In this document: in pieces, positions 1 to 51,643 of the stretch
Layout: each line of letters opens with the position of its first letter
Numbering within the stretch: position 1 is the stretch's first letter
Source: Verrucomicrobium sp. BvORR106
GTDB lineage: Bacteria; Verrucomicrobiota; Verrucomicrobiia; Verrucomicrobiales; Verrucomicrobiaceae
NCBI RefSeq assembly: GCF_000739655.1
Contig: NZ_BATR01000083.1
Span: 1-51,643, forward strand
Direction of reading: 5' to 3'
Length of the DNA: 51,643 nucleotides
Made by a program: the position numbers and the translations under genes
Notes under the pieces: model-generated
What the model was told of the DNA's origin: nothing
The model's input: only the letters and a program-made list of their open reading frames with translations
Database searches by the model: none

Positions 1-82
1 GACTCCGGGCTTTCAGCCCTCAGATCCTTCCCAAAAAGGAGGTCATCGGCCACGCCACTTTTTCCCTGATGGCATTGGACTT
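1..82 (+). repeat. Right-hand fragment of a dispersed palindromic element plus tail
   Basis: The first 20 bases contain the hairpin CGGGCTTTCAGCCC. They are followed by a tail (about 21-82) that is nearly the same as the sequence at 8651-8716: CTCAG, an AAAAAGGAG tract, then TCATCGGCC and TTTTCCCTGATGGCATT. The tail also recurs inverted at the far end of the window (51600-51643). The element is cut by the window edge. It is non-coding; positions 83-172 hold nothing I recognise. Confidence 0.75.
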
Positions 83-172
83 TAGTCGGCCGAAGCTCCT
101 CAATCGCGCCCTGAGCCGACTGAAATCGGTGCTCCCACCCCGGTGCGGAGCGGAGGAGCGATCTCCCACCAC

Positions 173-210
173 CCACTGGTTTACCGAACTACTGAATTAC
201 CGAGTTACTA
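173..210 (-). repeat. 8-bp-period array at the 3' end of ruvB
   Basis: Read on the minus strand, the bases directly after the ruvB stop fall into octamers of pattern RGTNNNTC (AGTAACTC, GGTAATTC, AGTAGTTC, GGTAAACC), followed by AGTGGG. The ruvB stop codon TAG overlaps the first unit. The orientation is sense relative to ruvB, as at four other genes in this window. Confidence 0.7.
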
Positions 211-1242
211 AAAGAGATCTCCTTGCGTGTCCCGAGTGGCAGACAGCGGCACGGGCAGCCCGAGCTTCTTGTACGCGCTGGGCATGGCCACGCGGCCGCG
301 CGGGGTGCGTTTCACGTAGCCCTGCATGACCAGATAGGGCTCGTGCACGTCTTCCAGAGTGCTGGCGTCTTCGTGCACGGCCACGGCGATGGAGTTCAAC
401 CCCACGGGGCCGCCGGCAAACTTGTTGATGAGGGCATCGAGGATGCGCTTGTCCATCTCATCCAGCCCGTCCTCATCGATGTCCAGCATGGAGAGGGCGG
501 CTGCGGCCACGGGGCCGTTCACGGCCTGGTTGGAGGCACGGACTTGGGCGTAGTCCCGCACCCAGCGGAGGAGGTGGTTGGCCACACGCGGAGTGCCGCG
601 GGAGCGCTTGGCCACCTCGCGGGCCCCTTCGGGCCCCATGTCCACTTGGATGAGGCTGGCGGAGCGCAGCAGGATCTTTTGAAGCTCGTCCACCGTGTAG
701 TAGTCCAGCCGGTTGGGGATGCCAAAGCGGCCGCGCATGGGCGCGGTGAGCATGCCGGCCCGGGTGGTGGCTCCCACCAGAGTGAAAGGGGGGAGGTCGA
801 TCCGGATGGTGCGCGCCTTCGGCCCCTGGTCGATGATGATATCCAGCCGGAAGTCCTCCATGGCCGGGTAGAGGTACTCCTCGATGCTGGGGTGCAGACG
901 GTGGATCTCGTCGATGAAGAGGATGTCCCGCTCCTGGAGATTCGTCAGGATGCCGGCGAGGTCCCCGGCGCGCTCGATCTGCGGGCCGCTCGTGGAGTGG
1001 AGCTTGGAGCCCACCGCCGTGGCCACGATGTGGGCCAGTGTGGTCTTGCCCAGCCCGGGTGGGCCGCAGAGCAGCACGTGGTCCAGAGTGTCCCCGCGTT
1101 GCCGTGCCGCTTCCACCATCAGCACCAGTCGCTCTTTCACCCGTTCCTGCCCGGTGAACTCGGAAAAGTCCGGCGGACGCAGGGCCACGTCGTACGGGGT
1201 TTCCGGGGCCGTGGTCGTCTGGTCGTAGAAGGTCTGGCTCAA
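208..1242 (-). CDS. ruvB: Holliday junction branch migration ATPase RuvB
   Basis: This is the AAA+ motor that, with RuvA, drives branch migration of Holliday junctions before RuvC resolution. The 344-aa length is normal for the family. Visible motifs are Walker A GPPGLGKT (residues 60-67), Walker B LFIDEIH (108-114), sensor 1 GATTRAG (157-163), the GRFG arginine region (171-174) and a C-terminal winged-helix part with TPRGR. The start chosen gives the usual short acidic leader before the [11 protein letters not shown] segment. ruvA and ruvC are not adjacent. The stop codon sits in an octamer repeat array. Confidence 0.97.
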
Positions 1243-1490
1243 GCGGCGGGCGAGGTGATGGGACGGGGCTCGGGCACGGGACGTGCTGTCAGGTACAGGA
1301 ATAGGGCAAAACCGGGCTAGTCGAAGGGCTGGTTCTGCGTGACGAAGACTTAACCGACAACCCTCGCATTTTCCACCATCAATAGTTTAAAGGAGCCTTC
1401 TGATTCCTGCATTTCCGGCTTGACGATGCGGGCTCTTCTAAGCGATATGCGAGTCTCTCTCAACATCCTCAAGGCAACCTCCCGTCTGGT

Positions 1491-3809
1491 ATGACACTCA
1501 ACAAGTTGATTCGATGCACGCACACCGCAGTTTTGGCGGGTGCTCTCTCCGCGATTCCGGCGTACGCGCAAGTTCCGGGGGCTGGTCCTAAGAAGCTGGT
1601 CAAGGAGGTGCAGATCATCTCGGTGGGAGGCGCCAAAATTGATTCCAACCGTATCATCGCCAACATGGCCACCCGCGAAGGGACCACCTTCGAAGAGGAA
1701 GCTGTGGATCGCGACATCAAAAACCTCTACACGACGGGTCTGGTTGAGAGCGTGGATATCTCCACGGTAGACGTCGGCGGCGGGGTGAAGGTGGTTGTCA
1801 AAGTGACCGGCCGCGGTGCGATCGGCGAGGTGTCCTTCGTGGGCAACTCCGAGATCGACAGCGAGAAGCTGCGCAAGTCCGTGGAAGTGAAGGTCAACGA
1901 ACCCGTGGACGAAGCCAAGCTCTTCGCCGGGGTCACGAAGATCCGTGAGAGCTACGCCAAAAAGGGCTTCGCTGATGTGGGCGTGGAGTACAAGATCGAG
2001 TCGCTGCCCACCGCAGGCTTTGTGCGCGTGGTGTACACCATTGCTGAAGGCCAGCGCGGCCTCATCAATGACATCCGTTTTGAAGGTCTGACCGCGGTGA
2101 AGGAGAGCACGCTGCGCTCCAAGCTGACGCTGAAGGAAAAGCGTCCCTGGCACCTCTGGGGCAAGAGCGGCAAGCTCAACAACGACGGCCTGCAGGAAGA
2201 CATCCGCATCGTCGAGCGCGCCGTGCAGGACGAAGGCTACGTTTATGCCAAGGTGGTGCAGGTGCGCCGCGAGCCCGTCAAGGATGACCGCGTGGACCTC
2301 GTCTTCGTCCTGGACGAAGGCAAGCAGTACAACGTTTCCGAAGTGGCGATCGAAGGCAACACCGTCTTCACCCATGACGAGCTGACCCCCGCCCTCACGA
2401 TCGAGAGTGGTGCAGCCTACTCCGCCACGGACATCTCCAACGACGAGAAGATGCTCGGCGAGTACTACGGATCCCGTGGTTACGCTGACGCCCGCATCGA
2501 CACCAGCGTGGTGCCTGCCGGTCCTTCCTCGGTGAAGATCCTGTACCGCATCGCGGAAGGGGAGAAGTCCTACATCAACAAGATCAACATCGAAGGCAAC
2601 ACCAAGACGAAGGACAACGTCATCCGTCGTGAGCTTGCCTTCGCCCCTGGTGAGGAGTTCAACACCGTCCGCATCGAGAAGAGCCGGAGCCGTCTGTCCA
2701 ACATGGGCTACTTCAGCCAGGTGGACTTCCGCAACAACCCGACCGGCACTCCCGGCTACAAGGACATCGACGTCAGCGTGACGGAGCAGTCCACGGGTTC
2801 CATCAACGTCGGTGCTGGCTTCAGCTCCATCGACAGCCTGGTGGGCTTCTTCTCCCTGACCCAGACCAACTTTGACATCACCAACTGGCCCAACTTCACG
2901 GGCGGTGGCCAGCGCTTCAACCTGGACGTCCGTTACGGTGACAAGCGCCGTGACTTCAGCTTGAGCGTGGTGGAGCCCTGGTTCCTCGGCCAGCGTCTGT
3001 CACTCGGTGGGGAGCTCTTCTACCGCGACCTGTACTACCTCAGCGACGAGTATGACCAGCAGAACTACGGTGCTGCGATCAACCTGCGCAAGCCGCTGGG
3101 TGAGCACGCCTACGCTGAAGTGTCCTACACGATCCAGAACGTCACGATCGATAACATCGACGAAGATGCTTCCCAGGCGATCAAGGACGAAGAGGGCGAG
3201 TACCTTCAGAGCAAGCTCGACTTCACCCTGGTGCACGACACTCGTGACTCCGTGTACATCACCCGCAAGGGTCACAAAGTGAGCGGCGGAGCCCTGGTCT
3301 CCGGTGACTTCCTTGGTGGTGATGTCGGCGTGTACGGCCTCAGCCTGGAAGCTGCCCAGTACGTCAGCCTTCCCATGGACATGATCTTCAGCGTGGAAGG
3401 TGCAGTGCGCACGGTTGACACCCTTGGCGGTGGCGACGGTGGCGTGCCGATCTTTGAGCGTCTGTTCCTCGGTGGTGCCAACAACCTGCGCGGCTTCGAC
3501 TACCGCGATGTGGGTCCCAAGGATGAGAACGGCGAGCCCCTGGGTGGCAAGACTTCCGCCTACGCGACCTTCGAACTCAGCTTCCCCATCATCGAGAAGG
3601 TCCGCGGTGCGGTCTTCTATGACGTGGGTGTCGTCAGCGGCGACAGCTACGACTGGGGTGGCGATGTGAACTCCGACGTGGGTGTCGGCCTCCGCCTCTT
3701 CTTCCTGCCTACCGGTCCCATCCGTCTTGACTTCGGTGTGCCTATGCAGGCTGACGAAGAGAACGACTCCGGCGGCAAGTTCAACTTCAACCTCGGCTAC
3801 CGCTTCTAA
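1491..3809 (+). CDS. bamA: Outer-membrane protein assembly factor BamA
   Basis: This is the central Omp85 protein that folds and inserts beta-barrel proteins into the outer membrane. The 772-aa precursor has a signal peptide ending near AYA (about residue 26). Five POTRA-like repeats follow (recurring EGN and GxAxA patterns), then a C-terminal beta-barrel with the conserved LFLGGANNLRGFDYR segment. It ends in phenylalanine (LGYRF), as expected for a barrel. No clear Shine-Dalgarno sequence precedes the ATG. It heads a bamA-skp-lpxD cluster, an arrangement found in many diderms, but a strong terminator separates it from the next gene. Confidence 0.96.
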   Translation: MTLNKLIRCTHTAVLAGALSAIPAYAQVPGAGPKKLVKEVQIISVGGAKIDSNRIIANMATREGTTFEEEAVDRDIKNLYTTGLVESVDISTVDVGGGVKVVVKVTGRGAIGEVSFVGNSEIDSEKLRKSVEVKVNEPVDEAKLFAGVTKIRESYAKKGFADVGVEYKIESLPTAGFVRVVYTIAEGQRGLINDIRFEGLTAVKESTLRSKLTLKEKRPWHLWGKSGKLNNDGLQEDIRIVERAVQDEGYVYAKVVQVRREPVKDDRVDLVFVLDEGKQYNVSEVAIEGNTVFTHDELTPALTIESGAAYSATDISNDEKMLGEYYGSRGYADARIDTSVVPAGPSSVKILYRIAEGEKSYINKINIEGNTKTKDNVIRRELAFAPGEEFNTVRIEKSRSRLSNMGYFSQVDFRNNPTGTPGYKDIDVSVTEQSTGSINVGAGFSSIDSLVGFFSLTQTNFDITNWPNFTGGGQRFNLDVRYGDKRRDFSLSVVEPWFLGQRLSLGGELFYRDLYYLSDEYDQQNYGAAINLRKPLGEHAYAEVSYTIQNVTIDNIDEDASQAIKDEEGEYLQSKLDFTLVHDTRDSVYITRKGHKVSGGALVSGDFLGGDVGVYGLSLEAAQYVSLPMDMIFSVEGAVRTVDTLGGGDGGVPIFERLFLGGANNLRGFDYRDVGPKDENGEPLGGKTSAYATFELSFPIIEKVRGAVFYDVGVVSGDSYDWGGDVNSDVGVGLRLFFLPTGPIRLDFGVPMQADEENDSGGKFNFNLGYRF

Positions 3810-3830
3810 GAAACACTTATCACTGATGAA

Positions 3831-3857
3831 GGGGCCGCTGACAAGGCGGCCCCTTTT
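3831..3857 (+). terminator. Rho-independent terminator after bamA
   Basis: A perfect 8-bp GC stem (GGGGCCGC at 3831-3838 with GCGGCCCC at 3846-3853) encloses a 7-nt loop and is followed by TTTT. It lies 21 bases after the bamA stop. Confidence 0.85.
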
Positions 3858-3890
3858 GCTCTCCTGCCAACACCTTTGCTAGCTCGTAAC

Positions 3891-4538
3891 ATGAAATACC
3901 TCCGTATCATCGCCGTCATCTGTTCTCTCGCCGCCCTGGCTCCTGCCGCCGAAATCAAAATCGGTGTGGTAGACCTCAGCAAGGCTTTCGCTGAGTATTA
4001 CAAGACCAAGGGCGCCCAGTCCCAGCTCAAGGAAAATGCCGACAAGGCCAAAGAGCAGCTGGCTGACCGCTTCGCCACGCTGAAGAAGCTTGCCGACGAC
4101 ATCGAGAAGATCAAAAAGGAAGCCCAGGACCCCGTCCTCAGCGAGTCCATCCGCGCCAAGAAGCGGGCTGAGTTCGAAAGCAAGGCCCAGGAAATCCGCT
4201 CCCTCGAGCGCGACATCAATGAGTTCCGCCAGCTCCGCGAGCAGCAGCTTCAGACCGAAGGCATGCAGCAGCGCAAGGGTCTCTATGAAGAGATCCTCAA
4301 GGTGGTGAATGACAAGGCCAAGGCTGACCAGTATGACCTCGTGTTCGACAAGAGCGGCATGGGCGCCATGGGCCTGCCTTTCCTCATCCACGCCAAAGAA
4401 GGCACCACGCAGGACTTCACCGCTGAGGTGATCGTCGAGCTCAACAAGGACGCCCCTGCGGGCGGCGCTGCCCCGGCTCCTGCTGCTGAAGAGAAGCCCA
4501 CTCCGGCTCCTACCAAGTCCAGCACCAAGAAAAAGTAA
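3891..4538 (+). CDS. Skp/OmpH family periplasmic chaperone
   Basis: This is a small periplasmic holdase that would carry unfolded outer-membrane proteins to the Bam complex. The protein is 215 aa from the ATG; an in-frame TTG 15 bases upstream is less likely because the ATG starts directly at a good signal peptide (MKYLRI to about APAAA). The mature part begins IKIGVVDLSKAF, typical of OmpH. A long charged coiled-coil region (about residues 35-135) and an Ala/Pro/Lys-rich tail follow. The position directly after bamA and before lpxD supports the call. Confidence 0.9.
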   Translation: MKYLRIIAVICSLAALAPAAEIKIGVVDLSKAFAEYYKTKGAQSQLKENADKAKEQLADRFATLKKLADDIEKIKKEAQDPVLSESIRAKKRAEFESKAQEIRSLERDINEFRQLREQQLQTEGMQQRKGLYEEILKVVNDKAKADQYDLVFDKSGMGAMGLPFLIHAKEGTTQDFTAEVIVELNKDAPAGGAAPAPAAEEKPTPAPTKSSTKKK

Positions 4539-4585
4539 TTCCGCCTCTCCAGGCAGGAATTTTTCTCCGGTTCATTCGACTTCAG

Positions 4586-4625
4586 CCCTGCTTTGGACCC
4601 AAGTTCAAAGCAGGGTTTTTCTTTT
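4586..4625 (+). terminator. Rho-independent terminator after the skp-like gene
   Basis: A perfect 10-bp stem (CCCTGCTTTG at 4586-4595 with CAAAGCAGGG at 4606-4615) with a 10-nt loop is followed by TTTTTCTTTT. It argues against any lpxD start upstream of 4665. Confidence 0.9.
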
Positions 4626-4664
4626 CAGCTCGTCGTTTCCTCTAACCGTTTGCCATCTCTCCTC

Positions 4665-5720
4665 ATGAACATCTTGCTCAAGGAACTCGCCGCGCTGCTC
4701 GAAGGCAACATCACCCAGGGGGATCCTGAGCTGCTTGTCACGGGGTTCAGCTCCATTCAGGAGGCAGAGCCGGGTGACATCACGTTTTTGGGCAATCCCC
4801 GGTACGCGCCGGCGCTGAAAAAATCCCGGGCCAGTGTCGTGCTCACGGGGGAGGATTTTCAAGATGTTCCGAAGTCGATGGCGGTCATTCGCGTGTCCAA
4901 TCCCACCCTGCAGTTCTCCCTCGTCATTCAGAAGTTCAGCCCGCCCAAGCGCGAGTTCCAGCCGGGAGTCCACCCCACGGCGGTGATCGGCGAGACCGCG
5001 AAGCTCAATCGCGAGCGGGTGTACATTGGTCCCCACGTGGTAATTGAAGAGGACGTGGAAATTGGCGATGGCACCGCGATCCACGCTGGATCCTTTGTTG
5101 GTCAGGGAGCCCGGTTGGGGGAGGGATGCCTGCTGCACGCCCATGCGGTCGTGAAGGATCGCAGCATCCTCGGAAACCGCGTCATCATCCACAGCGGTGC
5201 CATGATCGGCACCGATGGCTTTGGGTACGAGTTTAGCGGTGGTCGCCACGTCAAGATCGACCAGATTGGCATCGTGCAGGTGGATGACGATGTGGAGATC
5301 GGTTCCTGCACCGTCGTTGACCGGGCGCGCTTCGGCCGCACGCGGATCGGGGAGGGGAGCAAGATTGACAACCTCGTCCAGATCGCGCACAACGCCTCTG
5401 TGGGGAAGCACTGCCTCATCGTCTCCCAGGTCGGCATTTCCGGGAGCAGCCGTCTGGGCAACTACGTCATCATGGCCGGACAGTCCGGGGTTGCCGGTCA
5501 CCTCACGATTGGCGACAAGGTCACGGTGATGGGCAGAGGGGGCGTCACCAAGGACCTGCCGGAACCGGGGTCTTACATGGGATTCCCCGCCAGACCGCTC
5601 ATGGAAGGTCGCCGCGCCATGGCCTATCCTGGACGCGTACCAAACATCCTTGACCGGCTGAAGGCCATGGAGAAGCGCGTGCAGGAGCTAGAGGGCAAGC
5701 TGGGCCCGCAGCAGGCCTAA
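4665..5720 (+). CDS. lpxD: UDP-3-O-acyl-glucosamine N-acyltransferase LpxD
   Basis: This enzyme adds the second acyl chain to UDP-3-O-acyl-glucosamine, the third step of lipid A synthesis in the cytoplasm. The 351-aa protein has the N-terminal uridine-binding domain (about 1-100, with EPGDITFLGNPRY), then a left-handed beta-helix of hexapeptide repeats (about 108-310), and a C-terminal helix. IHSGAMIGTDGFGYEF and VQIAHNASVGKH contain the family's conserved catalytic-region residues. The ATG at 4665 is chosen because the open frame upstream runs through a terminator. Presence of lpxD implies a lipopolysaccharide-type outer membrane. Confidence 0.95.
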   Translation: MNILLKELAALLEGNITQGDPELLVTGFSSIQEAEPGDITFLGNPRYAPALKKSRASVVLTGEDFQDVPKSMAVIRVSNPTLQFSLVIQKFSPPKREFQPGVHPTAVIGETAKLNRERVYIGPHVVIEEDVEIGDGTAIHAGSFVGQGARLGEGCLLHAHAVVKDRSILGNRVIIHSGAMIGTDGFGYEFSGGRHVKIDQIGIVQVDDDVEIGSCTVVDRARFGRTRIGEGSKIDNLVQIAHNASVGKHCLIVSQVGISGSSRLGNYVIMAGQSGVAGHLTIGDKVTVMGRGGVTKDLPEPGSYMGFPARPLMEGRRAMAYPGRVPNILDRLKAMEKRVQELEGKLGPQQA

Positions 5721-5763
5721 GCTGCCAAACACACGGTCAGAGCTCTCTGCGAGAGCTCAGCAC

Positions 5764-5797
5764 ACCGCCGCGCCGTCCTGGAGCGGCGGTTCTTGTT
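5764..5797 (+). terminator. Probable terminator after lpxD
   Basis: An 8-bp GC stem (ACCGCCGC at 5764-5771 with GCGGCGGT at 5783-5790) with an 11-nt loop is followed by TCTTGTTT. The T-tract is interrupted, so it is weaker than the two terminators upstream. Confidence 0.6.
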
Positions 5798-6073
5798 TGC
5801 ATAGGTGCCAATCAGGAGCCGTGCGGTGCTTGGGTAGGGGGATCGCCCCTTCGCCCTCAATGTCTGCTGCCGCGACATTCTGCCGCAGCTCAGCCTCCCC
5901 GGTGGTAAAGGGGCCGCGTGTGCTGTACCGCCACGCGCGACCGTCCCTAGTCAGGGATGTGGCACCTCCTGCACAGGGGATGGGGCTTTGCGCCTTTGGG
6001 TGAGAAAATGGATTGTCTCGCCGCTTACCTCTCCGCCCTTACTTTTTACCGTTTCCTGCATTAAACTCCCCCT
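5798..6073. other. Non-coding spacer between lpxD and hflK
   Basis: No convincing gene is seen. One short open frame (5797-6003) has atypical composition and no recognisable features. The hflK promoter is presumably near the 3' end of this stretch, but I cannot assign boxes with confidence. Confidence 0.5.
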
Positions 6074-7120
6074 ATGACCCGATCTAACCAACCTCCTCAG
6101 CTGCCGCAATTCCCGCAGTTCCCCCAGATGAAGGTCAACTTCCGCACCATTGGGTTGGGCGCGGTGGGCCTGTTTGTGGGCATCGGCCTGCTCACCAGCT
6201 TTTACACCGTGCCTGCGGAGTCCGTGGGGGTGGTGCAGCGGTTCGGCCGCTATCTGGAGACTTCCGGGCCGGGATTGCGCTTCCGTATTCCCTTCGGCGT
6301 GGATCGCGTCACGGAGGTACCCGTCCAGCGCCAGCTCAAGATGGAGTTCGGCTTTTCAACGGGCTACACCACGAACGAGTACCAGAGCTCCCGCGAGTCT
6401 GACGCAGAGAAGAACATGGTTACGGGCGACCTGAACGCCGCCGAGGTGGAGTGGGTGGTGCAGTACGGCGTGACGGATGCGCGGGCTTATCTCTTCCATC
6501 TGCGCACCCCTGAGGCCACCCTTCGTGACGTGGCGGAAAGCGTGATGCGCGAGGTGGTGGGCGATCGCACCGTGGATGAGGTGCTCACCTTCGGTCGTGA
6601 GGATATCCAGACGGAGGTGCGCAAGCAACTGGTGACCGTGGTGGACCGCCTGGGCATGGGGCTGCGCGTGGAGCAGGTGCAGCTGACCAACGTGCGCCCC
6701 CCGCGCCCGGTACAGCGCTCGTTTGACGAAGTGAGCCGTGCCCAGCAGGAGCGGGAGCAGCTCATCAACCAGGCCAACGGCGAGTACAACAAGGTGGTGC
6801 CCCGGGCCCGGGGTGAAGCAGAGCAGAAGGTCAGCGAGGCCGAAGGTTATGCCGTGAAACGCGTGAACGAGGCCGAGGGTGATGTGGCCCGATTCAAGGC
6901 CCTGCTGACCCAATATGAAAAGGCCCCTGAAGTGACCCGCCAGCGCATCTACCTCGAAACCATGGCCGAGGTCATTCCAAAGTTGGGAGGCAAGATCATC
7001 CTGGATGACGCGGCCAAACAGTTCCTGCCCCTCATGCATCTCCAGCAGCCGCAACCTCAGGTGCAGGTGCCTTATCAGCAGACCGCCCCTCAGCGTCCGG
7101 CCACTCAGCCGGCGCGTTGA
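6074..7120 (+). CDS. hflK: HflK-type SPFH-domain membrane protein
   Basis: HflK forms with HflC a large membrane cage that surrounds and modulates the FtsH protease. The 348-aa protein has a Pro/Gln-rich N-terminus, one membrane segment (about 25-43), an SPFH domain starting VGVVQRFGRYLET, and a long charged coiled-coil segment (about 220-300). It ends in a Gln/Pro tail. PGLRFRIPFGVDRVTEVPVQ is typical of HflK. The hflC partner follows after 51 bases, probably in the same operon. No ftsH lies in the window. Confidence 0.88.
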   Translation: MTRSNQPPQLPQFPQFPQMKVNFRTIGLGAVGLFVGIGLLTSFYTVPAESVGVVQRFGRYLETSGPGLRFRIPFGVDRVTEVPVQRQLKMEFGFSTGYTTNEYQSSRESDAEKNMVTGDLNAAEVEWVVQYGVTDARAYLFHLRTPEATLRDVAESVMREVVGDRTVDEVLTFGREDIQTEVRKQLVTVVDRLGMGLRVEQVQLTNVRPPRPVQRSFDEVSRAQQEREQLINQANGEYNKVVPRARGEAEQKVSEAEGYAVKRVNEAEGDVARFKALLTQYEKAPEVTRQRIYLETMAEVIPKLGGKIILDDAAKQFLPLMHLQQPQPQVQVPYQQTAPQRPATQPAR

Positions 7121-7171
7121 TCCTGAAACCTCCGGCAGATTTTCATCCGTTTTGTCCCCGATCTTTTTCTC

Positions 7172-8284
7172 ATGAAAGCTTCCATCTACATCCTGTCCCT
7201 GGCAGGTGCCGTGCTGCTCCTCTTTCTCTTCTCCATCAGCGCCTACAGCGTGGGTGAGACGGAGCAAATCATCATCACCCAGTTCGGCGAGCCCGTCGGC
7301 GGTGCCGTCAACAACCGGCTCGAGAAGAATGAGGCTGGCCTTCACTTCAAGGCGCCCTTCATTCAGCAGGTGCACCGTTTCGAGAAGCGCATCCTTGAAT
7401 GGGATGGTCCTTCCGACTCCATGTCCACCCGTGAGAAGCTCACCGTCGTGGTGAATGCCTTTGCCCGCTGGCGCATCGCCGATCCCCTCCGCTACTACCA
7501 GAGCCTTCGTGACGAGCGCAGCGCGCTTTCCCGCATCACCGATATCGTCGGCAGCGCCACGCGCGGTGTCGTGGCCAAGCACGACCTCGTAGAGGTGGTT
7601 CGCAGCGACAAGACGCGCAAGGTCGAGGTGGAGAAACTCTCCGTGCAGGGCATCGCCGTGGTGACGCAGCTCCCCGCGATCCAGTACGGTCGCTCGGTCC
7701 TGGAGAAGGAAGTCCTGGCTGCCGCCGCGGAGAGCGCCAAGGCCTGGGGCATTGAGATCCTGGAGGTGCAGTTCAAGCGCATCAACTACAACCCGGCAGT
7801 GAGCGACAAGATCTATGACCGCATGACCTCTGAGCGCATGCAGATCGCCGAACGTTTCCGCTCCGAAGGCGAGGGCGAGGCCGCCAAGATCATTGGGCGC
7901 AAGGAGAAGGACCTCCGCGAGATCGAATCCAGCGCCTACCGCAAGGTTCAGGAAATTCAGGGTGAGGCCGATGCCAAAGCCACCGAGATCTACGCCCAGG
8001 CCTACAACACCAGCACCTCCGCCGCGCAGCTCTACCAGTTCGTCAAAACGCTGGAGACCTACAAAACTACCCTCGGCCGCGACAGCACCCTCATCCTCAC
8101 CACCGACAGTGACTTCTTCAAATACCTGAAGTCCATGAACCCGGAAGGGAAGACGGAAGCGACGGCAACACCCGCGGTGAAGCCAGCGCAGGCCAAAGCG
8201 ACGCCTGCACCTGTCGTGGTGCCTGCACCTGCCCCGGTGTCGACCCCTGCGCCTACGTCAGCGCCTGTGCCGGTGGCGCAGTGA
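7172..8284 (+). CDS. hflC: HflC-type SPFH-domain membrane protein
   Basis: This is the partner of HflK in the FtsH-regulating membrane complex. The 370-aa protein begins with a membrane segment (about 5-24), followed by an SPFH domain (TEQIIITQFGEPVGG, GLHFKAPFIQQVHRFEKRILEWDG). The NAFARWRIADPLRYYQS and MTSERMQIAERFRSEGEGEA segments are typical of HflC. It is longer than the usual ~300 aa because of a low-complexity Ala/Pro/Thr tail (about the last 50 residues). It probably shares a transcript with hflK. Confidence 0.9.
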   Translation: MKASIYILSLAGAVLLLFLFSISAYSVGETEQIIITQFGEPVGGAVNNRLEKNEAGLHFKAPFIQQVHRFEKRILEWDGPSDSMSTREKLTVVVNAFARWRIADPLRYYQSLRDERSALSRITDIVGSATRGVVAKHDLVEVVRSDKTRKVEVEKLSVQGIAVVTQLPAIQYGRSVLEKEVLAAAAESAKAWGIEILEVQFKRINYNPAVSDKIYDRMTSERMQIAERFRSEGEGEAAKIIGRKEKDLREIESSAYRKVQEIQGEADAKATEIYAQAYNTSTSAAQLYQFVKTLETYKTTLGRDSTLILTTDSDFFKYLKSMNPEGKTEATATPAVKPAQAKATPAPVVVPAPAPVSTPAPTSAPVPVAQ

Positions 8285-8445
8285 TTCGGTGAAACAGCTC
8301 CTGGTGGTCTTTGAACCACTGGGGGCAGTGGAGGAACGGACCGGAAGCCTGTTGTGTATTTCATGTAACCCTCGACGGTTTGCCTTGGTGAGCCCCGGAG
8401 CCGCGACGGCGCATTCACTATACCGATTGTAGGAATGCCACTTCA

Positions 8446-8716
8446 GAAGGGCCGAAGGTCCGGCGTGATACCAGCCTTGGGCAACGCCCAAGGAATCGAT
8501 GACCAAACAACCCTTGAGGGCTGAAGGCCCGACCTCATCAAGCCTGCCCACGACGAGCATCCCGGAATGACGTCGGGCCTTCAGCCCTCAACATCTAAAA
8601 CAAACGCCAACCTTGGGCGTTGCCCAAGGCTGGGTATCACTCCGGGCTTTCAGCCCTCAGCTCGTTCGCAAAAAGGAGATCATCGGCCTCGCCGCATTTT
8701 CCCTGATGGCATTCGC
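8446..8716. repeat. Large palindromic repeat element plus tail
   Basis: Two inverted arms (about 8446-8545 and 8560-8660) each contain a GGGCTG/CAGCCC hairpin, a CTTGGGCRNNGCCCAAGG hairpin and a TGATACCAGCC-like spacer. The outer and inner hairpins pair across the whole element. The tail 8651-8716 matches positions 21-82 and, inverted, the window's end. The same architecture occurs at 29832-30040. It carries no gene and looks like a non-autonomous repeat. Confidence 0.8.
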
Positions 8717-8927
8717 CTTCAGGCGCGACGGCTCAGTGACCAGGAGATCTATGAAGTGACACAGCCGTCCCGGCTGTGCGTGCTACCGGCGTCCCGCCGG
8801 TTTTGTCCGCCGCTCCCGTCGTTCCTGCTTCGACCTCTCCTGCGCTCAGAGGAAGCTGTCACCCATCTCACTCCAGCGTTGACCCAAGTGCAAAAGCGCA
8901 GATCCTCTCTGAGCCCGCCCGACGACC
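8717..8927. other. Non-coding spacer with two short hairpins
   Basis: It contains ACAGCCG-TCC-CGGCTGT (8761-8777) and ACCGGC-GTCCC-GCCGGT (8785-8801). The latter is followed by a short T run and could work as a terminator. No gene is seen. Confidence 0.5.
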
Positions 8928-9581
8928 ATGCACCCCCGCTATCAAGAGTGGATCCGTTATGTCTTTGACCATCCGGTCACCCAACCGGAATGGCATCTTG
9001 ATTGCAATGCCCCTTCGTTTGAAGCCAACGAGACGGAGGAGGTTCAGTTGATTGAACTCACCTTCCGCAACGCCGCGCGGGATCTGGCGCCTTTTTCAAA
9101 CGCACAGATCAATCAGGGCTTTTGGTTCCTGGCGTCACTCGCCTACTCTGAGCATCTGAATGCGCTGCGGAGCAACGAGGTTCCGCTCGAGCTGAGGCTG
9201 TCCGCGATCGATTCGATCAGCAGCTTGTATCGAGGTTGTTTCGCCAGCCGTTGTAGCCACACGTTGATTGTTTCGGACGACAAGCCTTCCTCTGATCTCA
9301 ATCCCATTTGTTACATGTTTTGGGATGTGGCGACACTCTCCAATCTTGTAGGGAATCCAGATGAGGAGGCGTTGGCCAACGCTTGTTTTTCTGTCTTGGC
9401 TGAGACGCTACAGATTGACCATCCGGCATGTCAGGAAGCCGCCATCCACGGATACGGTGAGTTCTATTTCCAGTACCCTGAACGGGTCGCCGCAGCGATG
9501 GACGAGTTCCTGCAAACGGAGATTGCCGATCCTCGATTGCGAGCCTACGCCACCCACGCCCGGACGGGGGACATTATGTAG
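8928..9581 (+). CDS. Hypothetical soluble protein (first gene of accessory island)
   Basis: This 217-aa protein is not recognised. It has no signal peptide or membrane segment and is predicted mostly helical, with an acidic overall composition. The alternating hydrophobic helices of the C-terminal half (about 140-200, ending in EFLQTEIADPRLRAYATHA) suggest a HEAT-like or other all-helical fold. It opens a run of same-strand small genes and has the size and style of polymorphic-toxin immunity proteins, but no toxin is present and this is only an inference. Confidence 0.65.
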   Translation: MHPRYQEWIRYVFDHPVTQPEWHLDCNAPSFEANETEEVQLIELTFRNAARDLAPFSNAQINQGFWFLASLAYSEHLNALRSNEVPLELRLSAIDSISSLYRGCFASRCSHTLIVSDDKPSSDLNPICYMFWDVATLSNLVGNPDEEALANACFSVLAETLQIDHPACQEAAIHGYGEFYFQYPERVAAAMDEFLQTEIADPRLRAYATHARTGDIM

Positions 9582-9602
9582 GTTTGGTACGCTATTTTCT
9601 GA

Positions 9603-9896
9603 ATGCCCCGGCAATCTCGACCACCTCAGCCCTCCTCCTCGTCTCCAGCTTCATCGTGGGAGCTGATAGCGTGGCTGGTTGCTGGAGGCTTCTGCCTGTT
9701 GGGCCTTTGCCTGGGTGCACTCATGATGTATGTCGCCTGGGAGCATAACCCGCAGGGAGAATTCCACGACGATACGGGTGTTCACTGGCTTTACTGGCTC
9801 GGCATCGGATTCAGCTGGTTCGTTGCCGTCGCAGGTATTCCCTGTCTCATGGCCACTGCCGTTTCGTGCATCTTGTTTCTGAGCAGACGGCGATGA
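9603..9896 (+). CDS. Small two-helix membrane protein
   Basis: This 97-aa protein has a Ser/Pro-rich cytoplasmic start and two hydrophobic segments (about 20-45 and 66-92). They are separated by a short polar loop (HNPQGEFHDDTGVHW). It follows the previous gene by 21 bases and may be cotranscribed. Function unknown. Confidence 0.55.
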   Translation: MPRQSRPPQPSSSSPASSWELIAWLVAGGFCLLGLCLGALMMYVAWEHNPQGEFHDDTGVHWLYWLGIGFSWFVAVAGIPCLMATAVSCILFLSRRR

Positions 9897-10030
9897 GCTG
9901 AGGTTGACGAGATGCTGGACTCGGCTCAGTGAAGCCAGCAGTTTTTTCTCCACTGTTGCCACAATCTTCCCACGTCCTCGCGCAATACCGCCTCCGGCTC
10001 CAGCGTTTTCATCTGCCAACAACCTTCCAG

Positions 10031-10558
10031 ATGTTCCGCCGACTTCTATCGCGCCTTCTCAATCGTGATGCTTCATCACCCATGAACCCGGAGGCGGGTG
10101 GTGACGACTTCAAGTTGCCGCCGCAGTTTCCACGAGTCAGGGATGTCTATCAATTGACGAAGGAGTGGTGGGTCACTCTGCCCGGCGAGTTTGCCTTGCG
10201 ATTTGAGGAGGGGGAGTTCGGAACGGACTTGGTTCTCTGGCGCAAGGGCATCACTTGCTGGACCACCGTGTACACCATGAAGGCTGGGGAAACGCCCGTG
10301 TCGACTTTAGAGTGGATCAGGCGGGATGCTCCGGAGGCGGCGGCAGTGGAGACTTTTCTCACCCCGGACTCGAATCCCATCCGGTACGCTTACCTGCTTC
10401 ACGAGACAGAAGAGGATGCCCCGGAGCGCTGGGCTCTCTATAGCTTTGCGTTTGGGCAGAGTGGTCACATCATGATGGCGATCTACTTCGACGACAAGGA
10501 CGACATCAATCTGGCCAAGCAGATCTGGACCAGTCTCGATGAGAGGGCGGCTTCCTGA
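10031..10558 (+). CDS. Hypothetical soluble protein
   Basis: This is a 175-aa protein from the ATG at 10031; a shorter start at 10082 is possible and would remove a basic leader (MFRRLLSRLLNR). The body looks like an alpha/beta fold with many aromatic residues (KEWWVTLPGEFALRF, LYSFAFGQSGHIMMAIYF, DDKDDINLAKQIWTSL). It has no export signal. Function is unknown; the size and acidic aromatic style fit the immunity-type proteins of this island. Confidence 0.6.
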   Translation: MFRRLLSRLLNRDASSPMNPEAGGDDFKLPPQFPRVRDVYQLTKEWWVTLPGEFALRFEEGEFGTDLVLWRKGITCWTTVYTMKAGETPVSTLEWIRRDAPEAAAVETFLTPDSNPIRYAYLLHETEEDAPERWALYSFAFGQSGHIMMAIYFDDKDDINLAKQIWTSLDERAAS

Positions 10559-10582
10559 TGGGCTAGGCAGATTCCAGAAGCC

Positions 10583-10953
10583 ATGTTGAGCCAACCCATC
10601 GTCACCATCGCCGATGCCTATTGGGCCTCTCATCTGGGGTGCTCAACGCACAGCCTGTTTGCTGCTCCGCTGAGTATCCAGATCCACAGTGATGAGCTGG
10701 CAGACTACTGGGGTGCCTTCGCTTTGTACCGGAATGGGGTGGCACCATTGCCCATATCTCGGTCATCACTCATCCGGACTTCAGAGGGCAGGGCCTCGGC
10801 CGCAGTGCGGTGGCGCATCTCGCCCAGCGCGCCATACTCAGTGGCCTGCTTCCGCAGTATCGCACCCTGGAGTCCAACGTGGGTTCCATTCGTCTTGCCG
10901 AAGCCCTCGGCTTCCAGCACTATGCGACGTCCATGGCGGTCCGGTTGAAGTGA
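10583..10953 (+). pseudogene. Broken GNAT-family acetyltransferase
   Basis: The start at 10583 encodes an N-terminal part ending LADYWGAFALYRNG near 10737. The matching C-terminal part lies in another frame (about 10720-10953) and reads GGTIAHISVITHPDFRG, then QGLGRSAVAHLA (the acetyl-CoA-binding RGQGLG motif), then SNVGSIRLAEALGFQHY. Joining the two frames gives a GNAT protein that lacks some residues at the junction, so a frameshifting deletion near 10735 is likely. A sequencing error is less likely because sequence appears to be missing as well as shifted. Confidence 0.75.
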
Positions 10954-11145
10954 AACGTTTGTTGATGCTTCTGAAATCGCAACCCCAGGCCTTGAAGCAT
11001 GGCTCTTGACGTTTGGGGACCGCGATACCAACCTTTTTCCATGGCTGTTGACTCGTGGTGCCCTTTGGGCGCGGGGCTTTCTTTGCCTTTACCATGGTGC
11101 TTTCGAGTCTCCTGGGGGGTATGAAACTCTGAACATCTGGCAATC

Positions 11146-11649
11146 ATGACGACAACTGGAGATCGCTTTGACCCATCTCGGGAGATTTCATCAGCGTTCA
11201 TCGCCAGAGTTTGCGAATGGGTCAGCACGAGTGGCGAGGTGTTTGTGGTTCTCAGGTATCTTCGATCAAGTGGGCAGAGGGACTATTTGTTCTGTCGGTC
11301 TGAGACAGAGTTCCGTGACTTGGTGGAGACGCTCCCCGTCGGGACCGACACGGTCGTCTTCCAGCAACCGCAACTTCCCCTACGAGGACTCTGCACACCG
11401 TCGCTTATTGACCGTGCTCTCGCTGAGATTCCCGGGGGAGTCGAGTACTTGATTACACGTTTGAGATGTCCATCCTCCAATGCGAATGCCGATACGGGTT
11501 GGACGGGGGATTCCCATGCTGAACTCGTAGGTGACTTGAAGTGCTTGCTCGGTGAAGAGGTGGCTATCGGCGTGTGTCCATGCTTCAATGGGCCGGACAG
11601 CGAGACCATGGTCTCCGCATCGAAGGGATGGATTGACGGCCCTCGCTAG
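11146..11649 (+). CDS. Hypothetical soluble protein
   Basis: This 167-aa protein is not recognised. It has no signal peptide and no membrane segment. The N-terminal half reads as alternating strands and helices (GEVFVVLRYLRSSGQRDYLF, ETLPVGTDTVVFQQPQLPLRG). The C-terminal part is acidic and has three Cys residues. A 192-base non-coding gap precedes it, so it probably has its own promoter, a pattern repeated across this island. Confidence 0.55.
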   Translation: MTTTGDRFDPSREISSAFIARVCEWVSTSGEVFVVLRYLRSSGQRDYLFCRSETEFRDLVETLPVGTDTVVFQQPQLPLRGLCTPSLIDRALAEIPGGVEYLITRLRCPSSNANADTGWTGDSHAELVGDLKCLLGEEVAIGVCPCFNGPDSETMVSASKGWIDGPR

Positions 11650-11760
11650 GTGCCCTCGTTGACTTTTATGCGCTTGCGGGGACCATTTTGACTTGAACTG
11701 ACGATTGAGAGATAACGTTGGCCCGAATGGCGCATTGCGTATCCCGCTGTCCCCTCTCGA

Positions 11761-12165
11761 ATGAAAACTCGCGAATTCTCCATGGAGCACCCCCGTGGCT
11801 TGCGCATTCATCGCAAGTTGGGTGAGTTCGAAGCCGCGCTGCTGAACGGCGTGGAACGGCATGACATGAAGACCGGGTATGTTTGGTACTACCTGAAAGA
11901 CGAGGCAACCAATCCAGGCCGGTTGAATGTTGGGCTCTGCTTCTTCAATGGCACATTGAAAATCGTTTCACTGTCCGTCCGGGATGAGGATCTGGGAACA
12001 AGCTGGGACGACTTCTCTGAGGAAACGGAACATCTCAGAGCGGCGCGAACGGAGGCATGGCTGGCCGAGCATGGGTTCCCGACGGGCGAACATGCCTGGG
12101 GCAGCATTTGGGCTGGCTTCGATGCCAAGGGCGGTTATGGTAGTGCTGTTATCCGATACGACTGA
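11761..12165 (+). CDS. Hypothetical soluble protein
   Basis: This 134-aa protein is acidic and has no export signal. The central GRLNVGLCFFNGTLKIVSLS segment suggests a beta-sheet core. It is followed by DEDLGTSWDDFSEETEHLRA and the Trp/Gly-rich end HAWGSIWAGFDAKGGYGS. The FEAALLNGVERHDMKTGYVWYYL start looks like a small regulatory or immunity-type fold, but I do not recognise the family. Confidence 0.6.
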   Translation: MKTREFSMEHPRGLRIHRKLGEFEAALLNGVERHDMKTGYVWYYLKDEATNPGRLNVGLCFFNGTLKIVSLSVRDEDLGTSWDDFSEETEHLRAARTEAWLAEHGFPTGEHAWGSIWAGFDAKGGYGSAVIRYD

Positions 12166-12203
12166 AAATTATGAGATCGTGATGACTTCAATCGCATCCT
12201 GAT

Positions 12204-12707
12204 ATGGTTCCTCAGATGGAAACCTCACTGAATCTGGAAGAAGCAGAAGGAAAAGCCGGGGGGCGAGGGGCGATGTTCCTATGGCTTTTGGTATTGTTGC
12301 TGGTGTGGGCCAGCCCGTTTGCCTATATTGGGTGGCAAGTCCGTCAATCCTCAAAAGAGCTGGATGCCTTTGAGGAAGAATTTAGACGGCGGGTCAATCC
12401 AGATGAACTGCGGGCGTGGGTCATGACGCAACTCAAGCGGCACCCTCAAGGGGGAACTGTGACCCTCGGGAGATCTGACTGTCCGTCCAGCTTCCCATCA
12501 CTGCGGCAACATGAACTATGGGTGTTTCTCTCCCGCCTTGAGGAGGCCCATCCACGTCCAGGGGTGCAGGGCGCGTCGCTTTTTTGGAACTATGGGTACT
12601 TGGGTATGAAAGTTTCGGTGTACCTGAATGAAGATGGAACTGCGGCAAACGTGGAGTTCATTCAGCCCTGGGCCAAGGGGGTCACTTTTGAGCGGATCTC
12701 CAAGTAA
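12204..12707 (+). CDS. Single-pass membrane protein with soluble C-terminal domain
   Basis: This 167-aa protein has a short acidic cytoplasmic start, one membrane segment (about 25-45, rich in Leu/Val/Trp) and a soluble domain of about 120 residues. An alternative ATG at 12216 would remove four residues. The soluble part ends in a probable beta-sheet (LGMKVSVYLNEDGTAANVEF). Function unknown. A 219-base gap without genes or clear repeats follows. Confidence 0.6.
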   Translation: MVPQMETSLNLEEAEGKAGGRGAMFLWLLVLLLVWASPFAYIGWQVRQSSKELDAFEEEFRRRVNPDELRAWVMTQLKRHPQGGTVTLGRSDCPSSFPSLRQHELWVFLSRLEEAHPRPGVQGASLFWNYGYLGMKVSVYLNEDGTAANVEFIQPWAKGVTFERISK

Positions 12708-12926
12708 GGGGGCCTTTTCCGTGGGATCTATTGCTCAGCATCGGCTCCGGCAAAGTAGTGCAGAACTTTAGTTCGTCAGTCGAGCAGCCCCAGTCTCTCA
12801 TTGCTGGTTGCGCTACCAAGGTGCAAATTGAATGGACGCTTTATACTTTGAAGTCATTAACGACGCGCAATCAATCTCCCTGAGATCCCGCAGATTCAAG
12901 ATTCCCACCGCCAACCTTTCGTATTG

Positions 12927-13370
12927 ATGCAACCCATCGAGTTCCACCATACCTCCGAAGAAGAAATTGAGAAACTCGCCTCAGCTTTTTGTGACCAGCA
13001 CGGAGATGAAGCGAACGGCATCATTCCTGATGAAGAGTACGACAAGCTTTTTGATCACCTGGCTGCCACACTTCGTAAACATGCCACCTTCACCGAAAGC
13101 AGTCTGGATGCCGATGCAGCCTTCAGCGGCTACCGCTATGTGGATCAGATCCCTTGGATCACCATCGTTCCTCGGAAGGCGGCCGGTCCATCCGTAGCCT
13201 TGGCGGCAGCACTAGAGGCCGTCAGCGCTGCCCATCGTCCGTTGGCAGTTTCGTTCGACTTCGCTTCAGGGGCGTTGCTTGTACTGCCGCCCAATCGCGT
13301 TTACACGACCTTCGCCGCCTCTATACTTGCTCCGATAGTTGAAAGTAGTTCCCAACCATCGCACTCATGA
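12927..13370 (+). CDS. Hypothetical soluble protein
   Basis: This 147-aa protein starts at the ATG directly after an in-frame TTG. It is acidic at the N-terminus (HHTSEEEIEKLASAFCDQHGDE), with a beta-sheet-like middle (IPWITIVPRKAAGPSVA) and an Ala/Ser-rich end. Its stop codon overlaps the start of the next gene (ATGA), so the two are probably translationally coupled. That coupling pairs a soluble protein with a membrane protein. Confidence 0.55.
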   Translation: MQPIEFHHTSEEEIEKLASAFCDQHGDEANGIIPDEEYDKLFDHLAATLRKHATFTESSLDADAAFSGYRYVDQIPWITIVPRKAAGPSVALAAALEAVSAAHRPLAVSFDFASGALLVLPPNRVYTTFAASILAPIVESSSQPSHS

Positions 13371-13696
13371 CGCTCACCAAACTCCAATTGCGGTCGCTGA
13401 AAGTCTATTTGGGCTGGCACACTCAGCCACCCACTTTCTGGGTTCTTGCGCGATCAAGCCTTCGATCTTGGTTGGCATTGGCCGTCGTCGCGGGGCTGGG
13501 GTATCTGGTCGTCGAATCGGCCTATCCAGAGGCGGGTTGGTTGGTCATTGGCATCATGGGTGGAGCATTCTTGCGCGACATCGGGCGGTATCGAGTTTTG
13601 CTAAAGGTGTGGCCAGCTCACGACGAAGTTACGGATTGGGAGCGCGTGAAAGCGGTGATCGAGGAACAGGCCGGAACAACGAAGAACCAGGGCTAG
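13367..13696 (+). CDS. Small membrane protein coupled to the preceding gene
   Basis: This 109-aa protein has two hydrophobic segments (about 34-50 and 55-72) and a cytoplasmic charged tail (PAHDEVTDWERVKAVIEEQ). The ATGA overlap with the upstream gene decides the start. A longer open frame in another phase (13339-13779) overlaps it, but its Arg/Gly-rich composition looks non-coding. Function unknown. Confidence 0.6.
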   Translation: MTLTKLQLRSLKVYLGWHTQPPTFWVLARSSLRSWLALAVVAGLGYLVVESAYPEAGWLVIGIMGGAFLRDIGRYRVLLKVWPAHDEVTDWERVKAVIEEQAGTTKNQG

Positions 13697-13796
13697 CCAG
13701 CAGCGCTGGGATTCGAATGTTTGGGCAGGCTGACTCCAACCGGTGCGATTGGACTCAACTACGTGGAGCGATCTCCTGACTAGCAATAGATCCCCG

Positions 13797-14063
13797 ATGA
13801 ACTCACCGCAGACACGGCTCGAAAGCGCCCTTCGCGAAGCTGAACCTGCTCGAGCAGTATTGGCCTTGGCGCGCTGTTTTCGTGATGAAGGGATGAGTCA
13901 GCTCGAACTTTGTCGCTTGTACGACTCGTTTCGTGCCCTTCATGAAAACGACAAGGATGAAAGGCTGTATGATGCCATACTGGATACGATGGATTGCATC
14001 TCTGGATGGTGCAGTCCCGGCAATCGCCTCTATGAGACGGACCTATCGGCTGGCGAATTTTGA
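13797..14063 (+). CDS. Small helical hypothetical protein
   Basis: This is an 88-aa acidic, all-helical protein (EPARAVLALARCFRDEGMS, ERLYDAILDTMDCISGW). The start at 13797 is chosen because the upstream extension is Ser/Thr-rich and unlike the rest. Short proteins of this pattern (repeated Ala-Glu helices, a GMSQ turn, a C-terminal GWCSP) occur widely in accessory regions. I infer a stand-alone small protein and know no function. Confidence 0.55.
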   Translation: MNSPQTRLESALREAEPARAVLALARCFRDEGMSQLELCRLYDSFRALHENDKDERLYDAILDTMDCISGWCSPGNRLYETDLSAGEF

Positions 14064-14120
14064 AAGGGAGACGCCTGGCGCTGCCGCCCATCTGTCCGCT
14101 AATATGCTGTTTGAAAACTA

Positions 14121-14744
14121 ATGACCCGCCTTTGCATCATCGCCGACACCCACGGCAAGCACAGGGATTTGACCATCCCTGAGTGCGACTTGCTGATTCA
14201 TTGCGGCGACTTCTGCAACATCGGACAGCAAGAACAGGAGACGTTCGAAGACGTTGACGCCTGGTTTGCTGAGATTCCCGCTGGTCAGATCATTTGTATC
14301 GGTGGGAATCACGATGCCCTGCTGCAAAACCGGGAGTTTCGCTTTTCTCAAGCCATCTACCTTGAAGATGGAGGCACTGAAGTGAGAGGGCTGAAGGTCT
14401 ATGGATCACCCTGGTGTCCCGACCTCGCAGGATTTGCATTTTATGCTAAAGAGCAGGACTTGATGACGAGATGGAGTCAGATCCCTGAAGGCATCGACAT
14501 CTTGGTGACGCACACGCCCCCATTTGGTGTATTGGACGTGGCCAGTTCAGGAGATGTCCATCTGGGCTGTCCGCACTTGCGGAGGGAGTTGGATCGCATT
14601 CGTCCTCAAGTCCATGCTTTCGGCCACGTGCACGCCAGCAGCGGCGTTTTGACGGAAGGCGGGATCCATTTTGTGAATGCTGCCGTGGTAGGTGGTCCTG
14701 CCGGTGAGGTTAGGAACAAGCCGGTGAGTATCGATGTCGTGTGA
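14121..14744 (+). CDS. Calcineurin-like metallophosphoesterase
   Basis: This is a probable two-metal phosphodiesterase or phosphatase of the calcineurin-like fold. The 207-aa protein shows all five metal-ligand blocks: D9-x-H11 (ADTH), GD at 29-30, GNHD (62-65), H131 in VTHTPP and GHVH (168-171). There is no signal peptide, so it is cytosolic. The substrate cannot be told from sequence. It is the only clearly enzymatic intact gene in this part of the island and stands alone (56 bases before it, 181 after). Confidence 0.88.
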   Translation: MTRLCIIADTHGKHRDLTIPECDLLIHCGDFCNIGQQEQETFEDVDAWFAEIPAGQIICIGGNHDALLQNREFRFSQAIYLEDGGTEVRGLKVYGSPWCPDLAGFAFYAKEQDLMTRWSQIPEGIDILVTHTPPFGVLDVASSGDVHLGCPHLRRELDRIRPQVHAFGHVHASSGVLTEGGIHFVNAAVVGGPAGEVRNKPVSIDVV

Positions 14745-14925
14745 GGGAGGATGGTGTAGGCGAAATCTTCGCACATTGCGTTAGAGGTGAATCAAATCGG
14801 AGCGTGGCCTGAACAATTCCATATTCGAACCAATGTCCCCAGGACATGGCTGCTTGTCACCTCTGTTCCATCTTGCTAGGGTGGTGGGGAAATTGTTGTG
14901 ACCCAACCGTGCAACGACCAACATC

Positions 14926-15624
14926 ATGAAAATCCCCTTCCTCGCCCTCTCTCTCTGTACGCTGCTTTATGCCTCCTCCGCCGCCGCGCAGCAGATCGAC
15001 ACGCAACGATACATTGAAGTGGACGCCGTCGCCAACATCGCCGCAGATGTGGACCGGGCTTCCTGGCAGATCAAGGTCAGGGGTGAGGCCGCTTCGCTGG
15101 CCGAGGCATCGAAGGGGCTCGATGCCGCCACCGCCTCGCTTCGCGACCGGCTCGCGAAAAATGGTTTCAAGGAAAATGCCCTGCGCCTCAGCGGTATTGC
15201 TTCAGGAAAAGCCTATGATACCGCTCGCGAAGGGCGGGTCTTCAAAGGGTATTACGCGGAGCGTGCCGCGATTGTGGAGATCGCCGATCTATCCCGTCGG
15301 CAGGCGCTGGAGACGGCGCTGCTCGAAGATGATCATATTGAAATCGTGAAAGTGGAACTGCGCACCTCACAACACGAAGAGCTCAGAAAGCAGGCCTTGC
15401 TCGCTGCGGTGAACGCTGCCAGAGAGAAGGCTGACGCTTTGGCAAAAGAGGCCGGGGTGCAGCTTGGCACATTGCTGACATTGCGGGAAGGGGCAGTCAA
15501 CAATGGCTGGGGGACGCTTACCGAGAACCGGATTGTGCAGCCCTTCTTCGGTCAAAACAACGCGGCGGAGTTTGAGAAGCTGGAGTATTCCGCGACCGTT
15601 ACCGTGAAGTACGAGCTCAAATAA
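14926..15624 (+). CDS. Secreted SIMPL-domain (DUF541) protein
   Basis: This 232-aa protein begins with a signal peptide (about 1-21, ending SSAAAQ). The mature region starts with the typical SIMPL opening (RYIEVDAVANIAADVDRASWQI). It continues with the helical AEASKGLDAATASLRDRL stretch and the closing KLEYSATVTVKYELK strands. SIMPL proteins are periplasmic or surface beta-rich oligomers of uncertain role. A single-gene unit is likely. Confidence 0.85.
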   Translation: MKIPFLALSLCTLLYASSAAAQQIDTQRYIEVDAVANIAADVDRASWQIKVRGEAASLAEASKGLDAATASLRDRLAKNGFKENALRLSGIASGKAYDTAREGRVFKGYYAERAAIVEIADLSRRQALETALLEDDHIEIVKVELRTSQHEELRKQALLAAVNAAREKADALAKEAGVQLGTLLTLREGAVNNGWGTLTENRIVQPFFGQNNAAEFEKLEYSATVTVKYELK

Positions 15625-15726
15625 CCTGCGAGCCTTTTCGGGCCACCATCGGTGGGGAGAGCTTCCGCAAGTTGTCAAAGTGGTCGCCCTCTTCATCACC
15701 CTTAGCTAACTTCGCTCAATACCCTG

Positions 15727-16113
15727 ATGAGCATTCTTCGTGAGATCTTCCTGTTGCTGAGGAACACCCTGCTGGTGACGGCGCTGGCGTACTTTGGCCT
15801 CACGATGGGATCTGCGATTGGCGTGCCGTCGGGGTTGCTGGGCCTCTGCTTTGTTCCTGCAGCCTTGCTGTTTCACTGGCTGTCATCGGATGCTCGTCCT
15901 CAGTGGCGGGAGACACTGGGATTTGTTGGCATTTTCACAGTCTTGCTCACGATGCTTGGCGTGACTCTTCCGTTGGTGCCTGAACCTTATCGTGATGCCG
16001 TTTTTCTTTTGTTGGTCCTGGTGTTTCCCATCGACAATGTGGTTCGAAGACTTGGAAACGCGTTTCAGGGACGCTCGTTAAATACGACGCACAGAGGTCA
16101 GACTGGGAGGTGA
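15727..16113 (+). CDS. Four-helix membrane protein
   Basis: This 128-aa protein has hydrophobic segments at about 10-30, 34-50, 62-80 and 88-104 and a short basic tail. It contains no motif that I recognise. It lies 102 bases after the SIMPL gene and could be an independent small membrane gene of the island. Confidence 0.55.
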   Translation: MSILREIFLLLRNTLLVTALAYFGLTMGSAIGVPSGLLGLCFVPAALLFHWLSSDARPQWRETLGFVGIFTVLLTMLGVTLPLVPEPYRDAVFLLLVLVFPIDNVVRRLGNAFQGRSLNTTHRGQTGR

Positions 16114-16144
16114 TTCTCTCGGCATTCCCATCACTTTCCGCTAC

Positions 16145-16435
16145 ATGAGCTACCCCGTTCCCACCCATAGCACTCCGTTAGGATGCCTCGTCGGTTTCGT
16201 GGCCCTTTTCCCGGCGGTGATCTCGGTACTCGGGTGGTATGGGCTGTATCTGTGGTCTCAATTGCCGACCAAGGCACAGGTCATCGACAAGAACTTCTGG
16301 GCTCTTCTCGCGGCCGCTGTCTTGGGGCCTCCCCTCGCGGTCATCCTCATGAAAGTCGCAAAACGCATCCTGAAGGCGACAGATTTTCGTGGGTACAATC
16401 CCAGCGATTCGCGTGAGCCGACGATCAAGTTTTGA
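16145..16435 (+). CDS. Two-helix membrane protein
   Basis: This 96-aa protein has hydrophobic segments at about 13-36 and 50-67, with a basic C-terminal tail (KVAKRILKATDFRGYNP). It starts 31 bases after the previous membrane gene and may be cotranscribed. Function unknown. Confidence 0.5.
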   Translation: MSYPVPTHSTPLGCLVGFVALFPAVISVLGWYGLYLWSQLPTKAQVIDKNFWALLAAAVLGPPLAVILMKVAKRILKATDFRGYNPSDSREPTIKF

Positions 16436-16520
16436 AGGTTGTGTTGAGTCGTGACGATTTTCGGACAGACGATAATATCCGGCACATAGATTTGATGTCT
16501 CCGATCCACCTGGAAATTAG

Positions 16521-16877
16521 ATGATAATCTGGTTCAACCAATGCGAATTCTGGGATTACTTTGATAGAGTTTCCCCGCTGATACGAATCGACTATGTGGG
16601 ATGGTGCTGTTTCCGGCTATCCTTTGAAGAGTTGCGGTCCAAGATCGGGGCGATAGAGCCGAATGAGGATTTGCGGGGCGAGGATGACCTGCCAGGACCA
16701 GTGTCACGATGGTATGGCAACTTGGATGGGGTGCCAGTTCTCCTCGATTTCGAACACTCTGACCCAGGAGGAGAGAGTGTTGTCATTCATCATGGCGTGC
16801 GTGAAGGGGCTCGGGATCAGGTCAGGCGTGAATTCGAAAACTGGGGGCTTGAGTGGAGTGAATCTCGTGAGTTGTGA
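16521..16877 (+). CDS. Hypothetical acidic soluble protein
   Basis: This 118-aa protein is rich in Trp, Glu and Asp (FWDYFDRVSPLIRIDYVGWCCF, DDLPGPVSRWYGNLDGVPVLLDFEH). It has no export signal. Its stop overlaps a possible GTG start of the next gene, suggesting coupling. Size, acidity and context fit an immunity-like protein, but the family is not recognised. Confidence 0.55.
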   Translation: MIIWFNQCEFWDYFDRVSPLIRIDYVGWCCFRLSFEELRSKIGAIEPNEDLRGEDDLPGPVSRWYGNLDGVPVLLDFEHSDPGGESVVIHHGVREGARDQVRREFENWGLEWSESREL

Positions 16878-17668
16878 GATTCGTCGATCGAGTCAACCGC
16901 ACACAGACAATGGCTTCTCACCTGCCCAATCTTGCTTCCATGTGGACACCAGCGAAAGTTGAGACCCGACGTGTCGAACTCGATCTAAGTGGGTCGGGGC
17001 AGGGGAGTTGCGTGGTCACACAGGTGATCTGCGATGACATCGCAATCTGCAATGCTGCCAATCTCACCGATTGGGACGCAAATTCAGTACAGGTGGAGTT
17101 GTGTGAGTTCTGTCGCGTTCCCGGCTGCAGTTCGGGAGGGCGGGTGGCGATTCGCCGAGTATCCGACAGGGTGCTGTTGATCCCAGACTTTGCTACGATG
17201 GTGGAGAAGGGGGATCAGTCTGAGGAGTGGGCGCCACCACGATGGATGGTAAAGCGAGGAGTGCTTGCCCTTTCGAGGGCGCAGTGGGATTTGATCCAGG
17301 CGTCTTCTGCCAACGCTCTCATCTTCGATTTGATCAAGCACGCGTCAGTCGGGGACCTGCTGCGGATATTTCACTTTCAGGCTCCACGTGTGTTCCTGCC
17401 CGACTATCTCCAACCTTTGATGGCAAAGTGGGAGTTGATCACTTGTACCAACGGCCACAACTCCGAAAACGATCTTCGACATTTGAAGCGGTTGTTTTCG
17501 GATCCCGCTCACTTTGACGGGTTCGAAATCTGCAATCCCCGTCCAGATAGCTACACGGTCTCCGTCTTTCTGGATCTGCCATCCGATGCAGAGTGGCTCG
17601 TGTTTTCTTCTGAAATCGAGCCAGCGATTCGGCTCTCTGATGAACTGTATTTCCGTCCGATCCCATGA
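16874..17668 (+). CDS. Hypothetical protein, 264 aa
   Basis: The GTG start at 16874 overlaps the upstream stop. An ATG at 16910 would give a 252-aa protein beginning MASHLPNLASMWTP. A CEFCRVPGC segment at about 75-83 could bind metal or be structural. The second half is helical and aromatic. No export signal and no family recognised. Its last codons overlap the next start (ATGA), so the genes from 16521 to 17898 probably form one transcription unit. Confidence 0.6.
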   Translation: MRFVDRVNRTQTMASHLPNLASMWTPAKVETRRVELDLSGSGQGSCVVTQVICDDIAICNAANLTDWDANSVQVELCEFCRVPGCSSGGRVAIRRVSDRVLLIPDFATMVEKGDQSEEWAPPRWMVKRGVLALSRAQWDLIQASSANALIFDLIKHASVGDLLRIFHFQAPRVFLPDYLQPLMAKWELITCTNGHNSENDLRHLKRLFSDPAHFDGFEICNPRPDSYTVSVFLDLPSDAEWLVFSSEIEPAIRLSDELYFRPIP

Positions 17669-17898
17669 AACCCAATCCAAGATCTGTGTATGGCAAAGTC
17701 CGCTTCGTCGCGTTTGGCGAGGACTACAAGGTGCGCGTGGTGAGGGTGGGCGGAGATCTCAGTGTGCGAAGGGTCAGCCTGGGGGCTTTTAGCCCTGGCC
17801 TGTGGGAAGAGGTGAAAGTGGGGGAGGACTTCAAGATTCGTATCGTGAAGATGGGTGAGGATTTCACCGTCCGCTATGTGAGACTGGGCGAGGGCTGA
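17665..17898 (+). CDS. Small beta-rich protein built of two repeats
   Basis: This 77-aa protein consists of two copies of a ~30-residue unit. The first contains GEDYKVRVVRVGGDLSVRR and the second GEDFKIRIVKMGEDFTVRY. Alternating hydrophobic and basic residues predict antiparallel beta-strands, perhaps a minimal barrel or sandwich. The start overlaps the upstream stop (ATGA). The net charge is basic, unlike its acidic neighbours. Function unknown. Confidence 0.6.
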   Translation: MKPNPRSVYGKVRFVAFGEDYKVRVVRVGGDLSVRRVSLGAFSPGLWEEVKVGEDFKIRIVKMGEDFTVRYVRLGEG

Positions 17899-17917
17899 CT
17901 GCATCCATCAACGCATC

Positions 17918-18427
17918 ATGAAACGCTGTGAAATGGAAGCCTTGGCCGCCTCATTGTGCGACTATCTGTGTTCGAGGAATCACGACATCACAGGCTGGTG
18001 GGGCATCGGGCGGCTTTGTGAGATCGCTGAACGGAAGAGGAAGCCTGCCTTCAGCTTCAAAGTGCGGCCGGGTGAAGTTCTCTGGATCTACGGCTACGAG
18101 GTCTCCGGTTCGCGGAGGATAACGGACAGGCTGGTGAAGCATGGCCTGAACTCCATCGAAGGGAGGATCTCATTTCTCCCTGCAGGTCGCTATGGCAACG
18201 GGCTCAAGAGGTTCTATTGCACTGTCGCCATCGCTGTCACTCAGGACGGCAGGACCGGGCTTGCGATGCGTCATGTCGAGTGCTGGCCGCACGACTCCTT
18301 TCATGAGTCGCGGGGTGCAAACTTCAAATACGAAACTTCAAAAATCAAATCAGAACCAAGAACCAAGAACCAAGAACTCTCAAGCCGCCTTCCCCGTGAG
18401 TGGCACGACCTCTTGGTGCTTTCCTAA
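17918..18427 (+). CDS. Hypothetical protein with a repeat-derived C-terminus
   Basis: This 169-aa protein follows the previous gene by 19 bases. Residues 1 to about 133 look like a folded domain (LCDYLCSRNHDITGWWGIGRLCEIAERKRKPAFSF, RFYCTVAIAVTQDGRTGLAMRH). The last 35 or so residues (from about GANFKYETSKIK) are encoded by a 7-bp-period repeat array, then by the complement of the apbE 3' end. The natural stop was probably lost when the array arose. Function unknown. Confidence 0.55.
   Translation: MKRCEMEALAASLCDYLCSRNHDITGWWGIGRLCEIAERKRKPAFSFKVRPGEVLWIYGYEVSGSRRITDRLVKHGLNSIEGRISFLPAGRYGNGLKRFYCTVAIAVTQDGRTGLAMRHVECWPHDSFHESRGANFKYETSKIKSEPRTKNQELSSRLPREWHDLLVLS
18318..18384 (+). repeat. 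7-bp-period degenerate array (SAAMNNN)
   Basis: Nine in-phase heptamers are seen: CAAACTT, CAAATAC, GAAACTT, CAAAAAT, CAAATCA, three GAACCAA, and GAACTCT. The first four positions are nearly fixed and the last three vary. It is translated as the end of the gene at 17918 and runs up to the apbE stop from the other side. The same heptamer pattern occurs at 46061-46155 after an ABC permease gene. Confidence 0.75.
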
Positions 18428-19267
18428 AACCCAGCCGCTCGCGCGATAGGTCTTCAGGAGACGGGCGGAGTCCTCTGCGCGGGCGAACCACGCTACTTTG
18501 GTGAGGGCATCGGCCAGCATGGCGGTGGGGGCCGCGACGGTGACGCTGCGGCTGCCGGGATTGGCACGGCGGGTGTGGGGATGGATGAGCGGGGCCACCC
18601 AGGCGCCCTCGGGCATCTTCTTGCGGCTGAAATAGCTGCCGGTGGTGGCCAATGCACCGTCCTTGAGCTGGATGGCATGGTGCGAGGTGCCGGGCTCTGA
18701 GGGATCTCGCAAGTTCACCAGTTGCGACTTGGCACCGAAGACGCGCAGATCGCCGCCGGCGTTCACAATGCCACTGAGTCCGCCGATGCCGCGGAGGATG
18801 TCCACGGCCTTGTCCACGGCGAAGCCCTTGGCAATGCCGCCCACATCCACATAGGCGCCGCCGTAGAGACGGGCCTGGTGATTGTCATAGAGCTTGATGA
18901 TGCCAAAGCGGCACAGCGGCGGCACCTTGGTGCCCTGCCCGGGCAGATAGCCCAGATGCAGCAGGGAGCCGGCGATGCACACATCAAAGAGTCCTGCCGT
19001 ATCGCTCTTCAGATTCTCTGCACAGCGCAGCACCTCGATGGTCCAGGGATGCAGTGGCACGGGACGACCGCGCCCGTCCGTATTGAGACGGGAGATGTCG
19101 CTGTGCGGATCGTGAAAGCTCATGAGCTTGTGCACGCGCTCGATCTCGGTGAAGGCGGCTCCAGCCAGCGTGTGCAGCGTCTTTTCATCGCGCTTGCCCT
19201 CCAGCGTGATCTCCACCAGCGTCCCAAGGAGGGGGCGGGCGCGTTTGATACGGTTGTACTCCGGCAT
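18380..19267 (-). CDS. apbE: FAD:protein FMN transferase (ApbE family)
   Basis: ApbE attaches FMN from FAD covalently to a Thr/Ser of target proteins in exported electron-transfer systems. The 295-aa protein starts MPEYNRIKRARPLLGTLVEI. It has the ApbE blocks MSFHDPHSDISRLN, YVDVGGIAKGFAVDKAVDIL, VNAGGDLRVFG and PTAMLADALTK. An upstream in-frame extension is Pro/Ser/Cys-rich and rejected. No signal peptide or lipobox is evident, unlike many homologues, so its location is uncertain. The gene upstream on the same strand encodes a likely substrate, which supports the function. Confidence 0.9.
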   Translation of the reverse strand: MPEYNRIKRARPLLGTLVEITLEGKRDEKTLHTLAGAAFTEIERVHKLMSFHDPHSDISRLNTDGRGRPVPLHPWTIEVLRCAENLKSDTAGLFDVCIAGSLLHLGYLPGQGTKVPPLCRFGIIKLYDNHQARLYGGAYVDVGGIAKGFAVDKAVDILRGIGGLSGIVNAGGDLRVFGAKSQLVNLRDPSEPGTSHHAIQLKDGALATTGSYFSRKKMPEGAWVAPLIHPHTRRANPGSRSVTVAAPTAMLADALTKVAWFARAEDSARLLKTYRASGWVLGKHQEVVPLTGKAA

Positions 19268-19313
19268 GGCAGTGGGGCAGAAGAGGAGAGGCGGGGAGGA
19301 CGGTGACCAAGTC

Positions 19314-19871
19314 TCAGCACACCGTGAAAGCGGTGGCCGGCACAGGGGAGGGGTTCGAGAAGGCAACTGCGTGCGTGTGCAGCAGGCGGCGCACGCCAGC
19401 GGTGATGCTGCTGCAGGAGAAGGTGGCGCCACTCACGTGGCGGATGTCCCCGCCCACAGTGAGGTCGGAGTCCACCGTCGCCCCTACGAACTGCTTGCGC
19501 CAGGAGGCGTTGCGCACCTGCTGGCCATAGGCTTCGCGGTACTCCATCACCTCGATCTGCTTCACCTGCCCGCTGGAGGCGATGCCGCAGGCGTAGGTGA
19601 TTTCCTCATTTTTACCCGTCACAGTATCGAGGAAAAATACGCCGCCACCCGCCGTGCGCCAGGCGCGGACATGACGGTCTTTCACCTTCACCCCGGAGGC
19701 CAGCTCCACCTGACGCTTTTGGCGCTCGCTCAGGTTCACGGAGGATTCGGTGAGAGTCTCCCCGGGAAAGATCAGCCGTTGGGCCTGTTCCAGGCTCAGA
19801 AACACCTCGGCATGGCAGACCAACGGGGCCACGGAGAGGCTGGCGACGCTGGCGATAAAACGAACAGTCAT
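19314..19871 (-). CDS. Exported FMN-binding domain protein, probable ApbE substrate
   Basis: This 185-aa protein has an N-terminal signal peptide (about 1-21, ending VCHA) and a C-terminal FMN-binding domain. The flavinylation motif VSGATFS (146-152) is present; by the known Dxx(S/T)GAT rule Thr150 is the expected attachment residue. The preceding GATVDSDLTVGGDIRHVSGAT region matches the NqrC/RnfG-type FMN domain. apbE lies 46 bases downstream, so the two form an operon. The electron donor and acceptor are not evident in the window. Confidence 0.85.
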   Translation of the reverse strand: MTVRFIASVASLSVAPLVCHAEVFLSLEQAQRLIFPGETLTESSVNLSERQKRQVELASGVKVKDRHVRAWRTAGGGVFFLDTVTGKNEEITYACGIASSGQVKQIEVMEYREAYGQQVRNASWRKQFVGATVDSDLTVGGDIRHVSGATFSCSSITAGVRRLLHTHAVAFSNPSPVPATAFTVC

Positions 19872-19916
19872 GACGGGAGAGAGAACCCTCGGGCAGTCGA
19901 GGCGGGTAGAAAGTGT

Positions 19917-19994
19917 TTATTGAGACAGGATCGCAAGAGTAGTGCATGAAATTCATCACCCGGTCAACCATTATCTGCGAACAAGTCTCAATAA
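19917..19994. promoter_or_regulatory. Inverted repeat between divergent FMN-protein and sigma-factor genes
   Basis: TTATTGAGAC (19917-19926) and its exact complement GTCTCAATAA (19985-19994) flank 58 bases that include a shorter palindrome ATGAAATTCAT. The region separates two divergent transcription units and is AT-rich compared with its surroundings. It could be a paired operator or two promoter elements; this is inferred from position and symmetry only. Confidence 0.4.
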
Positions 19995-20224
19995 CCGATC
20001 CGAAGGGGCCTCTTCCCTGGTTTTACCCCTGAATTCGCCTTCGTGGGCACCCGGGGGGAATAAATTCCAGCATCCAAGCGCAACCTTTCCACGCAAAAAG
20101 TTGTGTGACCGCGCCAACGCTGCTAACGATGCCTCTCGCCACTTACGGCGGCGTGGTCACGAGGCGTGACTGGGCCGGGTGGCCTGCCAGCGGGGACCGG
20201 GATGTCCCCTTGTTTGAGTGTCCC

Positions 20225-20785
20225 ATGGATCAGGAATCGGATGAAAACCTCATGCTACGTGTTGCCGCGCGGGATCAAGCCGCGTTCGGAGCACTGTACG
20301 ACCGGTTTTCTGGCTCCCTTCACGCGCTGGTGAGGCGCATTCTGGAGGACGAGCAGGAGGCGGTGGAAGTGCTACAGGAGGGGTTCCTCTACCTGTGGGA
20401 GCACGCGCCGTCTTATGATCCCACCCGCAGCAAGGCCTTCACCTGGTCTGTGGTCATTTTCCGGCACAAGGCCATCGACCGCCTGCGTGCCCTGCGCCGT
20501 CGCACCCGCGTGGCGGACAAGGCGGCGGAACTGCTGCCTCCCCCCGATGCCTCCGCGGAGCGCTCGGATCACGCTGCGGACCGTCAGGAGCGCGCCGATC
20601 TGGTGCGTCAGGCGCTGCTGGCCCTGCCTGAAGACCAGCGCAAATGCATCGAATGGGCCTTCCTTAAAGGCTACACCCATCATCAATTGTCAGAACTTTT
20701 CGGAGCCCCCTTGGGCACGGTGAAAACGCACATCCGCCGCGGCCTGGTACGGCTGCGCGACTTGCTGAAAGGAGGTCTGTCATGA
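20225..20785 (+). CDS. ECF RNA polymerase sigma factor (SigK-like)
   Basis: This is a group 4 sigma factor of 186 aa. Region 2 includes AFGALYDRFSGSLHALVRRIL, EVLQEGFLYLWEHA and FRHKAIDRLRALRRR. A Pro/Ala-rich linker leads to region 4 with ALPEDQRKCIEWAFLKGYTHHQLSELFG and GTVKTHIRRGLVRLR. The ATG at 20225 gives the normal ECF start (ESDENLMLRVAARDQAAF). The stop overlaps the start of the anti-sigma gene, which fits a coupled sigma/anti-sigma pair. Confidence 0.92.
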   Translation: MDQESDENLMLRVAARDQAAFGALYDRFSGSLHALVRRILEDEQEAVEVLQEGFLYLWEHAPSYDPTRSKAFTWSVVIFRHKAIDRLRALRRRTRVADKAAELLPPPDASAERSDHAADRQERADLVRQALLALPEDQRKCIEWAFLKGYTHHQLSELFGAPLGTVKTHIRRGLVRLRDLLKGGLS

Positions 20786-21624
20786 CGGATCGTCAGGAAG
20801 AACAGGCCGCCATGTACTCGCTGCATGTGCTGGATGAGCATGAGAAGCGCATCCTGCGCAGCGAGATGAAGGTGGACGCCCGCCTCCGCGAGGCTGTGGC
20901 CGAGTTTGAGGAAACCGCTGCCGAGATCGCCCAGCTGCTGCCGGAGGAGGCTCCTCCACCGGAGCTGCGTGCGCGCCTCCTTGCGGAGATCCGCCGTTCC
21001 AAGCGCTCCAACATCGTCACTGGTGTCATCTTTGGGCTCATCCGCAGTCCATGGGTGGCCTGGGCTGCCGCGGCGGGATTGGCCTTTGGGGCCTTCCGCT
21101 TGTGGGAGGAGAAGCAGCAGATCGCCGCTCAGATCCCGGCCCTCCAGGCCAGTGAAGTGCGAGCCAAGGCTGAGACCCTACTGGCCGAGCAGGCCAAGAC
21201 GGAGCTTCAGCAAAAACTGACTGCCGCCACTTCCGATACCACGGCCCTCACGGCCGAGGTGGCCCGGCTCAAGCAGGCTAACGCTGTCTCCAGCATGGAG
21301 ATCGCAACCCTCCGCTCTGGCATCAAGCGCTATGAAGAAGGCGTGGCCGTGGTGGTGTGGGACAGCAACGCCCAGCAGGGCCAGCTGAAGATGGACAAGA
21401 TGCCGCCCGTGCAGCCCAACAAGGACTACCAGCTCTGGGTCATCGACAAGGGCAAGACCAAGCCGGTGGACGCTGGAGTGGTGAAGGTGAACGATCGCGG
21501 TCGCGCCACCATCACCTTCAAGCCCGCCCTGCCCATCACCGACGCCTCCCGCTTCGCGGTGAGCGTGGAGAAGGAAGGCGGCGTGCCAGAAGGGGAAGGC
21601 AGCATCATCATGATCAGCCCTTAG
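20782..21624 (+). CDS. RskA-type membrane anti-sigma factor
   Basis: This protein would hold the adjacent sigma factor at the inner membrane until a signal triggers its release. It is 280 aa: an N-terminal cytosolic sigma-binding helix region (AMYSLHVLDEHEKRILRSEM, about 10-75, without the zinc-binding HxxxCxxC), one membrane segment (about 88-108), a coiled-coil (about 110-180) and a C-terminal RskA domain with KDYQLWVIDKGKTKPVDAGV. A strong AGGAGG lies 8 bases before the ATG, which overlaps the sigma-factor stop. The stop is directly followed by octamer repeats. Confidence 0.9.
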   Translation: MTDRQEEQAAMYSLHVLDEHEKRILRSEMKVDARLREAVAEFEETAAEIAQLLPEEAPPPELRARLLAEIRRSKRSNIVTGVIFGLIRSPWVAWAAAAGLAFGAFRLWEEKQQIAAQIPALQASEVRAKAETLLAEQAKTELQQKLTAATSDTTALTAEVARLKQANAVSSMEIATLRSGIKRYEEGVAVVVWDSNAQQGQLKMDKMPPVQPNKDYQLWVIDKGKTKPVDAGVVKVNDRGRATITFKPALPITDASRFAVSVEKEGGVPEGEGSIIMISP

Positions 21625-22110
21625 GTCCAGTGCGTCAGTGGGCGGTGCGTCAGTGCGTCAGTGCGTCAAGGTGTTGGGGCTGGAGTCGTACTTGGTGCGG
21701 GTTCCAGCCTGCCTCGCGCTGGGTGCTCGTAGCTGTTCGTAGTACAGGCTTCAGCCTGCCGCAGGGGAGATTGGGCGTGTCTTGATCACGCCATGTTGCC
21801 GGAACGGTCAGCAAAAGGAGCGAGGGGCATTCCTGTCCCGGTCCCAGCTCAACCTATCTTGCCTGGACGGCCTTCCACCCCTGCCAGCTCCAACGGAGAG
21901 GGTTGGAGTTCCGCGTTTACGCGGTCACGCCCGCGAGATCCATGATGCGTTTGAGTGAGGCGACGTCCAAAGGATCTTCCGCAGGCTGAAGCCTGGACTC
22001 CGTACAGAGCCAAGCTTCCGCAAGCTGTTAGACACACAACGACCCATCCAGCCCCAACACCTTGACGCACTGCCCACTGACGTACTGGCTCAGACGCACT
22101 GCCCTACTGG
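21625..22110. repeat. Composite inverted-repeat region between convergent genes
   Basis: Octamer-type repeats lie at both ends, each reading away from its gene's stop: AGTGCGTC units at 21629-21668, and their complements at about 22054-22110. A block of about 26 bases (21656-21681) is repeated inverted at about 22041-22066. Nested inside are inverted copies of a CAGGCTTCAGCCTGC palindrome (about 21745 and 21985), a module shared with 40425 (21808-21842) and a GGGTTGGAGTTCCGC piece shared with 46875 and 51588. No gene is seen. Confidence 0.7.
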
Positions 22111-23054
22111 CTCAATTTCCGCTTCAGCAGGTAATACAGCGTCTCCAGCCGCCCCACCTCGGCACCGGCATTCGCCGCGCGGCGGAGGGGTTCGCCCCAG
22201 ATGGCGTCGAGCTCGACTTCGCGGCCTTCTTCGAAGTCGATGAGACTGCTGGTGCGGTAGCCGCCCATGGCTTTGGTGGACTTGATCATGTCATCCGCCA
22301 GGGAGGTGGGGATCTCGCAACCCAGCTTGCGGGCGGCGCCGATGACCTCGTGCATGAGGGCGCGGACGAGGTAGGTGAGGGAGTCATCGCTTAGAATCTG
22401 GGCGGTATCCAACCCCGTGCGCCCCTCACCCCCGACGATGGACAGCCCGTTGAAGGGGATGTTCCACACCAGCTTGCGCCAGCGGGCGGTGGCCAGGCTC
22501 TCCTCCACGGTGCAGACGATGCCGCAGCGTTTGAACTCGGAGGCGATCTCATGCGTGCGCGGTTGAGGCCAGCCGGAGTGTTCACCCATTGCGATCAGCC
22601 CCTGTGCCAGGTGCTCGATCACACCCGGGGCGGTGCGGTTGATGCACACGTGGCACAGACCTCCCAGCACCCGGTGAGCACCGTAGCGCTCCGCCAGCAG
22701 TTCCTCATTGCCCAGGCCGTTTTGCAGCGTGAGCAACATCGTGTTCTCATGCAGGAGCGGCGGGATGATGTCGTGCAGTGCCTCGTTGGAGGTGGTCTTG
22801 AGCGCGATGATGACCAGATCACACGGGCCGATCTCCGCCGCCGTGCGGTGCACCTTCACTCCCTGGAGATGGGCGTCGCCCTGCTTGCTCAGGATCTTCA
22901 GGCCGTGCCGCTTCACGTGATCATAGTCGCTACGCATGAGGAAGTGCACGTCCCGCCCGTACTGGGCCAGACGCCCGCCGTAGTAACAGCCCACGGCACC
23001 GGCGCCCACGATGGCGATGCGGTAGTTGGGCAAATGATGATTGTGGAGAGCCAT
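22104..23054 (-). CDS. Ketopantoate reductase family protein (PanE/ApbA-like)
   Basis: This is an NADPH-dependent 2-dehydropantoate 2-reductase-type enzyme; in pantothenate synthesis it would reduce ketopantoate to pantoate. The 316-aa protein shows the Rossmann GAGAVG (17-22), ALKTTSN in the NADP domain, LLTLQNGLGNEELLAERYG, and the C-terminal domain with RWRKLVWNIPFNGLS and REVELDAIWG. The start at 23054 is chosen over an upstream ATG because only a short basic leader would be gained. Paralogues with other substrates are common, so panE itself is not assigned. The stop lies in an octamer array. Confidence 0.88.
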   Translation of the reverse strand: MALHNHHLPNYRIAIVGAGAVGCYYGGRLAQYGRDVHFLMRSDYDHVKRHGLKILSKQGDAHLQGVKVHRTAAEIGPCDLVIIALKTTSNEALHDIIPPLLHENTMLLTLQNGLGNEELLAERYGAHRVLGGLCHVCINRTAPGVIEHLAQGLIAMGEHSGWPQPRTHEIASEFKRCGIVCTVEESLATARWRKLVWNIPFNGLSIVGGEGRTGLDTAQILSDDSLTYLVRALMHEVIGAARKLGCEIPTSLADDMIKSTKAMGGYRTSSLIDFEEGREVELDAIWGEPLRRAANAGAEVGRLETLYYLLKRKLSQ

Positions 23055-23182
23055 GAGAGATTGAGGAAAGGAGCAAGAAGGGTGTATGCGACGCCCATCA
23101 GGGCATGAAGCCGTCATTTTGCCTACGCCTCAAGCGGTTCCCACGTTGCACCTGCGCCGGGGCGTGGCATGATCCAGCGTAA

Positions 23183-24700
23183 ATGTCGGAGCCACCCCGC
23201 CGCCGTCGACGCAATCCTGTACCCGAACACCGCTGGTTCGACGAGGACGAGGAGCAAGAGGCCGTATCGCCGCGTCGTCGCGAGCGGGATCGGGATCGGA
23301 ATCGTGCCCGGGACGAGGAAGGCGAAGTGGAGCGTCCTCGTGAACGAGGAGGTGATCGTAGCCGAACCCGCAAGGAGACTTCACCATCCGGCAATGAGCC
23401 GCAGCAGGAGAGCCAGGTTGGCTGGGGACCGCCTTCGAAGCTGACCTGGGTGCTCTTTGGTCTGCTGGCCACGGTGTTGGGTGTCTTTGCCTATCTGCGG
23501 GATGAAGCTCCTCCGTTCGACAGCGATGTCATGCCGGGGCCGGCGGAAGGCAGCCCTCCCTCAGACATGGCGGCCGTGCGTCGCATGAAGGCCATGCTCT
23601 CGGCTGCGCAGTCGGTCCGTCGTGAGGGGCTGCCCACCACACCCGTGTGGCAGTGGGATACGCCCACCCTCTCTGCCCTGCTGGAGCAGCACAGTGCCGT
23701 GCTGGATAATTTTCGCGATCTGCTGGAGGAGAAGGACCTGGAGTGGCAGCCCCGCTCCATGGAGTGGAAGAAGGCCGACTTCGGTGCGGACCGTGCCTGG
23801 CCTGCGGTGGTGCTCATGAAGCAAGTAGAGAGCGCCTACCTCGCCCGTCGCGGGCAGGAGGAGGCGTCCTTCCTCGCTGCCATCGATCTCGCAGTGCTCG
23901 GCGGCTTGCTGGAGCAGTTGGACGCCTGGCCCTCGCTGATGGACCGCTCCCTGGCGTTCCATGAGGCCTCAACTGCCTCCCTGGCTGAGCTGCTGCGCAA
24001 CACCCAGCTCGACGCAGCCCGGCTGAAGCGGCTGCAGGAGGTGGAGTTCAAGCCTTTCATCCCCTCCATGGACCGCCTGCGTGCCGCCATGAAGGGCTTC
24101 TACGCCTATGAACGCAAGCTGCTCATCGGCCCCGCCCCTGATGAACCGCCGTTGCCGCCGTATTATCTGCCGGCGCGCACCGGCTGGGTGTTCTTCAAGC
24201 CCCATGCCACGCTCCGCCAGTTCGCCGACAGCTTCCGCGAGCTTCAGAAGGAGCCTGTCCTGGCCGCCTATGCACGGGGTGGGAAGATGTCCTCCCGCCT
24301 GGAGCACCGCCTGCCCACCCGGCGGCCGCTCTTTGACCCCAACTGGTCCGGCACGGAGTATTACCAGTCTCGCATCGGGTTCTATGAAACGCTGCCTGAC
24401 CGCGTGCACATTGCCCGCTTCCGCCATGACGCGGTGATGACCCTCTTCGCCATCCGCCGCTACGTCGTCACCGAGGCCCGCCTGCCCGCTACTCTGGACG
24501 CCCTGAAAGGCAGCTACATCGACTCCGTGGGCATCGACCCCTACACCGGCGAGGCCCTCCGCTACAATCCCGAAAAAGGCTGCCTCTACTCCATCGGCAG
24601 CGACTACCGCGATGATGGCGGAAAACCGGGCCCGGTTGCCTTCGCTGATGCCGAAGAGCCCACCGTGGCGATTGGCATTGGCATGGCCCGGGCGGGGTGA
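23183..24700 (+). CDS. Membrane-anchored hypothetical protein with charged cytosolic head
   Basis: This 505-aa protein begins with ~80 residues extremely rich in Arg, Glu and Asp. One membrane segment follows (about 87-104), then a ~390-residue extracytoplasmic domain, mostly helical. The C-terminal segment (IDPYTGEALRYNPEKG, LYSIGSDYRDDGG) resembles the ends of pseudopilin-type and related PVC-phylum proteins, where a DP-G-LRY / YS-G-DG pattern recurs. I do not know the function. A 128-base gap separates it from the divergent panE-like gene. Confidence 0.75.
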   Translation: MSEPPRRRRRNPVPEHRWFDEDEEQEAVSPRRRERDRDRNRARDEEGEVERPRERGGDRSRTRKETSPSGNEPQQESQVGWGPPSKLTWVLFGLLATVLGVFAYLRDEAPPFDSDVMPGPAEGSPPSDMAAVRRMKAMLSAAQSVRREGLPTTPVWQWDTPTLSALLEQHSAVLDNFRDLLEEKDLEWQPRSMEWKKADFGADRAWPAVVLMKQVESAYLARRGQEEASFLAAIDLAVLGGLLEQLDAWPSLMDRSLAFHEASTASLAELLRNTQLDAARLKRLQEVEFKPFIPSMDRLRAAMKGFYAYERKLLIGPAPDEPPLPPYYLPARTGWVFFKPHATLRQFADSFRELQKEPVLAAYARGGKMSSRLEHRLPTRRPLFDPNWSGTEYYQSRIGFYETLPDRVHIARFRHDAVMTLFAIRRYVVTEARLPATLDALKGSYIDSVGIDPYTGEALRYNPEKGCLYSIGSDYRDDGGKPGPVAFADAEEPTVAIGIGMARAG

Positions 24701-24704
24701 GGAC

Positions 24705-24824
24705 GGTAAATCAGTAATTCGGTAAAACGGTAATTCAGTGCGTCAGTGCGTCAGTGCGTCAGTGCGTCAGTGCGTCGGTGCGTCGGTGCGTCGGTGCGTC
24801 GGTGCGTCGGTGCGTCGGTAGGTT
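24705..24824 (+). repeat. Degenerate 8-bp tandem array (RGTNNNTC)
   Basis: Fourteen in-phase octamers follow, beginning four bases after the stop of the upstream gene: GGTAAATC, AGTAATTC, GGTAAAAC, GGTAATTC, five AGTGCGTC, five GGTGCGTC, then a degenerate unit. The outer RGT and C are nearly constant while the middle changes from AT-rich to GC-rich. The pattern matches arrays at 173-210, 21629-21668, 22054-22110 and 25002-25050. Confidence 0.85.
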
Positions 24825-25001
24825 GCGCGAGTTATCTCATGAACCCGGAGGGTTCGCCATGCGTAGCCATGGGTCGGCCGAGTGAAGCGAGGACTACCCA
24901 TGGAAAGGGACAGGGCGAAATCTACCGCGGCGCGGTAGGCCCATGGCGTGTTATGCCCCCCCGCCTCCAACCCCGCCCCTGACATTCTCCCACGGCCCAC
25001 T
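24825..25001. repeat. Palindrome-rich spacer
   Basis: It contains an inverted pair CCATGGGT (24868-24875)/ACCCATGG and a perfect CTACCGCG/CGCGGTAG hairpin (around 24930-24946). It is bounded by octamer arrays of opposite orientation belonging to two convergent genes. No gene is seen. Confidence 0.5.
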
Positions 25002-25050
25002 GGTTTACCGTTTTACCGTTTTACCGAATTACCGATTTACTGAACTACCG
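25002..25050 (-). repeat. 8-bp-period array overlapping the 3' end of the PfkB gene
   Basis: On the minus strand the octamers are GGTAGTTC, AGTAAATC, GGTAATTC, GGTAAAAC, GGTAAAAC and GGTAAACC, then AGTGGG. They encode the last residues (GSSVNR) of the PfkB protein, and its TAA stop lies inside a GGTAATTC unit. The AGTGGG end is shared with the ruvB array. Confidence 0.75.
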
Positions 25051-25967
25051 ATCCTCCGGATCGCCTCGCGCCCGCCCACATACTTGGCCGTTTCCGCTGC
25101 CAGCTCACTGGCCAGGCGGGCACAACGTTGCGCGGGCCATTGCTGCATCCATCCGTGGAGAAAGGCTCCGTGATACACATCGCCGCAGCCCGTGGTGTCC
25201 ACCACGTCCGCGACCGCCACGGCGGGTTCATGAAACGATGCCTCCCCGCGCGGCCAGATCCATGATCCCTTGACGCCATCGGTGATGACCAGCAGCTCGG
25301 GGGAATCTCCGCGCAATGCCTCTGCCGCTGCCTCCAGGCTCGAAGCTCCGGTGAACGCGCAGGCAAACTCCCGCGCCAGGATGCGCAGGCCGCTGCCCAG
25401 CACCAGATCGCGAATCGATTCCCGATATCTCCCGGCTCCGCCGTCGAATGACACCGGCACTCCGGCCTCCTTCGCCCAGGCCAGCACTTGGCGCGCCGTG
25501 TTCTCGTGACGGCCGTTGAGGTGCACCAGACCTACTTTACCAAAGGATTTGCTTAGAATGACCTCAGCATCCGGCTCGGGGCAATCCGCGGGTTGGAAAA
25601 AAATGTGCCGCGCTCCATCGCGCTGCCGCACCAGGATGTGCGCCAGCGCCGAGCGCGCGCCCGGATGGATGGCGATCGACTCGGTTCGCACTCCCAACAT
25701 CCGCAGCTCTTCCAGGATCGCCCGTCCGGTGGCATCGTCCCCCTGCGTGTCCAGCAGTCGTGCGGGCGTGCCCAGCGCCGCCATCACGCACAGGGCCGTG
25801 GCCACGGGGCCTCCGCCTTGCTCACTCATCCCCAGGGCCTGGGTGACGCCATCACCCGCGGGAAACTCTGGAACCACCACAAACCGGTCCCACGTCGCGG
25901 CTCCGATCCCAAGCACCTCACGGGCATCTGTGGCCGGGTCCGTCCCATGGGCTGAAGTGTAAAACAT
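25029..25967 (-). CDS. PfkB-family carbohydrate kinase
   Basis: This is an ATP-dependent sugar or nucleoside kinase of the ribokinase fold. The 312-aa protein has an N-terminal substrate region (GIGAATWDRFVVVP, then GGGPVATA at 51-58) and the PfkB C-terminal signature DTTGCGDVYHGAF (257-269), with D263 as the expected catalytic base; GCGD replaces the more usual GAGD. The substrate cannot be told; the divergent MFS transporter 108 bases away may import it. The final residues are encoded by an octamer array. Confidence 0.9.
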   Translation of the reverse strand: MFYTSAHGTDPATDAREVLGIGAATWDRFVVVPEFPAGDGVTQALGMSEQGGGPVATALCVMAALGTPARLLDTQGDDATGRAILEELRMLGVRTESIAIHPGARSALAHILVRQRDGARHIFFQPADCPEPDAEVILSKSFGKVGLVHLNGRHENTARQVLAWAKEAGVPVSFDGGAGRYRESIRDLVLGSGLRILAREFACAFTGASSLEAAAEALRGDSPELLVITDGVKGSWIWPRGEASFHEPAVAVADVVDTTGCGDVYHGAFLHGWMQQWPAQRCARLASELAAETAKYVGGREAIRRIGSSVNR

Positions 25968-26075
25968 GTGCAGAACTTAAGTCGAAAAGTGAAAAATGAT
26001 AGCCAGCCGGAAATACAGCCGTAGCCCTCAATTCTCGGTTGTCATCCTACTTCACCTCTCCCAAACTCCGCGCCC

Positions 26076-27455
26076 ATGAGTCAAAGTCCTGCATTAACGT
26101 CAGATAACACTCCATGGTGGAAGGGCCTCACCGGCTACCACTGGTTCGTCTTCGCCATGGCATCCCTTGCCTGGATGTTCGACTGCCTTGATCAGCAGCT
26201 CTTCATTCTCGCCCGTGGGTCGGCGATGAAAACCCTCCTGCCTGAGGGGTATGACGCCAGCCTTTACGGTGGCTATGCGACGTCCATCTTCGTGGCCGGT
26301 TGGGCAACAGGGGGGCTGATCTTCGGCTCCGTGGGCGATCGTATTGGTCGCGCCAAGACGCTCACCATCACGGTACTCATGTACTCCGTTTTTACCGGTC
26401 TCTCGGCGTTGTCCAAAGGCTGGATTGATTTTGCCATCTACCGCTTTATCACGGGCCTCGGAGTAGGCGGTGTCTTCGGCCTTGCCGTGGCTCTCACTGC
26501 TGACGCCCTTCCTGACCACGCCCGTGCAGGCGCTCTCGGTACGCTGCAGGCGCTTTCCGCCGTGGGCAACGTTGCTGCAGGTCTCATTAGCATGTGGGTG
26601 GGCGGCCTGGTGGAAGCGAAAACCATCAGCCCTGATTTCTCCTGGAAATTGATGTTCCTGGTCGGTGCCGCGCCAGCGTTCCTGGTGGTGTTCATTCAGC
26701 TGAAACTGAAGGAGCCTGAAAAGTGGGTCAAGGCCCGTGAAGCTGGCCGCGTGGCCGGGGTGGCCTTCGGGTCGTACAGTTCCCTCTTCGGCGTCGCTCG
26801 CTGGCGTCGCTCCGCCCTTCTGGGCATGGTGCTCTGCGTAGCAGGTGTGATCGGCCTTTGGGGTATCGGGTTCTTCAGCCCGGAACTGGTCGGCGGGGTG
26901 ATCGAGAAGTCCTTGGTTGAGGCCAATGTACCGGCCAATGAGATCGCTGGCGCCAAGGCTCGCTGGATTGGGATCAACTCCATTGTCCAGAACATCGGTG
27001 CGTTTATCGGCATGATCCTCATGACGAAGTTGGCGCAGAAGATGGGGCGCAAGCCCGCCTTCGCCATCGCCTTTGTGGCCGCCCTGCTGGCCACCGTGGG
27101 CTTCTTCCAGTTCTTCGGCGGCAAAGGTGACGTGTGGATGAGTGCCATCATGGGTGGGTGCCAGCTCGCGCTGTTTGCCGGCTTCGCCATCTATCTCCCG
27201 GAACTCTTCCCCACCCGTCTGCGCAGTACCGGCGTCAGCTTCTGCTACAACGTGGGTCGTTTCGTGGCAGCGAGTGGTCCCTTCACGCTGGGTGCCCTTC
27301 AGGCGCACCTCAAGGCCGGGGCGACCACGACCGAAGCGAAGCTGGATGCCTTCCGCAACGCGGCCACCTACATGAGCGGCATCTTCCTCCTTGGGTTGGT
27401 TGTGCTGTTGTTCCTTCCTGAGACCAAGGGCAAACCCTTGCCGGAAGACGCGTAG
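26076..27455 (+). CDS. Major facilitator superfamily transporter
   Basis: This is a 12-helix inner-membrane secondary transporter of 459 aa, similar in layout to metabolite:H+ symporters of the sugar and aromatic-acid group. It has the MFS loop 2-3 motif GDRIGRAKTL (about 89-98), a FDCLDQQLF first-helix pattern with acidic residues, and RFITGLGVGG in helix 4. A central loop follows (EKWVKAREAGRVAGV), and PELFPTRLRSTGVSF leads into helix 11. It is divergent from the PfkB kinase and followed by a strong terminator, so it is likely a single-gene unit. Confidence 0.92.
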   Translation: MSQSPALTSDNTPWWKGLTGYHWFVFAMASLAWMFDCLDQQLFILARGSAMKTLLPEGYDASLYGGYATSIFVAGWATGGLIFGSVGDRIGRAKTLTITVLMYSVFTGLSALSKGWIDFAIYRFITGLGVGGVFGLAVALTADALPDHARAGALGTLQALSAVGNVAAGLISMWVGGLVEAKTISPDFSWKLMFLVGAAPAFLVVFIQLKLKEPEKWVKAREAGRVAGVAFGSYSSLFGVARWRRSALLGMVLCVAGVIGLWGIGFFSPELVGGVIEKSLVEANVPANEIAGAKARWIGINSIVQNIGAFIGMILMTKLAQKMGRKPAFAIAFVAALLATVGFFQFFGGKGDVWMSAIMGGCQLALFAGFAIYLPELFPTRLRSTGVSFCYNVGRFVAASGPFTLGALQAHLKAGATTTEAKLDAFRNAATYMSGIFLLGLVVLLFLPETKGKPLPEDA

Positions 27456-27482
27456 TACTTGTTCCAGTTTCTGGATCTCAAG

Positions 27483-27520
27483 GGGAGAAGGTCGCGAGGC
27501 CTTCTCCCTTTTTCTTTTTT
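27483..27520 (+). terminator. Rho-independent terminator after the MFS gene
   Basis: A 9-bp stem (GGGAGAAGG at 27483-27491 with CCTTCTCCC at 27500-27508) with an 8-nt loop is followed by TTTTTCTTTTTT. Confidence 0.92.
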
Positions 27521-27577
27521 GCAATCCACCGGGTGATCACACTCGCAGAACGTGGCGGAACACGCTAGCCTGCCGCC

Positions 27578-27874
27578 ATGACTGCCCTAGAACTTGCCGC
27601 CTCCGCCCAGAGCGACCCCGCTCCGGCGGATGATCTCTCTGAAGAGGCCAAGGCCCTCTGGTACACCAAGAAAGGTGACTGGCACGAGGCCCACGAGATC
27701 GCCCAGGACATCCACACCCCCATGGGCTCGTGGATCCATGCGCTCCTCCATCTCATTGAGGGGGACATCGGCAATGCCGGCTACTGGTATGCCAAGGCTC
27801 GCAAGCCCGCCAAACGGCCGGCCGAGATCGATGCCGAGTGGAACACGATCGCACGGGAGGTGCTGGGATCATGA
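27578..27874 (+). CDS. Conserved hypothetical protein, 98 aa
   Basis: This is a small soluble acidic protein with the pattern GDWHEAHEIAQD, GSWIHALLHLIEGDIGNAGYWYAKA. The same Trp/His/Glu-rich pattern is known from short uncharacterised proteins across several bacterial phyla. The conserved His and Glu residues could bind metal, but that is inferred. Its stop overlaps the start of the next gene (ATGA). Confidence 0.75.
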   Translation: MTALELAASAQSDPAPADDLSEEAKALWYTKKGDWHEAHEIAQDIHTPMGSWIHALLHLIEGDIGNAGYWYAKARKPAKRPAEIDAEWNTIAREVLGS

Positions 27875-28248
27875 GCAACGGCGAAGTTTCCCCTCCACCC
27901 GTGCCGGAGTCTCCCGCTGGCGGTCCGCCGCCGCTGCCCGGGCACGTGCCCATGAAGGCGCGCTGGATCACCTGGGTGCTCGTCTCGGTGTTGCTGCCGG
28001 GGCTGCCCTGGCTCTTTGCCGAGGATGACAAGGATGGGTCCATTCATTTTGCGCTCCTTGCCATCGCGCTCCTCTCCCAGTTGGCGGCCTCCATCTGGGT
28101 GGGCGTCGGGCTCGGCAAGAATCGCGGCAACAGCGGCGGCGCTGCGGTCGGCTTCTCCATCGTCTTCATGCTCGCCAGCGTGGCCATCGGTACCGCCGTC
28201 TGGTTCGTCGCCTGCATTGGCTTCCTCTCCACGCAGAACTGGCACTAG
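27871..28248 (+). CDS. Small membrane protein with Pro-rich N-terminus
   Basis: This 125-aa protein starts at the ATG overlapping the upstream stop. A Pro-rich cytosolic leader (about 1-35) is followed by three hydrophobic segments (about 33-48, 56-76 and 88-115). Function unknown. It probably shares a transcript with the 98-aa gene and perhaps with the radical SAM gene 43 bases downstream. Confidence 0.65.
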   Translation: MSNGEVSPPPVPESPAGGPPPLPGHVPMKARWITWVLVSVLLPGLPWLFAEDDKDGSIHFALLAIALLSQLAASIWVGVGLGKNRGNSGGAAVGFSIVFMLASVAIGTAVWFVACIGFLSTQNWH

Positions 28249-28291
28249 CTCAGTTCGCCAGTCGCACCCTTCCTCCCTTCCTTCCCTACCC

Positions 28292-29725
28292 ATGTCATCC
28301 CGGACGCCTGCGGGCTCGAGCACCCTGCTCAAGCAAACCACCTCCCGGTGCCCGGTCTGCGGGACCAAGTGCCCAGCCCGCGTGGTGAAGCGGGGCGGGC
28401 AGGTACACATGGAGCGTACCTGTGCTCTCCACGGTGACTTCAGCGCCTGCCTGGCCAGTGACGAGCGCTTCTACTGGCTGGCTCAGGGCAGTGATGACAA
28501 CCGCAGCGGCTCCTGCTGCTCAGGCGGGGCGTGTTGCTCCGCCGAGGGCGCACCCGCAGGCACGCTGGGGCGCAATGCCGCTGGCCGGGAGGAGGGCCCC
28601 TTCGAGGTGCTCTCCACCTGCCTGGCCCTGATTGAGATTGTTAACTCCTGCAACCTCGCCTGTCCCACCTGCTACGCAGACTCGCCCATCGGCACGGGCA
28701 TGAAGGTGGATGCGGTGCCGCTGGAAGAGATCCAGGCCCGCGTGCAGGGCGTGGTGGATCGCAAGGGCGGCATCGAGATCCTCCAGCTCAGCGGCGGGGA
28801 ACCCACGCTGCACCCGCAGCTCTTTGAACTCTGCGCCTGGCTCAAGGCGCACCCGAAGATCGACTTCACGCTGATCAATACCAACGGCGTGCTCCTTGCG
28901 AAGGACCCGGACTTCGCGAAGCGTCTCAACGCGGCCTTTCAGGGCACCGGCGTGCAGCTCTACCTCCAGTTCGACGGCGTGCAGAGCGCCGGACAGAAAG
29001 CCCTGCGGGGCGGGGATCTGCGCGCCATGCGGGAGCAGGCCCTGGCCAACTGTGCCGCCGCGGACCTGCCTGTCACGCTGGCCATGGCCGTGACGTCGGA
29101 CAACCTGCCCAACCTTTGGGACGCCGTCAGCTACGGGCTGGGCCAGACCTCCGTCCACGGCATCACGTTCCAGCCCGTGTTTGAGAGCGGGCGTGGCTTC
29201 GCGGCTTCGGCGAGAGCACCTCAGGACGCGGCGGCGGCCGCGTCCCCCTTCCAGAAGGTTGTCCGGGCCAAGACAGACCGGCTGAATACGGCGGACATCC
29301 TGCTCAATGTGGTGGCCCAGTCAGGCGGCAAACTCAAGTTCGAGGACTTTACACCGCTGCCCTGTGGCGATCCCAACTGCGCCACCATCGGCTACCTCAT
29401 CCGCCAGGGTGTCAACGTCTGGCCCGTGAGCCAGTTTCTGGATTTCACCCAGCTCCAGGGCTTCCTGCAGGACAAGATGCACTACACCCTGGATGACCTG
29501 GCCAAGTGCGGATGCGACAACACCGAACTGGGCGAGCTCCTGAAGCTCATGGAACGCACCCGGAGCATGGCCTTCCGCATCATGGTCAAGCCCTTCATGG
29601 ACGCCTGGACCTGGGACGAGGACCGCATCGACCGCTGCTGCACCCACGTCATCAGGCCCGATGGCAAGCTGGATTCGTTCTGCCGGTACTATTCGGGTTT
29701 CCCGGATGCCAAGCTGGCGCCGTGA
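28292..29725 (+). CDS. Radical SAM protein resembling the tetraether lipid synthase (Tes/MJ0619) family
   Basis: This is a 477-aa 4Fe-4S radical SAM enzyme. The cluster motif is C120-x3-C124-x2-C127 (SCNLACPTCYAD) with GGEP at 168-171. Extra Cys groups match the MJ0619/Tes-type layout: an N-terminal zinc-ribbon-like set (C20, C23, C27, C44 in RTCALHGD), FTPLPCGDPNCATIGYLI, and a C-terminal CCTHVIRPDGKLDSFC. Family members make C-C bonds between lipid chains or methylate pterins. A Cys-rich insert (GSCCSGGACC, about 73-82) is unusual. Activity and substrate are inferred. Confidence 0.82.
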   Translation: MSSRTPAGSSTLLKQTTSRCPVCGTKCPARVVKRGGQVHMERTCALHGDFSACLASDERFYWLAQGSDDNRSGSCCSGGACCSAEGAPAGTLGRNAAGREEGPFEVLSTCLALIEIVNSCNLACPTCYADSPIGTGMKVDAVPLEEIQARVQGVVDRKGGIEILQLSGGEPTLHPQLFELCAWLKAHPKIDFTLINTNGVLLAKDPDFAKRLNAAFQGTGVQLYLQFDGVQSAGQKALRGGDLRAMREQALANCAAADLPVTLAMAVTSDNLPNLWDAVSYGLGQTSVHGITFQPVFESGRGFAASARAPQDAAAAASPFQKVVRAKTDRLNTADILLNVVAQSGGKLKFEDFTPLPCGDPNCATIGYLIRQGVNVWPVSQFLDFTQLQGFLQDKMHYTLDDLAKCGCDNTELGELLKLMERTRSMAFRIMVKPFMDAWTWDEDRIDRCCTHVIRPDGKLDSFCRYYSGFPDAKLAP

Positions 29726-29726
29726 G

Positions 29727-29783
29727 GCCCGCTGCGCGGGAGACGCCAGACTGCCAGACACCAGACGCAAGACCTGAGACGGG
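29727..29783 (+). repeat. Hairpin plus 7-bp-period AGACNNN array after the radical SAM gene
   Basis: A GCCCGC-type hairpin followed by GGGAGAC leads into six AGAC units (AGACGCC, AGACTGCC, AGACACC, AGACGCA, AGACCTG, AGACGGG). It begins two bases after the stop codon. The same hairpin and AGAC units form the 3' end of arsC at about 40311-40390. Confidence 0.7.
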
Positions 29784-29831
29784 GGGGAGACCGCAGGGGA
29801 AAGGGAAATGTATATCCCTTTGGGAACGAGC

Positions 29832-30040
29832 TGAGGGCTGAAAGCCCGGAATCATACCAGCCTTGGGCGAAGCCCAAGGTAATCAAGAAAAAAGACGTTG
29901 AGGGCTGTAGGCCCGGAGTTATTCAGGGGAGCTCATCGTGGGCAGATTTGATGAGGCCGGGCCTTCAGCCCTCTGTGGGATCTTGATGCCATCTCCTTGG
30001 GCGTTGCCCAAGGCTGGTATGATGCCGGGCTTTCAGCCCT
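29832..30040. repeat. Large palindromic repeat element
   Basis: Arms of about 90 bases are inverted copies of each other. Each contains GGGCTGAAAGCCC, the CATACCAGCCTTGGGC box with its GCCCAAGG partner, and an inner AGGGCTG/GGCCCGG hairpin; a ~25-base centre contains GTGGGCAG. It is the second full copy of the element at 8446-8660, with its centre in the opposite orientation. Non-coding. Confidence 0.85.
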
Positions 30041-30209
30041 TCTGAGAGGGCATCCACGCGCTATACATTTGCGGATGCGTCGGATCATCGCCACCGGGGG
30101 GTGTTGGAAATAACTAAACACCTCCAATGTTCATAAAATGATCATTTAGCGGTTCTAATTCATCACATTCTCCTCCCAAGATTCTCGCTGTCGCGCCCGT
30201 AGATCGTAA
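30041..30209 (+). promoter_or_regulatory. AT-rich upstream region with 12-bp palindrome
   Basis: The region before the dimethylformamidase-like gene is the most AT-rich stretch nearby and holds the perfect palindrome AAATGATCATTT (30136-30147), 62 bases before the start codon. It is a plausible operator or promoter site; no specific regulator is implied. Confidence 0.4.
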
Positions 30210-31625
30210 ATGAAACGGCGCACACTCATGTCCTTGGCCCTTGGGGCCACGGCTCTGCCCGCGGCGGAGCCTGACGCGGACTTCTTTATCGAGGGCTATG
30301 CGGGCAAGGTCAGCGTGGCCCAGGGGGAGGAGGTGCCGTTACACATCACCACCAGCGAGGCCGCCTGTGAGATCGAGGTAGCCCGGCTCGGCGCAAAACG
30401 TGAGGTGGTCTGGCAGAAGTCCGGCGTGGCTGGGAAGCGGCAGACCATTCCAGAGGACGCCTCCGCCAAGGGCTGCGGCTGGGCAGAATCGATCCGTGTG
30501 CCGGTGGGGGCGGAGTGGAAGTCTGGCTACTATGAGGTCCGCCTGAAAATCGCGGATGCCGGGGGCAAGTGGACCCTGCGCAACCGTCGCACCGCGGAGT
30601 CGTCTGCCTTCTTCATCGTGCGGCAGGCCCGCCCTGGCAGCACTTCCAAGATCCTGCTGCAACTGGCCACGAATACCTACAATGCGTACAACAACTGGGG
30701 TGGGTTCAGCATCTACGCGTACAACAGTCTTTCCAACAACGCAGGCCACCGGGTGAGTTTTCAGCGTCCGGCTGCCTCGCAGTATTCCCGCTGGGAGCTG
30801 CCCTTTGTGCAGTGGGCGGAGGCCAATGGTTATGTGCTGGAGTTCGCGGCCAACAATGATCTGGAGCATCACCCGGAGATGCTCGCCAGCTATCAACTGG
30901 TGCTGAGCGTGGGCCATGACGAGTACTGGTCCACTCCCATGCGGGACGAGCTGGAGGACTGGATCGGGAAGGGGGGCAACGTGGCCTTCTTCAGTGGGAA
31001 CACCTGCTGCTGGCAGGTGCGCAATGAGGACGGCGGCAATGCCTTCACCTGCTGGAAGCAGAATTATCACCTCGATCCCACCTTCGCCACGCGTGAGTAC
31101 AAGACGCTCAGCACGCTGTGGAGCCATCATCTGGTGCAGCGTCCGGAGAACCAGCTCACTGGGGTGGGCTTCCTCTGGGGCGGCTACCGGCGCAGCCACG
31201 GCCAGTTCATGGAGGAGCCGGCGGCGTACAAGGTGCATCGCCCGGACCACTGGATCTTTGCTGGCACCGGCCTGCGCCGCGATGATGATCTGGGCGGCAA
31301 GGACACCATCGTGGGCTATGAGTGCGATGGCTGCGAGCTGGAGTGGAAAGACGGGCTGCCCTTTGCCACCAGTCGCGATGGCACGCCCAAGGGCTTCGAG
31401 GTGCTGGCCACCTGTCCGGTGAGGTGGCATCCAGATGATGCAGAGTGGTATGAGCGTTGGGAGAAGGGGCGCATCGGTGCGGCCTGCCTGGGGCTCTACA
31501 CCCGTGGCGGCACGGTCTTCACCGCCGGCACCACCGACTGGGCCCATGGCCTGCAGGGTGGGGATGCGGCGGTGCAGCGCATCACACGGAACATCCTGGA
31601 CCGCTTGTCGCAAAAGCCCGTCTAA
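30210..31625 (+). CDS. Exported protein with N,N-dimethylformamidase beta-subunit-like domain
   Basis: This 471-aa protein has an N-terminal export signal with a Tat-like KRRTLMS start, cleaved near LPAAE. A short beta-sandwich region (about 25-130) is followed by the domain seen in the large subunit of N,N-dimethylformamidase (KILLQLATNTYNAYNNWGG, SVGHDEYWS, GGNVAFFSGNTCCWQVR, GTTDWAHGL). In that enzyme the family hydrolyses an amide; many exported relatives have unknown substrates. The small subunit is absent. The dehydrogenase gene starts 25 bases downstream, so the two are probably cotranscribed. Confidence 0.82.
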   Translation: MKRRTLMSLALGATALPAAEPDADFFIEGYAGKVSVAQGEEVPLHITTSEAACEIEVARLGAKREVVWQKSGVAGKRQTIPEDASAKGCGWAESIRVPVGAEWKSGYYEVRLKIADAGGKWTLRNRRTAESSAFFIVRQARPGSTSKILLQLATNTYNAYNNWGGFSIYAYNSLSNNAGHRVSFQRPAASQYSRWELPFVQWAEANGYVLEFAANNDLEHHPEMLASYQLVLSVGHDEYWSTPMRDELEDWIGKGGNVAFFSGNTCCWQVRNEDGGNAFTCWKQNYHLDPTFATREYKTLSTLWSHHLVQRPENQLTGVGFLWGGYRRSHGQFMEEPAAYKVHRPDHWIFAGTGLRRDDDLGGKDTIVGYECDGCELEWKDGLPFATSRDGTPKGFEVLATCPVRWHPDDAEWYERWEKGRIGAACLGLYTRGGTVFTAGTTDWAHGLQGGDAAVQRITRNILDRLSQKPV

Positions 31626-31650
31626 TCTAAACCCCAGCCTTCTCTACTCT

Positions 31651-34071
31651 GTGCGACATTCCCTCTGTATCTTCACTCTGAGCCTCGGCTGGGCTGGTCT
31701 CGCTGTTGCGCTGACACCCGGGGAGGCGGCCAAACGCGCCCCTCTGCCGGAGGCGGCCCGGCATGGTGGTCTCCTCTTTGCCGATCTCAATGGCGATGGC
31801 CATGAGGATCTCATTGTCTCCAATCCCCGGCAGTATGGTGTTTACCTCTATAACCCGGTGGAGAAGAAGAACGTGCAGTGGCAGCGGGGTTGGACGGAGG
31901 TGCTGCGGGAAGGCGTGGCGGGGGATGCGCTCACCCTGCCGCTGTTGGTGGATGGCGAGGGCAAGGCCACTGGCGTAGTGCTCGACGCGGGTGCGCTGAA
32001 AAACGCGCAGGGCAAGGTGCTCATGACCCGGCAGGAACTGCTGCGCGTGCCGGGGCCGCCGTCGCTGTCTGCGGAGGATTCCCTCAAGAAACTCCAGTTG
32101 CGCGCGGGCTACACAGCAACTCTGGCGGCAAAGGAGCCTCTCGCGCAAGATCCGGTCTTTGTGGACTGGGATGAGAAGGGGCGCATGTGGGTGGTGGAGA
32201 TGGGAGACTATCCCTTCGCTCCTGGTGAAAAGACCTCCGATGGCAGAGGAGGGGAGGGCAAGGTGTCGCCCTTGCAAACCGGCCGCATCAAGATCCTGGA
32301 GGATACGGATGGGGATCATGTCTATGATCGGGCCACGCTCTTCCTGGACGGGTTACGCCATCCCACCGGGCTCGCCTTCTGGAAAGAGGGCGTATTCATC
32401 TCTGCCATCCCGGACATCCTGTATGCTAGGGATACCGATGGGGATGGTAAGTGCGACCAGCGCGAGCCGTGGTTCAAGGGTTTTACAGCAGGCAATCCCC
32501 AGCACCTCGTGAACGGCTTCTCCTGGGGGCAGGATGGCTGGCTCTATGGGGCGAATGGCGACAGCGGAGGCGAGGTGGTGAGCGTGAAGACCGGCCGCAA
32601 GGTCAGCCTGGGCACACATGACTTCCGCTTTCATCCAGACACGGGAGAGTTTCGGCTGGAAACGGGTCGCTCCCAGTATGGCAAGTGGCGGGATGACTAC
32701 GGCAACTGGTTCGGCAACAACAACGCGACGCTCGGTTGGCACTATCACATCCCCATGAGCTACATGGAGGCGCATCCCGACAAGGTGCCCGCGTCCATCC
32801 GCACGGTGCTCAATCCGGATGTGAAAGTGTTTACCGTGAGCCCTCCGGTGAAGCGCTTCAATCACGCGGGAGCCACCCATGTGCTCACCGCCGCGTGCTC
32901 GCCCATGCCGTGGCACGATGGCGCGCATGACTCCCTGCTCATCTGTGAGCCCGCCAACAATCTCATCCGCCGGGATGTGCTGGACTATGCGACGTTCCCC
33001 CTCACCAGCAGCCGCCACCCGGATGATGCGGAGTCGGAGTTTCTCGCCAGCGCGGACAACTGGTTCCGCCCTACCCAGGTGCGTGAGGGGCCGGATGGCG
33101 CGCTCTATGTGGTGGACATGTACCGCATGGTCCTGGAGCACCCGGAGTGGATCCCCGCCGGTATCACCCGCGGCATCGATCTGCGGGCAGGGGAGGAGCT
33201 GGGGCGCATCTACCGCATCGCTGGTCCCCCCGTGAAATCAGGGACCCCGGCTCGGGCTTTGGATCCCCAGTCTGCCATGCGCTCCAGCATCCGCTGGCAG
33301 CGGGACACCGCACAGCGTCTCCTGCTGGAGAAGCGGGATCTCACCGCTATGCCATGGTTAAAGGAAATCGCCAACGATGAGGCGTTGCCTCAGCCGTCCC
33401 GTCTTCAGGCCGCCTGGACTGCCGCCCTGCTGGATGAATCGCAACGGCCCGCGTTGATCCGTCTTCTGGTGTCCTCTCATCCCAGGGTGCGCGGGGCCGC
33501 GCGGGTGGCCGCAGGCAGCCAGGACATTCATCCTGACGAACTCGCCGCCTGGTTCCCTGCCCGTGTGGCTCCTGGTGCCGCATCCTCGAATCTGCCGGTC
33601 ATCACCCGTAGCGATCCCGACCGCGCCCGGGTGGTGAAGGAGTACCTGGCCAAGATCGCGACTCTGGAGGGAAATGCAGAGCGGGGTGAGAAGGTCTATC
33701 AGAAAGCCTGCATCGCCTGTCACCAGCTCGGCCGTGCCGGGGTGGAAGTGGGGCCGAATCTCGCCACCGTGGCCGCAAAGCCGGTGGAACAGATCCTTGA
33801 GGCCATTCTTGACCCCAATCGCGCCGTGGAGCAGCGCAACGTGACCACCCAGATCACCAAGAAAGACGGCAGTATTCTCGCCGGGCTGATCGCCGCCGAG
33901 ACACCAGGAGCCATCAGCCTCCGCCTCCCCGGCGGCGTGGACCTGCCCGTGCCGCGGAGCGAGATTGGTTCGATGAAAACTTTGCCGATATCATTGATGC
34001 CCGATGGCCTGGAGAGCATCGTGTCGCCCCAGGACATGGCCGATCTGTTGGCGCGGTTGCGGAAGATGTGA
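31651..34071 (+). CDS. PVC-type membrane-bound dehydrogenase with C-terminal cytochrome c domain
   Basis: This 806-aa exported protein begins at a GTG (no ATG precedes the signal peptide RHSLCIFTLSLGWAGLAVA). In order it has an FG-GAP-like calcium loop (LLFADLNGDGHEDLIVS), a beta-propeller dehydrogenase region (about 140-540: DKGRMWVVEMGDYP-like and GPDGALYVVDMYR motifs), a helical linker, and a haem-binding segment with C687-x2-C690-H691 (CIACHQLG). It ends in a domain carrying LMPDGLESIVSPQDMADLLA. This architecture is typical of Planctomycetes/Verrucomicrobia. The substrate is probably a carbohydrate, by family. Electron transfer via haem c is inferred. Confidence 0.88.
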   Translation: MRHSLCIFTLSLGWAGLAVALTPGEAAKRAPLPEAARHGGLLFADLNGDGHEDLIVSNPRQYGVYLYNPVEKKNVQWQRGWTEVLREGVAGDALTLPLLVDGEGKATGVVLDAGALKNAQGKVLMTRQELLRVPGPPSLSAEDSLKKLQLRAGYTATLAAKEPLAQDPVFVDWDEKGRMWVVEMGDYPFAPGEKTSDGRGGEGKVSPLQTGRIKILEDTDGDHVYDRATLFLDGLRHPTGLAFWKEGVFISAIPDILYARDTDGDGKCDQREPWFKGFTAGNPQHLVNGFSWGQDGWLYGANGDSGGEVVSVKTGRKVSLGTHDFRFHPDTGEFRLETGRSQYGKWRDDYGNWFGNNNATLGWHYHIPMSYMEAHPDKVPASIRTVLNPDVKVFTVSPPVKRFNHAGATHVLTAACSPMPWHDGAHDSLLICEPANNLIRRDVLDYATFPLTSSRHPDDAESEFLASADNWFRPTQVREGPDGALYVVDMYRMVLEHPEWIPAGITRGIDLRAGEELGRIYRIAGPPVKSGTPARALDPQSAMRSSIRWQRDTAQRLLLEKRDLTAMPWLKEIANDEALPQPSRLQAAWTAALLDESQRPALIRLLVSSHPRVRGAARVAAGSQDIHPDELAAWFPARVAPGAASSNLPVITRSDPDRARVVKEYLAKIATLEGNAERGEKVYQKACIACHQLGRAGVEVGPNLATVAAKPVEQILEAILDPNRAVEQRNVTTQITKKDGSILAGLIAAETPGAISLRLPGGVDLPVPRSEIGSMKTLPISLMPDGLESIVSPQDMADLLARLRKM

Positions 34072-34200
34072 GGGGGCGGGAAGGGAAGCTGGGGAGCGCA
34101 CGCATCCTGCGTGCTGTTCTCGGCATCTTGCCGAGAACGTCAGTCAGCGCCTCATCACAGAGATCGCATCCAACCAGCAACCAACTCCCGCCGCAGAAAA
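34072..34200. repeat. Hairpins downstream of the dehydrogenase gene
   Basis: CACGCATCCTGCGTG (34099-34113) and the perfect GTTCTCGGC-ATCTT-GCCGAGAAC (34116-34138) are adjacent palindromes. The first also occurs at about 41370-41390. One may act as a terminator, though no T-tract follows. Confidence 0.5.
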
Positions 34201-34351
34201 GGTAGAAGAGCCGTCCCGGCTCTTGGGCCCAGCATGTGAGTGGTCGATTGAATCTCACCATCCTGTTGATCTGCCTGCCGACCGCTTTGCTTCCTCGGTC
34301 CCGCGACCGGCTGCTCCCACCGCAACCAAGAGCCGAGACGGCTCTTCTACC
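34201..34351. repeat. REPIN-like element with 24-bp terminal inverted repeats
   Basis: The 24 bases at each end (34201-34224 and 34328-34351) are inverted copies with one mismatch. Each is itself a hairpin (AAGAGCCG/CGGCTCTT). A 103-base spacer holds no gene. The layout of two REP-like palindromes facing each other matches REPIN/MITE elements. A related short palindrome (ACAGCCGTCCCGGCTGT) lies at 8761. Confidence 0.75.
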
Positions 34352-34474
34352 TTCCCTAAAGCGTGCGCTCCCCACGGAAAATTCCCAAGACACATCCAAC
34401 GAATGCGCGATCATTCGCCCGAATCACGCACGCTCGCGCTCCCCATTCCCAATTCCTAATTTTTCCTCCTCCCC
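34352..34474. other. Spacer before the lgt-like gene
   Basis: No gene is seen. The end carries a short 7-bp-period run (ATTCCCA, ATTCCTA, ATTTTTC at about 34446-34466) that recalls the longer heptamer arrays. Confidence 0.4.
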
Positions 34475-35185
34475 GTGCATTGGTCCGACTCCCTCAGCGC
34501 CTCACCGCCCTATCGCTGGACGCTCCTCGCAGCGCTGGCGCTGAGTGCGACGTACTGGTGGATCCGCTCCCGGAAAAACCCTGCGATGCTGCCGGTGTAC
34601 ATCGGTGCCCTGGGGGGCGCGTTCTTGGGGGCGAAGGTGCTCTACTTGCTGGCGGAGGGCTGGCGGGACTGGGACATGGCTGACCGGTGGTTCCGTCTGG
34701 CAACAGGCAAGACGGTGGTGGGCGGCCTCCTGGGCGGCTATGCCGGAGTGGAGTTCATGAAATGGGCCATCGGCTACCGGAAGTCCACGGGGGATGCCTT
34801 TGCCCTGATCGCACCGCTGGGGATCGCGCTGGGGCGGGTTGGGTGTGTGCTTCAGGGCTGCTGCCTGGGCCTGCCCACCACGAACCGCCTGCTGGCCCTG
34901 CGGGATCCTGAAGGGGTGCCGCGCTGGCCCTCGGCTCCAGTGGAACTCGTGTTTCAACTGGTCATGTTTGGCGTGCTCATGGTGCTGCGGAAGCGGCCGG
35001 CGTGGCAGGGGCGTCTCTTCTTTCTGTACCTGCTCTGCTACGGCATGTTCCGCTTTCTGCATGAGTGGATGCGGGTCACGCCCAAGCTGGGAGGGGTGCT
35101 CAGTGGGTACCAGATTGCCGCCCTAGTGATGGTCGGGCTGGGGGCGTATATGCTGCATCGCAGAAAAAAGATGGCACCCGTGTAA
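34475..35185 (+). CDS. Lgt-family (prolipoprotein diacylglyceryl transferase-like) membrane protein
   Basis: This 236-aa polytopic membrane protein starts at a GTG. It keeps the Lgt fold signatures: GGLLGGYAGVEF in place of the usual His-containing loop, GRVGCVLQGCCLG (Arg121, matching the Lgt GRxGN motif) and the C-terminal RFLHEWMR. The His-Gly-Gly motif of true Lgt is missing and the NxxxG segment is replaced by QGCCLG, so it may be a paralogue with another activity. It precedes the kinase gene by 43 bases and may share its operon. Confidence 0.78.
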   Translation: MHWSDSLSASPPYRWTLLAALALSATYWWIRSRKNPAMLPVYIGALGGAFLGAKVLYLLAEGWRDWDMADRWFRLATGKTVVGGLLGGYAGVEFMKWAIGYRKSTGDAFALIAPLGIALGRVGCVLQGCCLGLPTTNRLLALRDPEGVPRWPSAPVELVFQLVMFGVLMVLRKRPAWQGRLFFLYLLCYGMFRFLHEWMRVTPKLGGVLSGYQIAALVMVGLGAYMLHRRKKMAPV

Positions 35186-35228
35186 CGTTGGCGATGTAGT
35201 GCCTCAAGATGAGGTAGAGCCCGCTGCC

Positions 35229-36815
35229 ATGAACCCGCCCTCCTCTGCCGAAAACTCCCTCCCGTGCCCCAGGTGCGGGGCTGCCGTCACGGCTGAGGCA
35301 CCTGGCGGCCTGTGCCCGGCCTGCCTCATGGCGGGGGTGATGGAGACGGAACCGCTGCCAGCCCATGCGATGCCTGCGCCGCAGCCGGAACTGCTCGCCC
35401 GCGCGTTTCCCCATTTGCAAATCCTCGAGCCCCTGGGGGCTGGCGGCATGGGCCGGGTGTACAAGGTGCGCCAGATCCAGATGGACCGGCTCGCGGCCCT
35501 GAAGGTGCTGCCCCCAGAACTGGCGGGCGATCCCGCGTGGGTGGAACGTTTCCATCGCGAAGCCCGCGCCCTGGCCCGGCTCAATCATCCGCACATCGTG
35601 CAACTCTATGACTTCGGTGAGAGCGAGGTCCGCGTGGACACGCCGCGCTTCGCTTACCTGCTCATGGAGTATGTTGACGGTGTGAACCTGCGTCAGGCGA
35701 TGAAGCAGGGCGGGCTGACAGCGCAGGAGGCCTTGTTGATGGTGCCGAAGCTCTGTGATGCCCTGCACTACGCCCACGAGCGCGGCGTGCTGCATCGCGA
35801 CCTGAAACCGGAGAACATCCTGCTCGACTCTCAAGGGGCCATCAAGATCGCGGACTTTGGTTTGGCCAAGTTTGTCCTGCCTGGGGAGGCTTCTGCACGG
35901 GGCACCTTTCTCACCCAGAGCGGCATGCAGCTCGGCACCATGGCCTACATGGCCCCGGAGCAGGTGGAGCATCCGGAGGATGTGGACCACCGGGCAGATA
36001 TCTACAGCCTCGGCGTGGTGTTTTATGAAATGCTCACCGGCGGTCTGCCCCTGGGGCGCTTTCCTGCTCCCAGTGAGCACAGCGGGGTGGATGCGCGGCT
36101 GGACGGCGTGGTCTTCCGTACGCTGGAGAAGCAGCGGGAAAGGCGGTATCAGGATGCCGGGGAGGTCAGTACGGATGTTCGGACCATTGCTTCATCGAAC
36201 TCGGCTCCGAAATCGCATCCCTCTCCTGCGGAGAAGATCGCCGGTTCCCGTCGTGGTTCCTGGTGGCTGCGGGGCTGTTTGATGGTGCTTGCAGGCATTT
36301 TTCTCCTCCTGCTGATCCCGATGCTGCTTGGCATATTGGCCTACACGCAGCACCACCGGCGGGCCGTGCCGCCAGGGCAGGAGAAGGTGTTGCCCATGAG
36401 CGATCTCTCCCGCATGGGCACCCATGTGCTGATGGATCCGAAAGACCCTCCCGGTGGCGATGGCTCCATCCGGATCGAGGGCCGGCAGGGGGCGGTGATC
36501 ACGGTGGGGGATCTGGAGGGCATCAAGGTGGTTCAAGGAGAAACACTGTGGTGCGAGGCCAGGATGAAGTGTCGCGACCTGGCGCAGGGCGGTCTGCTGG
36601 AAATGTGGTGTGAACTGGCTGACGGCACCCGCATGGCAGTGAAGGGAACCGACCAGGTCCTGCAGGGTACCCAGGACTGGCGCACCATCCGCCTGTTTCT
36701 CAAGGTGGGCCGGCCGGTGGAGGTCAGGCGAGTGCTGGTGAATGTCGCCTTCAGCGGTGTCGGCACAGTCTGGGTGGATGACATCCGGTTCACGGCGGAA
36801 CCTTCCGCGCCATGA
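35229..36815 (+). CDS. Transmembrane Ser/Thr protein kinase with extracytoplasmic sensor-like domain
   Basis: This is a Hanks-type kinase of 528 aa. A zinc-ribbon-like start (CPRC 13-16, CPAC 29-32) is followed by the kinase domain: glycine loop GAGGMGRV (70-77), Lys92, HRDLKPEN (189-196), DFG (209-211) and APE (242-244). One membrane segment lies at about 344-372. The ~135-residue extracytoplasmic domain contains GETLWCEARMK, LEMWCEL, VLQGTQDW and GTVWVDDIRF, and the next gene encodes the same domain as a secreted protein. An ECF sigma gene follows. A signal-sensing kinase acting on the sigma factor is inferred. Confidence 0.9.
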   Translation: MNPPSSAENSLPCPRCGAAVTAEAPGGLCPACLMAGVMETEPLPAHAMPAPQPELLARAFPHLQILEPLGAGGMGRVYKVRQIQMDRLAALKVLPPELAGDPAWVERFHREARALARLNHPHIVQLYDFGESEVRVDTPRFAYLLMEYVDGVNLRQAMKQGGLTAQEALLMVPKLCDALHYAHERGVLHRDLKPENILLDSQGAIKIADFGLAKFVLPGEASARGTFLTQSGMQLGTMAYMAPEQVEHPEDVDHRADIYSLGVVFYEMLTGGLPLGRFPAPSEHSGVDARLDGVVFRTLEKQRERRYQDAGEVSTDVRTIASSNSAPKSHPSPAEKIAGSRRGSWWLRGCLMVLAGIFLLLLIPMLLGILAYTQHHRRAVPPGQEKVLPMSDLSRMGTHVLMDPKDPPGGDGSIRIEGRQGAVITVGDLEGIKVVQGETLWCEARMKCRDLAQGGLLEMWCELADGTRMAVKGTDQVLQGTQDWRTIRLFLKVGRPVEVRRVLVNVAFSGVGTVWVDDIRFTAEPSAP

Positions 36816-36843
36816 GGCATGAGCTTTTTCCCAACGCCCACTT

Positions 36844-37383
36844 ATGAAAATGACATCCAGCTCTTCTGCCAGGTCACTGGCGGTGGTATGCGCTCTGGCG
36901 CTCACCGTGCCGGTGGTGCAATCCCGCGATCTCGGTGTGCTGCCGTGCAACCGGCTCGACCAGGTAAAAACGGTAGTTTCCATGGACCGTGACATCACGG
37001 CAGATGGCAACGGCTCCCTCAAGGTGGTGGCGGAGCAGGGCGCGTCTGTCACCCTGGTGGACCAGGACGGGTTTCATGTCGGCGAGGGGAACACCTTCTG
37101 GTGTGTGGCCAAGGTGAAGGGGGCTGGCATCAAACAGCGGGCTTATCTGGAGATGTGGTGCGAGTTCGACAAGATGGGCCGTGCCTTTTCCAAGGGGCTC
37201 GGCCAGATCCTCCAGGGCGATACCGACTGGGTGGAGGTGCGTCTTCCGATGATGATCAATCAACCGGCACTCTTGAAGCGGGCGCTGGTGAATGTGGTGA
37301 TCGAAGGCCCAGGCACGGTCTGGGTGGATGAGGTGAAGTTTTTCTCGGAGAGCGGGCTTTCGACGGTGCCGCAAACGAAATGA
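36844..37383 (+). CDS. Secreted paralogue of the kinase ectodomain
   Basis: This 179-aa protein has a signal peptide (about 1-27). Its mature part aligns along its length with the kinase's extracytoplasmic domain: GNTFWCVAKVK, LEMWCEF, ILQGDTDW, KRALVNVVIEGPGTVWVDEVKFF. The fold looks like a beta-sandwich, perhaps galactose-binding-like. It starts 28 bases after the kinase stop and 39 bases before the sigma gene. It may compete with, complex with, or deliver ligand to the kinase; these roles are inferred. Confidence 0.75.
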   Translation: MKMTSSSSARSLAVVCALALTVPVVQSRDLGVLPCNRLDQVKTVVSMDRDITADGNGSLKVVAEQGASVTLVDQDGFHVGEGNTFWCVAKVKGAGIKQRAYLEMWCEFDKMGRAFSKGLGQILQGDTDWVEVRLPMMINQPALLKRALVNVVIEGPGTVWVDEVKFFSESGLSTVPQTK

Positions 37384-37422
37384 CTGGGCCAGCTGGCGCG
37401 ACCATGAGATTCTCCCTGCGGC

Positions 37423-38181
37423 ATGGCCTCTGAACCTTCCCCCAGTTCCTTTGTGGAAACGCGCTGGACGCTGGTGCGTCGCACGGGGCAGGGTGGGGAA
37501 GGTGGAGCGGCAGCTCTCTCAGAGTTGTGCGCGCTCTATTACACTCCCGTGGAGCGGTTCGTGCGCCAGTGGTGCGGGGCAGGGGCGGGGGCCGCAGAGC
37601 GTGCCCGTGATCTGACGCAGGAGTTCTTTCTGCGACTGTTGCAGCGCCAGCATCTGGGGGCTGCGGAGGCGGAAAAGGGGCGATTCCGCAGCTACCTTCT
37701 GGGAGCGGTAAAGCACTTCCTCTGTGACATGGTGGATCGCTCCCGCGCCCTGCGTCGTGGCGGCGGTACGGTTCAACTCTCGCTTGACGAGGTGGGAGAC
37801 GAGCTGCCGCCGGGCGCGCTGGAGGACAGGCATAATTCCCCGCCGGACCAGGAGTTTGACCGGCAGTGGGCACTTGCGCTGCTCGCCCGGGCTTTGCAGA
37901 CGCTGGAGCAGGAGATGGACGCAGAAGGGCGCTCAACCCAGTTCACCACCCTGAAGCCCTGGCTGGCGGGAAATGAGGCGGGCGGTTCTCTCGCGGACTG
38001 TGCCAGGGAACTTGGCGTGACGGAGAGTGCGATCCGCGTCTCTCTGCACCGGCTCCGCCAGCGCTACCGGGACACCGTGCGGCAGCAGGTGGCCCAGACG
38101 CTGGACACGACGGCCGGGGCCAGCGTGGAGGAGGAGTTGCAACACCTCCGGGCCGCATTGCTCTGTCAGTCCCAGAGCTAA
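37423..38181 (+). CDS. ECF-type sigma factor, kinase-linked subgroup
   Basis: This 252-aa sigma factor is longer than classic ECF proteins. Region 2 (FVETRWTLVRRTGQGGEG, ALCALYYTPVERFVRQW-like, DLTQEFFLRLLQR, GRFRSYLLGAVKHFLCD) and region 4 (GGSLADCARELGVTESAIRVSLHRLRQRYR) are clear, with a tail of ~35 residues after region 4. ECF groups without an anti-sigma gene but linked to Ser/Thr kinases are common in Planctomycetes and Verrucomicrobia, and this gene fits that class by position and by lack of a neighbouring anti-sigma. Confidence 0.88.
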   Translation: MASEPSPSSFVETRWTLVRRTGQGGEGGAAALSELCALYYTPVERFVRQWCGAGAGAAERARDLTQEFFLRLLQRQHLGAAEAEKGRFRSYLLGAVKHFLCDMVDRSRALRRGGGTVQLSLDEVGDELPPGALEDRHNSPPDQEFDRQWALALLARALQTLEQEMDAEGRSTQFTTLKPWLAGNEAGGSLADCARELGVTESAIRVSLHRLRQRYRDTVRQQVAQTLDTTAGASVEEELQHLRAALLCQSQS

Positions 38182-38220
38182 TCTTCGGCAAATGTCATTT
38201 GCAGCGTCCGCAAGGACGTG

Positions 38221-38244
38221 TCATATCGTTATAACCCGATATGA
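38221..38244. promoter_or_regulatory. Probable ArsR operator
   Basis: A perfect inverted repeat, TCATATCG (38221-38228) and CGATATGA (38237-38244), with an 8-base centre overlaps the first arsR start codon. ArsR repressors bind symmetrical AT-rich sites near their own start, so autorepression of the operon is the likely role. Confidence 0.7.
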
Positions 38245-38663
38245 CGATGCGAGATCTCACCCTCATCGGAAAAGCCTTTTCCGAGCCCGCCCGCGTGCGG
38301 GTCATTGCCCTGCTGCGCATGGGGGAGTTGTGTGTCTGTGAACTCTGCGATGTGCTGGACCTGCCCCAGTCCACGCTTTCCACGCACCTCCAGTACCTGC
38401 GCCAGACGGGTCTCGCGAATACCCGCCAGGAAGGGAAGTGGGTGTACTACACCCTCTCCAAATCCCTGCTCGCCGCCACCCGGGCCCTCTTCCGGCTGGA
38501 TGAGCGGGAACTGGCTGCCGATACCATCCTGAAGGCAGACGCCCGCAAGCTCAAGCAACGTCTTGCCAAACGCGGCAACGACGGGAGCTGTTGTGTGGGA
38601 TTCAAGGCATCTTGTTCTCCCCCCGTCCGTCGTCGCAATGCCGCTGCTGCCAAAGTCGCCTAA
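38241..38663 (+). CDS. arsR: ArsR-family arsenite-responsive repressor
   Basis: This is a winged-helix repressor of 140 aa; a second in-frame ATG at 38247 is an alternative start. It has the metal-site motif ELCVCELCDVL (C31, C33, C36), the recognition helix region STLSTHLQYLRQTGLA and the wing WVYYTL. Additional cysteines near the C-terminus (GSCCVGFKASC) resemble extra arsenic-binding sites of some ArsR groups. It heads an operon of four arsenic-type genes, and an inverted repeat overlaps its start. Confidence 0.92.
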   Translation: MTMRDLTLIGKAFSEPARVRVIALLRMGELCVCELCDVLDLPQSTLSTHLQYLRQTGLANTRQEGKWVYYTLSKSLLAATRALFRLDERELAADTILKADARKLKQRLAKRGNDGSCCVGFKASCSPPVRRRNAAAAKVA

Positions 38664-38679
38664 CCCCACCTTCCTCCCT

Positions 38680-39147
38680 ATGAACCTCCAAGAACTCAAA
38701 TCCCTGCTGAAGAGCCACTCCGACAAGCTCTTTCAGATCCAGCTGCCCAATGGTACCGCCGTGCCGGTCTCCTTCCACGTGACCGAAGTGGGGCGCGTGC
38801 AAAAGACCTTCCTCGATTGCGGCGGCACCTTGCGCGAGACCATCACCTGCCAGCTCCAGGTCTGGGTGGGGGAGGACTATCATCACCGCATCGAGACGGG
38901 TAAGATGGCCGCCATTCTGGAGAAGGCCCGCCCCTATCTGCCGGATGAAACGGTCCCCGTGGAGGTGGAGTACGAGGATGAAGTGATTTCCCAGTACATC
39001 ATCGAAGACCACGACGTGCGTGCCGAGGCGGTGATCCTGATTCTGGACCACAAACACACCGCCTGTCTGGCCATGGAGCGCTGTGGCCTTCCTGCCGCCG
39101 GTTCCGGGGAGCAGGAAGCTTGCTGCACGGGCACAGGTTGCTGCTGA
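38680..39147 (+). CDS. DUF6428-like protein of the arsenic operon
   Basis: This 155-aa protein is cytosolic by lack of a signal. It has the order seen in DUF6428 proteins: LQELKSLLKSHSDKLFQIQLP, a beta-rich VPVSFHVTEVGRV, then QLQVWVGEDYHHRIETGKM and VPVEVEYEDEVISQYII. It ends in a Cys-rich tail (CCTGTGCC). Members occur next to arsR in several phyla; the role is unknown. The Cys tail could bind As(III). It starts 17 bases after arsR, so cotranscription is likely. Confidence 0.8.
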   Translation: MNLQELKSLLKSHSDKLFQIQLPNGTAVPVSFHVTEVGRVQKTFLDCGGTLRETITCQLQVWVGEDYHHRIETGKMAAILEKARPYLPDETVPVEVEYEDEVISQYIIEDHDVRAEAVILILDHKHTACLAMERCGLPAAGSGEQEACCTGTGCC

Positions 39148-39168
39148 TCACCACCGGAAACGCGTTCT

Positions 39169-39849
39169 ATGAAAAAGCTGCTCGCAGAGGCTCTCGGTAC
39201 CTTCGCCCTCGTCTTTGCGGGTACGGGGGCCATCGTCATCAATGAGGTCAGTGGCGGCACCATCGGGCATGCTGGCATCGCCATCACGTTCGGCCTCATC
39301 GTGCTCGCGATGATCTACACGTTTGGCGATGTGAGCGGGGCTCATCTGAACCCGGCGGTGACGCTGGCCTTCGCGGTCGCACGCCGCTTCTCCTGGCGGG
39401 AAGTGCCGGGTTACGTGGCGGCGCAGATCACAGGGGCGCTCGCGGCCAGCAGCGTCTTGAAGGCGCTCTTTCCTGGCAATGCCACGCTGGGGGCCACGTT
39501 GCCCGCAGGTGCGGCGAGTCAGAGTTTCATCCTGGAGATCGTGCTCACCGCCATCCTCATGCTCACGATTCTTAGCGTCTCCACCGGGGCCAGGGAAAAG
39601 GGTCTCACTGCGGGTATTGCCATCGGTGCCGTGATCGCGCTGGAAGCCATGTTCGCCGGACCCATCAGCGGTGCTTCCATGAACCCCGTGCGTTCCCTCG
39701 CACCCGCTCTGCTCAGTGGTCACCTGGAGCACCTCTGGGTCTATCTCCTCGCTCCCGTGATGGGGGCTTTGCTCGCCGTGCCGCTCTGCGTGGGCGTGCG
39801 TGAAGCCGGTTGCTGTGGCGGTGCCTGCTCCGGTGCCCGGCAGCCCTGA
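39169..39849 (+). CDS. Aquaglyceroporin (MIP family), probable arsenite channel
   Basis: This 226-aa protein of the major intrinsic family has two pore motifs: SGAHLNPAVT (NPA at 61-63) and SGASMNPVRS (NPV at 172-174, where NPA is usual). In arsenic operons of this order (arsR, channel, arsC), such channels (AqpS type) export arsenite formed by ArsC. The Cys-rich C-terminus (CCGGACSG) is unusual and echoes the cysteine tails of the two upstream proteins. It lies 21 bases after the DUF6428-like gene. Confidence 0.88.
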   Translation: MKKLLAEALGTFALVFAGTGAIVINEVSGGTIGHAGIAITFGLIVLAMIYTFGDVSGAHLNPAVTLAFAVARRFSWREVPGYVAAQITGALAASSVLKALFPGNATLGATLPAGAASQSFILEIVLTAILMLTILSVSTGAREKGLTAGIAIGAVIALEAMFAGPISGASMNPVRSLAPALLSGHLEHLWVYLLAPVMGALLAVPLCVGVREAGCCGGACSGARQP

Positions 39850-39885
39850 TCCGTTTTTCATCACTCATCAGTCCTTCTTCCATCC

Positions 39886-40362
39886 ATGTCTCAATCTCCC
39901 CTCATCCTCGTTCTTTGCACCGGCAACAGTTGTCGCTCCCACCTTGCCGAAGGCATCCTGCGCCAGGCGCTCGGCGAAGGCTATCAAGTGGCCAGCGCAG
40001 GCTCCAAGCCCGCAGGCTATGTCCATCCTCTCGCCATCAAGGCCATGGCCGAGATCGGCCTCGACATCTCCGCTCATCACTCCAAGCACCTGGATGATTT
40101 CCTGAACCAGCCAGTGGAAACGGTCATCACTGTCTGCGGCAAGGCCGATCAGGTCTGCCCCATGTTCCCCGGACAGATGAACCGGCACCACTTCCCCTTT
40201 GATGACCCCGCCCACGCCACCGGCACCGAGGAGGAGCAACTGGCCGTGTTTCGTCGCGTGCGGGATGAGATCCGCGCCGTGTTCGAGGCCTATGCGGCCG
40301 GGCGCAGGGATGCCCGCTCTGCGGGAGACGGAACCGCCTTCGGCGGAGACACCAGACTTTAA
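39886..40362 (+). CDS. arsC: Arsenate reductase, thioredoxin-coupled type
   Basis: This enzyme reduces arsenate to arsenite using a Cys relay (low-molecular-weight phosphatase fold). It has the P-loop CTGNSCRS (C11 to R17), then C84 and C91, spaced 7 residues as in the thioredoxin-linked ArsC. The 158-aa length exceeds the usual ~135-140; the last ~20 residues (RDARSAGDGTAFGGDTRL) are encoded by the hairpin/AGAC repeat and are probably an added tail. It follows the channel gene by 36 bases. With the channel it would expel arsenic without a pump. Confidence 0.93.
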   Translation: MSQSPLILVLCTGNSCRSHLAEGILRQALGEGYQVASAGSKPAGYVHPLAIKAMAEIGLDISAHHSKHLDDFLNQPVETVITVCGKADQVCPMFPGQMNRHHFPFDDPAHATGTEEEQLAVFRRVRDEIRAVFEAYAAGRRDARSAGDGTAFGGDTRL

Positions 40363-40839
40363 GACACAAGACGCAAGACGCAGACCTGAGCTGGCGCCTC
40401 ACAGGGCACGCCCAGCGAGGCTGATCAGTAAAAGGAGCGAGGGACATTCCTGTCCCGGTTCGAGCCGCGCGTCCCATGATGCTGCCATCTCTTTGGTCTC
40501 CCCTTAAGCGTCCGCTCAGGTCTGGCGTTTTGGGTGGCCGCCAAGGAAAAAACTAGCGGCACTCGCCCCAGTTCGAAGTTGATCCCAGAATGGGATCTCT
40601 AACACAGCCCAACGTTGGACGAGCCCTAAGCGAGTCAACGTTGGGTACCTCCGCAGAGGATTGATCAGGTGGGAAGGCCGACAGCATCTTCTTCCTACCC
40701 ACCACCTTCAACACCTCCATGTCAGACCCTCGTGCCCTGGCGCCCCCTCGTGTGAGAAACCCTTCATCTCCTCCCTCCCATCGCTTCCGCCGCACCTCCC
40801 CCTTGCATTGTCCCCACCGTCCCTTTAGAATAGACTAAC
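40311..40839. repeat. Repeats from the arsC 3' end to the next gene
   Basis: From about 40311 a GCCCGC hairpin and AGACNNN units run across the arsC stop. A 35-base module at 40425-40459 matches 21808-21842 with two mismatches. CCCAACGTTG/CAACGTTGGG (40608-40645) is a perfect 10-bp inverted repeat with an 18-base loop. The remainder up to 40839 holds no gene I can support; a promoter for the export cluster is expected near its end. Confidence 0.65.
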
Positions 40840-41292
40840 ATGGCGCGCCGCGTTCGAGCACTGATCTTGCTGCTGCTCTCTACCATGCTCTTTGCATTGC
40901 AGGGGCAGACGGTGGTGCAGTGCCTGTGCTCTGGTGCCATCTCGCTGGGTGAGGCCCCGGAGGCCTGCTGCGGCGAGTGCCCGGATGAACCGGCCGGATT
41001 GCAGATGACGGCTTCCTCCTCGGAATCGCCTCAGGATGTGGCTTCTGCCATCCTGTTTTCCGCCGACGATTGTTGGCGCATGGCCTCTGCCGAAAGCGAC
41101 CAGCCCTTCCCGGCCTCTTCGCATGTGGATGCCCCGCTGCCTACGGTGGCGTTGCTCACAGAGGACCCTTTCATCATCGATCGCACGATGTTGCGTGACG
41201 AGCCCACCCCGGCATGGACCCGGGACAGCTCGCATCACCCTGAACCAACAGGGCCGCCCTGCACCATCCTCTATGGTGCGCTTTTGATTTGA
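40840..41292 (+). CDS. Secreted Cys-rich hypothetical protein
   Basis: This 150-aa protein starts with a signal peptide (about 1-22). Directly after it comes CLCSGAISLGEAPEACCGEC, a cluster of six cysteines in 20 residues, followed by an acidic Ser/Pro-rich region. The cysteine cluster may bind a metal. It stands 125 bases upstream of the ABC exporter genes and may belong to the same function. A GTG/TTG-rich gap follows, containing a CACGCATCCTGCGTG palindrome. Confidence 0.6.
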   Translation: MARRVRALILLLLSTMLFALQGQTVVQCLCSGAISLGEAPEACCGECPDEPAGLQMTASSSESPQDVASAILFSADDCWRMASAESDQPFPASSHVDAPLPTVALLTEDPFIIDRTMLRDEPTPAWTRDSSHHPEPTGPPCTILYGALLI

Positions 41293-41417
41293 GAAGAGAC
41301 CAGCCTTCCCTGTGAAGCTGGTGCGCTGCGCTGCGGAGACTGCAGCCTGCGCATGACTGTGGTTGTTCGCGTTGCACGCATCCTGCGTGATTCGCCCCAT
41401 TTCATCTCTCTCATTCC

Positions 41418-42992
41418 GTGTCTTTATCCCAACTTTATCAGTCGTCGGGGGCCACTGCCTCTGTCGATCTCACTGCGGCTGACCCTGTCGCATCTTTCGC
41501 ACCCGAGTCTCGCAGTCTCTGGCGGCGTCTGCTCCGACTTCCAGCGTGGCTTCTACCCTTTACCTTGATCGCCGCGTTTGGCGCAGTCTTCGCTGTGGTC
41601 TATCGCGATCAGTTGCTGCCGGCACCGGTCGTTCAAGTGAGCCGCGCTGTATTGCTGGCAGATCTGGATGCCGCGCCAACTGCTGCGAGCGCCCATGCAT
41701 CGGACCATTCCAGTGCTGCTCCGATTCCTGCGGCGATTCCACCACCTCCCGCCGCCAGTGCGGGTAAGATGCTCTTCCAAGCCGGTGGCTGGGTGGAGCC
41801 GGATCCGCTGCCGATACACGCGGTCGCCCTGACGGATGGTGTCATCGAGAAGGTGAATGTGCTGGAGGGCCAGGAGGTGAAAAAGGGCCAAGTCATCGCC
41901 GAGCTCATTGCAGAAGACATCCGGCTCGCCCTCAAGGCCGCCGAACGCACGCTCGCGGAAGCAGAGGCGGCCGTTACCCTACAGACCGTGCAGGTGGAGG
42001 TGGCAGATGCCGAAGCCCGCGCCATGCAGGATCAGGTGACTGTGGCGGAGGCCCGCCTGGCAGAGGAGAAAGACAACCTCGCAAGACTGGAGCGCATCCC
42101 CACGGGTTCGGTTTCAGAACAAGACAGGGCTCGTGCGCGCTTTGTGGTGCAGGGGCAGGTGGCCGAAGTCGCTGCCCGGCAATCCCAGCATCGCGCCTCC
42201 GTGGCCAAGGTGCAGGCCGCGCGAGCCCAGATCCAAGTACTTGCTGCCGCGGTGGCCTCTGCCCGCGTGATGGTGGAGAAGCAGCAACTCGCGCTCACCC
42301 GCACCCAAATCGTCTCCCCGGTGGATGGCGTCATCCTGGCTCTGAAGGCCGCGCCCGGGCAGAAGAAGGTGATGAACATGGATGAGCACGACTCCTCCGT
42401 GGTCGCCACGCTGTTTGAGAAAGGGCACCTGCAAGTGCGGGTGGACGTGCCTCTGTCTGAGGCCCGTGGGCTCACCGTGGGCCAGCCTGCCATCATCACG
42501 TCCGATTTCCTGCCCCAGGTGGAATTTAACGGGGTGGTCACCCGCATCGTCGGTGCTGCGGATCTGCAGCGCAACACCCTCCAGGCCAAGGTTCAGGTGC
42601 AGAGCCCCGACGCACGCCTCCGGCCCGAGATGCTGTGCCGAGTAAAGTTCCTCGAACCCGCTTCCGGTGCTGCCATCAACGCCGAGGCCTCCTCAAAATC
42701 CGGCAGCGTGCCTGCCCAGGCGACACCTGAAGCCGATCGGGGAGACCGGGTGGTCATGGTGCCGGAGTCGGCGGTGATCTCCGCTGCTGGTGAAAAAGGT
42801 GAAGACTCTCTCTGGCTGGTGGCCCCGGATGGCCACACCGCCATCCACCGGAAGGTGCAACTGGGCACCCCTCGCATCCAGGACCATGTCGCGATCGCCT
42901 CCGGAGTGTTGGCGGGGGACCTGGTCATTCTGCCGCCGCATGTCGGTCTTGCCGATGGACGGCGCGTGCGTCCTGAAAAAGTAACTCCGTGA
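41418..42992 (+). CDS. HlyD/MacA-type periplasmic adaptor of an ABC exporter
   Basis: This 524-aa protein starts at a GTG and is anchored by a membrane segment (about 44-62). A lipoyl/barrel-sandwich part (GWVEPDPLPIHAVALTDGVIEKVNV, with VVSPVDGVILAL closing it) encloses a long alpha-helical hairpin (about 170-285). A beta-barrel and membrane-proximal domain follow. It would link the inner-membrane ABC permeases encoded downstream to an outer-membrane duct or to the periplasm. The ATPase start lies 21 bases after its stop. Confidence 0.87.
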   Translation: MSLSQLYQSSGATASVDLTAADPVASFAPESRSLWRRLLRLPAWLLPFTLIAAFGAVFAVVYRDQLLPAPVVQVSRAVLLADLDAAPTAASAHASDHSSAAPIPAAIPPPPAASAGKMLFQAGGWVEPDPLPIHAVALTDGVIEKVNVLEGQEVKKGQVIAELIAEDIRLALKAAERTLAEAEAAVTLQTVQVEVADAEARAMQDQVTVAEARLAEEKDNLARLERIPTGSVSEQDRARARFVVQGQVAEVAARQSQHRASVAKVQAARAQIQVLAAAVASARVMVEKQQLALTRTQIVSPVDGVILALKAAPGQKKVMNMDEHDSSVVATLFEKGHLQVRVDVPLSEARGLTVGQPAIITSDFLPQVEFNGVVTRIVGAADLQRNTLQAKVQVQSPDARLRPEMLCRVKFLEPASGAAINAEASSKSGSVPAQATPEADRGDRVVMVPESAVISAAGEKGEDSLWLVAPDGHTAIHRKVQLGTPRIQDHVAIASGVLAGDLVILPPHVGLADGRRVRPEKVTP

Positions 42993-43012
42993 ACCTCAAG
43001 CCCCCTTTCCCC

Positions 43013-43723
43013 ATGTCCTCATACGAATCCTTCATCCGCTGCCGTGGCGTCACCAAGACCTACCACAAGGGCAACACCCCAGTCACTCCGCTGAGCGCGC
43101 TGGATCTGGATGTGCCCCGCGGCACCTTCCTGGCGCTGATGGGCCCTTCGGGCAGCGGCAAGACCACGCTGCTCAACCTCATCGCTGGCATCGACAGTCC
43201 CACCTCCGGATCGCTGCATGTGGGCGGGGTGGATATTGCGAAGTTGAAGCGCGGCCAGCTTACGAAATGGCGTGCCTCCCACGTGGGCTACATTTTCCAG
43301 CTCTATCATCTGGTGCCTATTCTCTCGGCGTTTGAGAATGTGGAGCTGCCTCTGCTGCTGGCACCGCTGTCGAGGAAAGAACGCCACCGCCAGGTGCAGG
43401 TCGCGCTGGAGCTCGTCGGCCTGGGGGATCGGTCAGACCACCGGCCCTCTGAGTTGTCCGGTGGCCAGGAGCAGCGCGTCGCCATTGCCCGCGCCATCGT
43501 GGCCAATCCCGCATTGCTGGTCGCGGATGAGCCCACGGGAGATCTGGATCGCGAGTCTGCCACGCAGATCCTCAACCTGTTGCGAGAATTGGTGAGGGAA
43601 CATGGCAAGACCATCGTCATGGTCACGCATGACCCTCGTGCTGCTGCCGCGGCCGACACGGTGCTGCACCTTGAAAAAGGTCGTCTTGTAGAAGCGGCCG
43701 ACCTGAACATGCAAGCGGCCTGA
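43013..43723 (+). CDS. MacB/LolD-type ABC transporter ATPase
   Basis: This 236-aa ATPase has Walker A GPSGSGKT (44-51), the Q-loop Gln96, signature LSGGQEQR (148-155), Walker B LLVADEP (168-174) and the switch His in MVTHDP. It clusters by motif with the LolD/MacB subfamily, which works with FtsX-like permeases. The ATG at 43013 is preferred over a GTG 24 bases upstream, which lacks conserved sequence. It is followed by two permease genes. Confidence 0.92.
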   Translation: MSSYESFIRCRGVTKTYHKGNTPVTPLSALDLDVPRGTFLALMGPSGSGKTTLLNLIAGIDSPTSGSLHVGGVDIAKLKRGQLTKWRASHVGYIFQLYHLVPILSAFENVELPLLLAPLSRKERHRQVQVALELVGLGDRSDHRPSELSGGQEQRVAIARAIVANPALLVADEPTGDLDRESATQILNLLRELVREHGKTIVMVTHDPRAAAAADTVLHLEKGRLVEAADLNMQAA

Positions 43724-43736
43724 AAATTGACCTCTC

Positions 43737-44891
43737 ATGATCGCGAAAAGCTTCAACATCGTGCTCCTGGCGGTCAAGCAACTGACGCGCCACCGCATCC
43801 GCTCCCTGCTCACCATCCTGGGCGTGGCCGCAGGCATGTTCCTGTTTGCCACGGTGGAGACCATGCAGGGCAGCCTCCGGCGCGCCACGCAGACCACGGC
43901 GGATGACACTACGCTCGTGGTGTACCGGGACAACCGCTTCTGCCCCGCCACCAGCCGGCTCCCGGAGCATTATGAATCGACCATCCGGAAGATCGAAGGC
44001 GTGCGCGAAGTCATCCCCATCCAGATCGTCGTGAACAACTGCGGGGCCAGTCTGGACATCATCGCCTTCCGCGGTGTGCCGCCCGACAGCCTCACGAAGT
44101 ACGCCCCGCAGATCCAGGTGCTGGACGGCACGGTGGAGTCGTGGAAACAACGCAGCGATGCCGCCCTGCTGGGCCGGCACTTCGCCGCCCGGCGTGGTTT
44201 GAAGGTGGGGGATCGCTTCGATGCCGCCGGTGTGGTGGTGCACGTGGCGGGCATCATCGACAGTCCGGAGCCGCAGGACAACAACGTTGCCTACGTCCAC
44301 CTGCCCTTCCTCCAGCAGGCCTCCCGCGCCGGTCTGGGCGTGGTCACGCAGTTCAATGTGCGCGTGACTTCTGCGGAGCGGCTTGATCCGGTGGCCAAGG
44401 AGATCGACGAATACTTCCGTAGTGAGCAGGCTCCCACCCGCACCCGGCCCGAGAAGGCCTTCTTTGCCGATACAGCCCAGGAGTTGGTGGAGCTGGTAGG
44501 TTTCACCCGCTGGCTGGGGCTCGGGGCCGTCGCCGCTGTACTGGGCCTCGTAGCCAATGCCGTACTCCTCGTGGTGCGGGCTCGCGTGAAGGAGAATGCC
44601 GTGCTGCAGACCCTCGGCTTTGGTCAGCGGGCTATTGCCCTGCTGGTGGCGGTGGAAGGCGTGCTGCTGGGACTGGCTGGCGGCGTTTTGGGTGTCCTCT
44701 CAGCCCTGGCCTTCCTGCGCTGGCAGAGCATCACCATCGGCAATGAAGGCGTCACCCTCGCCATCATGCCGGATCTTGATGTCGTCCTGCGTGGGCTCCT
44801 CACCGCCCTTGCCCTCGGCCTCTTGGCCAGTCTCTACCCGGCGTGGCAGGCCGCCCGTCGCCCCATTGTTTCCTCACTTCGTGCTGTTTGA
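43737..44891 (+). CDS. FtsX-like ABC permease 1
   Basis: This 384-aa permease has the MacB-type layout: a first helix after a short cytosolic start (RHRIRSLLTILGVAAGMFLF), a large extracytoplasmic domain (about 50-265, with CGASLDIIAFRG and LLGRHFAARRGLKVGD) and three C-terminal helices with the coupling region. A second permease gene follows after 10 bases, so the transporter is probably a heterodimer of two such subunits. Confidence 0.88.
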   Translation: MIAKSFNIVLLAVKQLTRHRIRSLLTILGVAAGMFLFATVETMQGSLRRATQTTADDTTLVVYRDNRFCPATSRLPEHYESTIRKIEGVREVIPIQIVVNNCGASLDIIAFRGVPPDSLTKYAPQIQVLDGTVESWKQRSDAALLGRHFAARRGLKVGDRFDAAGVVVHVAGIIDSPEPQDNNVAYVHLPFLQQASRAGLGVVTQFNVRVTSAERLDPVAKEIDEYFRSEQAPTRTRPEKAFFADTAQELVELVGFTRWLGLGAVAAVLGLVANAVLLVVRARVKENAVLQTLGFGQRAIALLVAVEGVLLGLAGGVLGVLSALAFLRWQSITIGNEGVTLAIMPDLDVVLRGLLTALALGLLASLYPAWQAARRPIVSSLRAV

Positions 44892-44901
44892 TTGATTCGC
44901 C

Positions 44902-46056
44902 ATGTTGCCCCTTTCCTACGCTGTTAGAAATCTCTTCCGGGTGCCAGCCCGGCTCCTCCAGATTGTCCTGGGGGGCGGGTTGGTGATCCTGCTGCTCATG
45001 CTGGCCGCTGCCTTGTCCGAGGGCATGGACGGCGTGCTGCGATCCTCTGGTTCGGAGAAAAACATCATCGTCCTCGGCACCGGCAGCGAGGAGAGTGTGG
45101 AGCGGAGCGAGATCAAGGCCTCCGTCCCCTCCGAGCTGGAGGCCGCCGTGAGCGGACTGGAAGAAGTGCTGGGACGGGTGGCGGTCTCGCCAGAGATCCA
45201 CTACAATGGCCTGCTCACCTTGGGCGACGGCCCGGGGGATTCACGACAGGCGCTGTTTCGTGGCGTGACGCCCGCCGCCCTACTGGTGCATCCGGAAGTC
45301 CGTCTGGTGGAAGGCACCTTTCCGCGGGCCGGGGAGATCATGGTGGGCCGTTTGGCCGCGCATCGGCTCGGGGTGGGGGAGGCGGCTCTCAAGCCCGGCA
45401 CCCAGGTGAAGGTCGGTAGCACCACTCTGCGCATCTCCGGCATCTTTCAGGCCCCCGGCACGGTGATGGAGGCTGAGCTCTGGGCGGATCTGAATGACCT
45501 CCGGGCCATCGGCCAGCGTGACACCATCTCCTGCGTGGTGGTGCGGCTGGACTCCGCCACCTTCGATGATGTGGAGGTGTTCACCCTCCAACGGTTGGAC
45601 CTCGAGCTCGCCGCCATCCGGGAGAGCGACTACTATGCAAAACTCGCCGCCTTCTACACCCCGCTGCGCATCATGACTTGGGTCACCGCCGGCCTCGTCG
45701 TGGCCGGGGCGGTCTTTGGCGGCATGAACACCCTCTACGCCGCCTTTGCCTCCCGTGTGAGGGAGATGGCCACCCTGCAGGCCGTGGGCTATTCCCGGAA
45801 GGCGCTCGCCTTCAGCCTGCTGCAGGAGTCCCTTCTCGCCTCCCTGCTGGGTTCGCTGTTCGCCGCCGTCATCGCCCTGGCCTTTGCGGATGGTCTTTCC
45901 GTACCCTTCTCCATCGGGACCTTCCTCCTGCGCATCACCCCGGGCATCCTTGGACTCGGCGTGCTAGGTGGTCTCACGCTTGCCATCATCGGCACGCTGC
46001 CCCCGGCCTGGACGTGTTTGCGCCCGGAGCTGCCTGCCGCGCTTCGGTCGGCTTGA
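44902..46056 (+). CDS. FtsX-like ABC permease 2
   Basis: This 384-aa permease is a paralogue of the upstream one with the same order: first helix (LLQIVLGGGLVILLLMLAAALSEG), extracytoplasmic domain (ALFRGVTPAALLVHPEVRLV, EIMVGRLAAHRLGVG) and three C-terminal helices around RVREMATLQAVGYSRKALAF. Its stop is followed directly by a heptamer repeat array. Substrate unknown; the flanking Cys-containing secreted proteins suggest a metal or lipoprotein-related cargo, by inference only. Confidence 0.88.
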   Translation: MLPLSYAVRNLFRVPARLLQIVLGGGLVILLLMLAAALSEGMDGVLRSSGSEKNIIVLGTGSEESVERSEIKASVPSELEAAVSGLEEVLGRVAVSPEIHYNGLLTLGDGPGDSRQALFRGVTPAALLVHPEVRLVEGTFPRAGEIMVGRLAAHRLGVGEAALKPGTQVKVGSTTLRISGIFQAPGTVMEAELWADLNDLRAIGQRDTISCVVVRLDSATFDDVEVFTLQRLDLELAAIRESDYYAKLAAFYTPLRIMTWVTAGLVVAGAVFGGMNTLYAAFASRVREMATLQAVGYSRKALAFSLLQESLLASLLGSLFAAVIALAFADGLSVPFSIGTFLLRITPGILGLGVLGGLTLAIIGTLPPAWTCLRPELPAALRSA

Positions 46057-46060
46057 TGCG

Positions 46061-46155
46061 AAAATTCAAATGCCAAACTTCAAACTTCAAATCTCAATAC
46101 GAACTCATCACTCACCAGACCCAACTCTTAACCCATAACCCCTAACTCATAACTG
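46061..46155 (+). repeat. 7-bp-period degenerate array after the permease gene
   Basis: In-phase heptamers start five bases after the stop: GAAAATT, CAAATGC, CAAACTT, CAAACTT, CAAATCT and CAATACG, changing to AACTCAT, CACTCAC, AACTCTT, AACCCAT, AACCCCT, AACTCAT and AACTGTA. The first six units match the SAAMNNN pattern at 18318-18384. The array reaches to the start of the next gene. Confidence 0.75.
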
Positions 46156-46163
46156 TATTGATC

Positions 46164-46676
46164 ATGAAAAAGACATCGTTCCTCTCCTTGTTCGTCCTCA
46201 CCGCGCTTTCCTTCACGCTGCCTCAGGCCATGGCTGCCGATTTGCCTGAAGGGATCCTCGTCACCACCGCTCCGTCCGGAGCCGTCGCGGTCGCTGCTGC
46301 CCGCAAAGAGACCGCCAAGGCCGGGACCGAGATCGTGCTGCGTGGTCGCATCGGCGGTCGCATGACGTCGCTGATCGACAAAGCCGCCATCGCCGTGCTG
46401 GCAGATGAGAAAGCCATCACCGCCTGCAATGCCATGCCCGGCGATACCTGTGCAACTCCGTGGGACTACTGCTGCGAAACTCCAGAGAAACTCAAAGCCA
46501 GCATTGCCACCATTCAGGTCCGCGGTGCGGACGGAAAGATTGTCAAAGCACCTCTCCGCGGGTTGGGCGGACTCAAGGAGTTGAGCACCGTCGTGGTGAA
46601 AGGGACTGTGGATGCCGCATCGGGTAAAGATGCACTGATTGTGAACGTCACGCAGATCCAGGTGGAGAAGAAGTAA
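46164..46676 (+). CDS. Secreted protein with PWDYCC motif, linked to the exporter
   Basis: This is a 170-aa protein with a signal peptide (about 1-25, ending AMA). The mature part has a beta-rich, OB-like pattern (AGTEIVLRGRIGGRM, STVVVKGTV) and the distinctive block CNAMPGDTCATPWDYCCE (about 92-109). Similar secreted proteins with this Cys block are seen in PVC-phylum genomes near ABC exporters, in my recollection; I cannot check this. Function unknown. The start ATG at 46164 is preferred over an upstream TTG. Confidence 0.72.
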   Translation: MKKTSFLSLFVLTALSFTLPQAMAADLPEGILVTTAPSGAVAVAAARKETAKAGTEIVLRGRIGGRMTSLIDKAAIAVLADEKAITACNAMPGDTCATPWDYCCETPEKLKASIATIQVRGADGKIVKAPLRGLGGLKELSTVVVKGTVDAASGKDALIVNVTQIQVEKK

Positions 46677-47005
46677 ACGCAGGGCGTGTGGCGCGATGAA
46701 TCGCTCACACGAAGGCACAAAGGCACGAAGGGTTTGATAGCCCGGGTTGCTCCGCTTTTGTGTGGGTTGTTCGTGGCATCGGTGGTTAGAGGTGAAAGCA
46801 GTTTCGGCTTCACCGCTTAAAAGCGGAACTCCAACGCTCTTCGTTTACCTGATACGGCTGTAGGTTCGCAGACAGGGTTGGAGTACCGCCTTTAGGCGGA
46901 ATCAGGATTACTCGATCTACCCAGCGATCCGGTTTTCGTCTTGAGTCGGGTAGGGCATGCCTGTTACAGTTTTGCGGTCTTGTCTCAGACATCGAATCAG
47001 ACGGC
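46677..47005. repeat. Spacer with a palindromic repeat element
   Basis: From 46806 to 46903, GCTTCACCGCTTAAAAGCGG plus AACTCCAAC and the inverted GGGTTGGAGTACCGCCTTTAGGC enclose ~40 bases. The same layout is at 51517-51608, and part of it is at 21886-21932. No gene is seen in the rest of the spacer. Confidence 0.7.
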
Positions 47006-47167
47006 ATGAAGCTCCGAAATCCATTTCCCCCTGATCTCAGGCGACTCCTGCTCTGGCCTCTGATGGCGCTCTTCGTGATTGGCCTAGTCTCCAGTCTCGC
47101 CATTCCGCTCTACAACAAGCTAAACCCGTCGGCGGATGGGAAGTCTTTACCGAGTCGGTCTCGCTGA
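47006..47167 (+). CDS. Short membrane-anchored open frame, possibly truncated
   Basis: This 53-aa frame has a basic start (MKLRNPFPPDLRRLLLW), one good membrane segment (about 15-35) and a short tail that ends at a TGA. Coding-like sequence in another frame continues directly downstream (GLADRHLVVVYGILIGS). The gene may therefore have been longer and been broken by a frameshift. It is too short to judge further. Confidence 0.4.
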   Translation: MKLRNPFPPDLRRLLLWPLMALFVIGLVSSLAIPLYNKLNPSADGKSLPSRSR

Positions 47168-47688
47168 TCGCCACCTTGTCGTGGTGTATGGCATCCTGAT
47201 TGGATCAATCGGTGATGATCCTCACGGGAAGTTTGCCAGCTACGACTTTACCAAAAGGTCGTAGCAATTGGCATATGACCCCTTCACGGAAGTTCCTCCT
47301 CAAGCGATCATGGTTCTCGCTTGAAATTGTCGAAATGGAGGACCCTTTGGTGAAGCTTTCCATGCGCAGCCGGTTGCTGAACACATGTCCGTTGTGAGAC
47401 GGGCCTGACGGTGCTGCAGCGGTGGAATGGGGTTGATGTTGCCTTCTGTTGCCAGCGAGGCAACCATAACGTTGACACCTGAAAGAATGTCGGCCCGCCG
47501 CACGAGGCGTCTCGGCTCTTTGCCTTCAAGACGGACCGGCTCTATGGCGTGGCCGCGCACGGCACTCGATGAAAGTGATTGCGCCACGCAATGGCGGTGA
47601 GTAGGCTTTGCGCCTAGCCTGGAGTGCCGATGGTTGCCTCGCTAAAAAGCGCCGTTCAAGCCTGAAAACAACATTCAGAGATGCTGCT
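47136..47688 (+). pseudogene. Degenerate coding-like region
   Basis: A second frame (47136-47264) reads GSLYRVGLADRHLVVVY and then GSIGDDPHGKFASYDFTK before a TAG. Stops then interrupt all frames, with only short, unlike peptides up to 47688. I read this as the remains of the gene beginning at 47006 or of a neighbour. No family is recognised. Confidence 0.35.
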
Positions 47689-48594
47689 ATGAGATTCGCC
47701 GCCCTCCTCCTGGCTTTTGTCCTTCCGTGCCGTGCCTTTGCCACGGCGCAAATGCCTGAAATACTGGTTCTGGATGGCAAAAAGGAAGAGATGATTACTA
47801 CTCCGTTGGAGGTGTATTTTAAATGCGGACATGAAAGACCGGTAGTGATGAGGCTCGGAATTTCGAGTTCCGGTTTGTGGCGTGAATACATCGGGACATG
47901 GGAAGTAAAAGGCGACGAATTGTATCTCACCGGCTTGCACAAACCGGACTACGACTCCGACGATTGGACAAAAGCAGGGGAAGTTTTTCCGCTGACGACG
48001 GTGTTTCCGGATGCCAAGGGCTCTGTGAAAGCCCGTTGGTATTCAGGTGTGTTGCGGGTTCGCCGAGGGGAAATGCTGCGCTACGTCCACATGGGCTTTG
48101 CTTCCGTCTACAGCAAGACGTTGTACCTGACCGTGAAAGAGGGCCGCATCATTGCCCGAAAAGAGATAGACAACAAAGAGTACGGCGCAACCAGGTCCGA
48201 AACCGACATGGGTTGGGTTGCCTTGGGGGAAAAACCAGCTCCTGACAATGGCGACTGGGTCGATGCTCGAACCCTTTCGGAAAAGCCTCCCCAAGCCGGA
48301 TTGAAGACAAGAGGCGTTTTCATAGCCGGTACATCGGACGAAGCATCAGTCCTCTGGATTCCAGAGACCCCTACAACAGAGGATGCCAGCATTTCCCTCG
48401 TTGAAGTTCCAAAGTCCCCTGCGGTACCAAGTGGGTCCCACGTCGAAATTACCGGGGCGCTTGAAAAGGCCGATGGAGGGCGTCGAATCAAAGTCGAGTC
48501 GATGCGGGAACTCAAACACGGCGAGACAATGCATCACGGCAGCTTCGAAGCTCCCCGAAAGACAAGTGACGGGCAACAACCCGACCAACGCTGA
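47689..48594 (+). CDS. Secreted hypothetical protein
   Basis: This 301-aa protein has a signal peptide (about 1-20, ending AFATA) if started at 47689; an upstream in-frame extension lacks signal character. A beta-rich body (EYIGTWEVKGDELYLTGLHK, SVKARWYSGVLRVRRGEMLRYVHMGF) is followed by a low-similarity C-terminal half. Small uncharacterised lipocalin-like or immunity-type secreted proteins can look like this, but no family is recognised. The next gene lies 76 bases away. Confidence 0.6.
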   Translation: MRFAALLLAFVLPCRAFATAQMPEILVLDGKKEEMITTPLEVYFKCGHERPVVMRLGISSSGLWREYIGTWEVKGDELYLTGLHKPDYDSDDWTKAGEVFPLTTVFPDAKGSVKARWYSGVLRVRRGEMLRYVHMGFASVYSKTLYLTVKEGRIIARKEIDNKEYGATRSETDMGWVALGEKPAPDNGDWVDARTLSEKPPQAGLKTRGVFIAGTSDEASVLWIPETPTTEDASISLVEVPKSPAVPSGSHVEITGALEKADGGRRIKVESMRELKHGETMHHGSFEAPRKTSDGQQPDQR

Positions 48595-48670
48595 GTGAGG
48601 TGACCAGTTCTGTCGAAATCTCATGCTCACTTGTGGCTTCACCGGTACTCGTTGACATCGATTGGTTGAA

Positions 48671-49336
48671 ATGAAACTCGCGATTCTAGTCTTGCTGTCC
48701 CTCCTCACCAACATGCCCATTTTTGCCAATGAAACCAAGGAACAGGTTTTTTGGAGGTGGTTTGCGGCAAACGAAGACCGCCTCTTTCAATTTGAGAAGG
48801 ACCAGGAATCGACTTTTGATCATCTCAACAACGCCATGGCGAAGGTCCACGAAGATTTGACCTTTGAGTTTGGGCCTGTACGAACGGACGGAACACGGGA
48901 GTTTGTCATCAGCGCCGGTGGACTCAAAGCCGTCTTCCCGAGCGTCGAATCGCTACACCGCGCTGCGCCAGAACTGAAGCGATGGAAATTCATCAAATAC
49001 CGGCAGCGGAGGACTCCGATCAACGACATCGAGTACGGCGGGGTGGAGGTTAAGGCGAAGGAGGTTCACTATGCCGTTTTCAAGGACGAGGCTCCGGAAA
49101 AAATCGGCATCATGCTCTTCTTGGATGGCTACGCGAAAGGGGAGAAAGAAGGAGTGCTTGGGCAGATTGGCTATCTCTTCCTTGATGAAGCTTTGGGTGA
49201 GTTTGACGTCGAAACCAAGGTTGGGACAATCGTCTTCTTTGGCCGCGACTCCAAATATTTCGAGCGTCGGCGTCCACTGTCGCAGCTGCAGGCCGACTTT
49301 GACGAATGGAAGAAGGGACAAAAGGGTAACCCATGA
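48671..49336 (+). CDS. Secreted conserved hypothetical protein
   Basis: This 221-aa protein has a signal peptide (about 1-22). The mature part starts with FWRWFAANEDRLFQFEKDQ. It contains LTFEFGPVRTDGTREFVISAGG and GQIGYLFLDEALGEFDVETKVG, blocks I have seen in an uncharacterised family of ~200-aa proteins across phyla, usually without a signal peptide. Function unknown. The ATG at 48671 is preferred over a TTG three codons upstream. Confidence 0.72.
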   Translation: MKLAILVLLSLLTNMPIFANETKEQVFWRWFAANEDRLFQFEKDQESTFDHLNNAMAKVHEDLTFEFGPVRTDGTREFVISAGGLKAVFPSVESLHRAAPELKRWKFIKYRQRRTPINDIEYGGVEVKAKEVHYAVFKDEAPEKIGIMLFLDGYAKGEKEGVLGQIGYLFLDEALGEFDVETKVGTIVFFGRDSKYFERRRPLSQLQADFDEWKKGQKGNP

Positions 49337-49462
49337 GGGGGAGAATGCTGAATACGCCATGCTCGACTAAGACCATCTGGTAAGCCTGCCCGAATTCAGG
49401 CCCCTGGACCAAGTGGTTCCGGGCTGCGAGGTCCCGCTCTTCATCCTTGTCGCAAGCCACTC

Positions 49463-50296
49463 ATGAACCCGCAACTTCCCGTTCACACCACCCTTGCAGA
49501 CCGGGTCACCATCGCCCCTGTCTCGCCGAACGACTTCGAAGAGTTGGCAACTCTCCGCATCGCGGCCATGCGCGAGAGCCTTGAGCGTGTGGGACGATTC
49601 GACCCTGAACGGGCCAGGGAGCGTTTGCGCAAGTCGTTCAGTCCTGAGCACAGCCAGATCATCGTCCTCGATGGTGCACGGATCGGGTTCTGCACCTTTC
49701 GCCCTTCTGACGACGCTTATCACCTGGATCACTTCTATGTCCACCCAGACGCCCAATCCCAGGGCGTGGGATCATTTGTCCTCCGTATGCTCCTCAAGCA
49801 GTCTGACCCCCTCCGATTGCCGGTGCTCTTGGGGGCGCTGCGAGACAGCGCTTCCAACCGCTTCTACCCGCGGCATGGCTTTGTACAGACCGGAGAGGAT
49901 GAGTGGGACATCTACTATTCCCGCTCCCCAAGTATTCCGATCTTGCCCGCGGATGTTGTGCAGCAGCAACTCGATGCCTACAACGCTCATGACCTTGAGG
50001 CGCTGGTGGCGACCTATGCTGAGGATGCCCGCTTGTTCGAACATCCGAACACCTTGCTGGCTTCTGGAAAGGCAGAGATCCGGGAACGATTCCGGCAGCG
50101 TTTAGCGGAACCCAATCTGCACGCCAAACTGTTGCATCGCATTGTCATGGGCGCTTTCGTGATTGATCACGAGCTTGTCGCTCGAACTTTTCCAGAAGGG
50201 GATGGTACTGTACAACTCGTTGCCACCTATGAGGTGCGCGACGGCTGGATCCTCAATGCGAGGTTTCTGTCGGGTGAGAAGCAGTTGGATGCTTGA
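49463..50296 (+). CDS. GNAT acetyltransferase fused to an NTF2/SnoaL-like domain
   Basis: This is a 277-aa two-domain protein. Residues 1-153 form a GNAT domain (LDHFYVHPDAQSQGVGSFVLRML, with the acetyl-CoA loop QSQGVG, and SASNRFYPRHGFV). Residues from about 160 form an NTF2-like domain (VVQQQLDAYNAHDLEALVATYAEDARLF, VQLVATYEVRDGWILNARFL), a fold used for small-molecule binding or isomerisation. The fusion suggests a linked acceptor-binding or lid role, but no substrate is known. It stands alone, 126 bases after the previous gene. Confidence 0.8.
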   Translation: MNPQLPVHTTLADRVTIAPVSPNDFEELATLRIAAMRESLERVGRFDPERARERLRKSFSPEHSQIIVLDGARIGFCTFRPSDDAYHLDHFYVHPDAQSQGVGSFVLRMLLKQSDPLRLPVLLGALRDSASNRFYPRHGFVQTGEDEWDIYYSRSPSIPILPADVVQQQLDAYNAHDLEALVATYAEDARLFEHPNTLLASGKAEIRERFRQRLAEPNLHAKLLHRIVMGAFVIDHELVARTFPEGDGTVQLVATYEVRDGWILNARFLSGEKQLDA

Positions 50297-50334
50297 GGTT
50301 GTGGAACGGCCCCGAGAGACTATACTCCCGCCCC

Positions 50335-50793
50335 ATGAAGCTCGTCCCCAAGCTGACCCACCCATGTGACCAAGATTGGTCGGCCATGACCGGTGACGAC
50401 AAATGCCGGTTCTGCAGTCAGTGTCAGCTTCATGTGCACAACCTCTCGGCCATGACTCCGGACGAGCAAGGGGCGGTGATGGATCTACCCGGTCGCAAGT
50501 GTGTGGCCATGGTGCAGAATGCCAAGGCCATCGAAGTGCGCAGCAGCACCTGGTTGCTGATTCATCGCATGACTCGCCCGCTGCGGGCAGCTGCAGCGAT
50601 GGTCGCGATTGTGCTTCCCCTCGGGATATCCTCCTGTGCGAGCCCCCGAGCCAGTTCCCAAGCCAGTCCACCTGCGGAGTCGTGCGCAACCACTAATGTC
50701 CAGCCTCTAAAGATTGACGGGAAGGTGATTGCTGGCGGTATCATGCCGCCGCCGACGTGGTGGCAGCGGTTGAAAGGAGTGTTCCGGAAATGA
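50335..50793 (+). CDS. Zinc-ribbon-like N-terminal domain, membrane-anchored protein
   Basis: This 152-aa protein begins with a recurrent cytosolic module: HPCDQDWSAMTGDDKCRFCSQC followed by HVHNLSAMTPDEQG, with Cys11, Cys27, Cys30 and nearby His residues as probable zinc ligands. A membrane segment (about 84-101, ending in ISSC, a possible lipobox) and a short Pro-rich tail follow. The module occurs at the N-terminus of diverse bacterial proteins of unknown role. The start at 50335 is chosen because it begins the module. Confidence 0.72.
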   Translation: MKLVPKLTHPCDQDWSAMTGDDKCRFCSQCQLHVHNLSAMTPDEQGAVMDLPGRKCVAMVQNAKAIEVRSSTWLLIHRMTRPLRAAAAMVAIVLPLGISSCASPRASSQASPPAESCATTNVQPLKIDGKVIAGGIMPPPTWWQRLKGVFRK

Positions 50794-50818
50794 GGGAGTG
50801 TCGTCCTTCAAACTCGCC

Positions 50819-51409
50819 ATGAGAAAAATTCGGATAACACGGCTGCTTTTCCTGGTTCCGTTCGCGCTCGTGCTCGGAGCGGGCATCCTGATTCGGAATG
50901 CAGTCGCCCATGAGCGGGTGAAGTTTGAGCGTGAGTCGGCAAATTTGCTTCAGCATCCTGATCGGTGGGTTGGTAGAAGTGTGGGTGTGGATACTTTGGA
51001 TTCCTGGGGAGTCACTTCACGATACATCGCATTGCGGGCAGACAAGCTTGTCTCCGAGTTTTCAAAAGCTCTTCGAGTTTCCGCTCAGACCTACTTTTCG
51101 CCTGTAGGCGACATGCCTGCTCAGGAAACGATCTGGCAGTTTCCTGAATACTTTGTGCGTGTCTATGCCACGTCAGCATTGGACCGTGATGGGCTTGATG
51201 TGGGGGTGCATGCAGGAACGTATAAGGATTTTAGAGGCGATCGACTCACGGAGAAATGTGATCCGTTGATGCGATTTGTAGCCATTGACTATGCTTCACC
51301 CCGCAGGTTCCTGGACGCGGGACGGTGGCCTCTCATGTTGAGATGTGTCATCTCACGATCTGCAACGGTTTGTAGAACTCCATTCGGAGTTCCAGATATC
51401 CTCGGATGA
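50819..51409 (+). CDS. Membrane-anchored hypothetical protein
   Basis: This is a 196-aa protein from the ATG at 50819 (a GTG seven codons upstream is less likely). One membrane segment (about 5-30) is followed by a soluble domain (HERVKFERESANLLQHPDRWVGRSVG, EYFVRVYATSALDRDG). The last ~20 residues may come from a palindromic sequence near 51360-51400 (AACTCCATTCGGAGTT). No family recognised. Confidence 0.55.
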   Translation: MRKIRITRLLFLVPFALVLGAGILIRNAVAHERVKFERESANLLQHPDRWVGRSVGVDTLDSWGVTSRYIALRADKLVSEFSKALRVSAQTYFSPVGDMPAQETIWQFPEYFVRVYATSALDRDGLDVGVHAGTYKDFRGDRLTEKCDPLMRFVAIDYASPRRFLDAGRWPLMLRCVISRSATVCRTPFGVPDILG

Positions 51410-51643
51410 ATACCAAGGGTGGAGTTGTATCACGCCGTTGGCGTGGGGGGCAGGGCGTGCATGTTGGGGGGCGGCATCGTAGCTCGTACGCTGCGTGTCC
51501 GATCTACGCGAAACGAGCTTCACCGCTTAAAAGCGGAACTCCAACCCTCTTGGCTCCCATCAGCAGAATGACAGGTGCTCAAGCAGGGTTGGAGTTCCGC
51601 CTTTAGGCCAATGCCATCAGGGAAAAGGTAACCCGGCCGATGA
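51410..51643. repeat. Palindromic repeat element and inverted tail at the window end
   Basis: 51517-51608 carries the GCTTCACCGCTTAAAAGCGG ... GTTGGAGTTCCGCCTTTAGG element also seen at 46806-46903. From 51600 to the end, AATGCCATCAGGGAAAA then GGCCGATGA is the inverted form of the tail found at 46-78 and 8680-8714. No gene is seen. Confidence 0.72.

Follow-up and report, generated by a model that had tools for sequence, protein, structure and literature searches.

The window analyzed here is the whole 51,643-nt contig NZ_BATR01000083.1 of Verrucomicrobium sp. BvORR106 (contig C127 of genome G000, which comprises 8.69 Mb in 209 contigs). Short direct repeats, most of them built on a CRGT core, lie at the ends of several of its genes (Table 1). 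The pattern CRGTNNNNCRGTNNNNCRGT gives 22 three-unit matches in the window, compared to a mean of 0.03 and a maximum of 1 in 100 dinucleotide shuffles; the arrays are real and exceed chance by far. A search of the window against Rfam 15 gave no matches at the gathering score.

A preliminary description, made from the letters alone, had reported degenerate octamer arrays at the ends of five genes. Four of the five hold under a strict octamer test, and the panE-like run turned out to mix 7-mers and 8-mers. The constant part had been written as RGTNNNTC. It is better written as CRGT followed by NNNN, position 8 being T in 178 of 250 inner units. The final C of the earlier motif opens the next unit. 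The genes named at the time agree with Pfam (RuvB, an RskA-type anti-sigma factor, PanE/ApbA, and PfkB), and the 505-aa protein encoded by the gene ending at 24700 has no Pfam match. All five runs read along their gene, as had been stated, and so does a sixth at the end of a Band_7 gene (7172-8284, assigned by Pfam). Stop codons were correctly placed inside the runs of ruvB, the panE-like gene, and pfkB, and the stop of the Band_7 gene also lies within its array. The pfkB stop is in the fourth unit of its array. The TAG stop of ruvB forms the first three bases of the array, a register that differs from the usual TRR (see below). The ruvB array has a counterpart at the same site in two other genomes of the genus (G001 and G003), with the units altered. 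The AGTGGG ends reported for the ruvB and pfkB arrays were confirmed in the sequence, and AGTGGG is additionally present within the anti-sigma and panE runs.

TABLE 1. Repeat arrays and associated features in the window. Runs marked "strict" have at least three CRGT units in the octamer scan.
Feature	Position	Strand	Remarks
CRGT octamer array, heterogeneous, at ruvB stop	175..210	-	Strict; 3′ end CAGTGGG
ruvB	208..1242	-	Pfam RuvB_N, 2.5e-75
Weak CRGT array, 3 full units, at Band_7 gene end	8271..8298	+	Sixth run of the strict scan; absent from the preliminary description
Run lacking the C	12595-12613	+	Looser RGT-only scan
Heptamer array (TGGTTCT)	18352..18377	-	3′ of ApbE-family gene 18380-19267, sense; unlisted in the preliminary description
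Mixed 8/7-mer run (CAGTGCGT, the 7-mer CAGTGGG, CGGTGCGT and others)	21628..21668	+	3 nt past anti-sigma stop 21622-21624; runs into CAAGGTGTTGGGGCTGGA (21667-21684)
CRGT run	21643-21662	+	Strict
Mixed 7/8-mer run over PanE/ApbA stop (22104-22106)	22054..22110	-	Units CAGTACGT, CAGTGGG (7), CAGTGCGT, plus extra letters
15-unit array past the 505-aa gene (stop ends 24700)	24704..24819	+	Strict
8-unit heterogeneous array at pfkB	24999..25058	-	Strict; 3′ end CAGTGGGC; faces array 24704..24819
Two heptamer arrays (GTTTGAA and GTTATGG types)	46059..46155	-	Unlisted in the preliminary description

The array past the 505-aa gene begins with four heterogeneous units on the side of the gene and continues with CAGTGCGT five times and CGGTGCGT. 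The same layout, in which stop-bearing heterogeneous units are proximal to the gene and uniform GCGT units are distal, is seen at two other loci (L032, 12103-12306; L087, 3299-3342). It looks as if the distal uniform part were the younger, expanding portion of these arrays.

Two further structures accompany the window arrays. The convergent intergenic region at 21628-22110 has mixed arrays at both ends facing inward and resembles a miniature element. It contains the inverted pair CAAGGTGTTGGGGCTGGA (21667-21684) and TCCAGCCCCAACACCTTG (22047-22064), and similar sequence is present 3′ of the anti-sigma arrays of G001 and G003. The palindrome AACCCGGAGGGTTCGCCATGCGTAGCCATGGGT is part of a dispersed repeat, found at 24830-24960 and at other loci, that is often located 3′ of GCGT arrays and occurs in the opposite orientation as well.

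Array Families and Their Distribution

We sampled 1.43 Mb of G000, including the window, as stretches taken around CRGT array matches. The seeding pattern, with about one match per array, occurs at 87 places in the genome (46 forward, 41 reverse). The sample contains 103 CRGT arrays. Outside genes there are 54 heterogeneous arrays and 48 that are dominated by CRGTGCGT (GCGT arrays); the single array inside a gene was excluded from every placement count. Because the stretches were selected around CRGT arrays, absolute rates for CRGT are inflated and the conservation found is an upper bound.

Matches of four units occur in 24 of 57 genomes and are most numerous in G003 (328), G000 (300), and G001 (276). 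G003 belongs to the same genus, and its genome is in one contig of 8,220,857 bases. A fourth genome from the genus is G002 (2.5 Mb, 76% complete), with three such matches. Homogeneous repeats are present in several genomes outside the genus.

An any-period tandem scan identified CRGT as one among many array families at gene ends in G000. By eye, the others include GAATTAG, GGTAAGT, AGTGAAA, GGGAAAA, TTGGTGC, GTTTGAA, GGTTCTT, and GGAGTGAT types. At a strict setting, the period of intergenic arrays in G000 is 7 in 38 and 8 in 50 out of 102 (88/102 together), and no such arrays were found in a 543-kb Markov control. A looser setting, which returned 269 hits of any period in G000 and 17 in the Markov control, gave a period of 7 in 53 and of 8 in another 53 of the 123 intergenic arrays in G003 (106/123 together). 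Tandem arrays within genes mostly have periods that are multiples of 3.

Placement at Coding Edges

An array was scored as lying at a sense stop if it overlaps a stop codon of its own direction or begins no more than 10 nt from one. By this definition, 44 of the 54 heterogeneous arrays are at a sense stop, 7 are at the start of a gene on the opposite strand (3-13 nt from its start codon), and 3 are at neither; these counts come from a home-made gene caller, three arrays were reassigned by hand to the sense-stop class, and in several of the seven start cases a second, weaker reading frame runs along the other strand. The preliminary description had named random orientation, or no enrichment near stop codons, as the outcome that would speak against a 3′-end pattern. 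Across the 1.43 Mb the 44 arrays that begin at sense stops bear the pattern out. The wording "always" in the sense direction goes too far, since 7 of the 54 adjoin a start codon on the opposite strand. Within the window, the G-rich strand of the heptamer arrays at 46059-46155 is antisense to both neighboring genes; 8 nt separate its 5′ edge from the gene start at 46164, and 2 nt separate its 3′ edge from the gene that ends at 46056. The polarity first described is right for most arrays, but a fuller statement is that the CRGT strand has its 5′ edge against a coding edge.

Of the 48 GCGT arrays, 35 come after a gene on their own strand and 13 have a gene on the opposite strand on that side. Of the 35, 21 begin 2-11 nt past the stop, 8 overlap it, and 6 lie at 17-44 nt. 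In a generic 7/8 scan of G000 (12 of 149 arrays with a period of 7, 8, or 14 were excluded as lying in genes or having G close to C), a coding edge lies no more than 15 bp from the G-rich 5′ edge for 49/58 CRGT arrays and 46/79 arrays of other families. The corresponding numbers for the 3′ edge are 2/56 and 8/76.

We also scanned other phyla, which returned at least 114 stretches; the 80 examined contained 100 arrays, 21 of them within ORFs. Most of the matches listed simply repeat one word or two. The 28 heterogeneous arrays listed, three of which are from Verrucomicrobium, have a coding edge at the 5′ side in 17/27 and at the 3′ side in 4/25. For the 51 homogeneous arrays listed, these values are 17/43 and 14/51. 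The pattern used required a TRA in each unit, so that any reading frame entering such an array terminates there, and the arrays of other phyla lend weak support to the edge rule. Viral contigs gave 41 stretches, many of which are single-word repeats. Some CRGT arrays in distant phyla (L201, L213 in Desulfonatronovibrio, L273 in Aminicenantes, and L253) end in CGGTGGTC or CAGTGGGC, like some arrays of Verrucomicrobium.

The sense stops at 44 of 54 heterogeneous arrays are what would be expected of a 3′-UTR element, in which the array in the mRNA ends or stabilizes the transcript or binds a protein that reads CRGU every 8 nt. The constant core at a fixed spacing, more conserved than the variable letters, fits this as well. 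Of the 48 array-bearing stops that are followed by 150 bp of space or more, 7 have a terminator-like hairpin 46-113 nt downstream, and thus some arrays are likely transcribed. However, terminator-like sites within 200 nt are equally common at array-bearing ends and at others (7/48 vs. 58/333), a result by which we also rejected the arrays as intrinsic terminators, which are G+C hairpins with a T run behind them, or as stand-ins for these. The 7 of 54 arrays before opposite-strand start codons, the dependence on fork direction, and the replacement of the family by unrelated heptamers at some orthologous edges (both described below) likewise count against a 3′-UTR element. We consider it unlikely, and a role of the arrays at transcript ends, judged from the letters, is not favored.

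The stop codon itself often belongs to the array. For 41 arrays a sense stop was called no more than 10 nt away, and in 34 of them that stop (TAA, TGA, or TAG) is the TRR of CRG/TRR, where about 5 would be expected; 4 of the 34 lie one unit ahead of the first called unit. Since neither 7 nor 8 is divisible by 3, units with TAA, TGA, or TAG could halt ribosomes in every frame, and a guard of this kind would agree with the single register of the stop (34/41). Stops in all three frames are found within 33 nt at 18/48 array-bearing ends, compared to 13/333 other ends. Yet 20/48 array-bearing ends have no stop at all within 33 nt (124/333 for the others), and arrays are also found at start codons. 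Unit positions 5 and 6 are independent, with GG observed 14 times for 14.8 expected, and thus TGG is not avoided. On account of the stop-free ends and the independence of GG, we rejected a three-frame guard as the general cause. We regard it as very improbable, and the accessible text of a published study also describes eubacteria as being without selection for extra stops (PMC6764699).

A reading that covers both stops and starts is a gate for Rho. Here the G-poor, unstructured strand entering the gene would load Rho, and untranslated transcription, whether antisense or uncoupled, would be stopped on reaching the coding edge. This would account for the polarity at stops and at starts, as well as for the exchange of families. 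As RNA, the inward strand has little structure, at a mean of -4.3 kcal/mol per 50 nt. The sense strand of arrays folds at -9.3 and array-free sequence at -11.5 kcal/mol in 50-nt folds, the array-free value being for the sense strand only. The next gene is convergent at 33/48 array-bearing ends vs. 121/333 others. On the other hand, Rho sites use YC dinucleotides, and the inward strand of CAG units, read from the letters, has none. Dependence on the fork is not predicted either, and we think that a Rho gate is quite unlikely.

Orientation and the Replication Fork

Arrays tend to be oriented with the replication fork, a lean that is clear in G000 and weaker in G003. The sign of the local GC skew was matched by 40/54 heterogeneous CRGT arrays and 34/48 GCGT arrays in G000 (one short stretch without readable bases is not counted), and by 25/34 and 24/44, respectively, in G003. 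For the comparisons that follow, contigs or stretches with an absolute skew below 0.03 were excluded from the denominators in both genomes. In G000, the 5′ edge of an array is found at 49/302 stops of leading-strand genes (31 of them CRGT) and at 8/266 stops of lagging-strand genes (4 CRGT; p = 8e-8). At starts the preference is reversed, with 10/289 for lagging-strand and 1/323 for leading-strand genes (p = 0.004). The 3′ edge of arrays occurs at 0 leading stops, 7 lagging stops, 0 lagging starts, and 1 leading start.

The same comparison in G003 gave 19/142 leading vs. 10/174 lagging stops (p = 0.03) and 9/179 lagging vs. 0/147 leading starts (p = 0.005). The effect at stops in this genome is due to the CRGT arrays (11 vs. 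2) and is not seen for the non-CRGT arrays (8/142 vs. 8/174). The G-rich strand is the leading strand in 17/28 CRGT and 29/46 other arrays of G003. For the generic, non-CRGT arrays, the strand with more G than C was taken as the array strand. Intergenic sequence on the leading strand itself has more G (0.322) than C (0.251), so part of the lean of these arrays is composition. We also compared orientation to the majority gene strand of the contig; 20/54 heterogeneous CRGT arrays agree with it, and there is no relation.

Turnover Between Related Species

At the orthologous sites of heterogeneous arrays, a CRGT chain of at least 3 units was found in 109 of 120 comparisons, which are non-independent and give an upper bound. 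Several of the remaining 11 hold another family by eye. The number and wording of units vary between species at orthologous arrays, and the same edge can carry different families, with CRGT in one species and GGTAAGT or GGGAAAA heptamers in the other. When a stop in G000 has an array, one was called at the orthologous stop of the other species in 32/57 cases; when it does not, in 26/363.

The position of the stop codon is little affected by these changes. It is equal in 20/23 and 20/25 pairs with an array in one species, in 27/30 pairs with an array in both, and in 238/278 pairs with none, although many orthologues without a called array carry a weaker array below threshold, which makes this comparison softer than the counts imply. 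The idea that gene ends are overwritten by array insertion is unsupported, given the equal stops in 20/23 and 20/25 orthologues without a called array. A targeted insertion mechanism, one of the functions first suggested, fares no better, as these orthologues stop at the identical codon.

Within the unit, the core is conserved over the variable letters. In gapless one-to-one pairs (12/110), the core C, G, and T differ at 6/183 sites and the variable letters at 28/208 (p = 3e-4); the coding flank in the same pairs differs at 67/720 sites. An earlier gapless set of 9 pairs gave 3/135 and 13/156 (p = 0.04). In gapped alignments (44/48 pairs), positions 1-8 differ by 2.2, 15, 0.9, 6.3, 16.8, 25.7, 25.1, and 17.9%, values that are inflated because units are shuffled; the claim for the core therefore uses gapless pairs alone.

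Mobile elements are another possible source of dispersed arrays. In one such reading the arrays are the ends of palindromic, REP-like intergenic elements that are moved by a Y1 transposase (RAYT). GCGT-type arrays face inward around the palindromic region at 21628-22110 and flank a Y1 transposase gene in both G000 and G003. Single-strand transposition typically shows a fork lean, which can also be adduced for it. Against this, the Y1_Tnp domain is found in 54 of 57 relatives, whether rich or poor in arrays, with 18 copies in G000 and 39 in G003 but 17 and 13 in the array-poor G004 and G014. The sequence beyond heterogeneous arrays is diverse and the position of the stop codon is unmoved. We find this reading improbable; a Y1 transposase as the driver of array number was rejected, as the Y1_Tnp count is unrelated to the array count across the 57 relatives.

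Relation to Known Intergenic Repeats

Cyanobacterial short tandemly repeated repetitive sequences (STRR) are degenerate intergenic arrays with a heptamer step. STRR and the long simple sequence repeats (Mrazek et al., 2007, as presented in the accessible text of PMC4679880) are similar to the present arrays in being intergenic and in their heptamer step.

A close likeness is to the heptamers of Rehm et al. (2015). The accessible text of that paper describes GGGNATC and GGGGAYT heptamers in Xanthomonas and Nostoc that are dispersed, intergenic, and in tandem, mostly within 50 bp after a stop (sense) or upstream of an ORF (antisense; PMC4692102). In xanthomonads the mean distance is 28 nt to the 5′ ORF and 160 nt to the 3′ gene, and some overlap the stop. 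The heptamers are mostly found between the same genes in two species, vary in length and sequence, and favor four units per array; for Xanthomonas the same text reports no leading/lagging bias and no regulatory role. Placement at coding edges, in sense after stops and antisense before starts, is shared with Verrucomicrobium. The unit of Rehm et al. has 7 bases, whereas CRGT arrays have a period of 8 and other families of G000 one of 7. The heptamers are reported to have no fork preference. The arrays here have heterogeneous wording around the CRGT core, share the genome with several other families, and lean with the fork (at stops of G003, CRGT arrays only). The heptamers also have GGG tracts that can form G-quadruplexes. 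Common CRGT units have GG at most, and GGG is found in few units, mostly final ones; thus G-quadruplexes of GGG runs are not expected for CRGT arrays. Several GGG-free words obey the edge rule, and this disfavors G-quadruplexes as its cause.

Direct repeats of TAACTGA have been described in Beggiatoaceae, cyanobacteria, and Bacteroidetes (MacGregor, 2015; PMC4679880). In Table 1 of that paper, 147 of 170 sets are toward a start and 12 toward a stop. The complement TCAGTTA, read from the letters, has CAGT at a 7-base step, and the available text places these repeats directly against coding edges, with CAGT antisense at starts as in Verrucomicrobium. The difference, on the same portion of the paper, is that TAACTGA is one fixed heptamer mostly at starts, whereas the octamer CRGTNNNN is mostly at stops. 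REP palindromes tagged GTAG or CGTC are intergenic and mostly downstream of genes, and the GTAG types are tied to Y1 transposases, according to the accessible text of PMC3733652. REPs are tagged hairpins, whereas the arrays are in-register direct repeats without the palindromic stem. Nor does array number track the Y1 transposase, a domain that 54 of 57 relatives have, as copy number would for REP/RAYT elements.

The preliminary description knew of no account of such a pattern. For octamer arrays in Verrucomicrobium, we likewise found none in the literature searched (titles and abstract openings, with subscription journals thinly covered). For G-rich heptamers, though, the placement rule has been in print since 2015 (PMC4692102). 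TAACTGA at start codons is on record as well (PMC4679880), both as given in the accessible text. The edge rule is thus already published for G-rich heptamers, and the arrays of Verrucomicrobium are a further form of such arrays. The portions of the cited papers available treat intergenic arrays word by word and explain them by the chemistry of the word, e.g., G-quadruplexes or a regulator site. Here, one genus has several words, GGG-free words among them, that follow one edge rule and can substitute for one another at a given gene end. This suggests that the edge rule stems from the place and not the word.

Possible Origin of the Arrays

The reading we prefer, to which we would give somewhat less than an even chance, places the runs in the window among the intergenic arrays with 7- or 8-base units that are widespread in bacteria, and holds that coding edges are seeded with such arrays repeatedly, through slippage linked to replication and through copying. 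The mechanism, slippage with a 7-8 base step together with copying between arrays, is one that we infer from sequence comparisons. Seeding may take place behind a co-directional gene, at the point where the fork runs into RNA polymerase or into RNA that has just ceased to be translated. Arrays may persist at the coding edge because the protein is unaltered there. As TRR belongs to the unit, the stop would often fall into register with the array. The edge rule, the fork lean, the periods of 7 and 8, and the turnover with a fixed stop are the evidence counted for slippage.

Some observations count against it. Pure slippage is expected to yield like neighbors, yet adjacent units share 2.82 of the 5 variable letters vs. 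2.48 between arrays. The fork lean is weaker in G003, and the accessible text on the Xanthomonas heptamers reports no fork bias (Rehm et al., 2015; PMC4692102). The conservation of the core over the variable letters also fits selection on a bound motif. The CRGT core might be retained since it pairs during slippage and copying, or since it is bound by something; the data fit both, and selection on a bound core is the alternative to slippage pairing.

A more far-reaching proposal is a system for writing boundaries, with interchangeable, strand-polar arrays of 7 or 8 bases that mark the end of translated DNA and are renewed by a dedicated copying activity. We think such a system rather unlikely. 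In it, the wording would be immaterial, whereas the step would count, as would the G-rich strand, the direction of the fork, and the position at the edge, and the mark would be meant for RNA polymerase, Rho, or the replisome. Returning to slippage and copying, the origin of such arrays is an old puzzle, and families that are interchangeable and lean with the fork make it testable.

At two loci, GCGT arrays accompany a transposase gene. In G000 (L077, 9850-11430, on contig C144) and in G003 (L150, 7060-9660), a Y1 (RAYT-like) transposase gene lies amid palindromic repeats and inward-facing GCGT arrays. The right side of the G003 locus includes tandem copies of a segment of about 320-350 bp, each of which contains a GCGT array.
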